This document shows, one piece after another, positions 1 through 55,358 of a DNA stretch of 55,358 nt. The DNA comes from Bernardetia sp. (GTDB lineage Bacteria > Bacteroidota > Bacteroidia > Cytophagales > Bernardetiaceae). Made by a program: the position numbers and the translations under genes. The stretch is from contig NZ_JAHDIG010000016.1 of NCBI RefSeq assembly GCF_020630935.1, forward strand, positions 6,590 through 61,947, given 5' to 3'. Below the pieces are notes generated by a model. That model was not told where the DNA came from. It ran no database searches and worked only from the letters and a program-made list of their open reading frames with translations. Numbering within the stretch: position 1 is the stretch's first letter; each line of letters opens with the position of its first letter.

Positions 1-1
1 A

Positions 2-547
2 ACCAAAGCTAGTACTGATAGCGTCTAGCTGAGATTTATTGAGCAAGAATGTTTCTTGTAATTGTTCTTGTGTAGCATTTAATTCTTCTAAATTTTGTCT
101 TAATTCTTCTTCTGTCGCTTGTAGCTGTTCGTGTTTGGTTTGGATTTCAAACTCTTGTTCTTTCTTATCTGTAATCAGATAGCGAATAGAAAGATAGCTA
201 GTAATTTTTTTATTGTCGTCAAACATTGGATTGATAACAGTATCTACCCAATAGTAAGACCCATCTTTGGCTTTATTTTTCACCTCTGCTCTCCACGTTT
301 TGCCTCTAGCAATATCTCGCCACATTTCTTTCCAAAATTCCTTTGGATGATGCCCAGAATTTACAATTTTATGGTCTTTTCCCAAGAGTTCTTCCTCTTT
401 ATATTTAGAGACTTGACAAAACTCTTCATTTACTTTCAGAATTTTTCCTTCTTTGTCAGCTATCGATACAATAGCACTTCTATCAATGGCATCTACTAAG
501 GATTGTAATTGATTTTGACAGTTTTCTAGTTGTTCATAGATAGTCAT
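2..547 (-). CDS. PAS-domain sensor protein, 3' part beyond left edge
   Basis: This open frame is not closed inside the window. It starts at the ATG at 547 and runs 182 codons to the left edge. The reading begins MTIYEQLENCQNQLQSL and contains a PAS fold at about residues 12-125, recognisable by the GKILKVNEEFC, LLGKDHKIVNSGHHP and DGSYYWVDTVINPM stretches. A PAC-like end (SYLSIRYLITDKKEQE) follows, then a Glu/Gln-rich coiled coil at about residues 130-172. In the family such PAS and coiled-coil units sit before a further PAS, GAF, kinase or methyl-accepting module. The output domain lies outside the window, so the type of sensor cannot be told. No signal peptide or membrane segment is seen, so this part is probably cytoplasmic. 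Confidence 0.85.
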   Translation of the reverse strand, partial: MTIYEQLENCQNQLQSLVDAIDRSAIVSIADKEGKILKVNEEFCQVSKYKEEELLGKDHKIVNSGHHPKEFWKEMWRDIARGKTWRAEVKNKAKDGSYYWVDTVINPMFDDNKKITSYLSIRYLITDKKEQEFEIQTKHEQLQATEEELRQNLEELNATQEQLQETFLLNKSQLDAISTSFG

Positions 548-548
548 A

Positions 549-975
549 AGGCATTTGGTTTTGAGTGTATTATTTTCCTTAAAAGATTCTAAATTGCCTT
601 AGAGTGGGAAGCTTTGAGTTTTTTATTTTTCTATTAAATACATTTAATGTAAGCAAAGGAAAACTCACTCTAGTCTAACAATTTAGTAGATAAGATGTAA
701 CTAAAATATGATAAAGTACAGGTTACACTATGACTTTTGACAGGTTTTGTTGGCAAAAGACTATTTTGTGTGAATTAGGATAGTTTTTTTATCTAATTTT
801 AAAAAGTATTTGGGTTTGCTCTAAACTTCTTTTTTGACAAAAGATAAGCATTTAGTAAAGTGTATCTTTCTAGTTATCTAACACCAACCCTTTTAATTAA
901 TACATAAAAACAATATAACTATTTTTGAGCTATAATATGTTGTTTTTTTCGACAAAAGACAAATTTTATTATATA
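549..975. other. Intergenic region with GACAAAAGA direct repeats
   Basis: No gene was found between the PAS sensor and dxs. The motif GACAAAAGA occurs at about 836-844 and again at about 951-959, with a related GGCAAAAGAC near 752. An imperfect hairpin (AAAGATA paired with TATCTTT) spans about 840-871. On the minus strand it would lie downstream of dxs, but it lacks a convincing T-tract. No promoter could be assigned with confidence. Confidence 0.4.
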
Positions 976-2898
976 CTAACCTTTTATCCGCAAAATAATA
1001 TTTTCAATAACTCTAGTTACAGCCTTTTTATCTATTCCACAAAAACTATACTGTTCTTGTTGTGAGGCGTGTGAAATAATTTGGTCTGGGATGCCTAAAA
1101 TATCAATACTTTCTAATCTCTTTGTATAATTGTTCTCATTCAGAAATTCTAAAATAGCACTTCCAAAACCTCCTATTTTACTCCCATCTTCTATTGTAAT
1201 AATATTTTTGACACTCTCAAAAGTCAAAATTTTGTGTAAAATATCCTCATCTAAAGGTTTACAAAAACGCATATCGTAATGTGCTATTTTGTTTCTATAT
1301 TTTTCTTCTTGTTCTAAAATATTAATAGCATCTTTGGCGAAATTTCCAACAATTCCGTAGGAAAGAAGTACAATTTTACTCTGTTTATTTACTTCTTTGA
1401 TAGCTCTTGCTTTTCCCACTTCTATTTCTTCAAAATCGTATTTCAAGTCATTCTTTTCTAATAAAAAACCCTCTCCACGAGGATAACGAATTGCAAAAGC
1501 TGTCTTATTTTTATCTAATTGAGCAGAAAAAAGCATATTTTGAAACTCAATTTCATCCATTGGAGCTGCCAAAACAAGGTTTGGAATCGGACGGAGGTAA
1601 GCTATATCATAAACACCTTGATGTGTTGCACCATCATTTCCAACAAGTCCTGCTCTGTCTATACAAAATATAACTTTGAGTTCTTGTAAACAAACATCAT
1701 GAATAATTTGGTCGTAACTGCGCTGTAAAAAAGTAGAATAAATCACACAAAAAGGTAGCATTTTTTGTGTAGCCAAACCTGCCGAAAATGTAACAGCGTG
1801 TTGTTCTGCAATTCCGACATCAAAAAGTCGATGGGGAAACTGCTTTTGAAAATCTATGAGCGAACTTCCAGACGCCATTGCTGGCGTAATGGCTACAATT
1901 TTAGGGTTTTGTTTGGCTAGTTGTGTAATTGTTTTTCCAAAAACATCTTGAAATTTGAGAAACTGTTTTTTTTCTTTTTGGGGTGTTGAGGGGAGAAGTT
2001 TTCCTGTTTTAGTTTCAAATTTGGCTGGAGCATGCCACGAATTATATTGCGCTTCTATTTCTTTGCTCAATGCTGCATTTTCGACAATTCCTTTTCCTTT
2101 TATAGTTTTGATATGCAGAAAGTGAACGTTATTTGAATATAAATTTTGCTCTGTGTTTTGTTTTAGTTCTTCAAAAAAATCAAGCAAACTTTCTAAGTTG
2201 TGTCCATCGATAGAACCATGAAAATACCCTCCAAAAAACTCAAAAATAGAGGGTGGTTGAAATTCATTTTGTATGTCTTGTCTTGATTTGTTTTTTTTCC
2301 ATTTCTGTTTGGAAAGCTGATAAAAATGACTTTTAAGTGTGCCTACATTAGGGTCAATAGACATTCCATTATCATTCAAAATTACCAAAATATTTGGCTT
2401 TATTCCATTCTCTATGTTATTTTGAAGATTATTGAGAGCTTCAAAGGGAAGTCCTGCTGTAAAAGCTCCATCTCCAATCACAGCTATATGCCAACGGTTT
2501 TTGATTTGCTCATCACTAGAAAAACTTGACGCCACAGCCATTCCCAAAATAGCTGAAATGGAAGTAGAAGAATGTCCTGTTCCGAAGTCGTCAAATTTGC
2601 TTTCTTTGATGGATGGAAAGCCAGAAAGACCGTTTGCTTGTCGGATGGTATGGAAATTTTCCTTGCGCCCTGTCAATAGCTTGTGAGCATAGGCTTGATG
2701 CCCCACATCCCAAACGAGCTTGTCAGATGGCTCTGTTCCTAAAAATTGAAAAACCTCATGCAGAGCCACTGTTAGCTCAATTACGCCCAAAGTTGCTCCC
2801 AAATGCCCACCGTTTTTTGCTACATGTTCGATAATAAATTGACGTAGTTCTTTACATTTTTGTTCTAGTTCTACAATATTTTGCTTAGGAATAGGCAT
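976..2898 (-). CDS. dxs: 1-deoxy-D-xylulose-5-phosphate synthase
   Basis: It condenses pyruvate and glyceraldehyde 3-phosphate to 1-deoxy-D-xylulose 5-phosphate using thiamine diphosphate, the first step of the MEP isoprenoid pathway, in the cytoplasm. The 640 residues are close to the family length. The N-terminal HLGATLGVIELTVALH (32-47) and GDGAFTAG (142-149) form the ThDP/Mg site. IAEQHAVTF follows, with the catalytic Glu at about residue 365, and the C-terminal transketolase domain is complete. The ATG at 2898 gives the usual N-terminus. The gene lies 141 nt downstream of rpsT, with the rpsT terminator between them, so it probably has its own promoter, although none was recognised. A short inverted repeat (2928-2952) lies in its leader. 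Confidence 0.97.
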   Translation of the reverse strand: MPIPKQNIVELEQKCKELRQFIIEHVAKNGGHLGATLGVIELTVALHEVFQFLGTEPSDKLVWDVGHQAYAHKLLTGRKENFHTIRQANGLSGFPSIKESKFDDFGTGHSSTSISAILGMAVASSFSSDEQIKNRWHIAVIGDGAFTAGLPFEALNNLQNNIENGIKPNILVILNDNGMSIDPNVGTLKSHFYQLSKQKWKKNKSRQDIQNEFQPPSIFEFFGGYFHGSIDGHNLESLLDFFEELKQNTEQNLYSNNVHFLHIKTIKGKGIVENAALSKEIEAQYNSWHAPAKFETKTGKLLPSTPQKEKKQFLKFQDVFGKTITQLAKQNPKIVAITPAMASGSSLIDFQKQFPHRLFDVGIAEQHAVTFSAGLATQKMLPFCVIYSTFLQRSYDQIIHDVCLQELKVIFCIDRAGLVGNDGATHQGVYDIAYLRPIPNLVLAAPMDEIEFQNMLFSAQLDKNKTAFAIRYPRGEGFLLEKNDLKYDFEEIEVGKARAIKEVNKQSKIVLLSYGIVGNFAKDAINILEQEEKYRNKIAHYDMRFCKPLDEDILHKILTFESVKNIITIEDGSKIGGFGSAILEFLNENNYTKRLESIDILGIPDQIISHASQQEQYSFCGIDKKAVTRVIENIILRIKG

Positions 2899-2927
2899 TC
2901 TTGACGGTTTTTATGAGTCATGAACTC

Positions 2928-2952
2928 TCAACGAAGTTCAAGCCATCGTTGA
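2928..2952. repeat. Inverted repeat in the dxs leader
   Basis: TCAACGA (2928-2934) and TCGTTGA (2946-2952) are exact reverse complements separated by 11 nt. The repeat lies between the dxs start and the rpsT terminator. It could be an operator, a small leader hairpin or a dispersed repeat; the sequence alone does not decide. Confidence 0.35.
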
Positions 2953-2968
2953 AGTAGCTTGTAAATTA

Positions 2969-3006
2969 AAAAAAGGCAACTTTAATCATTTTAAAGTTGC
3001 CTTTTT
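2969..3006 (-). terminator. Rho-independent terminator of rpsT
   Basis: A perfect stem pairs AAAGGCAACTTTAA with TTAAAGTTGCCTTT around a short loop. On the minus strand it is followed by a run of T. It lies 34 nt past the rpsT stop codon, so it separates rpsT from dxs. Confidence 0.85.
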
Positions 3007-3039
3007 GCTAATAAAAGAGTATTCAGAATTTACTACAAA

Positions 3040-3297
3040 TTATGCAGAAAGACTGTTTACATATTTCATCAATTTAGATTTTTTGTTAGCAGCATTTTTC
3101 TTGTGGATGATATTGCGTTTTGCCAATTTATCTACCATCGCTACTACTTTAGGAAGCAATTCTTTTGCTTCTGTTGCATCAGTAGTATTTTTCAAACGCT
3201 TCATGAAAGTACGTGTCGTTTTTAACTGGTAACGGTTACGAAGACGTTTAGCTTCATTTGAACGAATGCGCTTAAGAGCTGATTTATGATTTGCCAT
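3040..3297 (-). CDS. rpsT: 30S ribosomal protein S20
   Basis: This is the small-subunit protein that binds the 5' domain of 16S rRNA. The 85 residues start MANHKSALKRIRSNEAKRLRN, the typical basic N-terminal helix, and continue through RTFMKRLKNTTDA to IHKKNAANKKSKLMKYVN, all characteristic of S20. The length is normal. It is a single-gene unit with a strong promoter at 3640-3671, a leader of about 335 nt and a terminator at 2969-3006. S20 represses its own synthesis in enterobacteria, so the long leader may have a regulatory role, but that is inference. Confidence 0.97.
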   Translation of the reverse strand: MANHKSALKRIRSNEAKRLRNRYQLKTTRTFMKRLKNTTDATEAKELLPKVVAMVDKLAKRNIIHKKNAANKKSKLMKYVNSLSA

Positions 3298-3639
3298 TTA
3301 ATTTTAAACTATTTTTGATGAGTTTCTAATCTTAAAAAAACATCAGATTAAAAAGAATTTTTTGAGTGAGTATCAATATTTATTGAGTAATACTAATACA
3401 AGGAAAAAAATCTAATTTCAATCCTAAATTTAATAAAAATAGAGCAATCTTATTATTAAATTACAGAACTCTTATTTTATGAGAGGAATAAAATAAAATT
3501 CTGATGAAAAGCAATTTTTGAAATATTCAGAAATTACTTTTCTTGATTATTCGTTTTAAAAACGATTTTTTGAATTGATTTCTTTTGGATAAACCTTTAA
3601 AGGTTTGTTATAGGCTCACATCTGAACCTATATGGAGCG
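3298..3639 (-). promoter_or_regulatory. Long 5' leader of rpsT with two palindromic hairpins
   Basis: If transcription starts about 7 nt after the -7 element at 3640-3647, the rpsT message carries about 335 untranslated nucleotides. This stretch contains a perfect 16-bp palindrome, AAACCTTTAAAGGTTT (3591-3606), and an interrupted palindrome of TCGTTTT/AAAACGA type (3551-3565). No open frame of credible length is on the minus strand. The leader is unusually long for a one-gene ribosomal protein unit and may be an autoregulatory site. Confidence 0.45.
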
Positions 3640-3671
3640 CAAAGATACGAACTCCTCTTAATTTTTACAAA
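3640..3671 (-). promoter_or_regulatory. Bacteroidota-type promoter for rpsT
   Basis: On the minus strand, TTTG (3668-3671) is followed after exactly 20 nt by TATCTTTG (3640-3647). This matches the Bacteroidota -33/-7 pattern TTTG-N19-21-TAnnTTTG on both elements. It is the best promoter match seen in the window. Confidence 0.75.
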
Positions 3672-3763
3672 TTACAAGTAACAAATTTGAAGGTAATACT
3701 ATCCATTATTTCGATTAAAGAGAACGTTATTTTAGAGGACTGCAGATTAATAGATATTTGCTA

Positions 3764-3846
3764 TTCTGTGACCCACAGAACAGGGAAAAAGTAATGTTCG
3801 TTGGTGTTTTGGTGTAGTGACACCAACAACTTTTTATTTCCTGTTC
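3764..3846. repeat. Long inverted repeat with overlapping hairpin
   Basis: GAACAGG (3778-3784) pairs with CCTGTTC (3840-3846). Inside it AAAAAGT pairs with ACTTTTT and GTTGGTGT pairs with ACACCAAC, giving a 69-nt nested hairpin. A second hairpin, TTCTGTG-acc-CACAGAA (3764-3780), shares bases with the outer arm, so the two cannot both form fully. The T-tract is interrupted. It lies just downstream of wzc and upstream of the rpsT promoter and may act as a terminator for wzc. Confidence 0.6.
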
Positions 3847-3862
3847 AGTACTTTAGTGTTAT

Positions 3863-6343
3863 TTACCTCTTAATTTTACTTACAATTCTTCTCCACCACG
3901 ACATATTCATATCGTCTGTTTCATAATATCCATACGAACCATATCCACCATACGAACCATAGCCATATACTCCCATAGCTTGAGCTTTCACATCATTGAA
4001 GATAATTCCTACATGTTGTAGCATTTCTTCTGCATAAATGCGTTCTAATCCTTTTAATTTTTCGATTGGAGTTCTGTCTTGTCGAACAATATAAACAGAA
4101 GCATCAGCATATTTTCCTAAAATAAGCGCATCACTTACCAAACCTAGAGGAGGAGTATCAATAACTACATAATCATATCTTTTCTTCAACTCACTAATAA
4201 GTTCGTCCATAGTATTTCCCATTAATAACTCAGCTGGATTTGGAGGCACTAAACCTGCTGCAATTACATCTAAGTTATCTATGGCTGTTGGTTGAATCAC
4301 TTCATCTAATTCTTTACTTCCTATCAGATAGGTACTCAGTCCATCTTTGCTATACTCTCCATTTGGCATAGGCAAATACATTTGAGGTTTTCTCATATCT
4401 GCCACTATTAAAATAGCACGTTTTCCTGTTGATGCTAAAGAAATAGATATATTTGCAGAACAAAAAGATTTTCCTTCTCCAGATATAGATGAACTAATCA
4501 TTAGAGTTTTGGCTCTATCTACACGCCCCATCAAAAATAATAGATTTGATCGTATTGAACGAAATGCCTCTGCTAAAGATGATTTAGGTTGCTCATGAAA
4601 TAAAGGCGCATGATTTTGTTTCTTTTTCTTCTTAGAGTGCATTACTACACCCAGTATAGGTACGCTAGAAATATCTTTTACTTCTTCTAGTGTTTCAATA
4701 GTACTTCTAAAATAGTTTCTGACCTGTATAAGTCCAATAGGAAGGAGCAAGCCTAGAACTAATGCCATAATATAATTTTGTTTTGCATTAGGTGATATTG
4801 CACCATAATTGAAAGGAGGCTCTAATATTTGACTTTCTTCTCTAGCTGCAGCTTGTGCTATACTTGCCTCCATTCGTTTATTGAGAAGTAAAATATAAAT
4901 CTCCTCATTGATTGTGTATAGCCTATTGATATTTACTAATTTGCGTTCTGCACTAGGCAAAGAACTTATTTGCCTATTTAATTCGCTTATTCTACTTTCT
5001 AAATCTTGAGCTGCAATCTTATCATTCGACTTAGTATTTTTCAAATGCTCTAAAAGTGATTCTTTTACTTTATCTATTTCTATATTGATTTCTAATAAGA
5101 AAGGGTTTTTGCTACTTCCTTTTTCCAAATATACTTCTCTTTGAATTTGTAAATCTACTAATCTACTAATGAGTGTATTTGCAATTCCATCTTCTACTCC
5201 TACTGCTGCAGGTGTTGTTATTCCTTTATAGTTGTCATTATCCTTAATATAAGTTATTAAGTAGTCAAGATACTTACCTTTCATTTGTAGTTTTCTCTGT
5301 TCCTCCTCTAAGTAAGTATATTGCTCTAGGTTGCGCCCAACAGCATTTTCTCCAACAATAAACTTATTATTAGTCCTAAAATTTTGTATTTTATCTTCTA
5401 TCAAAAATAACGAATCTCTGATTTGAGCAAGTTGCTCATCTATAAAACCTATAGTACGTACAGCTTCTAGATTTTTATCCTCTAAACCGTATGCAATATA
5501 CTCTTGCATAACAGCATTAATAAAGTCTTTAGCACGTTCTGGAACAGAAGATACTACATTGAGACGAATAATAGAGGCATCTTCTTCTGCATAGGCAGAC
5601 AAACGCTTCGAAAAATTTCTAGCTAATGACGTTGGATTTGTAAATCGGAATCCATAAACACTTCCTTTTATTAAATTTTTATTCAAAATTTTGAAAGTAG
5701 TAGAACTTTCAGCGATTGTTTCCCCAAACTTATAGGTACGAGCTTGCTCCCATTCCTCATAGGAATTGATAAGTAAAAATGTTTTTTCATCTTCAAACTT
5801 AATCTTATAATTAGGAAGTTCTTTCAAAACACTGTCTGCATCGATATTTATAATTACCTCAAAAGGAGTATTTTTTTCTGGGTAAATCTCTGTGGTACGA
5901 ATGCTACCCTCTTGATAATAATACACTCGCATATCCATTTTTTCGCAAACTCTTTTTATGAATGGATAAGAACGTATAAACTTTATTTCAGCAGACAGAC
6001 GCTTACTTCCTCCAAACATATCTTCAGAATAAAGCAAAGCCACAGGTGAAGAGCCTTTTCTATTTTCTTTGATTTGAAGTGATGCACCTATTGTGTATAT
6101 AGGTGTGGCATAATAGGTCTTCCACCATGCAATAGAAAGAGCTACTCCTACACAAAAAGCAATAAAGAATTTATTTTTCCAGAGTGTATAAAGTATTTTC
6201 TTAGGGCTAAAACTATCCTTTTTACTATCTAAAAGTATAGATTGAGAGTTTTTTCTTACTGCTCGCTGCTGTTCTTCTTGCTGTGATTGACCATTTGTAG
6301 TACTGTTTGCTGTAACAGTAACAACATCTTTTTGAATATCCAA
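3863..6343 (-). CDS. wzc: Wzc-like polysaccharide co-polymerase / BY-kinase
   Basis: This is an inner-membrane chain-length regulator with a bacterial tyrosine kinase domain for capsule or exopolysaccharide export. The 826 residues show a membrane segment at about 57-77, a periplasmic Wzz/coiled-coil region and a second membrane segment at about 520-545. The cytoplasmic kinase has Walker A GEGKS (622-626), Walker A' around Asp649 and Walker B VVIDTPP (726-732). The C-terminal Tyr/Gly cluster holds tyrosines at 793, 795, 798, 801, 804, 806 and 807, the usual autophosphorylation tail. The start is TTG at 6343. An in-frame stop lies five codons upstream and no Met occurs before the first membrane segment, so TTG is hard to avoid. 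No wza, flippase or glycosyltransferase genes adjoin it. Confidence 0.9.
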   Translation of the reverse strand: MDIQKDVVTVTANSTTNGQSQQEEQQRAVRKNSQSILLDSKKDSFSPKKILYTLWKNKFFIAFCVGVALSIAWWKTYYATPIYTIGASLQIKENRKGSSPVALLYSEDMFGGSKRLSAEIKFIRSYPFIKRVCEKMDMRVYYYQEGSIRTTEIYPEKNTPFEVIINIDADSVLKELPNYKIKFEDEKTFLLINSYEEWEQARTYKFGETIAESSTTFKILNKNLIKGSVYGFRFTNPTSLARNFSKRLSAYAEEDASIIRLNVVSSVPERAKDFINAVMQEYIAYGLEDKNLEAVRTIGFIDEQLAQIRDSLFLIEDKIQNFRTNNKFIVGENAVGRNLEQYTYLEEEQRKLQMKGKYLDYLITYIKDNDNYKGITTPAAVGVEDGIANTLISRLVDLQIQREVYLEKGSSKNPFLLEINIEIDKVKESLLEHLKNTKSNDKIAAQDLESRISELNRQISSLPSAERKLVNINRLYTINEEIYILLLNKRMEASIAQAAAREESQILEPPFNYGAISPNAKQNYIMALVLGLLLPIGLIQVRNYFRSTIETLEEVKDISSVPILGVVMHSKKKKKQNHAPLFHEQPKSSLAEAFRSIRSNLLFLMGRVDRAKTLMISSSISGEGKSFCSANISISLASTGKRAILIVADMRKPQMYLPMPNGEYSKDGLSTYLIGSKELDEVIQPTAIDNLDVIAAGLVPPNPAELLMGNTMDELISELKKRYDYVVIDTPPLGLVSDALILGKYADASVYIVRQDRTPIEKLKGLERIYAEEMLQHVGIIFNDVKAQAMGVYGYGSYGGYGSYGYYETDDMNMSWWRRIVSKIKR

Positions 6344-6419
6344 CTTTGTATATTTTTACTGAAATTGTATGATTAACTGCTCATTTTCCCTACATTCTTA
6401 TCATTGAGCATTTTAGCCA

Positions 6420-6427
6420 CAAAAATA
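6420..6427 (-). promoter_or_regulatory. Possible -7 element for wzc
   Basis: TATTTTTG on the minus strand fits TAnnTTTG and lies 77 nt upstream of the wzc start. No TTG is present at the -33 distance, so the match is weak. Confidence 0.3.
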
Positions 6428-6492
6428 CAAAATTTTGCTATAAAAGTATTATATAAACAAAACATCTATCATTTCAACTAAAGACTAGCCCA

Positions 6493-6532
6493 TAAAAAAC
6501 TCTCTTTCTAAAATGTATAGAAAGAGAGTTTT
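6493..6532 (-). terminator. Terminator of the nqr operon
   Basis: A perfect 15-bp stem pairs AAAACTCTCTTTCTA (6496-6510) with its complement (6518-6532), followed on the minus strand by a run of T. It lies 25 nt beyond the nqrE stop and shows that the operon ends at nqrE. Confidence 0.85.
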
Positions 6533-6556
6533 AAGAATGTGTTTGTACTTATGTCT

Positions 6557-7177
6557 TTATAGAGTGATTCCCATAAACGACATAAATGCAAGTCCCATAA
6601 GTCCTGTAATGATAAACGTAATACCAAGACCACGTAAAGGAGCAGGAACATTTGAGTATCTCATTTTCTCACGAATAGCAGCAAGTGCAATGATAGCAAT
6701 CCACCACCCAACACCAGAACCAAGACCATAAACTACCGATTGAGCAAGGTCATATTCTTTCTGTACCATAAAAAGTGAGCCACCCAAGATAGCACAGTTT
6801 ACAGCAATTAGAGGAAGAAAAATTCCCAATGCGCCATAAAGTGATGGAGAAAAACGCTCAATAACCATTTCTACAAGCTGTACGATAGAAGCAATTACGG
6901 CAATAAACGTAATAAACTGTAAGAAGGTCAAATCTACTTTTGCAAACTCTTCACCTAAGCCAAACGTAGTGGCTAAAGCTCCTTCTTTGAGTAAATATTC
7001 TTGAATTAAATAGTTTACTGGACAAGTAACTCCCAAAACAAAGATTACTGCAAGTCCAAGTCCCATAGCTGTCGATACTTTTTTAGAAACTGCCAAGTAA
7101 GAACACATTCCTAAGAAGTAAGCGAAAACCATGTTTTCGATAAAAACCGAACGGATAAATATATTTATGTAGTCCAT
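6557..7177 (-). CDS. nqrE: Na+-translocating NADH:quinone reductase subunit E
   Basis: This integral membrane subunit of Na+-NQR has about six hydrophobic segments in 206 residues, which is full length. Cys25 (LGMCSYLAV) and Cys128 ([11 protein letters not shown]) match the two NqrE cysteines that, with two from NqrD, hold the intramembrane iron-sulfur centre in characterised enzymes. It follows nqrD after 53 nt and is the last gene before the terminator at 6493-6532. In most Na+-NQR operons nqrF would come next; here it does not. Confidence 0.95.
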
Positions 7178-7230
7178 TTTATAAAATGAAGTTATGTAGT
7201 TATTTTTTGATTAAAATTTAAGGATATAAA

Positions 7231-7920
7231 TTAATGGTCTTCTACATAACCATTGAAATAACGTTGTACCCAAATAATAATTCCGATAATGATAAACGCA
7301 CCTACTGGGTTAGTCATAAGTCCATTATTAGGAATTGTTATACCTAATGCTTCACCAAGAGGGGCTACAATAGGAATATCTAAAAGCGTTCCTGAACCAA
7401 AAAGCTCTCTAAAAAAAGCAACTACTAAGATAACCCAAGCGTAGCCTAAACCACTACCAAAGCCATCTAGGGCAGAATCATAAGGCTTATTACCCATCGC
7501 AAAGGCTTCCAAACGTCCCATAATGATACAGTTGGTAATGATGAGTCCTACATAAACCCCTACAATTTTGGCAAGGTCATAAAAATAGGCTCTCAAAACT
7601 TGGTCAACTAAAATAACGAGCATTGCTACGATACCAAGCTGAACAATGATACGAATACGTCCTGGTATAACATTACGTAAAAGAGATACAATTACGTTTG
7701 AGCCAATAACTACAATCATTACAGCAGTCGCCATAACAAGAGTAGGAGCAATTTTGGCAGTAACGGCAAGAGCCGAACAAATTCCTAGTACCTGTACAGT
7801 AATTGGGTTAGAATCATCTAATGGGTCGGCTACCAAACGACGACGACGCTTTGAGAACAAATCTTCCGACTTCTTCTTTACTACGGTCGCTTCCATAGAT
7901 GTAGCAGTTTCTGTTGCCAT
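7231..7920 (-). CDS. nqrD: Na+-translocating NADH:quinone reductase subunit D
   Basis: A polytopic membrane subunit of 229 residues, somewhat longer than the usual ~210 because of a basic, cytoplasmic N-terminal extension of about 35 residues (Lys-rich, then RRRR). Cys48 (LGICSALAVT) and Cys131 (IITNCIIMG) are the conserved NqrD ligands of the iron-sulfur centre shared with NqrE. The GRLEAFAM stretch is typical of the NqrD/RnfE family. It lies 86 nt after nqrC and 53 nt before nqrE, in the same transcription unit. Confidence 0.95.
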   Translation of the reverse strand: MATETATSMEATVVKKKSEDLFSKRRRRLVADPLDDSNPITVQVLGICSALAVTAKIAPTLVMATAVMIVVIGSNVIVSLLRNVIPGRIRIIVQLGIVAMLVILVDQVLRAYFYDLAKIVGVYVGLIITNCIIMGRLEAFAMGNKPYDSALDGFGSGLGYAWVILVVAFFRELFGSGTLLDIPIVAPLGEALGITIPNNGLMTNPVGAFIIIGIIIWVQRYFNGYVEDH

Positions 7921-8006
7921 AGGGTTATATATTTTAATTTATTGAATAATTACTCAACAAATATTTTTATGATATTTAATTTTAGAGATTAATTTCTTTA
8001 ACAGAA

Positions 8007-8804
8007 TTACTTCACTAAAGCAATTTCTTCAAGTTCAGAAGAGTTATCAGCAGAAGATTTCTTTACCTTTTGAATGTAGTTTTCATACAAACCTAAGTAA
8101 TTTTCAAGCATTGCATTAACACCACGAGCAGTAATTGTTGCTCCAGAAAGACCATCTACTTCATTTTTTGTCAATGCACCTGGTTCTACATTGCCTTCTC
8201 CCTTAATCATTTGTATCCCCACAAGTTTACCTGTTTCATCTGAAACAGTTTTTCCCTTGTAACGGTTTTCCACTTCTGAATCGGCGATACGTGCGCCCAA
8301 TCCAGGAGTTTCTCCTTTGTGGTCAAATACAGCTCCTTTTACAGTTTTCATATCTGGTTCAAGAGCTATATATCCCCAAATATTATCCCAAAGCCCATTA
8401 CCATAAACAGGAAGGATATAAGCTGTTACTTTACCAGCATCATCTTTAAATTTAAAAACAGGAAGAATTTTTTCACTTTTTTCCTTCTTCTTAAATTCCT
8501 TACGGATGCTTACTTTTTCAGGAATAATTTTTTCACCTTCTTGATTTGTGGTTTTCTCATCGCCATTAACATCTACTGCAATAGATTCGATGTGCTTTTC
8601 ATAATAGGCATTTATTTCTGCACCTGTTTGACCTATTTTATCAAGAGGAACAATAGCACTCAAAATTTGCTTTTGAGTATCTAGCTCTACGGCTTGTCTT
8701 TGAGCATCTTTAGTAAATTCTTTTACAAGCCCCAATACAATAGCGATGACAAGTATCATCCCTATTGAAAATGTTACGATATATGCGTTTGATTCTTTAG
8801 ACAT
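8007..8804 (-). CDS. nqrC: Na+-translocating NADH:quinone reductase subunit C
   Basis: A membrane-anchored flavoprotein of 265 residues with one N-terminal membrane helix at about residues 8-27 and a periplasmic FMN-binding domain. The flavinylation motif DGLSGAT (217-223) ends in Thr223, to which FMN would be attached through a phosphoester bond by ApbE. TPGLGARI (about 166-173) is also a family signature. A charged, Lys/Glu-rich insertion lies at about residues 80-115. Its first 8 nt overlap the end of nqrB, which suggests translational coupling. Confidence 0.96.
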   Translation of the reverse strand: MSKESNAYIVTFSIGMILVIAIVLGLVKEFTKDAQRQAVELDTQKQILSAIVPLDKIGQTGAEINAYYEKHIESIAVDVNGDEKTTNQEGEKIIPEKVSIRKEFKKKEKSEKILPVFKFKDDAGKVTAYILPVYGNGLWDNIWGYIALEPDMKTVKGAVFDHKGETPGLGARIADSEVENRYKGKTVSDETGKLVGIQMIKGEGNVEPGALTKNEVDGLSGATITARGVNAMLENYLGLYENYIQKVKKSSADNSSELEEIALVK

Positions 8805-9999
8805 GGATTCTCTTTAATCTACGGTTTTTATTAGCTTGAATTACATAAAAATCTATGAGAGGAGCAAATACATTCATAAGAAGAATTGCCAACATAATTC
8901 CTTCTGGATAAGCAGGGTTGAAGACACGGATAAGAACAGTCAAGAGACCAATAAAAAATCCGTAAACCCATTTTCCTGTTTCTGTTTGTGCTGCCGATAC
9001 TGGGTCAGTTGCCATAAATACAATTCCGAAAGCAAAACCACCCATAATTAAGTGATAATGAGGCATCATTTGCATAAAAGGAGTAGAACCAGCAAGGTTA
9101 AAGATAAGTCCCATTACTAATGCACCAACTACACCACTTACCATAATTTTCCAACTTGCCACACCAGCGACAACTAAAATAATTGCACCAATAAGTGCCA
9201 TCAAAGCAGATGTTTCGCCAATAGAACCTGGAATTACTCCGATAAGCATATTATTGAAGCTAAATAAACTTTCTGCTCCAGCCCAATTCGCTGTTGCTCC
9301 ATCTAAGGCTGCTGTTACAGTACCTGTTTTTGCTTCTGCTGCAATAGATAATGCTGTTGCACCTGTATAGCCATCTACGGCTGCTTTATCTCCTAAATAT
9401 GTCCAAACAGTACCAGAAATATCTGTCGGATAAGCAAAATAAAGGAAAGCACGAGCTGTAAGAGCCACATTCAAAATATTCATTCCAGTTCCTCCAAAGG
9501 CTTCTTTTGCAATTACAACAGCAAAAATAGTAGCTACAGCAACTTGCCAAAGTGGAATATCTGGTGGCATAGTGAGAGGAATAAGCATTCCTGTTACTAA
9601 AAACCCTTCATTAATAGGGTGTTTTCGGACAATTCCAAAAATAACTTCTACAATACCCCCAGCCGTATAAGAAACAATAACAATAGGTAAAACTTGAATT
9701 GTACCTATCATGATAATGTCTAATAATTCAGCATTAGGATTTCCTGTTGCTAAGAAATGTTGATAACCTACATTCCAAATACCAAAAAGCAAAGCTGGAA
9801 TCATAGCGATAACAACTGTCATCATCATACGCTTCAAGTCAATGGCATCACGGATGTGTGCGCCCTTTGCTGGCGTTGTAGTAGAGGGAGTAAAGGCAAA
9901 CGACTCACCTGCTTCAAAAAGGTAGTAAAACTTCTCTAGTTTTCCTCCTTTTTCAAACATTGGTTTTTGTTTTTCTAATATATCGTGTAAGAACTTCAT
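8797..9999 (-). CDS. nqrB: Na+-translocating NADH:quinone reductase subunit B
   Basis: The main membrane subunit, 400 residues with about ten hydrophobic segments. DGYTGAT (209-215) is the covalent FMN site, with Thr215 as acceptor. HPINEGFLVTGMLIPLTMPP and KEAFGGTGMNILN are typical of NqrB/RnfD. The N-terminal residues before HIRDAIDLKRMM are cytoplasmic. It lies 102 nt after nqrA, with no terminator in the gap, and overlaps nqrC by 8 nt. Confidence 0.96.
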   Translation of the reverse strand: MKFLHDILEKQKPMFEKGGKLEKFYYLFEAGESFAFTPSTTTPAKGAHIRDAIDLKRMMMTVVIAMIPALLFGIWNVGYQHFLATGNPNAELLDIIMIGTIQVLPIVIVSYTAGGIVEVIFGIVRKHPINEGFLVTGMLIPLTMPPDIPLWQVAVATIFAVVIAKEAFGGTGMNILNVALTARAFLYFAYPTDISGTVWTYLGDKAAVDGYTGATALSIAAEAKTGTVTAALDGATANWAGAESLFSFNNMLIGVIPGSIGETSALMALIGAIILVVAGVASWKIMVSGVVGALVMGLIFNLAGSTPFMQMMPHYHLIMGGFAFGIVFMATDPVSAAQTETGKWVYGFFIGLLTVLIRVFNPAYPEGIMLAILLMNVFAPLIDFYVIQANKNRRLKRIHV

Positions 10000-10101
10000 A
10001 CTTACGAATTTATAAGGTATAAATGAACCAAATTTATTTTTAAATTTATTATAAATGGATTTAGGCGTGCTAAATCATTTTTATTTTCCTAATCTAGCAA
10101 A

Positions 10102-11466
10102 TTACCCTTCACGCAACAGTTCGATACCATCACGGATAATTTTTTGGATACGGTGCTTCGAAACATCTACAAATTCACAAAGAGCAACATCTTCTTCAAT
10201 AACTTCATAGATTCCTAGGCTTTCCATTCCGTCATAATCTTTTGCCATAATAGATTTTACTAATTGTAAAGGCAAAATATCCATCGGAATTACTTGTTCC
10301 ATAACACCTGTTTCTACAAAGGCTCTTTCTTCTCCGTTCAAACTCGTATCAATGACACGTTCTTTTTTAGGATTAAGGAAAGACAAAAGACCTAAGGCAC
10401 GGTGGTAGCTCAAACGAGAAGTAGGCGCAAGCCAACCATCGCTCAAGAAGAAACGAGGTCTATCACCTTCTGGCAATACCGTAACAACGTTATCATAAAA
10501 ACCAACGTAGTTGTCTTTCTCAATTGCTGTTCCTGTCAAGATATTTCCAGAAATTACTCTAACGTGGTCTTGTTTGAGATTATTCTTCAAGAATTTGCTT
10601 ACGTTAGCACCAATATAGGTTTCATAATATTGAGGAGTAGTTACCTCAGAACCTACAAGTGCAATTTTCTTAGACGCATCATAACGACCTTCTAAAAAGA
10701 GTTTTCCTATCTGAATAACTCCATAAGGATGTATTGTCCAAACTACTTCACCTCTGTTGATAGGTTCGATATGGTGAATCTGAACACCAACATTTCCTGC
10801 TGGGTGAGGTCCTGAAATAGTGTGTTGTTCTACATTGCGAACATTTTGGAAAATAGCAGAAACTTCTGCCTTGCCATTTGTAGTGAGATGAATAGGAGCA
10901 TCTACCATTTTCTTTAGCGCATCAATACCTGCTTGGAAGTATTGTCCTTCATTTTTATAAAGGAAATCATAGTCTGGAGCTAAAGGATTAGAATCAAAGG
11001 CTGAAATAAATATAGCACGAGGAGCATCTTCTGGATTAGCGACAATGCCATAAGGGCGTTGGATGATATTTATCCAAGCACCACTTTTAAGAAGAGATTC
11101 TTTTATATCTTCTCCTCTCAGATTAGCCATATCAGATACGCTATACTTTGTAAAGTTTTCGTATTCGATTTGTTTGTCTGCTAAAATCTTGATTTCTAAA
11201 AGTTTGCGTTTTGCACCACGCTTTACCTCCACAACTTCTCCACTTACAGGCGAAGTATAAAGTGCTTTTTCTAATTTTTTGTCAAAGAAAAGAGGCGTTC
11301 CAGCTTTTACTACATCGCCCTCTTTTACGACTACTTTCGGACGGTGCATTCCTACAAAGTCAGTAGGCTTTATGGCAAATGTTTCGGACTGTTCGGCATT
11401 TCCAATTTGTAGAGCAGCTTTGCCTACAAGGTTGATGTCGAATCCTTTACGAGTTTTTATGTTCAT
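10102..11466 (-). CDS. nqrA: Na+-translocating NADH:quinone reductase subunit A
   Basis: The peripheral quinone-site subunit of Na+-NQR. The 454 residues match the family. It opens MNIKTRKGFDINLVGKA, followed by a barrel-sandwich segment (KVVVKEGDVVKAGTPLFFDK, then LYTSPVSGEV). IQRPYGIVANPEDAPRAIFISAFDSNPLAPD is a strong NqrA signature. It is the first gene of the operon nqrABCDE, all on the minus strand. NqrA is not found in the related Rnf complex, so the operon encodes NQR rather than RNF. Confidence 0.96.
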   Translation of the reverse strand: MNIKTRKGFDINLVGKAALQIGNAEQSETFAIKPTDFVGMHRPKVVVKEGDVVKAGTPLFFDKKLEKALYTSPVSGEVVEVKRGAKRKLLEIKILADKQIEYENFTKYSVSDMANLRGEDIKESLLKSGAWINIIQRPYGIVANPEDAPRAIFISAFDSNPLAPDYDFLYKNEGQYFQAGIDALKKMVDAPIHLTTNGKAEVSAIFQNVRNVEQHTISGPHPAGNVGVQIHHIEPINRGEVVWTIHPYGVIQIGKLFLEGRYDASKKIALVGSEVTTPQYYETYIGANVSKFLKNNLKQDHVRVISGNILTGTAIEKDNYVGFYDNVVTVLPEGDRPRFFLSDGWLAPTSRLSYHRALGLLSFLNPKKERVIDTSLNGEERAFVETGVMEQVIPMDILPLQLVKSIMAKDYDGMESLGIYEVIEEDVALCEFVDVSKHRIQKIIRDGIELLREG

Positions 11467-12038
11467 TGTACTTGGCTACTACCTAATGATTCATATATTT
11501 TTGATTCTGCAAGTCTGCAAGAATAATTGAGGGCAAAATTAAAAAATATATCAAGACTTTACACATATAAATTCAATTATCTTCGATAAAAGTAAATATA
11601 TTTTTGAGAAATGCCTTTTTTTAAGCCAAACAGTTCAGTAGAATCTTAATAAAATTATTAATCCTAGTCTTGTTTTTGGCATACAAATTAATGTCAAGCT
11701 ATTTTGTTTTAAAAAAGTTAAATTCTAAATTAATTCATAGCTTTATACTAAAAAGTGTGTGATAAGAATGTATTTTCTCAATCCTAAACGAGATTTTAAA
11801 CCGTCGTTTAGGGAAATTTATCCTTGATTGACGGCTGTATTTTGAGCCTCAATGACAGTTATTTTTTCATTCTCAGATAAATTCTAAAAATAAATAGAAA
11901 ACTTCCAAAAAATTATACTTTTCCTAACAAAAAAAACAATTATTCTAAATATTCACAACTTTTTGGCTGAAGATTTGGTTTAATAACAAAAAATACACAT
12001 GAAAAAAATGAATATACTTTTACAAAACAATATCAATT
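11467..12038. other. Intergenic region upstream of nqrA
   Basis: No gene was found on either strand. It holds the possible nqrA promoter (11534-11541) and an inverted repeat in which CCTAAACGA (11783-11791) pairs with TCGTTTAGG (11804-11812). Further complementary pieces follow (CCGTC near 11801 with GACGG near 11830). These give the region a structured look, but no RNA family is recognised. Confidence 0.4.
11534..11541 (-). promoter_or_regulatory. Possible -7 element for the nqr operon
   Basis: TAATTTTG on the minus strand matches TAnnTTTG and lies about 70 nt upstream of the nqrA start. The -33 position has GTG rather than TTG. The placement is plausible, the match only moderate. Confidence 0.4.
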
Positions 12039-12518
12039 ATGAAACAAGACAATAAAATATTAGACCGATTATTTACACAGCTTCAGACAGCACGCTCAAC
12101 AGCTCGTATAGAGGCTATTCTGACACAAATTTGGAATATTTGGCTTAATACAGGTAATGTAGAAATGAATACATTAGTACGATTAGGAACAGAAAGCCTT
12201 TCCAAAGGAGAATATACAGAAGCTATAAATGTATTTACACAGGTGGTAGAAAGAGACCCTAGCTTTGCAGAAGGGTGGAATAAAAGAGCCACAGCCTTTT
12301 ACTTGAGAGGAAATTATAAGGCAGCTATTGATGATATTTACCAAACATTATACTTAGAAAATCGCCACTTTGGAGCATTGGCAGGGTTGGCAACTATTTA
12401 TTCTGAAATAGGAGACGAACATGGTGTACTCAATACACTTGAAAGGCTCTATAAAATCCACCCCTTTCAACCCAAACTGAAAGACCAAATAGAAGAACTT
12501 CGTTCAAGATTAAATTAA
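12039..12518 (+). CDS. Tetratricopeptide repeat protein
   Basis: A 159-residue protein without a signal peptide. At least two TPR units are visible in the second half: KGEYTEAINVFTQVVERDP, then a unit with RGNYKAAIDDIYQTLYLENR, followed by a third, less regular helix pair. The N-terminal 45 residues are helical and carry no recognised domain. TPRs usually mediate protein contacts, and the partner cannot be told from the neighbours. It is a single gene closed by a terminator at 12559-12592. Confidence 0.85.
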   Translation: MKQDNKILDRLFTQLQTARSTARIEAILTQIWNIWLNTGNVEMNTLVRLGTESLSKGEYTEAINVFTQVVERDPSFAEGWNKRATAFYLRGNYKAAIDDIYQTLYLENRHFGALAGLATIYSEIGDEHGVLNTLERLYKIHPFQPKLKDQIEELRSRLN

Positions 12519-12558
12519 GATTACACAAAAAGAAGTGATATGTTATTTTTTACACCTC

Positions 12559-12592
12559 AAGCAGTTATATGATTTTATAACTGCTTTTTTTT
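12559..12592 (+). terminator. Rho-independent terminator after the TPR gene
   Basis: AGCAGTTATA pairs with TATAACTGCT around a six-base loop and is followed by eight T. It lies 40 nt past the stop codon of the TPR gene. Confidence 0.9.
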
Positions 12593-12641
12593 ATCGTAAA
12601 TTTCAGAAAATTAATTTTGATATTAGTCCTTATTCTAAAAA

Positions 12642-13157
12642 ATGAAAACAGTTATTGTTCAAGGAAGCTCACGCAAATATGGTAATACCAATAAGATTGT
12701 AAATTATCTGCAAGAAAAACTAGATTGTGATTTCATAGATTTGAAAGGCTATTCTTTTTCTGGATACGATTATGAAGGCAGGAATAGAAACGATGATTTT
12801 TTACCTCTTATGAGAGAAATTGTAGAATACGACTTGATTATTTTCGCTACACCTGTCTATTGGTATGCTATGTCTGGACTGATGAAAAACTTTTTTGATA
12901 GAATTACAGATTGTCTCAAAATAGAAAAAGAGACAGGACGAAAACTGCGAGGAAAATCTATGGCAATGGTTTGTTGTGGGTCAGACAAAGAAGCTGTTTT
13001 GGCAATACAAAATGAATTTGAAATGCCTTTTAGGGCAAGTGCTACCTATTTGGGAATGAGCTACCAAGGCAGCATTTTTACTTGGATAGAAAAGGATGAA
13101 ATTTCGGAAGAAATAAAAACAAACATGGATAATTTTACAAAGAAAATCATAGATTAA
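12642..13157 (+). CDS. Flavodoxin-fold NAD(P)H-dependent oxidoreductase
   Basis: A 171-residue protein of the NADPH-dependent FMN reductase / flavodoxin-like superfamily. The N-terminal beta strand and phosphate loop (VIVQGSSRKYGNTNKI) fit FMN binding, and FATPVYWYAMSGLMKNFFDR is the second FMN-contact region of the family. It would be a soluble homodimer reducing quinones, nitro compounds or a similar acceptor; the substrate cannot be read from the sequence. It stands alone between the TPR gene terminator and adk. Confidence 0.85.
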   Translation: MKTVIVQGSSRKYGNTNKIVNYLQEKLDCDFIDLKGYSFSGYDYEGRNRNDDFLPLMREIVEYDLIIFATPVYWYAMSGLMKNFFDRITDCLKIEKETGRKLRGKSMAMVCCGSDKEAVLAIQNEFEMPFRASATYLGMSYQGSIFTWIEKDEISEEIKTNMDNFTKKIID

Positions 13158-13413
13158 ACTTGATAGAACAGTATTTGTGCTAATTTCAAGTGCAATATTT
13201 GGATTTAAGGCACTTGCTTCTTACATTTAGCTTTTAAAAATCTAACGTTATGTTGATTTATATGATTCAGTTACACTCAATTTTCATGTTATCCTAACTT
13301 TAAATTATGAAAGGATAGCATTTTACTTTTTGATTAAATTAAATCTGTTTGAGCTTAGTAAGTGGATAATCTAATATAAAAATAATAAAAACACCTTATA
13401 AAATAGTCAGACT

Positions 13414-13995
13414 ATGCTAAATTTAGTTTTATTTGGCCCTCCGGGTGCAGGAAAAGGAACACAAAGCCAACATTTGGTAGAGCATTATAATTTGATACAT
13501 ATTTCGACTGGAGATTTGCTTCGTGCAGAGCGAAAAGCAGGTACACCATTAGGCAAAAAAGCCGAAGAATATATGACAAAAGGAAATTTAGTTCCTGACG
13601 AAGTAGTGATTGGAATGATAGAAAATAAGCTCAAAGAAAATACAGGAGCAAAAGGAATTATTTTTGATGGCTTTCCTCGCACAACTAATCAAGCAGAAGC
13701 ATTAGACAAACTTCTGACTTCTCACGGTGAAACGATTGATGCTGTTCTTTCGCTAGAAGTAGCAGAAGAAGAATTGGTAAAACGTCTTTTGGAAAGAGGA
13801 AAAACTTCTGGAAGAGTAGATGACCAAAAAGAAGAACTTATACGTAATCGTGTGCAAGTATATCGCAATGAAACAGAAGTTGTAGCAGACTATTATAAAA
13901 AACAGGATAAACTACACGTTATTGAAGGTGTAGGAGAAATTAGTGAAATCACGGCTGCCCTTCGTGGTGCTGTTGAGCAAGTAAAAGCAAGCTAA
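13414..13995 (+). CDS. adk: Adenylate kinase
   Basis: It interconverts ATP plus AMP with two ADP in the cytoplasm. The 193-residue length is that of the short-LID form common in Bacteroidota. GPPGAGKGTQ (8-17) is the P-loop, IFDGFPRT the AMP-binding signature, and GRVDD with the following arginines the closing catalytic region. No zinc-ligand cysteines are present, as expected for the short LID. A strong bidirectional terminator at 14012-14048 follows. No promoter was recognised in the 256 nt upstream. Confidence 0.96.
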   Translation: MLNLVLFGPPGAGKGTQSQHLVEHYNLIHISTGDLLRAERKAGTPLGKKAEEYMTKGNLVPDEVVIGMIENKLKENTGAKGIIFDGFPRTTNQAEALDKLLTSHGETIDAVLSLEVAEEELVKRLLERGKTSGRVDDQKEELIRNRVQVYRNETEVVADYYKKQDKLHVIEGVGEISEITAALRGAVEQVKAS

Positions 13996-14011
13996 AATTT
14001 ACTTTTTAATA

Positions 14012-14048
14012 AAAAACGGCTTCAAATATAGAATTTGAAGCCGTTTTT
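14012..14048. terminator. Bidirectional terminator between adk and the amidase gene
   Basis: A perfect 16-bp stem, AAAAACGGCTTCAAAT with ATTTGAAGCCGTTTTT, surrounds a five-base loop. Its A/T tails serve both strands, ending adk from the left and the amidase gene from the right. Confidence 0.9.
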
Positions 14049-14077
14049 GTTTGTAAGAGGTTTTTGCTCTTATAAAT

Positions 14078-14860
14078 TTATTTTGCTGAAATTTCACTTT
14101 TATATTCTTTAAAAGCACGATAAATTCCAGATGCAATATAAGACTGTCCGTTATCCGTTTTGAGATACCCTTCTTCTTTTACATTAGTCAGAAAACCAAT
14201 TTCTATAAGTGCTGCTGGCATTGCTGTTTTCCACAATACTAAAAAACCACTTTGCTTGACGCCTCGGTTTTCTCTCATCACACGTTTTTCAAATTGATGT
14301 TGGACTTTAGTAGCAAAATCGATACTCTTTGTCTGATTAGCACTCTGAAAATTTGACATTTTGATATAAGAAATGATGCTATAAGGGTCAAACTGATATT
14401 TTTGTTTGTGATTTTCTTCCTTCAAAATAACGGCATTCTCACGCATCGCAACATCCAAATTTCCTTCTGTCTTGTGCATTCCGATAGTATAGGTTTCTGC
14501 ACCAAATACTTTTTTGTTATCTGCTGCATTGCAATGAATGGAGATAAACAAATCAGCTTTATTTCGGTTGGCAATAGCTGTGCGCTCATCTAGTTCTACA
14601 AAAGTATCATCGTCTCTAGTATAGACTACTTTCACGTCTTTGAGATTTTCTTTGATATAATTTCCTACTTTTAAAGCTACAGCAAGTGCAACATCTTTTT
14701 CTTTGGTCTTGCTACCCGAACACCCAGGGTCTTTTCCTCCGTGTCCTGCATCTATCACAACCGTAAAATTAGTAGAGCTTTTATTGGTAAAACTAAAAAG
14801 TGTCAAACCAAACAAAGAAATAAGAAATAAATAAGGAAGAGAAGTTAAAAATTTATTCAT
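14078..14860 (-). CDS. N-acetylmuramoyl-L-alanine amidase (Amidase_3)
   Basis: It cleaves the amide bond between N-acetylmuramic acid and the stem peptide of peptidoglycan. The 260 residues start with a signal peptide or membrane anchor (about 1-25). The zinc site of the Amidase_3 fold is complete: His40 in VVIDAGHGGKDPG, Glu54 in KEKDVA and His109 in SIHCNAAD. The catalytic Glu220 sits in ALIEIGFLTN. No LysM or SPOR binding domain is attached. A role in cell separation or wall turnover follows from the family. Confidence 0.93.
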   Translation of the reverse strand: MNKFLTSLPYLFLISLFGLTLFSFTNKSSTNFTVVIDAGHGGKDPGCSGSKTKEKDVALAVALKVGNYIKENLKDVKVVYTRDDDTFVELDERTAIANRNKADLFISIHCNAADNKKVFGAETYTIGMHKTEGNLDVAMRENAVILKEENHKQKYQFDPYSIISYIKMSNFQSANQTKSIDFATKVQHQFEKRVMRENRGVKQSGFLVLWKTAMPAALIEIGFLTNVKEEGYLKTDNGQSYIASGIYRAFKEYKSEISAK

Positions 14861-15305
14861 AGCATTTTGAGTAATTCTAAATTGAGATTCTTTACACTAT
14901 CAAAATTAACAAAAAACTTTCCAAATCTACTTATAGGAATAATATGCAATAAGGTAATTGCTCTAAACATAGAAGTTCGATACTTGAGTGCTTAAAAAAC
15001 CTATTCAAAGAAGAAAAGTAGGCATTCATCTATCAAAATGAGAGTTTCGAAAGTATGGTTTCATTTTTGATAATTTCAGTTCTGACTATGTAATATAAGT
15101 AATCGGATATGATTAATATAATAGATTATTTGTTTGAGAGTAGTTATTGCTTTCATAAATTTTTCATTGTTAATTTTTCATTGTCCATTTAGTTATAGTA
15201 TATTAGCTTATCTTTTTTACTTTTGCTCAATAAATACTCTAAAAATTAGTATTTTTCTGATTGATAGTAAGTTTATAATCCCTTTTTATTTCCTTAAAAA
15301 TAACT
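14861..15305. other. Intergenic region between divergent genes
   Basis: No gene was found. A 14-nt-period direct repeat of TTTTTCATTGT (15160-15170 and 15174-15184) belongs to the same simple repeat style as other intergenic repeats here. A good -7 element for the phosphatase gene lies at 15218-15225. Confidence 0.4.
15218..15225 (+). promoter_or_regulatory. Possible -7 element for the REC-PP2C gene
   Basis: TACTTTTG matches TAnnTTTG exactly, 80 nt upstream of the GTG start at 15306. At the -33 distance there is TTA rather than TTG. Confidence 0.45.
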
Positions 15306-16538
15306 GTGGCTGCACGTCCTACTTCTTATAAAATATTGGTGGCAGATGATTATGATAGCAACTTAGCTGTCATTGAGAGTATCTTCGAAGAATCTGGACA
15401 AGTATTCGAAATCATCTATGCTCACGACGGATTAGCAGCTTATGAAACAGCTATTTCTGAGTCGCCAGACTTAATCATAATGGATTGGGAAATGCCTCAA
15501 ATGACAGGAATAGAAGCTGTTAGAAAGCTCAAAGCACGAAAAGATACACAACACATTCCAATTATCATGACGACGGCTTTTACTTCGTCGGAACACTTGG
15601 AAACAGCCCTTCAAGCTGGTGCAATAGATTATGTCAGAAAACCTATCGATGAGGTAGAACTCTTGGCTCGTGTCAATTCTGCACTTCAACTGGTTACATC
15701 TTACAAGCAAATTATTGCTCAAAAAGATGAAATTCAAGAAAAAACTAAAAAATTAGAAGCAGCCTTTGATGAAATAGAAAAAAAGAACGACAAAATCATG
15801 AGTAGTATCAAATATGCCAAGCGCATACAAGATGCACTCTTACAGCCTACAGCTTCATTACAAAACTTTATTAAAGATTCCTTCATTCTCTACAAACCTC
15901 GTGATGTAGTGAGTGGTGATTTTTACTGGTTTTGTGAGAAAGATGAAAAAGTAGTGATTGCTGCCGTTGATTGTACTGGACACGGCGTTCCAGGAGCATT
16001 TATGTCTATGTTAGGAGATACGTATCTCAATCAAGTAATAGGCGTTATGGGAATTATTGAGCCTAATCAAATTCTTAGTCAGCTTCATGAGTCTATACGC
16101 AATGCACTCAAACAAGATGCTACACAAAATCGTGATGGAATGGATATTTCTATCTGTGTAATCGATAAAAAAGCCAAAACTTTGAAGTTTGCAGGAGCAA
16201 AAAATCCGTTGGTTTATATTCGTGATGGTGAAGTTGTTAGGATAAAAGGCGATACAGCTTCAATTGGTGGAAGAAGCACAGAAGTAAATTTCACAACACA
16301 TACTGTCGAACTTACAGACGAACCTACTCCGTTTTACATCTATTCAGACGGTTATCAAGACCAGTTTAGTAGTGGGATGCACAGTAAATTTATGGCAAAA
16401 CGTTTTCGTAAACTTCTTCATAAAGTCCATAAATATCCATTTTCAGAACAAAAAGATATTTTAAATCATATTTTGAAAGACTGGATGCGCCAAACTCGCC
16501 AAGTAGATGACATTTTGGTTATTGGTTTTGCTGTTTAA
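15306..16538 (+). CDS. Response regulator receiver fused to SpoIIE/PP2C phosphatase
   Basis: A 410-residue cytoplasmic protein. An N-terminal receiver domain (about 8-128) has the acidic pair in ILVADDYD, the phosphoacceptor Asp60 in DLIIMDWEMP, Thr90 and Lys112. A coiled coil (about 135-170) leads into a PP2C/SpoIIE serine phosphatase (about 175-410) with DVVSGDFYWF and DCTGHGVPGAFM as metal-binding motifs. Phosphorylation of the receiver probably controls dephosphorylation of a partner-switch protein, as in RsbU-like systems. The start is GTG, chosen because the receiver fold begins at residue 8 and the next Met is inside it. The partner kinase and antagonist are not adjacent. Confidence 0.9.
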   Translation: MAARPTSYKILVADDYDSNLAVIESIFEESGQVFEIIYAHDGLAAYETAISESPDLIIMDWEMPQMTGIEAVRKLKARKDTQHIPIIMTTAFTSSEHLETALQAGAIDYVRKPIDEVELLARVNSALQLVTSYKQIIAQKDEIQEKTKKLEAAFDEIEKKNDKIMSSIKYAKRIQDALLQPTASLQNFIKDSFILYKPRDVVSGDFYWFCEKDEKVVIAAVDCTGHGVPGAFMSMLGDTYLNQVIGVMGIIEPNQILSQLHESIRNALKQDATQNRDGMDISICVIDKKAKTLKFAGAKNPLVYIRDGEVVRIKGDTASIGGRSTEVNFTTHTVELTDEPTPFYIYSDGYQDQFSSGMHSKFMAKRFRKLLHKVHKYPFSEQKDILNHILKDWMRQTRQVDDILVIGFAV

Positions 16539-16669
16539 AAAACTATAAAGTAGCCTCATAACTTGTACCCTCCAAAAGAATTACGTTATCTTTACATCAA
16601 TTTTTATTATTAGAAACGTATTCTAATTTATCCATCAACATCTAAAAAATGTTGGCTACTTAAAAAAAT

Positions 16670-17548
16670 ATGTTAGACTTTCTCAACGCTCTTGCTGCAA
16701 TTTCATGGGATGTAAGCCCAGAGATTTTGCAATGGAAATTTATTAATCTCCGTTGGTACGGACTCTTGTTTGCTACTGGCTTTATTGTAGGTTATTTTAT
16801 TTTTTCAAAAATCTATAAAATAGAGGGCAAACCACAAGAAGATTTAGAAACACTGCTTACCTATATGGTTATTGCAACTGTAATCGGCTCTCGCTTAGGA
16901 CATTGTTTGTTCTATGACCCTGTGTATTATCTTTCTAATCCATTAGAAATTTTCAAAATTTGGAAGGGTGGACTAGCTTCTCATGGTGGAACTATCGGAC
17001 TTTTGATAGCTTTGTTTTTATATTCAAGAAGACATCCAGACCAGCCGTATTTATGGCTTTTAGACAGAATTGTAATTCCGATTGCACTTGCAGGCGCATT
17101 TATTCGCTTAGGCAACCTTATGAACTCTGAAATTTATGGAGGCGCAACAGATTTGCCTTGGGGATTTATTTTCCTTCAAAATGGAGAAACAATACCAAAA
17201 CACCCTACACAGCTCTATGAAGCTGGCTCTTATGTTTTGATTTTCCTTTATTTAATGTTTTCATATCTACAAATGAAACGCTACGTTCCGAGAGGACGTA
17301 TTTTTGGACAGTTTTTGATGCTACTTTTTGGCGCACGTTTTCTTATTGAGTTCGTAAAAAATGTACAAGAAGCGTGGGAAATTGATATGGTAGCTACGTA
17401 TGGTATCAATATGGGACAGCTTTTGAGTATTCCTTTTATTGTGGTGGGAACAGTATTTTTTGTGCGTTCATTTTCAAGCAAAGCAAGGCAAGAAGCTATT
17501 GAGTTTGCTGAGAAACATCAGAAAAAAGAAGGCGTAAAAAAAGTATAA
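16670..17548 (+). CDS. lgt: Prolipoprotein diacylglyceryl transferase
   Basis: This inner-membrane enzyme transfers diacylglycerol from phosphatidylglycerol to the lipobox cysteine of prolipoproteins. It has 292 residues and about seven hydrophobic segments. GLASHGGTIG (101-110) and FIRLGNLMNSEIYG (about 144-157, including the essential Arg and Asn of the Lgt signature) are visible, and HPTQLYEA follows. The ATG at 16670 is preceded by an A-rich stretch typical of this genome. A small conserved gene starts 67 nt downstream. Confidence 0.95.
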   Translation: MLDFLNALAAISWDVSPEILQWKFINLRWYGLLFATGFIVGYFIFSKIYKIEGKPQEDLETLLTYMVIATVIGSRLGHCLFYDPVYYLSNPLEIFKIWKGGLASHGGTIGLLIALFLYSRRHPDQPYLWLLDRIVIPIALAGAFIRLGNLMNSEIYGGATDLPWGFIFLQNGETIPKHPTQLYEAGSYVLIFLYLMFSYLQMKRYVPRGRIFGQFLMLLFGARFLIEFVKNVQEAWEIDMVATYGINMGQLLSIPFIVVGTVFFVRSFSSKARQEAIEFAEKHQKKEGVKKV

Positions 17549-17569
17549 AATAATTAGGGATTCTTATTG

Positions 17570-17597
17570 GTAGGGACAATGCATGCATTGTCCTTAC
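17570..17597. repeat. Perfect 20-bp palindrome between lgt and the next gene
   Basis: GGACAATGCATGCATTGTCC (17574-17593) reads the same on both strands. The flanking GTAG and TTAC extend the pairing imperfectly. GTAGGGACAAT...ATTGTCCCTAC palindromes are known as dispersed repeats in several bacterial groups. Its ATG at 17583 would give an artificial start to the downstream gene. Confidence 0.65.
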
Positions 17598-17615
17598 AAG
17601 ATATCAGGCTACGAG

Positions 17616-17981
17616 ATGAAATGGAATGAAGACAAAGACATAGAAACGGAATGGTTTAGATTATGTAGAAAACTACAAAGTCATTTTGATAAAAAACCAG
17701 ACCTCAACGGGATTTTGTTCTTAATGGGAATACAAGAACTCGGACAGGGCATTCGTACGTTTTCTAAAGACGAAAAACAAGACCTTATGCACATGGCAAC
17801 GTGTAAAGCTCTTAGCTATGCAGGATATTATGAACTAGAAGGCAAAGATGAGGACGGTTGGGTGCATTGGAAACTTATCAAGCCTTTACCCATTTTGAAA
17901 ATAGAAGACCAAGAAAAACTCCTCAAAATGAATATTATTACCTATTTTAAGGAGGAAGTGTTTAGAAATGAGCAAATATAA
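17616..17981 (+). CDS. Conserved hypothetical protein
   Basis: A 121-residue soluble, acidic, mostly helical protein without a signal peptide or membrane segment. No named domain is recognised. The segments LFLMGIQELGQG and DLMHMATCKALSYAGYYELEG look like a conserved core. An earlier in-frame ATG at 17583 lies inside the 20-bp palindrome, so the ATG at 17616 (MKWNEDKDIETEW) is preferred. It follows lgt on the same strand and could be cotranscribed. Its stop codon is 2 nt from the convergent MBL gene. Confidence 0.75.
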   Translation: MKWNEDKDIETEWFRLCRKLQSHFDKKPDLNGILFLMGIQELGQGIRTFSKDEKQDLMHMATCKALSYAGYYELEGKDEDGWVHWKLIKPLPILKIEDQEKLLKMNIITYFKEEVFRNEQI

Positions 17982-17982
17982 T

Positions 17983-18750
17983 TTAGTACACTTTACTATC
18001 TCCATCGTTAGGTATGAAGACTTTGTCAGTAAATCCGTTCTTAGATACTTCTTTTTTCAATTCTTCTCGTGTAGTAGGACAATGATTTACTGCTTCCATA
18101 TGATTAGCAATAACTTTGTTAGGAGCATTTCTGATAAATTTCAAGATGTCGCTCATACGCATTAATAACGGCTGAAAAATATCTAGTTGTGCAGTTCCAG
18201 AAGCTACGACAGCTATATCTGGTTTTAGTTGCGTAAGTGCTTTATCAACATCGTCTGTATAAACAGTGTCTGAACTTAAGTAAATAGATTTTTCATTCGG
18301 TAAATTAATATAATAACCCATCACATTACCCATTGGTTTTGCCACAAATCCATATCCATGAACGGCAGGAATACCTTGAATTTTACCTCCTAAAAAATTA
18401 CTTTCTTTCCAATACTCTACTGTTTGAGTAATATTCAACCCCCTCTTTTTTAGAGTTGCTTCGTCTTTATAGCTACATATTACAGGAGTTTGTTTGCTAC
18501 GAAGGAAATTTTCTGCTACTTTATCCAAATGGTCTGGGTGTAGATGAGTTATCAGACAGTGAGTAGTTTTCTCAATCAGTTTTTGTGCATTAGTTGGCAA
18601 ATCAACAATAGGGTTTCGCTGTGGTTTAAAACGAAATAGCGTAAAAGTAGGACCAGCAGTTCCTTTTTTACCAAGCATAGGGTCTATTAGAATAACCTTT
18701 TCTTCCGTTTCTATAACCATCGTGGCATTTCGTAAATGATGTATTTTCAT
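17983..18750 (-). CDS. Metallo-beta-lactamase fold hydrolase
   Basis: A 255-residue cytoplasmic protein of the MBL superfamily (UlaG/beta-lactamase-like group). The metal motif HLHPDH covers His69, His71, Asp73 and His74. Further ligands are likely in VHGYG, SSDT and NHMEAVNHC. The substrate is unknown; related proteins act on lactone phosphates, N-acyl phospholipids or thioesters. The Crp/Fnr gene ends 77 nt upstream on the same strand, so cotranscription is possible. Confidence 0.88.
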   Translation of the reverse strand: MKIHHLRNATMVIETEEKVILIDPMLGKKGTAGPTFTLFRFKPQRNPIVDLPTNAQKLIEKTTHCLITHLHPDHLDKVAENFLRSKQTPVICSYKDEATLKKRGLNITQTVEYWKESNFLGGKIQGIPAVHGYGFVAKPMGNVMGYYINLPNEKSIYLSSDTVYTDDVDKALTQLKPDIAVVASGTAQLDIFQPLLMRMSDILKFIRNAPNKVIANHMEAVNHCPTTREELKKEVSKNGFTDKVFIPNDGDSKVY

Positions 18751-18827
18751 TTTCTTGTTAATTCAGTATAAGTTTTTATTGAAAATACAAAATTGTGAAA
18801 TCCTAAAGCCATTTCCATTGATTCAAA

Positions 18828-19403
18828 TCAAGAAATGCGTTTTCTAATCCTGCTCAAAGTTTCGGGCGTAATTCCTAGATAAGAAGCAATATGGTATTGA
18901 GGTATATGAAGTAGCCAATTGGGTTGGGAATTCATTATGTCAAGATATAATTCTTCAGCCGTATTAATAAAATGATTAAACTCCTCAGCTTCTTTTTGAG
19001 CCACTACTCTTTGAAAAATAGTATTTACAAACTCTTTTCCACAGTCATACTTATCAAGAAATACTAAAAAATCTGTTTTTGACAGTGTTCTGATTTCAAT
19101 ATCAGTCAAACACTCTTGATTTTTTCGTGTATCAGATGAATGCATGAATGAAAAGAAGTCTGTTATAAATCCTTCTTGTGTGTAAAAATTAATATTTTTC
19201 TCTTTATCCTTTGTAGAATAATACTCTCTGACAATACCCTTATCTAAGAACCTTAGCTCATTTTCAATAGCTCCGTTTCTTAAAATAATATCTCCTTTTT
19301 TATATGACAAACTATTAAAAGCATTCGTAAACTCCTCCAATCCTTCCTTATTAAAAGGAAATTCATTGGCAAAAAATAAAGATAGTTTATCTGCTTTTTT
19401 CAT
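18828..19403 (-). CDS. Crp/Fnr family transcriptional regulator
   Basis: A 191-residue regulator. The N-terminal cyclic-nucleotide-binding-like barrel (about 20-125) includes KGDIILRNGAIENELRFLDKG and VREYYS. The C-terminal end holds HIASYLGITPETLSRIRKR as the recognition helix region. No Fnr-type cysteine cluster is present, so an oxygen-sensing iron-sulfur role is unlikely. It starts 15 nt after the stop of purM on the same strand and is probably cotranscribed with it. Small Bacteroidota proteins of this group often have no known ligand. Confidence 0.88.
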   Translation of the reverse strand: MKKADKLSLFFANEFPFNKEGLEEFTNAFNSLSYKKGDIILRNGAIENELRFLDKGIVREYYSTKDKEKNINFYTQEGFITDFFSFMHSSDTRKNQECLTDIEIRTLSKTDFLVFLDKYDCGKEFVNTIFQRVVAQKEAEEFNHFINTAEELYLDIMNSQPNWLLHIPQYHIASYLGITPETLSRIRKRIS

Positions 19404-19418
19404 TTCTGATATCTTAGT

Positions 19419-20609
19419 TTAATAAACAAACTCTCCATGAGCCGAAGAAATGGTCAGTTTCTTGCCTTCATCTGCATTTTTTTCTACTCGCCCTATGATT
19501 TTTGCATCAATACCAAAAGATTTTGAAATATCAATAACCGTTTGAGCATGTTCTTTGGGAAGATAAATCTCCAAACGGTGTCCCATATTAAAAACTTGAT
19601 ACATTTCTTTCCAATCCGTTTTACTTTCCGATTGAATGAGCTTGAAAAGTGATGGCGTGTCGAATAAATTATCTTTTATGATGTGAAGGTTTTGAGCATC
19701 GTCTATGAAGTGAAGAATTTTGGTTTGCGCTCCACCAGAACAATGAATCATTCCGTTTATATGCTCTCTAATTTTACTCAAAAGTTCTTTCACTACTGGC
19801 GCATACGTGCGTGTAGGCGACAAAATCAGCTTTCCAATATCTACCCTAACGTCTTTTGGCAGGTTTTCATAAATATCTGTTAGGCTTCTCGTTCCACTAT
19901 ACACTAAATCTGTAGGAACAGCATTATCAAAACTCTCTGGGTATTTCTCTGCATATTTTTTATTCAAAACATCATGCCTTGCAGAAGTTAAGCCATTACT
20001 TCCCATTCCTCCGTTATATTCTGATTCGTAAGTAGCTTGCCCGAAAGACTCCAAACCTACAATTACGTCGCCTTCCGAAATTTTATCTGTGCTAATTACT
20101 TCGCTTCGTTTCATTCGTGCCGTTACGGTGCTATCGACGATAATGGTTCTGACTAAATCGCCTACGTCTGCCGTTTCTCCTCCTGTACTGAAAATGGTTA
20201 TGCCTTGCTCTCTAAGATTTTTTAAAAGCTCTTCTGTTCCGTTGATGATAGCTGCTATGACTTCACCTGTAATGAGATTTTTATTACGTCCGATGGTAGA
20301 AGAAAGTAAAATATTATCTGTCGCTCCCACACAAATCAAATCATCTACATTCATAATGACAGCATCTTGTGCAATTCCTTTCCAAACCGACAAATCACCA
20401 GTTTCTTTCCAATACAAATATGCCAAAGATGACTTTGTACCTGCACCATCTGCGTGCATAATGTTGCAATACTCTTCATCTGCTCCCAAAATATCTGGAA
20501 TAATCTTACAAAATGCTTTTGGAAAAATTCCTTTATCAACAGATTTAATAGCTGCGTGTACATCTTCTTTTTGGGCAGAAACGCCACGTTGTGCATAACG
20601 AGAGGACAT
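19419..20609 (-). CDS. purM: Phosphoribosylformylglycinamidine cyclo-ligase (AIR synthetase)
   Basis: It closes the imidazole ring of FGAM with ATP to give AIR, step five of purine synthesis. The 396 residues are longer than the enterobacterial enzyme (~345), as is usual for the Bacteroidota form. RYAQRGVSAQKEDVHAA at the N-terminus, HADGAGTKSSLAYL, NVDDLICVGA, FSTGGETADVGDLVRT and IHCSGGAQTKILHF are visible AIR-synthase motifs. No other pur gene adjoins it. The Crp/Fnr gene follows after 15 nt. Confidence 0.9.
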   Translation of the reverse strand: MSSRYAQRGVSAQKEDVHAAIKSVDKGIFPKAFCKIIPDILGADEEYCNIMHADGAGTKSSLAYLYWKETGDLSVWKGIAQDAVIMNVDDLICVGATDNILLSSTIGRNKNLITGEVIAAIINGTEELLKNLREQGITIFSTGGETADVGDLVRTIIVDSTVTARMKRSEVISTDKISEGDVIVGLESFGQATYESEYNGGMGSNGLTSARHDVLNKKYAEKYPESFDNAVPTDLVYSGTRSLTDIYENLPKDVRVDIGKLILSPTRTYAPVVKELLSKIREHINGMIHCSGGAQTKILHFIDDAQNLHIIKDNLFDTPSLFKLIQSESKTDWKEMYQVFNMGHRLEIYLPKEHAQTVIDISKSFGIDAKIIGRVEKNADEGKKLTISSAHGEFVY

Positions 20610-20750
20610 AAATTGTGATTTATGATTTTAGAATGTAGAATTATTATACAAAAGTCTGAAAATAATAGGGTTTGTGCAAAAGAGAAACGTATTTTTATCT
20701 TCCTCTACAGTAACAAATAACATATTGAGGCATAACTCGTATCTTTATGT

Positions 20751-21554
20751 ATGAAAATCTTAACTTCTGGCAAATATTATGGAGCAAAAGAAGCTGAAAT
20801 TAATATCAGTAAGCTCATCTTGTCAGAATACGATTATTTGTCTGCTCGTACGGATTGGCACTACCACGAAAACCCGTACTTTATGTACGTCTTGCAAGGT
20901 AATCTGTACGACACAAATAAAAAGAGAACTTCACATTGCCAAGCAGGAAGTCTTATTTTCCATAACTGGCAAGAAACGCATTATAACGAAAAAGCAACTA
21001 CAAAAGCAAGAGGTTTTCATATAGAATTTCCTAGAATTTGGTTTGAGCAAAAAAAACTAGACCACAACCTTTGGGAAGGTAGTAGGCTCATAAACAATCC
21101 AACATCACATCATATTCTTGCCAAACTCTATTTTGAGTTTAAATGTGGAGATAAATACTCCCCACTTTCTACTGAGCTTTTGGTGCTTAACCTTTGTGAA
21201 AGCATAGAAAAAATTGAATTTTCTGAAAAGACAAAACAACCCAATTGGATTGATATACTACGACAAATCCTCAACGAAGATACAGAAGACCTTAGTCTTA
21301 CTTCTTTGTCTGATAAATTAGGAATCCACCCAGTTCATATTTCAAGAGCTGTTCCTAAATATTTTGGAAGCTCATTGGGAGATTATATTCGAAGGCAGAA
21401 AATAAAAAAAGCAGTGGGTTTGATTTTCTCAAAACAATACTCTCTTACTGAAATTGCTTATTTGTGTGGCTTTTCAGACCAAAGTCATTTTATACGTACT
21501 TTTAAAATGTATTTGAACAGCACTCCTCATCAGTTTAGCAAACAGATTTTATAA
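20751..21554 (+). CDS. AraC family transcriptional regulator
   Basis: A 267-residue protein with an N-terminal cupin-like sensor domain (about 15-150; WHYHENPYFMYVLQG and HNWQETHYN suggest a cupin barrel). The C-terminal double helix-turn-helix of the AraC type spans about 165-265, with LTSLSDKLGIHPVHISRAVPKYFG and LTEIAYLCGFSDQSHFIRTFK. The serine hydrolase gene follows on the same strand after 94 nt and is a candidate target. The ligand is unknown. Confidence 0.9.
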   Translation: MKILTSGKYYGAKEAEINISKLILSEYDYLSARTDWHYHENPYFMYVLQGNLYDTNKKRTSHCQAGSLIFHNWQETHYNEKATTKARGFHIEFPRIWFEQKKLDHNLWEGSRLINNPTSHHILAKLYFEFKCGDKYSPLSTELLVLNLCESIEKIEFSEKTKQPNWIDILRQILNEDTEDLSLTSLSDKLGIHPVHISRAVPKYFGSSLGDYIRRQKIKKAVGLIFSKQYSLTEIAYLCGFSDQSHFIRTFKMYLNSTPHQFSKQIL

Positions 21555-21648
21555 TAAAATTTTTGGATGTTAATTTGGTTCTATTTTGTCTAAAAATAAG
21601 CCTTTAGATTTACAGTTTTAAATCAGTTATCATCAAATAAAAGTCTGT

Positions 21649-22725
21649 ATGTACAAAAGTATTGTAACTCTATTCTGTTATTTCTTTATTATTCAAGCAT
21701 TGTTTGCCCAGTTAGATTTTTCAGCAGAACATATTAGTTCTAGTTCTTATTTTTCAAAATTGGATAGCACTATTTTAGCAGGAAAGTACGAGCAAATCAC
21801 AAGCATATTGGTAGCCAAAAATGGAAAAGTTATTTTTGAAAAATACTATAATGGTTCTGATTCTAATTCCACTCATAATACTCGTTCGGCTACCAAAACA
21901 ATGGCTACTCTGCTCACAGGTATTGCCATAAAAAATGGCTATATTCAATCAGAAAAAGATAAGATTTTCAAGTATCTCAAACACAAGTTGCCTGTTCAGA
22001 ATCCAGACAAGAGAAAAGAAAATATCACAATAGAAGATGTCTTGACGATGAGTTCGGTAGTAGAATGCAACGATTTTAATAGTTTTTCAAGAGGCAACGA
22101 AGAGAGAATGTATTTGATAGAGGACTGGACAAGTTTTTATCTTGACTTACCTATTCGTGCCTATACTTTCAACCCAAAACCAAAAGAGCAGCCTTACGGA
22201 AGGTCGTTTAGTTACTGTTCGGCTGGTGCAGCAACGATGGCAGAAGTTGTGCAATCTAGCATAAGAATGAAGTTAGATATATTTGCTAAGAAACATCTTT
22301 TTGCCCCTTTAGGCATTGAAAATTATACGTTACATTATACACCACAAAACACACTCAACACAGCAGGAGGAAGCGAATATAGAAGTAGAGATTTTTTAAA
22401 AATTATTCAGATGTGTTTGAATGGAGGAAAATGGAATAATCAGCAAATCATAGAAAAATCGTGGTTAGAAAAAGCCACTACACCCAAAGTACAAGTTTTC
22501 GAAAATATGGAATATGGATATTTCTTTTGGCTCAAACGTTTTGGACAAGATAAATTGTATAAATCTTTCTATATGTCTGGAAATGGAGGACAAAAAATCT
22601 TAGCCTTGCCAGAGCTTAATATCAGTGTAGTCATCACAACAAAAAATTATGGCAATCGAAATGCCCATAACTATACAGATGAGATAATGAACAATTTTGT
22701 TGTGCCAGCTATTGAGCAAAAATAG
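21649..22725 (+). CDS. Secreted serine hydrolase, class C beta-lactamase family
   Basis: A 358-residue protein with a signal peptide (about 1-20, cleavage near ALFA/Q). The penicillin-binding fold is shown by Ser80-Ala-Thr-Lys83 (SxxK nucleophile and base) and by the region around VLTMSSVVEC. The second motif reads Tyr189-Cys-Ser191, so the usual Asn of YxN is replaced. The third motif is replaced by a Gly-rich GNGGQK near the C-terminus, as in many esterase-like members. It is probably a periplasmic or surface esterase or peptidase rather than an antibiotic-resistance enzyme. A bidirectional terminator follows. Confidence 0.88.
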   Translation: MYKSIVTLFCYFFIIQALFAQLDFSAEHISSSSYFSKLDSTILAGKYEQITSILVAKNGKVIFEKYYNGSDSNSTHNTRSATKTMATLLTGIAIKNGYIQSEKDKIFKYLKHKLPVQNPDKRKENITIEDVLTMSSVVECNDFNSFSRGNEERMYLIEDWTSFYLDLPIRAYTFNPKPKEQPYGRSFSYCSAGAATMAEVVQSSIRMKLDIFAKKHLFAPLGIENYTLHYTPQNTLNTAGGSEYRSRDFLKIIQMCLNGGKWNNQQIIEKSWLEKATTPKVQVFENMEYGYFFWLKRFGQDKLYKSFYMSGNGGQKILALPELNISVVITTKNYGNRNAHNYTDEIMNNFVVPAIEQK

Positions 22726-22753
22726 ATATAGTTCAATCACAAACATTTTATGT

Positions 22754-22790
22754 AAAAAAAATGCCCTAAGTCTTAACTTGGGGCATTTTT
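22754..22790. terminator. Bidirectional terminator
   Basis: AAAAATGCCC pairs with GGGCATTTTT, with an inner partial pairing of TAAG and CTTA. A-runs and T-runs lie on the two sides. It separates the convergent serine hydrolase and small membrane-protein genes. Confidence 0.85.
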
Positions 22791-22814
22791 GAATATAATG
22801 ACTTTTATTTTGAT

Positions 22815-23024
22815 TTAGTCTCCTAGTAAAAGATAAAGTATTGGACCAAGAAGAGGTAAGAAGAAAATAGCTAAAGACCAAAGCACCTTCGTACTCATAG
22901 CACTAGCAGAAGTCCAAACTCTGTAAAAACAATATACTATTAAAATAAGGTGAAGAAGTGATAATATACCACCTACACCACTACTCAAAACATTGAGGGC
23001 ATTTGCTAAAAAAACTGTAAGCAT
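22815..23024 (-). CDS. Small PLDc_N-type membrane protein
   Basis: A 69-residue protein with two hydrophobic helices (about 17-37 and 45-66). The ending WSLAIFFLPLLGPILYLLLG matches the small two-helix domain found at the N-terminus of cardiolipin synthases and as a free-standing protein in many bacteria. No catalytic domain is attached. Function unknown; inner-membrane location inferred. Confidence 0.8.
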   Translation of the reverse strand: MLTVFLANALNVLSSGVGGILSLLHLILIVYCFYRVWTSASAMSTKVLWSLAIFFLPLLGPILYLLLGD

Positions 23025-23122
23025 TTTATGTATTTAGTTTAAAAAATGAAAGAAATCAATAAATTTGAAAACCTAGCTTTCTACTTTTAATTTAAAAAAC
23101 TGACTTCATACAATTATATACG

Positions 23123-26100
23123 TTATCTAAGCAATAATTGTTTTTCTTCTTGAGTAGAGAGTTGATAAATTTTGTTTTTTTCTAGCCACTTAATGATTCC
23201 AAAAGGCGATGTTCTCCAAATTTGCAACTCATCTTCAAAATGCAAAATGATATAGTTTTTATCTGGACTTAATACTGCTTTTTGAAGATTTTCTATTTTT
23301 TGATGATACACTCTATCTACTCCCAAAGTAGCAATATAAAAATTATCTTCCGATGATGTCAGAATCATTTCCTTTCCATAGATTGGATTTCCACCTTTTA
23401 GAGCCTTCATTCTACGCCCTTTCATATCCCAAAAGTCTGTCCAAAAATCAGAAGCAGAAACCAAATAAGGAGGCTGCCCATTCTGTACAGGAGAAAAGAA
23501 AAGAGACGTGATATTGGCACGTTCTAAGCGAGTATCCAACTCATAACCTTGTTGAGTTTCTATATGAAAGATTCTATAAGGTTTCAGACTGCCTGCTATA
23601 TTTTGAGCCAATCCTAAATGCTTATCATCTTGAGAACAAACCACCTCTGTATTTGGCTTTACTGTTTGGCGATGAACAATTTTTCCCTGCAAATCCAACA
23701 AATGAAGTTCATTTTTTTCTGTAATTGCCCAAATAAAACTTCCTTGTTCTGCAAAACCTGCATTTTTATACTGCGATTTTGTAGTAAACAAATTCTTGAT
23801 TTTGAAAGGTCTGTCTTTAAAAGCCAAGTTAGATTTATCAAATTCATCCAACGTAACGACAAGATTTTTTATACTCAAAACATAATTTTGAGAAGGGTGT
23901 AAAAATACTTTATCAGCTGCAAACTCGGCTTTTGCATTTTCATTTTGGTCAGTTAAGCGATAAATATTGCCAGAATAATATACTAATTGTACATCTTTTT
24001 CTGCGTTGCTCTGCATCTTTGGAGTAGCATTTTCAGCTATCCATTTTTCTCCTCTTTCCTTATCTGAAAAACGTATTTGTGGTGAAACAGCTCTCCAAAA
24101 AGTAATATTATCTACCATTTGAGTAATAAAATAATTTCCATCTTGTGTGAAATAAGGTTCTTTCAGAGGTAAATCTTCTAGTTTCGTTGTTATTTCACTA
24201 CCATCAGAAAAATGCATGGTACACAACCCTTTTTCAGAAATAGTAGCCCATTTGTTGGTAGCAACGCCCTTGTGCATTGCAAAATAAGCTACGTCTCTTT
24301 GCCATAACGTAACCGAATCGTTTTCAAAATAATGTCTTGTAAGCGTATTTTTATCATCGATTACCCAAAAAGAAGTCGAATCTTGAGGAATTATTTTCTT
24401 TGGATTTTGAAGTTCTTTTTTAATTTTATTGTTAGAAATATCCCAAACTTTCCATTTTAAATTATTCTCCGAACTACTTTCTTCTGATTTTTTCAGTGTC
24501 CTTTCAGTTGATTTTTTTTCTATACTTTTAAGAAGTAGATAGTTTTCAGAAAGCCATTTGGCATGTGTTCCTTCAAAGGTAGAGAGCAAACTTGAGCCTT
24601 CCCAAACAGCCACTACACTGTCTTTCGACTCTGTAAAAAGAGTATTTTGGTTGGGCGAAAATCGCATTTTCAAAATTTTGCTACGGTTTCCACTAATCGT
24701 ATCCAAAACTTCTCCTGATGTTGTCCAAATAAGAGCCATTGTGTCGGCAGCAGAAATCAGTCTTGTATCATCTTTAGAAAAAGAAATCTTAGAAATAGTA
24801 TCTTTATGCGCCTGCATTTCTAACAAATTTTTCCCATAAACATCTAAAATTTCTACTTTCCCACTTGCAAACCCCACAGCCAAACGATAAGGAAGACTAT
24901 TTGAAAATGTTATAGTTTCTACTCCTATATTTCTCTCTATTTTCTTTATTACATCGCCTTGCAACGAACGTATAAAAATTGCACTTTTTTCTTTTCCATT
25001 CTCAAAATATGCTAACCACTGTCCGTCTGAAGAAACAGTATGATTTGCGTCTCCATTTTTTGATGGATCAGTAGTATCAATAACAACTCTAGCAGAATAA
25101 TATAGGCTTGGTGTATAAAAATGAGAATATAGCGCACCTTGTGCTGCATGAGTTGGGTATTCTCTTACAGCCTTTTCTATCATTCTGATTGCCTTTGTGG
25201 CATCTTCTTTTTGCATATTGTCTCCCAAATACGTCAGAAAATTGGCTTGTTGTTGTCGTGTTTGTATTTTATATGCCTCTGCTTGGCGTTGGTATTCTCT
25301 ATGTTGTAACCAAAATCCTAGTCCAGCAAGCATTAGAAAAAATGTTAAGAAAAAGATAGTTCTGTATAAATACCTTCTTTGTCTTTTTTTCTGATTTAGT
25401 TTTTTAACACTTCTATGATAAAGCTGATTTTCTATATCTGAAAGTGGAGCAAGCTCAAATTTATATTCTTCAAAGAGTTTTATTTCTCTTTCAGAAAGTA
25501 ATAGTTCTGGCTTAGAAAAGGCTGAAAAACGAGATTTTTGTGATATAATTTTTTTGAAACGTTCAATTTTTTCTTGTTCTGGTGTTTTGGGAGTTTCTTC
25601 TTCTTTCTTTGTTTGTAGAAATGTAAAATCAAGTGTGTGTTCGGCACTTGGCTTGACAAACATTGTCGAAGTTGTGTTGGGAAGTTTTCGTGATGCGTAG
25701 TTATAGGCTTCTTTTATAGAATTGTTTTGTGCTAGTTGTTCATAAAAATAACTGCTAAAAATGGCATTCTCGTCGTTATCTTGATTTTTAGAAATAGCAA
25801 TCGTAATGGGCAACAAATGTGCGATAGTAGCCGAAGGAGGAACTAAAATATCTTCTAAAACTAAACACGCCAAATTTGGCATCGTTGAAAGACGGCGAAT
25901 CAGTTGTTCTATAAAAGTAGAATCATTAAAATCACCTACCCAGTGAAAAATAAATAGCCTTTCACTAAATTCTTTCTCATCCAAACGCTGAAATACTTCT
26001 GAAAAAATATTCTCTGATGCCATTATGAGTTCGCACGTCCCTTTACGTTGAGGTGCAGATAGCGAAGCATCAGCAGCCAAAAAAGCTGATTTTTCAGTGG

Positions 26101-26140
26101 TAGAAGTTAAAAAAACTATTGGTGGATAGGTTTGTTTCAT
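23123..26140 (-). CDS. Membrane WD40 protein with degenerate CHAT-like head
   Basis: A 1005-residue protein from the ATG at 26140; an upstream in-frame TTG at 26152 is less likely. Residues 1-155 resemble the CHAT caspase-like fold found in bacterial STAND and WD40 proteins. However, the catalytic positions are lost: the usual FHxGGHA reads FHWVGDF and the LNGC motif reads VLEDI. A linker with coiled coil follows (about 180-255), then one membrane helix (about 261-277). A long C-terminal part has repeated WD40-like blades (for example KISFSKDDTRLISAADTMAL and LKMRFSPNQNTLFTESKDS), probably two propellers. It looks like a membrane-tethered scaffold or sensor derived from a conflict-type protease. 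No NTPase domain is present. Confidence 0.8.
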   Translation of the reverse strand: MKQTYPPIVFLTSTTEKSAFLAADASLSAPQRKGTCELIMASENIFSEVFQRLDEKEFSERLFIFHWVGDFNDSTFIEQLIRRLSTMPNLACLVLEDILVPPSATIAHLLPITIAISKNQDNDENAIFSSYFYEQLAQNNSIKEAYNYASRKLPNTTSTMFVKPSAEHTLDFTFLQTKKEEETPKTPEQEKIERFKKIISQKSRFSAFSKPELLLSEREIKLFEEYKFELAPLSDIENQLYHRSVKKLNQKKRQRRYLYRTIFFLTFFLMLAGLGFWLQHREYQRQAEAYKIQTRQQQANFLTYLGDNMQKEDATKAIRMIEKAVREYPTHAAQGALYSHFYTPSLYYSARVVIDTTDPSKNGDANHTVSSDGQWLAYFENGKEKSAIFIRSLQGDVIKKIERNIGVETITFSNSLPYRLAVGFASGKVEILDVYGKNLLEMQAHKDTISKISFSKDDTRLISAADTMALIWTTSGEVLDTISGNRSKILKMRFSPNQNTLFTESKDSVVAVWEGSSLLSTFEGTHAKWLSENYLLLKSIEKKSTERTLKKSEESSSENNLKWKVWDISNNKIKKELQNPKKIIPQDSTSFWVIDDKNTLTRHYFENDSVTLWQRDVAYFAMHKGVATNKWATISEKGLCTMHFSDGSEITTKLEDLPLKEPYFTQDGNYFITQMVDNITFWRAVSPQIRFSDKERGEKWIAENATPKMQSNAEKDVQLVYYSGNIYRLTDQNENAKAEFAADKVFLHPSQNYVLSIKNLVVTLDEFDKSNLAFKDRPFKIKNLFTTKSQYKNAGFAEQGSFIWAITEKNELHLLDLQGKIVHRQTVKPNTEVVCSQDDKHLGLAQNIAGSLKPYRIFHIETQQGYELDTRLERANITSLFFSPVQNGQPPYLVSASDFWTDFWDMKGRRMKALKGGNPIYGKEMILTSSEDNFYIATLGVDRVYHQKIENLQKAVLSPDKNYIILHFEDELQIWRTSPFGIIKWLEKNKIYQLSTQEEKQLLLR

Positions 26141-26425
26141 ATAAATTTGCAAAATGTATCAATACTCGTGAAAAAGTATTGACCAAATGAAAGAACAGCG
26201 TTTTATTTTTTCTACTTTCCCCTTGACAAATAAACACTAGAAAAATATAGTCTAAACTAACTGTTTTTTGCCTAAAAACAAACACAAAAGCACAATTCCC
26301 AAACAAATATGTAATCAATGGAATATAATATTGAGATGATTCATTAGGATGTTTTGCCTCTTTTTACTTGATTGACATAAAAATAGAAAAACATATACCC
26401 TTTATTTTATACTTATCTTATAGAC

Positions 26426-27184
26426 GTGTCAAATTATAATTCAGATAAAAACAATTCTTCTAATGAGTGGTTCAAAACGTGGTTTGACTCTCACTACTAC
26501 CACATTCTTTACAAAGACAGAGACGACACAGAGGCTCGTATGTTTATAGACAATATTAGTCTGTACCTCAACTTTTTGCCAAACGATAAAATATTGGATT
26601 TGGCTTGTGGAAAAGGTCGTCATTCTATTTATCTAAATCAGAAAGGACTTTCAGTAGAAGGAATAGATTTATCGGAGGAGAGCATTCAATATGCCAAACA
26701 ATTTGAAAACGAAAGATTGAAATTTACACAACACGACATGAGAGAAGTCTATAAAAGCAATCATTTCGATTTCATTCTTAATTTTTTCACCAGTTTTGGA
26801 TACTTTCCGACAGACAAAGAAAACCAACAGGCCATTACAGCTATGGCAAAAGGATTACAAAATGAGGGTAGAATTGTATTAGATTTTTTCAACACAAAAA
26901 AAGTAATTGAAACGCTTGTAGAATACGAAGAAAAAGTAATTGCAGGCATTACTTTCAAAATATCTAAATCTATTGAAAACGGCTTTATTGTAAAAGACAT
27001 TAAATTTAAAGACCAAGGAAAAAACTTCCACTTCCAAGAACGAGTAAAAGCTATTCCAGCAAATGATTTTTTACGCTATTTTCGTGATGCAGGGCTTACA
27101 GTAGCACGTATTTTTGGAGATTATGACTTATCTGAGTTTGAAGAAGATATTTCTGAAAGAATGATTTTTGTTGTGGAGAAGTAA
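26426..27184 (+). CDS. Class I SAM-dependent methyltransferase
   Basis: A 252-residue cytoplasmic protein. Motif I ILDLACGKGRHSIYL (about 56-70) and the acidic end of strand 2 (GIDLS, 79-83) bind S-adenosylmethionine. NFFTSFGYFP is typical of the Methyltransf_25 group. The substrate cannot be told. The start is GTG at 26426; no ATG is available before the conserved N-terminal DSHYYHILYKDRD. Eight TTAGTGA repeats begin 2 nt after its stop codon. Confidence 0.88.
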   Translation: MSNYNSDKNNSSNEWFKTWFDSHYYHILYKDRDDTEARMFIDNISLYLNFLPNDKILDLACGKGRHSIYLNQKGLSVEGIDLSEESIQYAKQFENERLKFTQHDMREVYKSNHFDFILNFFTSFGYFPTDKENQQAITAMAKGLQNEGRIVLDFFNTKKVIETLVEYEEKVIAGITFKISKSIENGFIVKDIKFKDQGKNFHFQERVKAIPANDFLRYFRDAGLTVARIFGDYDLSEFEEDISERMIFVVEK

Positions 27185-27186
27185 AA

Positions 27187-27242
27187 TTAGTGATTAGTGA
27201 TTAGTGATTAGTGATTAGTGATTAGTGATTAGTGATTAGTGA
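27187..27242. repeat. Tandem repeat, eight copies of TTAGTGA
   Basis: The heptamer TTAGTGA is repeated eight times without variation over 56 nt, directly after the methyltransferase stop codon. In each frame the unit creates stop codons (TAG and TGA), so it cannot be coding. Perfect short tandem repeats of this kind change copy number by slippage. The spurious GTG at 27232 within it is not a believable start for the Nudix gene. Confidence 0.95.
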
Positions 27243-27315
27243 GGAATTGCACTCTGAAATAATTGTTTTGAACTTTAGTCAGTCAATGATAAAAATTCGT
27301 AATTCTAATAAAAAA

Positions 27316-27810
27316 ATGGATTCTTCTTTAGAAAAACTGTATGGCAACAAAGTCAGAACACGAGTTTGTGGAATTTGTGTGAATGAAAAGGGGCACTTAC
27401 TGACTGTAAATATGAGGGGTATTAGTTCTAGTATAGAACAAAACCAGCCTTTTTATGCTCCTGTTGGGGGTGGGGTAGAACTCGGCGAAACAGCTACTGA
27501 TGCTCTCAAAAGAGAATTTTTGGAGGAAACAGGACTTCATATCCAAATTGATTATTTTATGTGTGTGTATGAGCATGTGCATTTGCCTATCCACGCAGTA
27601 GAATTGTTTTTTGCTGTTCGGGCTGTTGGAGGAGAGCTAAAAATAGGCTCTGACCCAGAGCAAGGCAACCAACAAATCATTACTTCAATAGAATATTTAG
27701 ACTACTCTACTATTTTAGAATTACCTTTTGAACAAAGACATGGTATTTTTAAATATGCCTCTTCCATAGAAAACCTCAAGAAGCTAAGGGGCTATATCAG
27801 AACTAATTAG
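27316..27810 (+). CDS. Nudix hydrolase
   Basis: A 164-residue protein that hydrolyses a nucleoside diphosphate linked to another moiety. The Nudix box GX5EX7REUXEEXGU is complete at residues 52-74 (Gly52, Glu58, Arg66, Glu67, Glu70, Glu71, Gly73). The substrate is not evident. The open frame extends upstream to a GTG in the heptamer repeat and an ATG at 27286. The ATG at 27316, preceded by an A-rich stretch, is preferred because it opens just before the conserved fold (VRTRVCGICVNEKGHLL). The start remains uncertain by 10 codons. Confidence 0.88.
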   Translation: MDSSLEKLYGNKVRTRVCGICVNEKGHLLTVNMRGISSSIEQNQPFYAPVGGGVELGETATDALKREFLEETGLHIQIDYFMCVYEHVHLPIHAVELFFAVRAVGGELKIGSDPEQGNQQIITSIEYLDYSTILELPFEQRHGIFKYASSIENLKKLRGYIRTN

Positions 27811-27879
27811 TAACAAAAGTTATGTAATATTTTATAATGTGATGTTTATGTAGAAATAGTATTTGCATTTTAATAAAAA

Positions 27880-30800
27880 ATGAATAGTTTTGATAGTTGT
27901 GTTAAATATCAATACATGAAACATTCTTTTGTCTTTCTCTTTCTACTACTGTTCTGCAATTCTGTACAATATTCTCATGGACAGTCTATTGGTTTGCGTC
28001 ATTATGATGTAGATGAAGGACTTCCACAAGGAGATATTTATGGTATTACACAAGATGAGGATGGTTTTTTATGGATAGCTACAGGAAATGGGCTTTCTCG
28101 TTTTGATGGACACGATATGCAACCTTTCACTCAAAACGATGGATTGGCAGATAATTTCATTACTGCTATCGCCTCAGATTCCCTTAGAAATGGAACATGG
28201 CTCGGACATCCACAAGGATTGCTCTCCTATCACAACAAACAAAACGATTCTCTTCTAATTATCAATTTGCCAACACAAAACCTACTCAGCAGGATTCAAC
28301 AAATTTGTGTGGATAGAAAGCAAGTGTGGGCTTTGACGGAGAGAGAGGGCGTTTTCAGAATCAGTTTTGACGATATAGAAAATAATATTGAAAGTCCACA
28401 AGAAAACACTTCTTCTTTTGAGTATCAAAGTTCCTATTTTCCTTTAGGAAACTCTCATACAGAAAGATGTAATGTCTTTGAGAAACTATCTAATAATGAG
28501 TTTCTGGTAGGTACAGACAGTGGTCTTTTTGTTGCTTCTGTCAAAGACGAAAAATTTATTTTCACACAGCACATTCCAGAATTAAAAGGTATTCAAGTCC
28601 ATTCCATTACAAGAAAAAAACAAAATCAAATTGGTTTTTGGATTGGCACAAAAAACCACGGAATTTATAATTTTTTCTCTGCCAACGATGTAACAAAGGC
28701 GTTTTTAAATAGAGAAGAAATTAGTAATGCAGATATTACCTCCATTTTGGAAGATAAACGGGGTAAACTATGGATAGGAACAAAAAATGATGGACTTTTT
28801 AGAGTAGAATCAACAAAAAAAGAGGAAAAAGTTGTAAATATTGAACATTATACACAAAAAAACGGACTGCCTAGCTCTACTATTTCTTGTATTTTGCAAG
28901 ACTATGAGGGCAGTATTTGGATAGGTACAGAAAACGATGGACTGATTCAGATGCTCAATGAAATGTTTGAAATTTATACTTATACACACGGATTAAAAAG
29001 TGAAAATATTTTATCTATTCTTCGTCTAAACGAAAAAAGTCTTCTTTTAGGCACAGACCAAGGCATTACTTCTTTTACAACACAGGAAGATTCAACTACT
29101 TTTTCCCCTTACCTTAGCTCTCTATCTCAAGCCTCTGTCCGAACTTTATATAAAGATTCTTTGGGGAAAATATGGATAGGTACAGAAAAAAGAGGACTTT
29201 TTATCTACAACCCTACTACCAATTCTTTGTCTTCTGTTAGAGATGTTCCTGACAAGACTATCAATAAAATCACAGCCGATGATGATGGCAATATTTGGAT
29301 AGCTACTAATTCTTGGGGGCTTTTCAAATATGTTAAGAACGAACAACGTTTCGTACAAATTCTTCCTACCAAAACCGTACAGTTGAGTCGTATTCAAAAT
29401 ATTTATAAAGATAGAGAAAATCGTATTTGGATAGCCTCTTCAGACTATACACTCTCTTATTGGAAAGACGACAAACTTACTGTTTTGGATGCTATTCCAG
29501 AGTTTAGCCAAGTAAAAGCTACTTGTTTTGCAGAAGATGCTGAAAACACCCTTTGGATTGGCTCAGAAGGCTCTGGTGTGTTTGCTTATTCTGCTCAAGC
29601 AATAAAAAAATATACAACAGCAAACGGATTGGCTTCCAACTATTCCTATTTTATTGCTGCTGACAGAAATTACAATATCTGGATTGGTTCAAGAAAAGGA
29701 ATTACGAGGTTACGTCCAAAAGATGACTTAGCAAAAATATATCATAAATCTGATGGGCTTATAGGAACAGAAGCCAACAGAAGTGCAGTAGAAAAAGATA
29801 TGAATGGCGATTTGTGGTTTGGCACAACTAGAGGACTTATCCATTACATAGGACAAAACGACCATATCAATTTAGTTCGTCCAAAAGTTGTTTTGAGTGG
29901 TTTTCGTATTTTTGGAGAAGAACGTAATTTCGAAGAAAACTTAGTATTGCCTTATGAAGATTATAGCTTACGTTTTGATTTTAAAACCATTACATTTCGT
30001 TATCCAGAAAAAGTAAAGTTCAAATACCGATTAAATGGTTTTGATAAAAACTGGTCAGAAACAACAAGCCAAACTTTTGCTTATTATTCTCATTTAGAAG
30101 ACGGCGAATACGACTTTGAAGTATTAGCAACTAATGATGATGGAATTTGGGCTAGTACGCCAGCTACTTACTCATTTTCTATTGCTACACCTATTTGGAA
30201 AAGAACATGGTTTATAGTTTTTCTAGTATTTTTAGGTTTTATGCTTTTGGTAAGCTATGTTCGTTGGCGAACCAACTCTTTAGAAAAACAAAGACAGAAA
30301 CTAGAGTTAGAAGTAAAAAAACAAACTAAAAAACTAACTCATCAGAACGAAGCCTTAGAAAACACTAACTCATTATTAAAAGAATCTGAAAACGAACTCT
30401 CACAGTCTAATAGCATAAAAGACCGTATGTTTTCAATTATTTCTCACGACTTGCGTTCTCCTTTGGCTACTCTACAAAATTTCTTAAAGATGTTTATTTC
30501 ATATAGAAATGCGTTTACAGAAGAAGAAATAAACAAAGTAACAAGAGATATTGATAAGTCTTTGAGTAATGTAGGTGACCTTTTAGAAAACCTGTTGCAG
30601 TGGTCTAGGGCGCAAATGGGACATCTGGAAACAGAACTACAACCTCTCTTGATTACAGATTATGTTCAGAAAAATATTGAGTTGTTGTTACCCACAGCAA
30701 AAAATAAAAAAATAAACTTACAGGTTTCTGAAATCAAAGAAGAGCTTATTGCCGAAGCAGACCCTAACTTGCTCAATTTTATTCTTCGCAACCTTATCAG

Positions 30801-31110
30801 TAATGCTATAAAATTTACAGAACAACAAGGCACAGTAACAGTAAGCGCAAAACTTGATACCAAAACCGATAAAATGATTCATATTTCAGTCAAAGATACG
30901 GGGGTTGGAATGAGCGAAGAAACAGCAAGAAAAATATTTGTCAAATCAGAACACGTTACCACTAGAGGTACAGCCAATGAAAAAGGAACTGGCTTGGGTT
31001 TGATGGTTTGTAAGGAGTTTGTAGAAAAACAAAACGGCAAAATTTGGGTAGAAAGCAAAGAAGGAGAAGGTACGACCTTTACTTTTTCTATTAGGCAAGG
31101 AAAGATATAA
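27880..31110 (+). CDS. Propeller-domain sensor histidine kinase
   Basis: A 1076-residue transmembrane receptor. A signal peptide is followed by about twelve Reg_prop blades with repeated LWIGT/IWIGT motifs (about 40-680) and a Y_Y_Y domain (about 700-770). One membrane helix (about 775-797) and a coiled coil come next. A HisKA domain has His856 in SIISHDLRSP, and a HATPase has the N box around NLISNAIKF, DTGVGM and GTGLGL. Unlike typical Bacteroides hybrid systems, no receiver or AraC DNA-binding domain is attached, so a separate regulator is needed. The ATG at 27880 has the A-rich upstream context; the ATG at 27916 would give a shorter signal peptide and remains possible. Confidence 0.92.
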   Translation: MNSFDSCVKYQYMKHSFVFLFLLLFCNSVQYSHGQSIGLRHYDVDEGLPQGDIYGITQDEDGFLWIATGNGLSRFDGHDMQPFTQNDGLADNFITAIASDSLRNGTWLGHPQGLLSYHNKQNDSLLIINLPTQNLLSRIQQICVDRKQVWALTEREGVFRISFDDIENNIESPQENTSSFEYQSSYFPLGNSHTERCNVFEKLSNNEFLVGTDSGLFVASVKDEKFIFTQHIPELKGIQVHSITRKKQNQIGFWIGTKNHGIYNFFSANDVTKAFLNREEISNADITSILEDKRGKLWIGTKNDGLFRVESTKKEEKVVNIEHYTQKNGLPSSTISCILQDYEGSIWIGTENDGLIQMLNEMFEIYTYTHGLKSENILSILRLNEKSLLLGTDQGITSFTTQEDSTTFSPYLSSLSQASVRTLYKDSLGKIWIGTEKRGLFIYNPTTNSLSSVRDVPDKTINKITADDDGNIWIATNSWGLFKYVKNEQRFVQILPTKTVQLSRIQNIYKDRENRIWIASSDYTLSYWKDDKLTVLDAIPEFSQVKATCFAEDAENTLWIGSEGSGVFAYSAQAIKKYTTANGLASNYSYFIAADRNYNIWIGSRKGITRLRPKDDLAKIYHKSDGLIGTEANRSAVEKDMNGDLWFGTTRGLIHYIGQNDHINLVRPKVVLSGFRIFGEERNFEENLVLPYEDYSLRFDFKTITFRYPEKVKFKYRLNGFDKNWSETTSQTFAYYSHLEDGEYDFEVLATNDDGIWASTPATYSFSIATPIWKRTWFIVFLVFLGFMLLVSYVRWRTNSLEKQRQKLELEVKKQTKKLTHQNEALENTNSLLKESENELSQSNSIKDRMFSIISHDLRSPLATLQNFLKMFISYRNAFTEEEINKVTRDIDKSLSNVGDLLENLLQWSRAQMGHLETELQPLLITDYVQKNIELLLPTAKNKKINLQVSEIKEELIAEADPNLLNFILRNLISNAIKFTEQQGTVTVSAKLDTKTDKMIHISVKDTGVGMSEETARKIFVKSEHVTTRGTANEKGTGLGLMVCKEFVEKQNGKIWVESKEGEGTTFTFSIRQGKI

Positions 31111-31148
31111 TACCAAAATAAAAAGTAAACTACATCTAAAAATCGCAT

Positions 31149-31178
31149 CGGTCAGCCTCATAGAGCAGACTGACGAAA
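31149..31178. repeat. Hairpin between convergent genes
   Basis: CGGTCAG and CTGACG pair imperfectly around a loop that also contains complementary bases. It lies between the stops of the propeller kinase and the OmpA gene and may act as a terminator, although it lacks a clear T-tract. The CTGACGAAAC end also occurs in the MITE-like element at 35036-35208. Confidence 0.35.
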
Positions 31179-31199
31179 CAGAACAAAATAGTTTTTATA

Positions 31200-33257
31200 T
31201 TAGTCCAATACTCTCACTTCAATTCTTCGATTAAATTCCCTCCCTTCTTTTTCGTCATCGTTGCTGGCAATCGGACGCTCTTGTCCATAACCATTCGCTT
31301 TTAATCTATCTTTACTTACTCCTTTTTCTACTAAGAAATTTATAACAGATTGCGCTCTTTGCTTAGAAAGTGTAAGATTTCCAGCTGCTGTTCCTATGTT
31401 ATCTGTATGCCCAATTATTTCTAGTGAAATATTTCTATTTTCTACTAAAAATGCTGCCACATTTTCTAATGCTTTATATGATTCCTGCTTCAAAATAGCT
31501 TTACCCGCTTCGAAATAAATATTTTTCAAGACAATGCTTTTACTAGAGTTATCTATTAACTTTTGTAGTAATTTCTTATTGACAGAAGATTCATTTTCAT
31601 TGTAAACTCCTTCCTCTTCTACATACAAATAAGCATTAATTATATAATTCCTAGTATTTCGTTGCGCTAAAAAATACGGATTCAATGCAATTTGGTCTTG
31701 ATACGCTAATCTGTTTTGATAACGAATTTCCATATCAAAAACTGTTTCTTTATTCTGTCCTGTCAAATAGTTAGAGGAATTTTGAGAATAGGAATTAGCT
31801 TTGTTTTTCAAAATTATTGGAATATTAACACTATATTTACCTTCAGCATTTGTTTTTATTTGAAACATTGTACTATCTGCCTTATAATTCTTACTTCTAA
31901 GTATAATGGTTGCATCTTGTATTGGATTCTTTTCCAATGTACGCTCACTAAACTGTCCTTGTACTTCTACTGAATCAAAAAAGAACACTTCATAAATATC
32001 ATCTCCACCTTGTCCTCCAATACGGTTAGAGACAAAATACCCTAACTGATTGGTTCTGCTTTCTGATTCATCAATACTAAAATACAACTCATCTGCAACA
32101 CTATTTATTGGATAGGGTAAAAGCACAGGTTCTGTCCACGTTTTAGAAGCTGTATCGTATTCAGCCTTAAAAATATCAAAACCTCCTGCTGTATTTTCTC
32201 TATTTGAGCTGAAATAAAGTGTATTGTTTCTATCTAAAAAAGGGGTTATTTCACTTGATTTTGAATTGAGTTTAGACAGGATTTTTGGCTCGTCAAAATC
32301 ACTTTTTTCATCTTCTCTTGTAGCAACAAACAATTCATAATTTCCTTTTGACTTGTAATCGGAAGCAAATACCAATATTTTTTTATCTTTAGATAAGTAA
32401 GCATACTCTTGAATACCTTTTTCATTGCTCAAAGTTTGTGAAAAGAGCTCTGGTGTTTGCCAAACCCCTTTCTTACGTTTCAGTATTTTTAAATTGCCAT
32501 TTTGCGAAATTAGAAATGTTTTATCACTACTGGTAAGCTCATATTTCAAAATCTGTAATACGCTAAATTGCGAATCTAAAGACTCCGATTTGTTCCATTG
32601 TTCTATCTCTTTTATTGCTCCATTATCTTCTACTTTAGCATTATAGAGCGTAAAAATTTCGGTGTTGTAACGGTCAGTGATTTTCTCCTTAAATGTTAGT
32701 CGGTTACTGCTATACAACAAATGATTTGAAGAAGGTATTTTACTCACCCCAAAATCGTGAAAGGGTGAATTGATATGTTGTCCTAAATTTCTAACTATAT
32801 AATTTGCAGGAGTCTGATAGAGCTCTAAAGCAACTCTCAAGTTTGTAAGAAGATTATCGTATGTCTTAATTCTATTTTTAGAGTATTCGTTAGCATACAC
32901 TTTCAATACGTCTAAGGTATTTCCAAACTGTTCGTTTAAAAAATAGGCTTCCGAGAGCCAATAAAAATAATGAGCATCTTCCTTGAGTTCAGACGCATCT
33001 ACATCTTTAAGTTCTTCTAAGGCTTTTTCTTGTAAATGTAAATGCAATTTACAGAGGGCAGCATAATATTTTGCTTCTTGATTAGATGTATTTTTAGATT
33101 TTATTTCTTCAAAATAGTAGAGTGCGCTTCTATATTTTCCTGTTTTATAATCTTCTTTTCCATTTAAGAAATATTCTTTTTCATCGTAGCCTATTTGTGC
33201 AATACAAAAAGGAATAGTTACCCAAAATAGTATAATCAAAACTATTATTTGCTTCAT
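31200..33257 (-). CDS. PorE-like OmpA family protein (TPR, PD40, OmpA)
   Basis: A 685-residue exported protein with a signal peptide (about 1-20). TPR-like helices lie at about 25-130. PD40/WD40-like beta-propeller segments (YSSNRLTF, FASDYKSKGNYELFV, YFSSNRENTAGGFDIF) cover about 160-420. A carboxypeptidase-regulatory-like domain (about 425-540) follows, then a C-terminal OmpA peptidoglycan-binding domain (about 570-685) with EIIGHTDNIG and LSKQRAQSVINFL. This order is that of PorE, a T9SS component that links the outer-membrane machinery to peptidoglycan. Many paralogues exist in Bacteroidota, so a T9SS role is likely but not proven. No porP/sprF gene adjoins it. Confidence 0.87.
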   Translation of the reverse strand: MKQIIVLIILFWVTIPFCIAQIGYDEKEYFLNGKEDYKTGKYRSALYYFEEIKSKNTSNQEAKYYAALCKLHLHLQEKALEELKDVDASELKEDAHYFYWLSEAYFLNEQFGNTLDVLKVYANEYSKNRIKTYDNLLTNLRVALELYQTPANYIVRNLGQHINSPFHDFGVSKIPSSNHLLYSSNRLTFKEKITDRYNTEIFTLYNAKVEDNGAIKEIEQWNKSESLDSQFSVLQILKYELTSSDKTFLISQNGNLKILKRKKGVWQTPELFSQTLSNEKGIQEYAYLSKDKKILVFASDYKSKGNYELFVATREDEKSDFDEPKILSKLNSKSSEITPFLDRNNTLYFSSNRENTAGGFDIFKAEYDTASKTWTEPVLLPYPINSVADELYFSIDESESRTNQLGYFVSNRIGGQGGDDIYEVFFFDSVEVQGQFSERTLEKNPIQDATIILRSKNYKADSTMFQIKTNAEGKYSVNIPIILKNKANSYSQNSSNYLTGQNKETVFDMEIRYQNRLAYQDQIALNPYFLAQRNTRNYIINAYLYVEEEGVYNENESSVNKKLLQKLIDNSSKSIVLKNIYFEAGKAILKQESYKALENVAAFLVENRNISLEIIGHTDNIGTAAGNLTLSKQRAQSVINFLVEKGVSKDRLKANGYGQERPIASNDDEKEGREFNRRIEVRVLD

Positions 33258-33384
33258 ATTTTATCAAGTAATTCTTATTCTTCTTCAAAAAAAATTAGAA
33301 AGTTCTTGCATTATAAACGTGATAAACGTTTTTTATGATACAAAAGCTATTCTATACGAAAGTAAAGTTTTAAATTATTAAGTA

Positions 33385-33702
33385 ATGATAAATACAGAAA
33401 TATTTTTTAAAAAGTATGCTCCTAAGATTGTAGGTAGTTCTATGGTGGTTTGTAATCTATTTTTCTTGACACATACTATTCACTTATTTTATAAATACCA
33501 TTTTAGTCCCCACTTCATATGTTTTATAGTAAGATTACCTGATACAGTTTTATTTACTTCAGCAATATTGTTTTCAATAGGACTTGGTCTAGGAATTTTA
33601 ATTTTTAAAGTAAAAATAAATTATTTGAAATGGTCTTTAATTGATATAGGCATTGTAATTTTAGTTTTTATTATTGAAAATGTATCTACTATGTATTTAT
33701 AA
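33385..33702 (+). CDS. Hypothetical three-helix membrane protein
   Basis: A 105-residue protein with three hydrophobic segments (about 15-35, 48-72 and 82-103) and no recognised family. The ATG at 33385 follows an A/T-rich stretch as in other genes here. Its last 6 nt overlap the end of nuoH on the other strand. No neighbour suggests a role. It could be a chance open frame, but the regular spacing of its hydrophobic segments favours a real gene. Confidence 0.5.
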   Translation: MINTEIFFKKYAPKIVGSSMVVCNLFFLTHTIHLFYKYHFSPHFICFIVRLPDTVLFTSAILFSIGLGLGILIFKVKINYLKWSLIDIGIVILVFIIENVSTMYL

Positions 33703-34782
33703 AAACACTTTCCAAAAAGCCGTCAAAAGAAGCATTCCAAGAGAAAAAGGAAGTAAATATTTCCAACACATCGTCATCAGTTGGTCGACACGCAAACGAG
33801 GAAAACTCCAACGAATCCACATCTGAATCAAGATAAAAATAAAGGTTTTGCTCATCAGCCAAAAAAACGACCAAAGATATGATGAAAAATGTCCGACTTC
33901 TCCAGTGGTGTAATTCGCTAACTCAAAACTTCCAATATTCGGAAAAGGACTGTTCCATCCTCCAAAAAACAGAATGCTTGTCAAAAGTCCTATCAAAAGC
34001 ATCATTCCGTATTCTGCCAACATTAAAAATGCCCATCGCATACCCGAATATTCCGTTTGAAAACCTGCCACTAATTCCGATTCTGCTTCTGGAATATCAA
34101 AAGGTGTTCGGTTGGCTTGTGCCAGTCCAGAGATAAAAAAGATAAGAAATACAATAAAGAAAAAAGGCATAGAGATTATGTTCCAAGACAAAATTCCTCC
34201 AATAGTTTGTGTTTCTATTCCTAAAAATGAAATACCAAATAAATGTGTTGTGATGTCTGAAAAAATGCCTTGCCTAAGGCTAATTTCTTGCAAGTCTAAA
34301 GAGCCATTCCAAACTACCACACAAAGAATGGAAAGACCTAGAGGCAACTCATAAGAAACCATTTGAGCAAGCGAACGTACAGCACCATAGAGCGAAAATT
34401 TATTGCTAGAAGCCCAACCTGCCATCAAAATTCCTATTACATCTAAAGCTACAATGCCTAGCCAAATCAAAATTCCTAGTGGCATTTTACTTTCAGAGTT
34501 TACAGAGAAAGGAACAATTGCAAACCCTGCAAAAACAGCCATAAAAACCAAAATAGGGGCAAACTTAAACAAAAAACGATTTGTATTTTTGCTTATAACA
34601 TCTTCCTTAAAAAGCAGCTTCACTACATCAGCAAACGTTTGTAAAAGTCCGAATTTGCCTGTTTCGGTAGGTCCGATACGGTCTTGTATAAAAGCAGAAA
34701 CTTTTCGCTCTACATAGACTCCCACCAGTGTATTGATGAGGATAAGAGAAAGCGTAAAGATGATTATAAAAATGGTACTCAA
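33697..34782 (-). CDS. nuoH: NADH-quinone oxidoreductase subunit H
   Basis: A membrane subunit of complex I that contributes to the quinone channel. The 361 residues include the signature YVERKVSAFIQDRIGPTETG (about 23-42), QTFADVVKLLFKED and TPFDIPEAESELVAGFQTEYSG, and about eight membrane helices. The start is TTG at 34782, 22 codons before the YVERK signature, which fits the family. A stop codon lies five codons upstream and no ATG is available. It stands alone; nuoG or nuoI, usually neighbours, are absent. The DNA just before the start resembles the simple repeats found elsewhere here. Confidence 0.93.
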   Translation of the reverse strand: MSTIFIIIFTLSLILINTLVGVYVERKVSAFIQDRIGPTETGKFGLLQTFADVVKLLFKEDVISKNTNRFLFKFAPILVFMAVFAGFAIVPFSVNSESKMPLGILIWLGIVALDVIGILMAGWASSNKFSLYGAVRSLAQMVSYELPLGLSILCVVVWNGSLDLQEISLRQGIFSDITTHLFGISFLGIETQTIGGILSWNIISMPFFFIVFLIFFISGLAQANRTPFDIPEAESELVAGFQTEYSGMRWAFLMLAEYGMMLLIGLLTSILFFGGWNSPFPNIGSFELANYTTGEVGHFSSYLWSFFWLMSKTFIFILIQMWIRWSFPRLRVDQLMTMCWKYLLPFSLGMLLLTAFWKVFL

Positions 34783-35035
34783 TGAATGATGGATAATTTA
34801 AAAATGAATAATTTCAACTCTGTATAGTAACAGATTTTCCTTGTTTTTCTGTTGTTGTTTTCTACTCTTGTCAGTGTCTCTACCAATGATTCATTTATCC
34901 TATCTTAATCTATTGATTTGTTGTTTGGCTAGAAACACGTTTTGCGAAATTTTATTTTTAGTAGTAGTTTTTTAAAGAAATGTTAATATATTAGTGAGAT
35001 AATTACTAATTCTGAAATGAGTTTTGTTCTTACTT
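34783..35035. other. Intergenic DNA upstream of nuoH
   Basis: No gene was found. The first 35 nt are low-complexity (ATGAATGATGGAT-like) and similar in style to the repeats at 44463-44561 and 50452-50547. No promoter for nuoH could be assigned with confidence. Confidence 0.3.
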
Positions 35036-35208
35036 AGAAGTTGTTTAAGAATGGAAAAAAGTAGCTTGAATGAAGTATAGAGTAAATTTTATTTATTATT
35101 TCTCGTTCAAGCATTCTGCTTGGACGCACTTTTTCGTCAGCATATGCTGACGAAACGGCAAGCACAAGATGGAATCTTGCGCTAGAAAACCATTCTTAAA
35201 CAAGTTCT
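35036..35208. mobile_element. MITE-like element, copy 1
   Basis: A 173-bp non-coding element bounded by 19-bp terminal inverted repeats, AGAAGTTGTTTAAGAATGG (35036-35054) and its complement (35190-35208), matching at 18 of 19 positions. Inside are three hairpins: CAAGCA-ttc-TGCTTG, the perfect 18-bp palindrome CGTCAGCATATGCTGACG, and CAAGAT-gga-ATCTTG. A second copy lies at 47654-47846. No transposase is encoded, so it would need one in trans. Clear target-site duplications were not seen. Confidence 0.8.
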
Positions 35209-35248
35209 TATTTTAATTATTACAAAATTACACACAAACCTTATAAAA

Positions 35249-36361
35249 ATGAATAAAAGATACCGTTTTTTCGCTATTGCCTTTTTGTGCTGCTTTTGTT
35301 TTTGGAGCAGCCCCTTTATAGCAACTGCTCAAGTAGATACAGGCGACGTTATTGAAGCTGACGATGAGCTAGACGAGTTTGACATGGAAGGCTTTGAAGA
35401 GGCTGACGATACTGAAATCAAAGTTTTTTGTAACAACAAAATCAATAACCTCAATCCGACTACACTTATTGGTTTGAGTTATGATTTTATGTTTGGTGCA
35501 GAACTAGAATCTACCAACTCAGATGATAGCGACAGCACATTTACTTATAATTCTCCTATCAACTTAAATCATGGCGTTCGTTTAGATGCTAATGTTCCTT
35601 TAGTTTCTAAAAGTAATATCATTCTGAATGCAACTTTTTCTTACTGGGAAAGTCGTTATGATTTTGAAACCGTAGATAGAAGAGACCCTCTAGCTGTTGC
35701 ATTGAACAATAATGGTCTTCGTACGGCTACCTTAGGACTTTTGGCTTTCAAACCTTTGGATGAAAAACACTTCTTGATTTTTCAAGCAGCTACTTCACTC
35801 AACGGAAATTATACTTTCGGAACTTATGATTTCGGAGAAGTTGAGCCAGACTTTGGCAAGATGAAATATACAGCTTCTGTTCTTTATGGTTGGAAGAAAA
35901 GTGATAATCAAAATATTGCTATTGGTATTACTCGTACGTATCGTGGTGGACGTCTGCTACATATTCCTATTTTCCTTTGGAACAAAACCTTTAACAAAAA
36001 ATGGGGAATGGAATTGTTGTTACCTGCCCGTGGTGGTATTCGTTACAACTTCTCTGCTCTTTCTTCTATCAACTTCGGATATGAATTGGAAGGACAAAGC
36101 TATTTATTACAAAACTCTCCTAGTGCATCAGACCTTTTCCCAACAAACAACTACGAACTTAGAAAGTCTGAAATTCGTGGTCGTATTATGCTCAACCAAG
36201 CTCTTTCTAGCTTTATTCGCCTAAATTTACAAGCAGGTGTAGCTCCAGCTTATCGCTTCGATTTGGAAGATGATGGTAGTAACGATGGCAACCAAGTTTC
36301 TGTGGGAAGTTTAGGCTTACCAATGTATTTCCGTATTGGTCTTAACTTTGTAAGTCCTTGA
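35249..36361 (+). CDS. Outer-membrane beta-barrel protein (DUF6268-like)
   Basis: A 370-residue exported protein with a signal peptide (about 1-28, ending ATAQ). A very acidic linker (about 30-55, with DELDEFDMEGFEEADD) precedes alternating amphipathic strands typical of a beta-barrel. The last residue pair does not follow the usual aromatic ending exactly, though YFRIGLNFVSP is close. The overall pattern (TLIGLSYDFM..., LRTATLGLLAFKP, IGITRTYRGG) resembles DUF6268 proteins. Function unknown. A terminator follows at 36381-36418. Confidence 0.8.
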   Translation: MNKRYRFFAIAFLCCFCFWSSPFIATAQVDTGDVIEADDELDEFDMEGFEEADDTEIKVFCNNKINNLNPTTLIGLSYDFMFGAELESTNSDDSDSTFTYNSPINLNHGVRLDANVPLVSKSNIILNATFSYWESRYDFETVDRRDPLAVALNNNGLRTATLGLLAFKPLDEKHFLIFQAATSLNGNYTFGTYDFGEVEPDFGKMKYTASVLYGWKKSDNQNIAIGITRTYRGGRLLHIPIFLWNKTFNKKWGMELLLPARGGIRYNFSALSSINFGYELEGQSYLLQNSPSASDLFPTNNYELRKSEIRGRIMLNQALSSFIRLNLQAGVAPAYRFDLEDDGSNDGNQVSVGSLGLPMYFRIGLNFVSP

Positions 36362-36380
36362 TTTATAATAATTTATTTTA

Positions 36381-36418
36381 CCAAAAACTGTGTTTTTTCG
36401 TAACGGCACAGTTTTTGG
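36381..36418 (+). terminator. Terminator after the outer-membrane protein gene
   Basis: CCAAAAACTGTG pairs with CACAGTTTTTGG around a 14-nt loop, 20 nt past the stop codon. Confidence 0.8.
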
Positions 36419-36521
36419 ATTTTTCATATATAAATCAGTTAAATTATTACTTTATACAGTTTATTAAATACTGTTTTTAATTAAAACCTATTCAGACAAC
36501 ACTTTAATTTTAAATCTCATT

Positions 36522-37040
36522 ATGAAAAAACTTCATATCTTATTCATCGCTCTTTTTGCTTCTTTGTTTGTTATGACTAGCTGGACAGCCGTTGAATACT
36601 ACTCACCAACAGGCGACGAAAGTCCAGGTGATATTTTAGTGGGTAACTGGAAGCCAAGCAATGGACGTTCTGTTATTCGTATCTCAAAAGGCGATAAAGG
36701 TAAAGGACAATCTCCAGACAAATATTATGGTCGTATCGTATGGCTCAAAGAAAAAAATAATGATGACGGAACTCCTCGTTTAGACGTAAATAACCCAGAC
36801 GAATCAAAACGCTCTCAAAAAATATTAGGTATGACAAACATGAGAGATTTAGAGTTTACAGGTACTGCTAATGAGCTAAAGTGGGAAAATGGAAGCATTT
36901 ATGACCCTAATAATGGCTCTGATTATAGCTTTGAAATGACAATGGACAAGAAAAATACTGACATTGTAGATGGGCGTGGTTATATTGGTGTGTCTATGTT
37001 TGGACGTACTGATACGTGGAAACGTCTTGTGAAGAAATAA
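36522..37040 (+). CDS. DUF2147 domain protein, secreted
   Basis: A 172-residue exported protein with a signal peptide (about 1-23). The rest is one DUF2147 domain: ILVGNWKPSNGRSVIRI, YYGRIVWLK, DVNNPDESKRSQKILGM and a C-terminal GRTDTWKRL. The family adopts a lipocalin-like beta structure and is common in Bacteroidota; its ligand and role are not established. It is flanked by terminators on both sides and is a single-gene unit. Confidence 0.88.
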   Translation: MKKLHILFIALFASLFVMTSWTAVEYYSPTGDESPGDILVGNWKPSNGRSVIRISKGDKGKGQSPDKYYGRIVWLKEKNNDDGTPRLDVNNPDESKRSQKILGMTNMRDLEFTGTANELKWENGSIYDPNNGSDYSFEMTMDKKNTDIVDGRGYIGVSMFGRTDTWKRLVKK

Positions 37041-37081
37041 AAATTATAGCACTCTTATTTTAAAAGATATGCTACTACTAC

Positions 37082-37116
37082 AAAACTCTTTCTATTGATT
37101 TAGAAAGAGTTTTTTG
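37082..37116 (+). terminator. Terminator after the DUF2147 gene
   Basis: AAAACTCTTTCTA pairs with TAGAAAGAGTTTT around a six-base loop and is followed by T residues, 41 nt past the stop codon. Confidence 0.9.
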
Positions 37117-37208
37117 TTTGCTTTGTAAGCCTGTGAGGATACAAGTTATCAAAAAACAATTTTTTATTCGAAAAGCTATCAATGTTACAAAATGTAAAAT
37201 AAATTAGT

Positions 37209-37327
37209 CAGTTCAGAATCAATTTGAGCTACAACTTTGGTAGCAAGTAAGTAAAGTCTGCTAGAAAGCATAAGACGGCTACCGAAGAAGAACGTGGGAG
37301 GATTGAGTAGAGTATGATACTGAACTG
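37209..37327. ncRNA. Possible structured RNA, unassigned
   Basis: A closing stem pairs CAGTTCAGaATCA (37209-37221) with TGATaCTGAACTG (37315-37327), 12 of 13 positions. Inside, GCTAC (37228-37232) can pair with GTAGC (37240-37244), or GGTAGC (37239-37244) can pair with GCTACC (37278-37283), but not both. A third hairpin joins GTCTGCT (37256-37262) with AGC and AGAC (37267-37276). No open frame covers it and no known RNA family is recognised. No clear promoter or T-tract supports transcription, so strand and function are open. Confidence 0.35.
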
Positions 37328-37386
37328 TTTTGTGATAGTCTCTGTTGGGGATAGCATACACTAAAAAATATGAAATCAGCTTTTTC

Positions 37387-37547
37387 CCTTTTAAGTAGTT
37401 AGCTGGTATAATTTTGTTATTTTCAAAAGCTAGTGCAATTTTATAAAAAGTTGAATTTTAACTTTGTCAAGGATCTTTTCGAAGAAAAAAACAGACCTTG
37501 ACAATAGTTTTTATAAACTAAATTGTACTACTCAACTACTTAAAAGG
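37387..37547. repeat. 161-bp long-hairpin element with perfect terminal inverted repeats
   Basis: CCTTTTAAGTAGTT (37387-37400) is the exact complement of AACTACTTAAAAGG (37534-37547). TTGTCAAGG (37464-37472) pairs with CCTTGACAA (37496-37504) in the centre, and GTGCAATTTTA-type and TAAATTGTAC-type arms pair imperfectly between them. The whole forms one long imperfect hairpin. It has the form of a miniature inverted-repeat element. No second copy was seen in the window. Confidence 0.65.
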
Positions 37548-37584
37548 TGCTTTGTATTGAGTTCTAAACCAATACAATAGCATT

Positions 37585-37803
37585 ATGAAAAATAAAAAAT
37601 CACTCAAAAAAGCCTTTGGAATCAACGAATTTGGAATGATTGATTATCCTATCAAAATATCAAATGTAAGAATATCACGCATACTAAATGGTAATACCAG
37701 AGGTTGTTCTTTTTGTTTTCCACACGGATACGAAACTAACAATTCAAAATATGGAAAGTATCAACGTTGTTGGAAAAAGTATAGAAAAACTCAGTTTAAG
37801 TAA
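37585..37803 (+). CDS. Small basic CxxC protein
   Basis: A 72-residue, strongly basic protein without a signal peptide. Cys41 and Cys44 form a CxxC, followed by His47 and Cys62, which together could bind zinc. The C-terminus is rich in Lys, Arg and aromatic residues (QRCWKKYRKTQFK), as in nucleic-acid-binding proteins. The family is not recognised. The ATG at 37585 follows the long-hairpin element by 37 nt, and a strong terminator follows. The organised C-terminus makes it a plausible gene, but it is short and could be a chance frame. Confidence 0.55.
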   Translation: MKNKKSLKKAFGINEFGMIDYPIKISNVRISRILNGNTRGCSFCFPHGYETNNSKYGKYQRCWKKYRKTQFK

Positions 37804-37829
37804 CTGAAATACTACTATTACATAATCAA

Positions 37830-37866
37830 AAATCTCCTACTTAAAAGTCATTAAGTAGGAGATTTA
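37830..37866. terminator. Bidirectional terminator before degP
   Basis: AAATCTCCTACTTAA (37830-37844) pairs perfectly with TTAAGTAGGAGATTT (37851-37865). It ends the small CxxC gene from the left and the DegP gene from the right. The string CTACTTAAAAG also occurs in the right end of the 37387-37547 element. Confidence 0.85.
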
Positions 37867-37890
37867 TTCTTATAGATAAAAAACTAAACT

Positions 37891-39399
37891 TTACATCGCA
37901 ATCGCAAAAAATCCTCTTCTGCCTGTTGGATGGAAGCCTTCAATCAAAACACCTCCTGTTTTTCCTTCTAACAGACGGATTACATCTGCCGAAGTATCTA
38001 CTTTTTCTTTATCTATATGCGTGATCACAAAACCTTCTGGCACTCTTGCTTCTTGAAACTTTCCATTTTTAATAGAAGCTATTTTCACACCATTCATTCC
38101 TATTTCAGTAGCTTCTTCAGCAGAAATATCTTGAATTTCTATGCCTAAAGTTTCAATTTTCATAAGTTTTCCTGCCTCATTAGTAACCAGTTCGGTAGTT
38201 CCCAAACGGTTTTTGAGTTCTACATTTGCACTCTTCTCTTTTCCTGCTCTAAGATAAACTACTTCTACTTTATCTCCTGGACGCTTACGTGCAATGCGCT
38301 CTTGAAGCTGTGCTGAAGTATTTACTTGTACGCCATCTACTTCAATGATTACATCTCCTTTTTCTAAGCCAGCCTCTATTGCACCACTATTCTCTGTTAC
38401 ACCAGCAATATAAATTCCACGTACTACAGAGAGGTCTTCTTGTTTGGCAAGTTCTGCTGTAACATCTCTAATCTGAACACCTAAAAGTCCACGCTGAACA
38501 ATACCATGCTCTTTCAAATCAGCTACTACTTTTTTAACAATAGCTGTCGGAACAGCAAATGAATAACCTGCAAATGAACCAGTAGTAGAAGCAATCGCTG
38601 TATTGATTCCAACAAGCTCGCCTTTTGCATTTACAAGTGCGCCTCCACTATTTCCTGGGTTTACAGCAGCATCTGTCTGAATAAATGCTTCAATGCCTAA
38701 TCCATCTCGGCGACGCAAAATATTGATATTTCTCGCTTTAGCACTCACAATCCCAGCTGTTACAGTAGAAGTAAGGTCAAACGGATTTCCCACAGCAAGT
38801 ACCCATTCGCCTACTTGCAAGGCATCAGAGTTGCCAAAATCTACGCTTTGTAATTTCTCGTTTGCTTCAATTTTTAAAAGTGCTAAATCAGTGCTTGGGT
38901 CTGTACCGATAAGTTCGGCAGTATAACTTTGTTGATTATTCATCACAACATCAATACGAGTAGCATTTTCTACTACGTGATTATTGGTAACGATATATCC
39001 ATTGTCTTGAATAATTACTCCCGAACCAGAACCCATTCTTACTTCTCCACTATTATTTCTGTTTCTATCTGGCATTTGTTCTCCAAAAAAGTCTCTAAAA
39101 AGATCTTCCATAGACTGTTGCTGACGGTTACTCATTTGACTAGGATTTCCAAAAGTCTGGATATGTACTACGGCTGGTGTAGCTCGTTTGGCAGCTTCTA
39201 CAAAATTGATACTTTGAGGAGAAAACGTCGGACTAACAGGGTCGGGATTACCAAATCCTGTCTGAACAACTGGCTGGTTTGTCGTCGTAAAATTGACTTG
39301 CTGTTCTGGTGCATAAAAGCTCAAATAAACACCTAAAGCAACGCCTCCACCCACAATGGCAGAAAGCAGAGCTAGAAAGAATAATCCTATTTGTTTCAT
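37891..39399 (-). CDS. degP: DegP/HtrA-type serine endoprotease
   Basis: A 502-residue periplasmic protease and chaperone for misfolded envelope proteins. A signal anchor lies at about 1-28. The trypsin-like domain has the full triad: His141 in VTNNHVVENA, Asp171 in STDLALLKI and Ser251 in NPGNSGGALVN. Two PDZ domains follow (about 300-395 and 410-500), the first clear with GAIEAGLEKGDVIIEVDG. A Gln/Met-rich LA-loop-like stretch lies at about 84-112. It is a single-gene unit with a terminator at 37830-37866. Confidence 0.93.
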   Translation of the reverse strand: MKQIGLFFLALLSAIVGGGVALGVYLSFYAPEQQVNFTTTNQPVVQTGFGNPDPVSPTFSPQSINFVEAAKRATPAVVHIQTFGNPSQMSNRQQQSMEDLFRDFFGEQMPDRNRNNSGEVRMGSGSGVIIQDNGYIVTNNHVVENATRIDVVMNNQQSYTAELIGTDPSTDLALLKIEANEKLQSVDFGNSDALQVGEWVLAVGNPFDLTSTVTAGIVSAKARNINILRRRDGLGIEAFIQTDAAVNPGNSGGALVNAKGELVGINTAIASTTGSFAGYSFAVPTAIVKKVVADLKEHGIVQRGLLGVQIRDVTAELAKQEDLSVVRGIYIAGVTENSGAIEAGLEKGDVIIEVDGVQVNTSAQLQERIARKRPGDKVEVVYLRAGKEKSANVELKNRLGTTELVTNEAGKLMKIETLGIEIQDISAEEATEIGMNGVKIASIKNGKFQEARVPEGFVITHIDKEKVDTSADVIRLLEGKTGGVLIEGFHPTGRRGFFAIAM

Positions 39400-39711
39400 A
39401 ATGTTTTAGTTAGTTTACTTAAATTTTTTAATTGATAGATGTATAAATTTGGACAGTAGATTATTTTGCTATTAACTGCCTTACGTATATTTAGTTCTGA
39501 AATTAACTAATTAAGTTACTTAATTCACTGTCTGTATTGCTAAAGTCGTACTAATTCCAAATACTGCCAAACAGATTAACAATTTCTAAGAATCGCTAAT
39601 AAAAATAAACAAAAAGCAGTCATTTTTTAAGACGGATTATAAAATATAGTGTTAAAAACACTCCTTTAAAATGTCGTTTTGTCAGTCACATAGCCTAAAA
39701 ATAAGACAATA
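39400..39711. other. Intergenic DNA upstream of degP
   Basis: No gene, promoter match or strong hairpin was found in this A/T-rich stretch. Confidence 0.3.
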
Positions 39712-39747
39712 AAAAAATCCTTACTTTTTTGTAAAGCAAGGATTTTC
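39712..39747 (-). terminator. Terminator of the small lipoprotein gene
   Basis: AAAATCCTT pairs with AAGGATTTT around a 15-nt loop, followed on the minus strand by a run of seven T. It lies just past the stop of the lipoprotein gene. Confidence 0.75.
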
Positions 39748-39777
39748 GATTGTATTTTGTAAGCTAATGTGATAAGA

Positions 39778-39933
39778 CTAGCTATTTATTGCAGAATCTT
39801 GAACAGTTGTAGTTGTTTTTTTAGCATAAGTAGGACATGTTTTGTAAGAAGCACAAGAACTAGCCGTAATTACTAAAAGACAACCAATGATTGCTGAAGC
39901 TCTGCGAAGATTTTTGATTGAAGTAATTTTCAT
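39778..39933 (-). CDS. Small lipoprotein, 51 residues
   Basis: The translation starts MKITSIKNLRRASAIIGC and has a hydrophobic segment followed by a lipobox-like TASSC, with the lipidated Cys at residue 27. The mature peptide is only 25 residues and begins ASYKTCPTYAKK. Small Bacteroidota lipoproteins with a CPTY motif after the lipidation site are familiar, but their role is unknown. The gene is backed by the signal sequence, the lipobox and a well-placed terminator. Lgt at 16670 would modify it. Confidence 0.75.
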   Translation of the reverse strand: MKITSIKNLRRASAIIGCLLVITASSCASYKTCPTYAKKTTTTVQDSAINS

Positions 39934-40315
39934 AGGAGTAGAATTTTAGAAGTATGAAATATCTTTAGTTTGAGTCTGATGATTGCAAACACTAGCATTG
40001 CAAAATTACATAAAAACTCCATAACAAATTGTAAGTATATGAAATTTGTTTATTGAACGCTGTTTTGCTCAATTTGTTGTATATTAATGATATAATCAAA
40101 TTGTAGCAAATAACTTGCCTTTTTAGGGAAGCAACTTGTAAAAAGTAGCTAGTTTACAAATAGTTATCGTCTTTTTTTTCGTCGATTATTTCAGATTATT
40201 TACCGAGCATATAGATTGTATGGTGTCTTTATGGCTATAAGTTTGAAAAGTACTGGATAAAAGATACTAAATATCCTATTTCCTACGAGCCTACTCGCAA
40301 CTAATTATTTGAATC
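39934..40315. other. Intergenic DNA upstream of the propeller phosphatase gene
   Basis: No gene was found. A minus-strand TAATTTTG (40001-40008) could be a -7 element for the small lipoprotein, with TTTG only 16 nt further upstream, shorter than usual. No promoter for the plus-strand phosphatase gene was recognised. Confidence 0.3.
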
Positions 40316-43300
40316 ATGAAATTGCTATCTTCTTCTATAAAATTACAAAAGCATTTTAATAGCATTCTATTATTTTTATCTGCTGAATATTTTTTCCTTA
40401 TACTATTTTTCTTCTTTGGAAATAGCACCTTCTCATTTGCTCAACAACTTTCTTCTCAAAACCTTCAAGTTCAGCAAATGCAACAGGCACAAGCCATGAT
40501 GAACTTGCGCTTTAAGAAATTCAATTCCGATGATGGACTTGCTCAAAACAATGTTACAACTATATTGCAAGATACTCGTGGCTTTTTGTGGGTAGGTACA
40601 GGCGATGGACTTAGTCGTTATGATGGATATGAGTTCAAAAATTATACACACGTTGCAGAAGATTCTTCCTCTCTTTCGGGTGGAATGGTAACAGCTCTAC
40701 ATCAAGATGCTAACGGAGTGCTTTGGGTTGGTACAACAAATGGAATTAATAAATATGACTTCACTCAAGACCGTTTTGTACAATATAGACTAAAAGAAAG
40801 TAGAATTTCTAATCTGAATATGCGTACTGTCAGAAGTATCTTTCAAGATAGTTATGGCATTCTTTGGGTAGGAACAGAAAATGGAATCAAGATTTATGAT
40901 AAACTGAATAATAGCATAGAATATTCTCAAGAATATAATGGCTTGACAGATGCTCCTGTGTTGGCTCTTTATGAAGATTATGACAGTACGCTTTGGGTAG
41001 GTACAGAAAGTGGACTTTACCAACTAGATAGAAAACGTAGAGCATTTACTTCTGTATTCATCAATGATGAACAAATTACACAATTTCCTGTCTATACTTT
41101 TTTTGAAGATAAAAAGAGAAATCTTTGGATTGGAACACAAGAAGGAGCATTCAGACTGGATGCAAAAAGAGAAAAATTCCAAAAATATTCTACCAAAACT
41201 ACTCCATATCCTCTTAGCAACGATATTGTAAAAACAATAGCACAAGACCAAAAAGGAGATATTTGGATAGGCACGTACGGAGGAGGAATCAATCGTATTG
41301 TTGCCAAAACCAATCAGGTTATACATATTCAAAAAAATGATGCTGAACAATATTCGTTGAGTGATGATATTGTACAAACCATTTATCACGACCGAAGTGG
41401 AATTATATGGATAGGAACGTATGATGGATTAAATAAATATGATGAGGAAAAAGAAGTTTTCTACAATTATCCTATTCCATTGCAGTATGTAGCTCACAAT
41501 TTACAGAAAGAAATATGGGCAATAGAACAAGATTATTTGGGCAATACATGGCTAGGAACAGAAAATGGATTGTATGTTTACATGCCCAAACCTGAATCTA
41601 CTCAGTGGGAACTTATCAAGATTAGTGATAAAATAGGACTTCGTGGCAAACATATTCTTAGTCTTTTAGAAGATAAAAAAGGAAATTTATGGATAGGGAC
41701 ATTACAAGATGGATTGTATAAATATTCTCTCAAATCGCTTGGTTCGGCTGGTAACTCTACCTCTGAAGCAATTCCTTTTGACCTCACTCAACTTGCTAAC
41801 AAACCTTCAAAGACTGACCCTCAACTGGCAGAAAATAGTATTTGGACAATGATGCAAGATACGTATAACGATATTTGGGTAGGAACAAATAATGGATTAT
41901 ATGCCATAAAAGACAAATCGGAAGAGGTTCATAAATATACTGAAAGAGATGGTTCTGGCTTGAGTGATAACTCAATTTGGGCATTATTACAAGACCGTTA
42001 TGGTATTCTTTGGGTAGGAACAAGTAATGGACTAAACCGTTTTAGAAAGCAAAGCAATGATTTTCTTACCTATAATCAAGCTAATGATAATACGGGTGGT
42101 TTGAGCAATGGCTATATTGTTACGCTTTTTGAAGATGAAACAGGCGTGCTTTGGGCTGGTACGCACGGAGGAGGTCTGAACCGTTTTCATAAAGAAGCTG
42201 ATAATTTTACGCATTATACAGAAAAAGACGGATTGCCTGATGGTGTTATTTATGCTATCGAACAAGATAATAGTCGTCATTTGTGGATTAGTACCAACCG
42301 AGGACTTTCAAGATTTAATATCGATACACAAGTATTTAGAAACTACGATGCCAACGACGGATTACCTAGTAATCGTTTCAATCATAATGCAGTAGAGAGA
42401 ACAAAAAATGGAGAACTTATCTTTGGAACAACCTACGGAATTACAGTCTTTCATCCAGATAGCATCAAAGACAACAACTATATTCCACCTGTTTATCTTA
42501 CAAATCTCAAAATTTTGGGAAGAGATATTCGTGCTAACGACGAGACAGGCATTTTGAGTAGAAATATTGCTCAAACAGATATGATAACCCTTTCTCATGG
42601 ACAAAATAGCTTTACAGTAGATTTTGTTGCTCTAAATTATCGTCTTCCTAAAAAGACAGTCTATATGTACAAACTAGAAGGTTTCGATGATGAGTGGCAC
42701 TATACTTCATATAGAAATCATACAGCTTCTTACACCAATTTACCCGAAGGAAGAGAATATATTTTGAGGGTAAAAGCTGCAAATAGTGATGGCTATTGGA
42801 ATGAAAGTGGCGCAACCTTACGCATTTATATAAAACCTCCTTACTGGGAAGCTATATGGTTTAAAATTGCCTTAGCAATGCTTTTTATGAGTGCGATAGC
42901 CTCGTTTTGGTTTTGGAGAAATGGAGAAATGCAAAAGCAAAAAAGTCGTCTTTCATTAGAAGTACATCAGAGAACCAACGAGCTAGAGCAAGAAAAAGAA
43001 AAATTACAAATTGCTTATAATGAAATATCTAGCCAAAGCCGTCAGATTTTGGATATGAATGCCGTTTTGAAGCAAAAACAAGCCGAAGTAATGGCACAAC
43101 GAGACGACCTTTCAAAGCAAAGAAATGAAATAGAAAATTCGTATCAGAATGTTCGTGTACTTTCAGATATTGGTCAGCAAGTTACGGCAACCTTAGATTT
43201 TGACCAAATGGTGTCTGTTCTTTATCAGCACGTCAATACATTAATGGATGCTCCAGGTTTTGGTATTGGTGTTTTGAATGAAAAGAGTAATCTTATTGAA

Positions 43301-44446
43301 TTTAGAGGATATTCTGTTGAAGGAAGCCAACTCAATTACGATTTTAATGCTGCGAGAGACAAGACTTTACTTTCTGCTTGGGCAATTCGCAACCAAAAAG
43401 AAGTAAAAATAGGAGATTTGCAAAGCGAATACGCCAAGTATGTTGCTGGCGAAGTGGTGGCTGTGGGAAATACCATTCCAAAATCATTGATTTATCTGCC
43501 TTTGGCAATCAAAAACCGTCCTGTGGGAGTTTTGACCGTACAATCATTACAAAAAAACACATATTCAGACCGTCATCTGACATTGCTAAAAGGGCTTGCT
43601 TCGTATGTTTCTATTGCACTAGACAATATTCACAACTATTCTGAACTGGGCGAGGCTAAAAATTTGATTCAAGAAAGTAGTGTTCGCATTATGGACAGTC
43701 TGCGCTATGCTCAAACAATTCAAGAGGCAATTTTGCCAACACAAGATATGTTTGAGAACAATTTTGATGATTCTTTCATTATGTTTCAGCCTAAAGACGT
43801 TGTTTCTGGAGATTTTTACTGGCTTAGAGAAATTGATGGTCGTACTTTTATTGCCTCTGTGGATTGTACGGGACATGGCGTTCCAGGGGCATTTATGTCA
43901 ATGATTGGAAGTAGATTATTAAATGAAATTATTAATGAAGCCAATGTTTTAGAACCAGCCAAAATTTTGGATGAATTGCATGTGCGCCTAAAAAATGCTC
44001 TCAAGCAAGAAGACTCTAAAAACGATGATGGAATGGATGTTTCTCTATGTAGAATAGATGCTTTAGAGGAAGATACCCTAGAAAGAGAAATTGTTTTTGC
44101 AGGAGCAAAACGCCATGCCGTTTGGGTAAGCAGAGGTGAATCTCATATTTTGAAAGGCGATAAAAAATCTATTGGTGGATGGAGAAAAAACAAAAAACGT
44201 CCGTTTATCCAACTACAAATGACAGCTAAAAAAGGCGATGCACTTTATTTATTTACTGATGGAATTACTGACCAAAACAATGTAGCAGGAGCAAAATATG
44301 GTTCGAAACGACTACATCAGCTCTTAAATCAGAATGCAGATTTTGATATGAGTGAACAAAAAACTATTTTAGAAGAAGATTTGGCTCGTCATCAAGGAAA
44401 TCAAAAACAGAGAGATGATATTACTCTTATCGGAATTAGACTATAA
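40316..44446 (+). CDS. Propeller receptor with GAF and PP2C phosphatase output
   Basis: A 1376-residue transmembrane protein. A long signal sequence (to about residue 43) is followed by some fourteen Reg_prop blades (about 55-745) with repeated LWVGT/IWIGT motifs, arranged like the periplasmic sensor of hybrid systems, then a Y_Y_Y domain (about 775-838). After a membrane helix (about 845-868) come a coiled coil (about 870-945), a GAF domain (about 948-1108) and a SpoIIE/PP2C phosphatase (about 1120-1376) with DVVSGDFYWL and DCTGHGVPGAFM. The phosphatase replaces the kinase normally joined to such propellers. A SiaB-type kinase gene follows 126 nt downstream, suggesting an antagonistic pair. 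Confidence 0.92.
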   Translation: MKLLSSSIKLQKHFNSILLFLSAEYFFLILFFFFGNSTFSFAQQLSSQNLQVQQMQQAQAMMNLRFKKFNSDDGLAQNNVTTILQDTRGFLWVGTGDGLSRYDGYEFKNYTHVAEDSSSLSGGMVTALHQDANGVLWVGTTNGINKYDFTQDRFVQYRLKESRISNLNMRTVRSIFQDSYGILWVGTENGIKIYDKLNNSIEYSQEYNGLTDAPVLALYEDYDSTLWVGTESGLYQLDRKRRAFTSVFINDEQITQFPVYTFFEDKKRNLWIGTQEGAFRLDAKREKFQKYSTKTTPYPLSNDIVKTIAQDQKGDIWIGTYGGGINRIVAKTNQVIHIQKNDAEQYSLSDDIVQTIYHDRSGIIWIGTYDGLNKYDEEKEVFYNYPIPLQYVAHNLQKEIWAIEQDYLGNTWLGTENGLYVYMPKPESTQWELIKISDKIGLRGKHILSLLEDKKGNLWIGTLQDGLYKYSLKSLGSAGNSTSEAIPFDLTQLANKPSKTDPQLAENSIWTMMQDTYNDIWVGTNNGLYAIKDKSEEVHKYTERDGSGLSDNSIWALLQDRYGILWVGTSNGLNRFRKQSNDFLTYNQANDNTGGLSNGYIVTLFEDETGVLWAGTHGGGLNRFHKEADNFTHYTEKDGLPDGVIYAIEQDNSRHLWISTNRGLSRFNIDTQVFRNYDANDGLPSNRFNHNAVERTKNGELIFGTTYGITVFHPDSIKDNNYIPPVYLTNLKILGRDIRANDETGILSRNIAQTDMITLSHGQNSFTVDFVALNYRLPKKTVYMYKLEGFDDEWHYTSYRNHTASYTNLPEGREYILRVKAANSDGYWNESGATLRIYIKPPYWEAIWFKIALAMLFMSAIASFWFWRNGEMQKQKSRLSLEVHQRTNELEQEKEKLQIAYNEISSQSRQILDMNAVLKQKQAEVMAQRDDLSKQRNEIENSYQNVRVLSDIGQQVTATLDFDQMVSVLYQHVNTLMDAPGFGIGVLNEKSNLIEFRGYSVEGSQLNYDFNAARDKTLLSAWAIRNQKEVKIGDLQSEYAKYVAGEVVAVGNTIPKSLIYLPLAIKNRPVGVLTVQSLQKNTYSDRHLTLLKGLASYVSIALDNIHNYSELGEAKNLIQESSVRIMDSLRYAQTIQEAILPTQDMFENNFDDSFIMFQPKDVVSGDFYWLREIDGRTFIASVDCTGHGVPGAFMSMIGSRLLNEIINEANVLEPAKILDELHVRLKNALKQEDSKNDDGMDVSLCRIDALEEDTLEREIVFAGAKRHAVWVSRGESHILKGDKKSIGGWRKNKKRPFIQLQMTAKKGDALYLFTDGITDQNNVAGAKYGSKRLHQLLNQNADFDMSEQKTILEEDLARHQGNQKQRDDITLIGIRL

Positions 44447-44462
44447 TTGATAATGGTCAATG

Positions 44463-44561
44463 GTTAGTGATAAATGATGAATGAAAAATACTTTAAACAT
44501 AAAATAAATACATTTCTTCTAGCTTACACATCTTTCACTGGTAACTAATTACTGCTAACTG
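44463..44561. repeat. Dispersed intergenic repeat, copy A
   Basis: It begins with GTTAGTGA and contains TGATGAATGAAAAATAC (44475-44491), identical to 50479-50495. It ends with TTACTGCTAACTG (44549-44561), also found twice at 50521-50547. The middle part differs. The repeat separates the propeller phosphatase from the SiaB-type kinase. Confidence 0.7.
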
Positions 44562-44572
44562 AACACTGAAAA

Positions 44573-45118
44573 ATGCTTGATTTATACCCTTCTCTAACAC
44601 AAAAAGACGTTATTCTGATGTATCAAGGTGCTATGTCTCAAACTATCTTGGCTACCATGGCGTTGCCTTTGCGTGAGACAGAAGAAGATTATTTGATTAG
44701 TAAACGTCTTTTTGCAATCATTATAGAATTAGGACAAAATATCAATCATTATTCTGAAAAAAGAGAGTTTTCTATTGCTGACAGAAGAGAAGTAGGCTGT
44801 GGAATGTTGGTGGTACAAAAAACAGATACAGAGTATATTTTTACGGCAGCTAATAAAATAAAGACCAGCAAAATAGAAAAAATGAAAAAACACTGTGAAC
44901 ATATCAACTCTCTCAATAGTAAAAAACTAAGAAGTTTTTATCGTTCGCAGCGTCGTGCTACTCGTGATGATGGACGTTACGGAGGAAATATTGGCTTTAT
45001 AGAAATGGTTAGAAGGTCTCACAACCCACTAGAGACTAAGTTTACCCTTTCAACAAAAGATTCAACAATGGCTTACTTTTCTATTCAAGTAAAGATGAGT
45101 AGAATAGATGTTTTTTAG
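44573..45118 (+). CDS. SiaB family protein kinase (DUF6272)
   Basis: A 181-residue cytoplasmic protein of the GHKL-like SiaB family. LFAIIIELGQNINHYSEKREF is the N-box-like region and GGNIGFIEMVRRS the region near the C-terminal ATP lid. In Pseudomonas SiaB phosphorylates SiaC, the PP2C enzyme SiaA removes the phosphate, and SiaC controls the diguanylate cyclase SiaD. Here the kinase follows a propeller-GAF-PP2C protein that would be the SiaA-like partner. No SiaC-type (DUF1987) gene lies in the window. Confidence 0.82.
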   Translation: MLDLYPSLTQKDVILMYQGAMSQTILATMALPLRETEEDYLISKRLFAIIIELGQNINHYSEKREFSIADRREVGCGMLVVQKTDTEYIFTAANKIKTSKIEKMKKHCEHINSLNSKKLRSFYRSQRRATRDDGRYGGNIGFIEMVRRSHNPLETKFTLSTKDSTMAYFSIQVKMSRIDVF

Positions 45119-45145
45119 GCGATTTTTTCTAAACAAACTCTCAAA

Positions 45146-45610
45146 TCATAATTTGTATATCATCTTGTAGTGCATAATACCACTTTCTTCAAAAACATCC
45201 CCCTCTTTTTCAAATCCACAACGTTCATAGAGCGAAACTGCTGCAAGTTGTGCGTGTAAATAGATTTTTTCTACAGTCTTGTATTCTTCTTTTTCTTTAA
45301 TTTTTTGAAGTGCAAACTCTACCATTTTTTGTCCTATCTTGTGCCCTCGGTATTCTTCCAAAACAGCAAAACGCTCTAGTTTTATTTTCTTTGGCGTACT
45401 ATCTTTATGTTTTTCTGTTACTCTAAAACGAGCCGTACCGACAGCTTTGTCTTCTTCATTTATGGCTAAAATATGAGTTGCTATTTCATCTAATCCATCA
45501 AAATCATCTTCTTCTGGAACATTTTGTCCTTCAATAAAAACAGTTCTGCGAATAGAAAAGGCTGCGTCTAGGTTTTCTGATGGGTTTCGTTCAAAAAGTT
45601 TGATAGTCAT
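45146..45610 (-). CDS. GNAT family N-acetyltransferase
   Basis: A 154-residue acetyltransferase. LERFAVLEEYRGHKIGQKMVEFAL contains the acetyl-CoA-binding R-G-x-x-x-G pattern, and SLYERCGFEKEGDVFEESGIMHYKM is the C-terminal signature of the ElaA/YjcF-like group. The N-terminal FSIRRTVFIEGQNVPEEDDFDGLD also fits that group. The acceptor substrate is unknown. It is transcribed away from the DUF4293 gene from a shared intergenic region. Confidence 0.9.
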   Translation of the reverse strand: MTIKLFERNPSENLDAAFSIRRTVFIEGQNVPEEDDFDGLDEIATHILAINEEDKAVGTARFRVTEKHKDSTPKKIKLERFAVLEEYRGHKIGQKMVEFALQKIKEKEEYKTVEKIYLHAQLAAVSLYERCGFEKEGDVFEESGIMHYKMIYKL

Positions 45611-45703
45611 AAAGTAAAGGTGTTTTTATAGTTCAGAAGAATAGTTTTACCGACAAAATGGCAAAGTTTTGAGGTTAGGTACTACTTTTAAGGGTAAGTT
45701 CTG

Positions 45704-45725
45704 TAATTTTGCAGCCACAAAAGTA
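45704..45725. promoter_or_regulatory. Divergent -7 elements between GNAT and DUF4293 genes
   Basis: TAATTTTG (45704-45711, plus strand) and TACTTTTG (complement of 45718-45725, minus strand) both match TAnnTTTG and lie 6 nt apart. The first would serve the DUF4293 gene with a ~36-nt leader, the second the GNAT gene with a ~100-nt leader. Neither has TTG at the -33 distance. Confidence 0.4.
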
Positions 45726-45753
45726 AATTATTTAATAATCAATTCATAAAATT

Positions 45754-46221
45754 ATGATTCAGCGTATTCAAAGTATTTTTTTGTTTTTAGTTTCTATTCT
45801 GATGGGAGTTACTATTTTTTTACCACTTTGGGGAAAATCAGACGGCACAAACCGAATTGAAATAGATACAATGCACATGGTAGAACTCTCCTCAGGAGAA
45901 GTAGTATCAGAACAAACGACCGTTTATCTTGCCATCATTGCAGGACTGACAGCCCTCTTAGCTCTTTGGAATGTTTTTAATTTTAAAAATCGTCGTTTTC
46001 AAATGAAAATTGGTCTTTTCTGTACACTTCTCATTGCAGTTTTTATTGCTGTTGAAGTATTCTTAACTTTTCAAGGGCAAGCAGCTTTTGCTCCAGAAGT
46101 AGGTGGTAATTTTGCTTATGGATTTTTCTTACCTGTTGGTGCAATCTTGCTCAACTGGATGGCGATTCGTGCTATCAAAAGAGATGAAGATATGGTACGC
46201 AGTGCAGACCGTTTGAGATAG
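45754..46221 (+). CDS. DUF4293 membrane protein
   Basis: A 155-residue protein with four hydrophobic helices (about 5-25, 55-73, 82-105 and 120-142) and the N-terminal MIQRIQSIFLFLVSILM that marks DUF4293, a Bacteroidota-specific family. Location in the inner membrane is inferred; function unknown. A strong terminator follows at 46245-46281. Confidence 0.9.
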   Translation: MIQRIQSIFLFLVSILMGVTIFLPLWGKSDGTNRIEIDTMHMVELSSGEVVSEQTTVYLAIIAGLTALLALWNVFNFKNRRFQMKIGLFCTLLIAVFIAVEVFLTFQGQAAFAPEVGGNFAYGFFLPVGAILLNWMAIRAIKRDEDMVRSADRLR

Positions 46222-46244
46222 ATATTTGTATTCTACAAAATTAA

Positions 46245-46281
46245 AAAAAGCCATTTCTAGCAATTAGAAATGGCTTTTTTG
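46245..46281 (+). terminator. Terminator after the DUF4293 gene
   Basis: AAAAGCCATTTCTA pairs with TAGAAATGGCTTTT around a five-base loop and is followed by T residues. Confidence 0.9.
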
Positions 46282-46292
46282 ATATATTTGAA

Positions 46293-46375
46293 CATACTAC
46301 CAGACATTTTCTGAATAAATAGGTCAGTCCCAAAGGGCAGACCGTTTTAACATTATCGTTTTACCTAGTAGTATG
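46293..46375. repeat. 83-bp element with short inverted ends
   Basis: CATACTAC (46293-46300) is complementary to GTAGTATG (46368-46375), with wider imperfect pairing. A central hairpin, GGTCAGTCCC-aaa-GGGCAGACC (46321-46342), lies inside. The element sits between the DUF4293 terminator and the end of the first porV paralogue, and may also stop transcription from the right. Confidence 0.45.
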
Positions 46376-46385
46376 GTATTTGAGC

Positions 46386-47525
46386 TTATAGTGTTTTCTT
46401 TTTTGAATCAAAAGAACAAATCATAGAAACTTGAAACGTTTCATCATAGATAGAATTGTCTGTTGTTGCTTTTATAAAAGAAACATTTAATTCGATAAAT
46501 TTATGTTCATAACCAGTTCCCAAACTGACAAAACGATTGTTGCCTTTGTTTCTACTTTCTTGATAATATCCACCTCTTAGTTTTAATTTATCTTTGTAAG
46601 AATATTCTGTTCCTAAAGACAAAATAAGTTCTTGCATTTCTTCTCTAAAGCCATTGGGCGCATCAGAAAAAGAACTAAAAATAGAAGAAAATACACTTTG
46701 TGTTGGCGTTGGATTAGAAGGATTTGGTGTAGGGACTAACAGCTTATTTACATCAAACGTAAACGTGAGTAGATTATCTTGATTCAGATGATTGGTAAAA
46801 GCTGTTCCGATACCTAAGTTAGCAGGCAGGTATTCTTTCACAACAGATTGAACTACGATAGGCGCACCGATATTTGAAATATTTACGCCAAAATTCCAAT
46901 CTACTTGTTTTTCTTTTATCGTAAATCCACTTTCATAAAGAGCCGAAATATCTACTGCTCCTGTATGATGTGATTCAACAGAAGGATTTCCTTGTGTATC
47001 AAATATAGCTTGTTCAGAATTGATATATCGGAATGTTCCTGCAAGGCTTAATTTTTTAGATACTTTTTGAGCAAAAGTTGCATCAATAGCTAAGTCACGC
47101 CCTAATGAAAGCTCTTGTGTCTGTCCTAATGAATTGTTATAAATAATATCTCCTTTTCCAAAATAACGAGAAGAAATGGCAATAGTTTGTTTCTCATTTA
47201 GTTTTTTGGCTGCTGAAAAATACCCTAACCAAATATCATCCACTATACGCCTTAACATAGGCGAATAAGAAGCTCCAAAGTTCCACTCTTTTTCAAGAGA
47301 AGTTAGTTTTGACGGATTCCAAAAAGTAGCATTTATATCAGCAGAGGTTGCAATACCTGTATTTCCCATTCCACTGGCACGAGCATCAGGGGAGAAACAT
47401 AACGAAGGAACAGCAGTTATAATTTGCTGGTTGGTTGGATTTGTAACTACTTGAGCTTTCACTTCAAGGAAAATAGAGAGAAAAAATACAATAGAAAGAA
47501 TACACCAAATTTTAATTGCTTGCAT
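46386..47525 (-). CDS. porV: PorV/PorQ family T9SS outer-membrane protein, paralogue 1
   Basis: A 379-residue exported protein with a signal peptide (about 1-24, ending VKAQ). ITAVPSLCFSPDARASGMGNTGIATS, FWNPSKL and NFGASYSPMLRRIVDDIWLGY are PorV signatures, and the C-terminal strands form the beta-barrel. In T9SS PorV carries cargo from the SprA channel to the attachment complex. It resembles the second copy at 47899-49089 throughout. The two are separated by about 370 nt containing a MITE-like element, so they are probably transcribed separately. Confidence 0.88.
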   Translation of the reverse strand: MQAIKIWCILSIVFFLSIFLEVKAQVVTNPTNQQIITAVPSLCFSPDARASGMGNTGIATSADINATFWNPSKLTSLEKEWNFGASYSPMLRRIVDDIWLGYFSAAKKLNEKQTIAISSRYFGKGDIIYNNSLGQTQELSLGRDLAIDATFAQKVSKKLSLAGTFRYINSEQAIFDTQGNPSVESHHTGAVDISALYESGFTIKEKQVDWNFGVNISNIGAPIVVQSVVKEYLPANLGIGTAFTNHLNQDNLLTFTFDVNKLLVPTPNPSNPTPTQSVFSSIFSSFSDAPNGFREEMQELILSLGTEYSYKDKLKLRGGYYQESRNKGNNRFVSLGTGYEHKFIELNVSFIKATTDNSIYDETFQVSMICSFDSKKKTL

Positions 47526-47653
47526 AATTTACTTAAATCAGAAATAAAAAAATGAATTAATCAGACGAAAGGGTTGATTATGATAATTCGGAAGTTGTTT
47601 TTTATAATTCAAGTAAATTTTAATTCATAGACTGTGAATGTTGATTTTTTTTA

Positions 47654-47846
47654 TAAAGTTGTTTAAGACCTGAAAGTCGGCGAAGCCAATAGAAAAAGTA
47701 CCTTTAATTAGGTATAGAATGGGTTTTGTTTTATTGTTTATCGTTCAAGCATTATGCTTGGATACACTTTTTTGTCAGCATATGCTGACGAAAAAGTAAG
47801 CACAAGATGAAATCTTGCACTGGAAAATCATTCTTAAACAAGTTCT
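47654..47846. mobile_element. MITE-like element, copy 2
   Basis: A ~193-bp relative of the element at 35036-35208. The right end TCATTCTTAAACAAGTTCT (47828-47846) and the left AAGTTGTTTAAGA (47656-47668) are preserved, but the inner end of the left repeat differs. The three hairpins are kept: CAAGCA-tta-TGCTTG, GTCAGCATATGCTGAC and CAAGAT-gaa-ATCTTG. It lies between the two porV paralogues. Confidence 0.78.
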
Positions 47847-47857
47847 ATGATAGAAAA

Positions 47858-47889
47858 AACCAAGTTTCTATCAAGATAGAAACTTGGTT
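47858..47889 (-). terminator. Terminator of porV
   Basis: A perfect 15-bp stem pairs AACCAAGTTTCTATC with GATAGAAACTTGGTT around a two-base loop. A T-tract follows on the minus strand, 10 nt past the porV stop. Confidence 0.88.
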
Positions 47890-47898
47890 GTATCATTT

Positions 47899-49089
47899 TT
47901 AGTTAGCAGCTCCGTCTTCGGGAGTATCTATTTTATCTCCTTTATTGATATTGAATAAAAGAGAAAAACGAATAGTGTCAGCCAAAGGATGTTGTTGTTG
48001 GTTTGGAATAAGGTAAGCGAAATCAAAACCAAATACTTGGTAACGCAAGCCTAAACCTACTGTAAAATAACGACGATTTCCTTTTTCTTGGTTTTCGTGA
48101 AAATAACCACCACGAAGAGCAATCAAATCGGCATACCAATATTCAGCACCCACAGCAAAAATCATTTCCTTTACTTCTTCACCAAATCCATCTGGCGCAT
48201 CTCCAAAAGATTTAAAAATAGAAGATAAAACAGGGTCGTTTGCTCCATTTGAAGCCGTATTTTCAGGTGTTGGTACAAGGAGTTTGCTTATATCAAAGGC
48301 TAGAGTAAGTTTGTTAAACTCGTCAAACTGTCCGTTGAAAGCTGTTCCGATACGCAAATTAGCAGGTAAATAGTCTTGTTGTGAGGCATCGTTGTAAGTA
48401 ACTGGCGCACCAATATTTGAGATATTTGCACCCAATGCCCAGTCGCCTTCAAAGCTCTTAAAATTAAGTTTGCTTTTATAAAACATCGAAACATCTACTG
48501 CACCTGTGTTGGCTGGACGAGTATTTGTGTTAGGCGTTCCATTGGTTACATTTCCTGCTAAATTGGAATGAATAAAACGAAACGTACCAGCAATACTTAA
48601 TTTTTTAGAAAGCTGTTGTGCAAAAGTGGCATCAATGGCTGCTTCACGAGGATTAAAATCTTGCAAAGGCTCACCTCTATCATTTGTAAACTGAAGATTT
48701 CCCATATCAAAATAACGGAAAGAAACTCCTACAGTCTGTGTTTTGGAAATGCGTTTTACACCACTCACATAACCTAACCACATATCATTTACCAATTTCT
48801 GTAACCATGGAGAATATGAAACGCCAAACGACCAGTCATTTTCTATAAAAGCTAATTTTGAAGGATTCCAATGTGCTGCATTTGCATCTGGAGAAGTAGC
48901 TGCGCCCAAATCGCCCATACCAGCAGCACGAGAGTCAGGTCCTACAAGTAGGATAGGAACTGCCGTTGTGATTACTCTACGACCAGTAGAATCTAAGCCA
49001 ATTTGAGCTAATGAAGTATTATAATTGGAGTAGAGAAAACTCACTACAAAGCAACCTAAAATGGCTGCAAGAACTTTACGTATTTGCAT
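47899..49089 (-). CDS. porV: T9SS outer-membrane protein PorV, paralogue 2
   Basis: A 396-residue outer-membrane protein with a signal peptide ending near SLAQ. ITTAVPILLVGPDSRAAGMG, HWNPSKLAF and FGVSYSPWLQKLVNDMWLGYV are the PorV hallmarks and are closer to the canonical protein than in the neighbouring paralogue. The ATG at 49089 (MQIRKVLAAILGCF) is chosen over the ATG at 49122. It gives a normal signal peptide, matches the start of paralogue 1, and leaves room for a TATATTTG -7 element at 49120-49127 that would otherwise be inside the gene. Confidence 0.92.
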   Translation of the reverse strand: MQIRKVLAAILGCFVVSFLYSNYNTSLAQIGLDSTGRRVITTAVPILLVGPDSRAAGMGDLGAATSPDANAAHWNPSKLAFIENDWSFGVSYSPWLQKLVNDMWLGYVSGVKRISKTQTVGVSFRYFDMGNLQFTNDRGEPLQDFNPREAAIDATFAQQLSKKLSIAGTFRFIHSNLAGNVTNGTPNTNTRPANTGAVDVSMFYKSKLNFKSFEGDWALGANISNIGAPVTYNDASQQDYLPANLRIGTAFNGQFDEFNKLTLAFDISKLLVPTPENTASNGANDPVLSSIFKSFGDAPDGFGEEVKEMIFAVGAEYWYADLIALRGGYFHENQEKGNRRYFTVGLGLRYQVFGFDFAYLIPNQQQHPLADTIRFSLLFNINKGDKIDTPEDGAAN

Positions 49090-49423
49090 ACAATTATTTA
49101 GTTTTATAAAATAAAATTTCAAATATATATTTAGTTTTGAAAGCTGAAGGGACTAAGCCTCATCATATCTTTTTTACTTGAAAGGTATCACTCTTTAGTT
49201 AGACAAAATATTATTTTCTGATACACTATTTTTCACGAAATAAAAGACAAGTAAAATTTTTGTTCATAGGCTAATCAGCACGTAAACTAAGGGAATAGCC
49301 AAAGAATTTGGCAAAGTAGATATTGATTTGAACCACTACAAAAATAGAAAAAAAAAGGTGTAAAGCGTAATAAAGATGAGTAAATATGAAAAAAGTTAAA
49401 AAATTAATCTTGCAAAATCTTTA
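49090..49423. other. Intergenic DNA upstream of porV
   Basis: No gene was found. It holds the possible porV -7 element and a small GCCAAA-gaa-TTTGGC hairpin (49298-49312). Confidence 0.3.
49120..49127 (-). promoter_or_regulatory. Possible -7 element for porV
   Basis: TATATTTG on the minus strand fits TAnnTTTG and lies 30 nt upstream of the preferred porV start at 49089. No TTG at the -33 distance. Confidence 0.45.
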
Positions 49424-50296
49424 TTATAGTATTTTATTTTTAATAAATTGAACTATTCTTTGAGCAATCTTAATAAAGGCAGACAGATTGTTGTAGTTCA
49501 AAACATAAAACACTTTTTCTTCACTTCCAAAACTCGCATAAAAACGAGCTACTTTTGGCTCTTGTGCTGACTCAAAATCTAAAATATTCTCCTTATTGAC
49601 TTTTTCGCTTCCAAAATTATCTTTTTGATAGCTGTTTTCTCTAATAAATTTGTCTAAAAACCATCTTCTGCTCTCATTTCTTTCTTTTATATTAGTATTA
49701 GCTGCGTTGAAGAGATAAATCCACTTTATAATGGTTTTATTTTGATATATCGTTTTATCTTTTACAAACAAAACGCCACTCAATATTTCCTTATTTTGGT
49801 TTCTGACATAACATAAGGTTGTCATATTCTTATTGTTTAAAACATCAAACAAATTTTTGAGTATTGGCTTTGCTTCTTTAGAAATTCCATCTTCTAAAAA
49901 AACGCTTCTTTCAAAAAAGGTATAAAGTAAATCTATATCACTGCTTTCCAAAACCTCAAAATTTTGTTTCTGAGCTTGATTAATTCTGTACTTTGTATCT
50001 CGGCTATATTTCTGACGAATCTGGGCATACTCTTGTAGCAAAGAAAGATGATGCGTACAATATTTTTTTAATGATTGCTTTTCAAAGATTTTATCAAATG
50101 AGTTTCTATACTCTTGATAATTTGAAATACTGAAAGGGTAATTTGAAACAAGTTTGAATTTCTTTTTGAGTAAAATTAGAAAAATTTCAAATTCCGAATC
50201 AGAAAGTTTTTGAGTAGAAAAAACACCCAACTGCTGGGCAAAAAGAGGTTGTTCTAAAAACGAAATATCGTACTTTTTTCGAACAGGCAAAGGCAA
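49424..50296 (-). CDS. FemAB/GNAT-like protein, 5' end damaged or non-canonical
   Basis: The usable frame gives 290 residues from a TTG at 50296. However, the same frame continues coding-like for another 52 codons to about 50452 (LKHYQIDKEKWDKCI, AFSWYLDCVAPSWEALI) without any ATG, GTG or TTG, and meets a stop at 50468-50470. The upstream part has the YAxSWYLD pattern familiar from Bacteroidota FemAB/GNAT-like proteins, so the true N-terminus is missing a normal start. The cause seems to be the dispersed repeat at 50452-50547. The remaining fold has no clear catalytic motif. It is either a pseudogene in the making or a gene using a rare start. Confidence 0.6.
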   Translation of the reverse strand: MPLPVRKKYDISFLEQPLFAQQLGVFSTQKLSDSEFEIFLILLKKKFKLVSNYPFSISNYQEYRNSFDKIFEKQSLKKYCTHHLSLLQEYAQIRQKYSRDTKYRINQAQKQNFEVLESSDIDLLYTFFERSVFLEDGISKEAKPILKNLFDVLNNKNMTTLCYVRNQNKEILSGVLFVKDKTIYQNKTIIKWIYLFNAANTNIKERNESRRWFLDKFIRENSYQKDNFGSEKVNKENILDFESAQEPKVARFYASFGSEEKVFYVLNYNNLSAFIKIAQRIVQFIKNKIL

Positions 50297-50451
50297 TACA
50301 GCTACGTATTCGTTATTTTTTTCTAAAATAAGAGCTTCCCAGCTAGGGGCAACACAATCTAAATACCACGAAAAAGCATAAACAACATTTTCTTTTGAAT
50401 TAGAAATACATTTGTCCCATTTCTCTTTATCAATTTGGTAATGTTTTAAAT

Positions 50452-50547
50452 GATTAGTGATTAGTGTTTAGTGATTAGTGATGAATGAAAAATACAATGG
50501 CGACCAAGTCATAAAACTGGTTACTGCTAACTGGTTACTGCTAACTG
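50452..50547. repeat. Dispersed intergenic repeat, copy B
   Basis: The left part is TTAGTGA-like units, followed by TGATGAATGAAAAATAC (50479-50495). The right part is two tandem copies of TTACTGCTAACTG (50521-50533, 50535-50547). The same ends occur at 44463-44561. It covers the expected start of the FemAB-like gene and the last codons of pyrF. Confidence 0.75.
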
Positions 50548-51342
50548 TAAAGCCATTTCCTGCTGCATTTGCTTTGCTTTTTGGGCAGCCATTTCTGCAA
50601 AATCTCTATCCTTGCTGGCATAAATAATTTGGCGAGAAGAGTTGATGAGAAGTCCACAGTCTTTTGTCATTCCAGCTTTTGAAACTTCTTCTAGGCTTCC
50701 TCCTTGCGCTCCTACCCCTGGAACTAAAAGAAAATGGTTTGGAATAATTTTTCTAATATTGGCAATATATTCTGCTTTTGTTGCACCCACTACGTACATT
50801 AGATTGTCTTCTGTCCCCCACTGCTGACTTTTTTCTAAGACTTCTTCATAGAGTTTCTTGCCATTTTTGAGTTCTAGCATTTCAAAATCTTGCGCTCCTA
50901 TATTGGAAGTAAGAGCAAGCAAAATTGTCCATTTATTTTCTATTTCTAGGAACGGTTTTACAGAATCTTCACCCATATAAGGAGCAACTGTAACAGCATC
51001 GCTATTCAAGTTCTCAAAAAAAGCCTTAGCATATTGTGAAGATGTATTTCCAATATCGCCACGTTTGGCATCAGCAATTATAAAAACATCTTTTGGCAAG
51101 TATTCAATCGTCTTTTGGAGACTCTCCCAACCTTTTGTTCCTAAGGCTTCATAAAATGCTGTATTGAGTTTGTAAGACACTGCATACTTTTCTGTTGCAT
51201 CAATAATGCGCTGATTGAACTCAAAAATAGGGTCTTGTGCATTCAAAAGATGAGCGGGAATTTTTTGAATATCGCTATCTAAACCAACACAGAGATACGA
51301 TTTTTTAGTTTTTATTTGAGAGATAAGTTCTTGACGATTCAC
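50527..51342 (-). CDS. pyrF: Orotidine-5'-phosphate decarboxylase
   Basis: It decarboxylates OMP to UMP, the last step of pyrimidine synthesis. The 271 residues fit the longer group found in Bacteroidota, actinobacteria and myxobacteria. LCVGLDSD (17-24) and the catalytic DAKRGD (91-96) are present, with VPGVGAQGG near the phosphate site. The start is GTG at 51342, with a stop just two codons upstream. The last residues (QLAVTS) are encoded by the dispersed repeat, so the C-terminus has probably been changed by it. A possible -7 element lies at 51392-51399. Confidence 0.94.
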
Positions 51343-51391
51343 TTTTTATGAGAGGATTGGGCTAAAAAAAAGATTGAGGACATAATTCAGA

Positions 51392-51399
51392 CAAAAATA
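51392..51399 (-). promoter_or_regulatory. Possible -7 element for pyrF
   Basis: TATTTTTG on the minus strand fits TAnnTTTG, 50 nt upstream of the pyrF start. No TTG at the -33 distance. Confidence 0.35.
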
Positions 51400-51815
51400 G
51401 GATTAGAATTTTGTAAATAAAAATGGATTTTCTCTAATTTTTACACCTGTGTCTTTATAGCTTATTACTATTTAGCATATTTACAAAACACTATCACTTT
51501 GATATGCAAAATAAAAAAGCGTTTCAAGAATCCGTATAATATAACTTCTTACGTCTTAATTACAAAGACACCACTATTTTATATTTAATCTGAGTACTTA
51601 CTTGTAAAAATTAAGGCGAAATTATAAAAAATAAACCTAACTCTATCCTTGCCTAATATTAAATAGAAATTAGTGTTTCAGCTGAATTTCGAAAATAAAA
51701 ATAAGTAAAAAAACTTACTAAGTACTTCATACACTTATAATTGAGTAATCTGTAAATACTAAAGGTAATACTTTTAAATATCTCACATTTTAACTCTTAA
51801 TCACATTTTTTTTCA

Positions 51816-51823
51816 TACCTTTG
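51816..51823 (+). promoter_or_regulatory. Possible -7 element for the secreted-protein operon
   Basis: TACCTTTG followed by CACC matches TAnnTTTG and the common Bacteroidota TTTGCA context. It lies about 235 nt upstream of the gene at 52059. The -33 element is not clear. Confidence 0.5.
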
Positions 51824-52058
51824 CACCTTGACAGTAAAAAATTACATTTACCAATCCCTTTCAAGAGTTGAATTAATTATTAAATTATCACAAGAATAAC
51901 AAAAAAAATAAAATTTAAAACAAAGAAAATTACAAAGTATACACATTTAAAATACATCAACCTTTACATTCTTTAAAGTAAGCTATTTAATTTCAAAAGC
52001 CATATCCTAATTACATCTATTATTAGATTTCCTTAAACATCCATCTTATAAATATTTT

Positions 52059-52493
52059 ATGAAAAAAAACCTAACTTTCAGTATACTGCTATTTATAGCT
52101 TTTATTACCCACACCTATGCTCAACAACCAGATTGGAGACTTCTCAAAGAAACAGAAGGTGTTCGTGTAGAGTATCAAATACGTAACCATCAACAAAATC
52201 AATCTGAATATTATGTATTGCGTGTAAAAAACACTAATTCCCATGATGTAGCTGTAAATTGGGATTATCGTTTAAAGTATAACAATGGCACAGAGATTTA
52301 TGACCCTAAAAGTGGTGAGCATCATGTAGGGCTTATCATAAAAGCAGGACAACACACAGAAGGATATCTACCAACAGCAAAAGAAGGAAGCTTTCTAGCA
52401 CTCCACTATCGTTTTACAGGACAACGTGGTAAAATTGTTCCTACAGCTCTGACAAATATTACACTTGAGTTTTTTAAGGTTTTCATTCTCTAA
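52059..52493 (+). CDS. Secreted hypothetical protein
   Basis: A 144-residue exported protein with a signal peptide (about 1-21, ending TYAQ). The mature part has alternating strand-forming segments (VEYQIRNHQQNQSEYYVLRVKN, VNWDYRLKYNNG) typical of a small beta-sandwich. No family is recognised. It lies 20 nt before the giant surface-protein gene and is probably cotranscribed with it, so it may assist its export, folding or attachment. Confidence 0.75.
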   Translation: MKKNLTFSILLFIAFITHTYAQQPDWRLLKETEGVRVEYQIRNHQQNQSEYYVLRVKNTNSHDVAVNWDYRLKYNNGTEIYDPKSGEHHVGLIIKAGQHTEGYLPTAKEGSFLALHYRFTGQRGKIVPTALTNITLEFFKVFIL

Positions 52494-52513
52494 ACAAAAT
52501 ATTTTTGAAACAA

Positions 52514-55358
52514 ATGTACTCTATAAATAAACTTTTTATATTTCTTACAAGCCTAATTTTTCTTTGTTGTAGCATTGGCACTACACAAAAAGCACAGGCA
52601 CAATGTAATGCACAAATCACTTCTATAACTCCTACAGGTACAGCTTGCCCTAACGAAGCGATAAACTTTACAGGTTCAGGTTTAGGTGTAGCTACAGCTT
52701 TTGACTTCAATGGCTCTACTTTTCCTACAGGTTGGGTAGCTTCTGCTTTTACACTTGGTCAGCCTTGTTTTAATCCAGCACCTGATGGCACAGATTATTT
52801 TTGGTCGGCTGCAGGTGGAGCGGGTGTTCCTCGTTTTGTACGAACTAATGCCATAGATGTATCGACAGGGGGAAGTCTTATCTTTGAAATTGATTTTGGA
52901 GATGATGACCCTCAACCTGGTTGTGAAAATGTAGATGCTACTGAAGGAGTATTTCTTCAATATTCTACTGATGGAGGTTCAAATTGGACTGATATTCAAT
53001 ACTTTGACCCTGCAGATATTTCAGGTGGAGCAATAGGTTATGATTGGGTATTAATGAATATAGCTATTCCACCTGCTGCACACACAACCTCTACCATGTT
53101 TCGTTGGATACAACCAAACCACTCAGGAACTGGTTTTGATAACTGGGGGTTGGATAATATTTTTGCTAATCAAGTAGTTAGTACAATTGCACATTCTTGG
53201 GATTTTGGGGATGGTAGCCCTATAGATACAAGTGGAGGAGCTGTTTCTCATGCTTATACAACACCTGGTGTTTATACAGTAACTTATGAAGCAACTGTAG
53301 TAGGTGGTTGTACAAACTCTACCACAGCTACAGTTGTCGTAGAAAATCCAACTATCACAGCTCCAGCAGACATAAATAATATACCTACTACATTAGGTTG
53401 TGGAGCAGAACTTAGTAGTGTTGCTTTAGGTACACCTACTACTACAGCTACCTGTACTATTACTAGCTTGACGAATGATGCGCCAGACCCACTACCTCTT
53501 GGTTCTACAGTAATTACTTGGACTGCTATATTTTCTAATGGATATACTACAACAGCAACACAAACTGTAACAGTAATTGATACAGAAGCACCTGTCATTT
53601 CAGGTTGCCCTACAGGAACAATAACTGGTACAACAGCAGTAGGAGCTACCACCTGTGAAGCTGCTGTAACTTGGACAGAACCTACAGCTACAGATAATTG
53701 TAGTACACCTACATTAGTACGTTCACATAATCCTGGTGATCTTTTTCCTGTAGGAACTACTAGAGTAACATACACCTTTACAGATGCTGCTTTAAACTCT
53801 AGCACTTGTTCTTTTGATGTGGTTGTTACAGATAATGTTCCCCCTGTTATTGCAAACTGTCCTTCTGATATTTCAGTAAATAATGATAATGGTGTATGTG
53901 GAGCAGTTATAAACTGGATACCACTGACAGTAACTGATAATTGTGAGGGTGTCATCATTCCACCACTTAATTTCACAAATGCAGGTGCTGTAGGAATTTC
54001 AGGACCAACACAAGCACAACTTGATGCTGCTTATGCTGGTAGCTATTTAGATGGAACTGTAACTTCAGTTGGAGGTATTCAAGAGTTTGTTGTACCTACA
54101 ACAGGAACATATTTGATTAATGCTATCGGTGCAGCAGGAGGTAAACAAAGATATTCTATTGGTTTTCCTGGTGGAAAGGGTGCAGAAGTAGAAGGAGAGT
54201 TTAGCTTAACAGCAGGTGATGTAATACGTATTATTGTAGGTCAAATGGGAGAAGACACACGTGTAACGACCGAAGATAATGCTTCCCCTGGTGGTGGTGG
54301 TGGTAGCTTTGTTTGGAATGTTACTACAGGAGAACTTCTTGTCGCTGCTGGTGGTGGCGGAGGTGGTGGACGCCAAACTCATGCTGGAGCAGATGCAAAC
54401 TTAACAACTGAAGGCAACGAATCTGCCGACCTATTAGGTAATGGAGGTACGTTAGGCAATGGAGGTACAAATAATGTTGGAGGTAATAGTTATTGGGCTG
54501 GTGCAGGTACTGGTTGGCTTACAAATGGAACGGGTGGAAACAACGCAACTAATTATGATTTTACTCCAGGTATTGAAGGTGCTCAAGGTGGACGCAGACC
54601 TTTAGAAGGAGGCTTTGGTGGTATTCGTTGGATTGACTGGGGAGGCGACCAAGGTGGCGATGGAGGTTTTGGTGGCGGAGGCGGAGGCGGCTCTGACAAT
54701 ATGGGTGCTGGTGGTGGCGGTGGCTACTCTGGTGGTGGTGGTGGTAGAGACTACTACTTAAACTACGCTGGTGGTGGTGGTGGCTCTTTTGTTAGTCCAA
54801 TAGCCCTATCAAACAATTTAGTAGGAGTTACAAATACAGGAAATGGTCAAGTAAATATCGAATTAGTTAGTGGAGGTGGTGCAGTAATTGTACAAACAGA
54901 TGCAACAGGTCTCTCTTCTGGTTCAACATTTCCTTTAGGTACTACAACTATAGAGTATACAGCCACAGATGTATCAGGCAATACAAGTCTATGTTCTTTT
55001 AATGTAACAGTAACAGATACAGAAGCTCCTATAGTTATCTGCCAAGATATAATTGCTTTGTTAGATGATTTTGGAAATGCGTCTATTACAGCATCACAAG
55101 TAGATAATGGTAGTTCAGATAACTGTGCCATTGCTTCGCTTTCAGTCAGTCCTAGTACTTTTACTACTGCCGATATAGGACCAAATACAGTAACGCTTAC
55201 TGCAACAGATGTAAATGGAAACTCATCTACTTGTACTGCAATAGTTACTGTACTAGACGATGCTCCTCCAGTAGCTGTTTGTCAAGACATTACAGTTCAA
55301 TTGGATGCTTCTGGAAACGTTTCTATCGTAGGTACGCAAGTAGATGGTGGAAGTTCAG
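52514..55358 (+). CDS. Giant HYR/PKD surface protein with ALK-type glycine-rich domain, 5' part
   Basis: One uninterrupted frame runs 948 codons to the right edge. A signal peptide (about 1-34, ending AQAQ) is followed by a jelly-roll-like domain (about 50-215) and a PKD domain around SWDFGDGSP (about 229). HYR-type modules follow (VTVIDTEAPVIS, VVVTDNVPPVIANCP) with TDNC cores. At about 500-780 there is a glycine-rich domain with AGDVIRIIVGQMGED, GGGGGSFVW and LLVAAGGGGGGG, the layout of the ALK/LTK receptor glycine-rich domain. More HYR repeats then reach the edge. In this phylum such proteins are usually T9SS-exported adhesins, but the C-terminal sorting domain is outside the window. Confidence 0.85.
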   Translation, partial: MYSINKLFIFLTSLIFLCCSIGTTQKAQAQCNAQITSITPTGTACPNEAINFTGSGLGVATAFDFNGSTFPTGWVASAFTLGQPCFNPAPDGTDYFWSAAGGAGVPRFVRTNAIDVSTGGSLIFEIDFGDDDPQPGCENVDATEGVFLQYSTDGGSNWTDIQYFDPADISGGAIGYDWVLMNIAIPPAAHTTSTMFRWIQPNHSGTGFDNWGLDNIFANQVVSTIAHSWDFGDGSPIDTSGGAVSHAYTTPGVYTVTYEATVVGGCTNSTTATVVVENPTITAPADINNIPTTLGCGAELSSVALGTPTTTATCTITSLTNDAPDPLPLGSTVITWTAIFSNGYTTTATQTVTVIDTEAPVISGCPTGTITGTTAVGATTCEAAVTWTEPTATDNCSTPTLVRSHNPGDLFPVGTTRVTYTFTDAALNSSTCSFDVVVTDNVPPVIANCPSDISVNNDNGVCGAVINWIPLTVTDNCEGVIIPPLNFTNAGAVGISGPTQAQLDAAYAGSYLDGTVTSVGGIQEFVVPTTGTYLINAIGAAGGKQRYSIGFPGGKGAEVEGEFSLTAGDVIRIIVGQMGEDTRVTTEDNASPGGGGGSFVWNVTTGELLVAAGGGGGGGRQTHAGADANLTTEGNESADLLGNGGTLGNGGTNNVGGNSYWAGAGTGWLTNGTGGNNATNYDFTPGIEGAQGGRRPLEGGFGGIRWIDWGGDQGGDGGFGGGGGGGSDNMGAGGGGGYSGGGGGRDYYLNYAGGGGGSFVSPIALSNNLVGVTNTGNGQVNIELVSGGGAVIVQTDATGLSSGSTFPLGTTTIEYTATDVSGNTSLCSFNVTVTDTEAPIVICQDIIALLDDFGNASITASQVDNGSSDNCAIASLSVSPSTFTTADIGPNTVTLTATDVNGNSSTCTAIVTVLDDAPPVAVCQDITVQLDASGNVSIVGTQVDGGSS

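Follow-up and report, generated by a model that had tools for sequence, protein, structure and literature searches.

Propeller sensors of the Reg_prop/Y_Y_Y shape are usual drivers of histidine kinases. In the SiaABCD system of Pseudomonas aeruginosa, the PP2C domain of SiaA is a homodimer both in the crystal and in solution, and residue 61 of SiaB is its predicted catalytic glutamate (PMC7647112). Control through coiled-coil linkers has been proposed as a general feature of PPM phosphatases (PMC12143880). Among the open-licence papers searched we found no description of a propeller PP2C beside SiaB; a Xanthomonas c-di-GMP paper contains the terms Reg_prop, Y_Y_Y and GAF (PMC6637768).

Here we consider a locus of Bernardetia sp. 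in which such a propeller receptor, ending in a PP2C phosphatase, precedes a gene for a SiaB-family kinase. The window (the whole stretch of DNA analyzed, 55,358 nucleotides) belongs to contig C16 of genome G000, a 4.75-Mb assembly of 153 contigs that is 97.4% complete. At a probability of roughly 55%, we read the receptor (SiaA-W) and the kinase (SiaB-W) as counteracting enzymes of a SiaABC-type partner switch that is dispersed over the genome, with its target encoded at another locus, most likely by a SiaC gene on contig C46 (SiaC-W). It is highly probable, in our view, that the two act on a SiaC protein, whether one of their own or a shared one. The features of the locus, in window coordinates, are as follows.

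40316-44446 (+): SiaA-like membrane receptor phosphatase, 1376 aa (exact ORF coordinates, domain matches, PDB matches, hydropathy)
40364-40420 (+): N-terminal hydrophobic segment, aa 17-35 of the receptor (hydropathy scan)
40571-42163 (+): span of eight strict propeller repeat motifs, aa 86-616, within the receptor Reg_prop region (domain search, motif scan, PDB 4a2l match)
42635-42835 (+): receptor Y_Y_Y domain, aa 774-840 (domain match)
42851-42907 (+): predicted transmembrane helix of the receptor, aa 846-864 (hydropathy scan)
42911-43186 (+): predicted continuous helix from membrane to GAF, aa 866-957 (AlphaFold model of receptor aa 865-1376)
43193-43624 (+): receptor GAF domain, aa 960-1103 (domain match)
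43568-43732 (+): predicted helix from GAF to PP2C, aa 1085-1139 (AlphaFold model of receptor aa 865-1376)
43835-44440 (+): receptor SpoIIE/PP2C phosphatase domain, aa 1174-1375 (Pfam)
44447-44572 (no strand): spacer between receptor and SiaB-W, 126 bases
44573-45118 (+): SiaB-family kinase SiaB-W, 181 aa, with IELGQN at 51 and GGNIG at 137 (family match, alignment, structure model)

The Receptor Phosphatase

The initial annotation had described a propeller receptor with GAF and PP2C domains, followed by a SiaB-type kinase, and these domain calls hold in Pfam, NCBIfam and PDB searches. In the receptor, Pfam matched Reg_prop (1.1e-68, in 12 stretches), Y_Y_Y (5e-15), GAF_2 (3.3e-15) and SpoIIE (5.5e-20), and the PP2C motifs are GDFYW at 1165, DCTGHG at 1183, TDG at 1314 and RDDIT at 1366. 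The propeller part matched the solved sensor domains 4a2l (2.4e-123), 3v9f (5.1e-84) and 3ott (2.3e-45), while the PP2C part matched 6k4e (2.8e-38), which is the SiaA PP2C domain (PMC7647112). The PP2C aspartates and motifs showed no variation across 13 aligned PP2Cs; judged by its sequence, the receptor would be a membrane-bound PP2C with intact metal-site motifs, as expected for a SiaABC switch. Because the hydropathy scan gave two hydrophobic segments (aa 17-35 and 846-864), the propeller is probably outside and the GAF and PP2C domains inside. An AlphaFold model of aa 865-1376, built with 13 sequences (mean pLDDT 80.5, pTM 0.55), predicts a 92-residue helix running into the GAF domain and a 55-residue helix running out of it into the PP2C domain, an arrangement consistent with, though no proof of, the control by coiled-coil linkers suggested for PPM phosphatases. 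By a simple count, which is rough given that dS of some pairs approaches or exceeds 1, dN/dS of the receptor was 0.06-0.08.

The SiaB-Family Kinase

The annotation's idea of a phosphatase/kinase pair resembling SiaA/SiaB is supported by family cut-offs and by the 6k4e and 6kko matches. SiaB-W matched DUF6272 (5.3e-33) and scored 137.1 bits against a cut-off of 85 for SiaB_fam_kinase (NCBIfam NF038262), placing it over the subfamily cut-off and under the equivalog cut-off. Equivalog scores of the window pair were 193.1 bits against a cut-off of 700 and 74.8 against 225 (NF038263 and NF038264), and on these scores we rejected the idea that the two are orthologs, in the strict sense, of SiaA or SiaB of P. 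aeruginosa. Against PDB sequences, 6kko was the sole match of SiaB-W up to E = 1. Its AlphaFold model (mean pLDDT 87.2) found as best structural match 6kko_A, from the SiaB-SiaC complex (Z 18.3 over 156 residues). In an alignment of 29 SiaB proteins E52, Q55, N56 and G141 are invariant and G137 nearly so. By manual count on the alignment, E52, within IELGQN, falls opposite position 62 of the chain 6kko_A, a register that agrees with catalytic glutamate 61 if the 6kko_A chain has one extra residue. The nearest named SiaB loci, at 84% identity, are in Flexibacter sp. and Bernardetia sp. assemblies (Bacteroidota).

A kinase-like fold could also serve a protein that mainly sequesters its partner, as anti-sigma factors do, with weak or no kinase activity and with the phosphatase freeing the captive. 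In keeping with this, SpoIIAB, RsbW and other anti-sigma factors come next after 6kko_A among the structural matches of the predicted SiaB-W fold, with Z falling from 12.5 to 10.6; the glutamate, N-box and G-box residues are nevertheless conserved, the closest structure is that of SiaB, a reported kinase (PMC7647112), and we consider this reading very improbable.

Conservation of the Pair

A full-length counterpart of the receptor was found in all 11 genomes of the family (G000-G010), at 42-90% identity to the window receptor; SiaB-W was found in 9/11, SiaC-W in 9/11 and all three genes in 8/11. Conservation of the pair, which the initial annotation had proposed to check, was borne out in seven of these genomes: receptor and SiaB-W are adjacent in six of the genus's seven genomes and in G009 of another genus, whose pair is 45 and 40% identical to the window pair. 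It did not extend to G001, G007, G008 and G010, where SiaB-W is not beside the receptor, and the broken pairing among relatives that the annotation would have taken as refuting its reading is to that extent half borne out. In G001 the receptor is 88% identical to that of the window, and only 76 bases lie between its end and the GNAT gene that in the window comes after SiaB; SiaB is therefore absent from this syntenic locus, and the genome has SiaA-W and SiaC-W without SiaB-W. G007 has SiaA-W and SiaB-W without SiaC-W, and its contig ends 1 kb past the receptor; in G008 each of the three genes is on a different contig; and G010 (84% complete) has SiaA-W alone of the three. SiaB-W is adjacent to SiaC-W in none of the family genomes, and co-occurrence of the two over 11 related genomes carries little weight.

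The four genomes in which SiaA-W has no adjacent SiaB, G007 with the contig end just mentioned, would suit a receptor phosphatase that acts independently, for example on a STAS protein, with the neighboring SiaB a separate gene; the same may be said of another propeller PP2C of the window genome, which lies directly before a STAS gene (L267). Against such independence, the order and strand of receptor and SiaB-W are kept in all seven adjacent cases, another genus included, with gaps of 16-127 bases in six distinct cases, and at two further loci a propeller PP2C has both SiaB and SiaC as neighbors: on a contig of Kapaibacterium (L243), with a gap of 453 bases, and at a non-orthologous locus of the same family (G010 contig C48, in the order SiaB-SiaC-PP2C). 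We hold an independent receptor to be improbable. No terminator-like site was among those listed for the 126-base spacer. By the same simple count, rough where dS is near or above 1, dN/dS was 0.11 and 0.16 for SiaB-W. Given the low dN/dS and a pair kept in another genus at 45/40% identity, the pairing of receptor and SiaB-W is more than chance.

As for the signal, the annotation's suggestion of a polysaccharide found no support: the nearest annotated neighbors, DUF2147, HtrA, GNAT, DUF4293, two PorV and PyrF, are not polysaccharide-utilization genes among the ORFs tested, and a polysaccharide-biosynthesis-type tyrosine kinase at 3863-6343 is 34 kb from the pair with no sign of a link. The two neighboring PorV (type IX secretion) genes, at 46386-47525 and 47899-49122 (-), are both over the PorV equivalog cut-off.

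A Probable SiaC Target Elsewhere in the Genome

That a SiaC-type target is missing locally was confirmed, with no SiaC-family match on contig C16 and none among ORFs of at least 90 aa along the 18-kb stretch L051; the putative operon of receptor and SiaB-W thus lacks the SiaC gene of a SiaABC switch. The genome search that the annotation had called for returned seven SiaC-family matches (one weak, in a 255-aa frame) alongside six SiaB and 76 SpoIIE matches. SiaC lies directly 3′ of five of the six SiaB genes, SiaB-W being the exception, and the C46 SiaC is in turn without a SiaB in its 18-kb stretch or on its contig. The acceptor threonine, T70 in the numbering of the C46 SiaC, is present in 13/13 aligned SiaC proteins, within YxNT in 12/13, and its counterpart in P. 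aeruginosa SiaC is T68 in LLYLNTSSIK (PMC7647112). A SiaC-family protein with the acceptor threonine, as a SiaABC switch needs, is therefore encoded in the genome. By the simple count, rough where dS is near or above 1, dN/dS of SiaC-W is about 0.04, a strong constraint. A divergent SiaC-like domain occurs in a 254-aa ORF on contig C6 (L050:10294-11058; 49 bits, over the cut-off), in which YxNT reads YIAT and the threonine is kept; G002, G003 and G006 have one weak match each like that on C6.

Trees of 56 SiaB and 56 SiaC proteins, two long SiaC-like ORFs (>230 aa) having been left out of the latter, form matching clades and mirror each other. No member of the SiaB-W clade has an adjacent SiaC, and none of the SiaC-W clade has an adjacent SiaB. 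By elimination, since the trees leave these two partnerless clades to each other, SiaC-W is the most likely target of SiaB-W as far as sequence comparison goes. The SiaB-W clade had support of 96/84 (starred) for eight rows without G007_C9, several of them on long branches, and of 91/79 (not starred) for nine rows including the G008 copy on contig C45, which entered the second SiaB tree only and is absent from the census of SiaB loci. In two genomes SiaB-W and SiaC-W share one contig, separated by about 87 kb in G002 and about 51 kb in G003. Among outside SiaB proteins that have a SiaC next to them, that of G012:C2 is closest to SiaB-W (38% identity); its SiaC, which takes no firm position in the tree, does not group with the SiaC-W clade, and this pair therefore does not decide the partner.

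Distance comparisons gave a coarser answer. In G000, G002 and G003, distance vectors of SiaB-W correlated at 0.73-0.80 with the SiaC group of contigs C53, C51 and C46, and at 0.26 or less with the next type; these tests agree that the partner would belong to this group. In the mirror-tree test the C46 SiaC ranked third (0.731 vs. 0.781) or second (0.763 vs. 0.803) in the window genome, and the SiaC-W type came first in G004, G005 (where the two rival SiaC types are absent from the fetched set) and G009, and not in G000, G002 or G003. One-to-one assignment gave the SiaC-W type for G004 and G005, and another SiaC for G000, G002, G003 and G009. In controls the true adjacent partner came first in 25/40 and 31/40 mirror-tree cases and was recovered by assignment in 32/39. 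The “outside family” reference set of the mirror-tree test (48 pairs) included named duplicates of family genomes, that of the assignment (44 pairs) had listed family duplicates removed, and G006 was excluded from both tests. Choosing the partner by distance correlation was rejected as too weak within the C53/C51/C46 group.

How Common Is the Arrangement?

Our census comprised 99 distinct SiaB loci, from fetched loci only and biased toward the family of the window genome. SiaC is directly downstream in 83 of the 94 loci with at least 600 bases downstream, and a PP2C gene lies within 500 bases upstream on the same strand in 32 of the 92 with 1500 bases upstream. The window clade, with its propeller PP2C, makes up six of the 11 loci that lack SiaC. 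Clusters of SiaB-SiaC-SiaB-SiaC (L210:9983-12039) and SiaB-SiaC-SiaC (L220:2049-3625) were seen in other Cytophagales, and two adjacent SiaB matches, each with a 390-aa open frame, on contig C132 of G011 (3976-4947); G011 has 14 SiaC matches, and G054 has 21 SiaB matches.

The initial annotation had called the sensor one normally used by hybrid kinases. In the window genome this is reversed: Y_Y_Y gave 24 matches at E 0.01, 23 of them over the curated cut-off, and 21 of these 23 receptors are PP2C phosphatases. In this genome, then, a propeller ordinarily goes with a PP2C, and it is the pairing with SiaB that is unique. The two other proteins over the cut-off are one on contig C8 and a second propeller receptor within the window, with HisKA and HATPase_c (27880-31110, +). 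A PP2C gene lies within 500 bases upstream of only three of the six SiaB genes, those on C2, C9 and C16, and is a propeller only on C16. The SpoIIE-type matches fall in 75 ORFs, counted for the window genome alone; a local repeat model called 13 of these 75 propellers, an undercount by the Y_Y_Y search. The highest number of protein phosphatases, of all kinds, reported by 2010 was 55 (PMC2887360). One SpoIIE/PP2C in the window is fused to a response-regulator receiver (15306-16538, +), and a propeller PP2C, a stand-alone STAS protein and a second PP2C follow in that order on contig C13 (L267:959-7626), which puts a candidate STAS target beside a propeller phosphatase. STAS had four matches in the genome, three of them small proteins, and HATPase_c_2 seven, with two small proteins clearly over the cut-off; all matches listed for either family are on contigs other than C16.

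Such numbers invite a different reading, in which many phosphatases converge on few switches and the receptor and SiaB-W serve several SiaC (perhaps STAS) proteins with no private target. It would account for 75 SpoIIE-type ORFs beside six SiaB, seven SiaC, three small STAS and two small HATPase_c_2 proteins, for the scatter of SiaB-linked PP2C domains through the PP2C tree (a quick tree, with 42 of 92 inner branches open), for the about equal fit of SiaB-W distances to the C53, C51 and C46 SiaC types in G000, and for the presence of SiaA-W and SiaC-W without SiaB-W in G001. Matched pairs are favored, however, by five of the six SiaB genes, each with an adjacent SiaC of its own, and by trees that agree clade for clade; two B. 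subtilis PPM phosphatases are about 400- and 4000-fold substrate-selective (PMC11418112). On balance we regard a shared network as unlikely, if well short of negligible.

More speculatively, and as a possibility that we hold only tentatively, propeller receptors of this lineage may largely have switched output from histidine kinases to PP2C, with some 75 phosphatases converging on a few SiaC or STAS switches and the window pair the sole propeller phosphatase with its own SiaB-type kinase, in a dispersed SiaABC system with a non-c-di-GMP output. The imbalance of 75 phosphatases to seven SiaC-family and six SiaB proteins makes substrate choice by PP2C receptors testable.

Proposed Mechanism and Output

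In the dispersed switch that we favor, binding of a ligand by the periplasmic propeller would change the receptor dimer, and the change would be relayed through Y_Y_Y, the membrane helix, the long helix, GAF and the second helix to the cytoplasmic PP2C domain. The active phosphatase would strip phosphate off a SiaC-family protein, SiaB-W would rephosphorylate it at the conserved threonine (T70 of the C46 SiaC), and the unphosphorylated SiaC may then bind an effector. This effector would be other than a SiaD-type diguanylate cyclase, because GGDEF had no match in the window genome (97.4% complete), with eight of 14 control genomes positive; a SiaD-like output was rejected on this ground. The SiaC of such a switch would thus have to do something other than activate a diguanylate cyclase. 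The neighbors of SiaC-W at nine loci offered no convincing effector; they include a 195-aa protein without a convincing family at 7/9 loci and an ABC ATPase at 6/9. In G009, SiaC-W is flanked by the genes for a DUF5686 protein and RuvC, and a TPR-CHAT protein is encoded downstream (L156:2516-10645).

Comparison With Known Systems

With the Reg_prop/Y_Y_Y histidine kinases and hybrids (4a2l, 3v9f, 3ott) the window receptor shares the propeller, the Y_Y_Y domain and one predicted transmembrane helix, but its output is GAF and PP2C. Pfam found no HisKA, HATPase, receiver or HTH match in ORF 40316-44446, that is, none of the histidine kinase, receiver and DNA-binding output of a hybrid two-component protein. 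The sensor domains of this receptor class that have been solved are those of two-component proteins, and the model gives the class a concrete, testable wiring.

As in the RsbU/SpoIIE-RsbW/SpoIIAB-RsbV/SpoIIAA switches, a PP2C would oppose a kinase with the predicted fold of an anti-sigma factor. In contrast to those switches, the kinase is of the SiaB family and its presumed target of the SiaC family, the contig has no STAS match, and no STAS antagonist with an RsbW-type kinase stands beside the phosphatase at the window locus.

From SiaABCD of P. aeruginosa the locus differs in its sensor, which is a propeller with Y_Y_Y and GAF where SiaA bears HAMP (PMC7647112; PMC8457831), in a contig without SiaC and in a genome without a GGDEF match. 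It resembles SiaABCD in joining a PP2C membrane phosphatase to a SiaB-family kinase, in a genome whose SiaC proteins carry the threonine (PMC7647112; PMC8457831).
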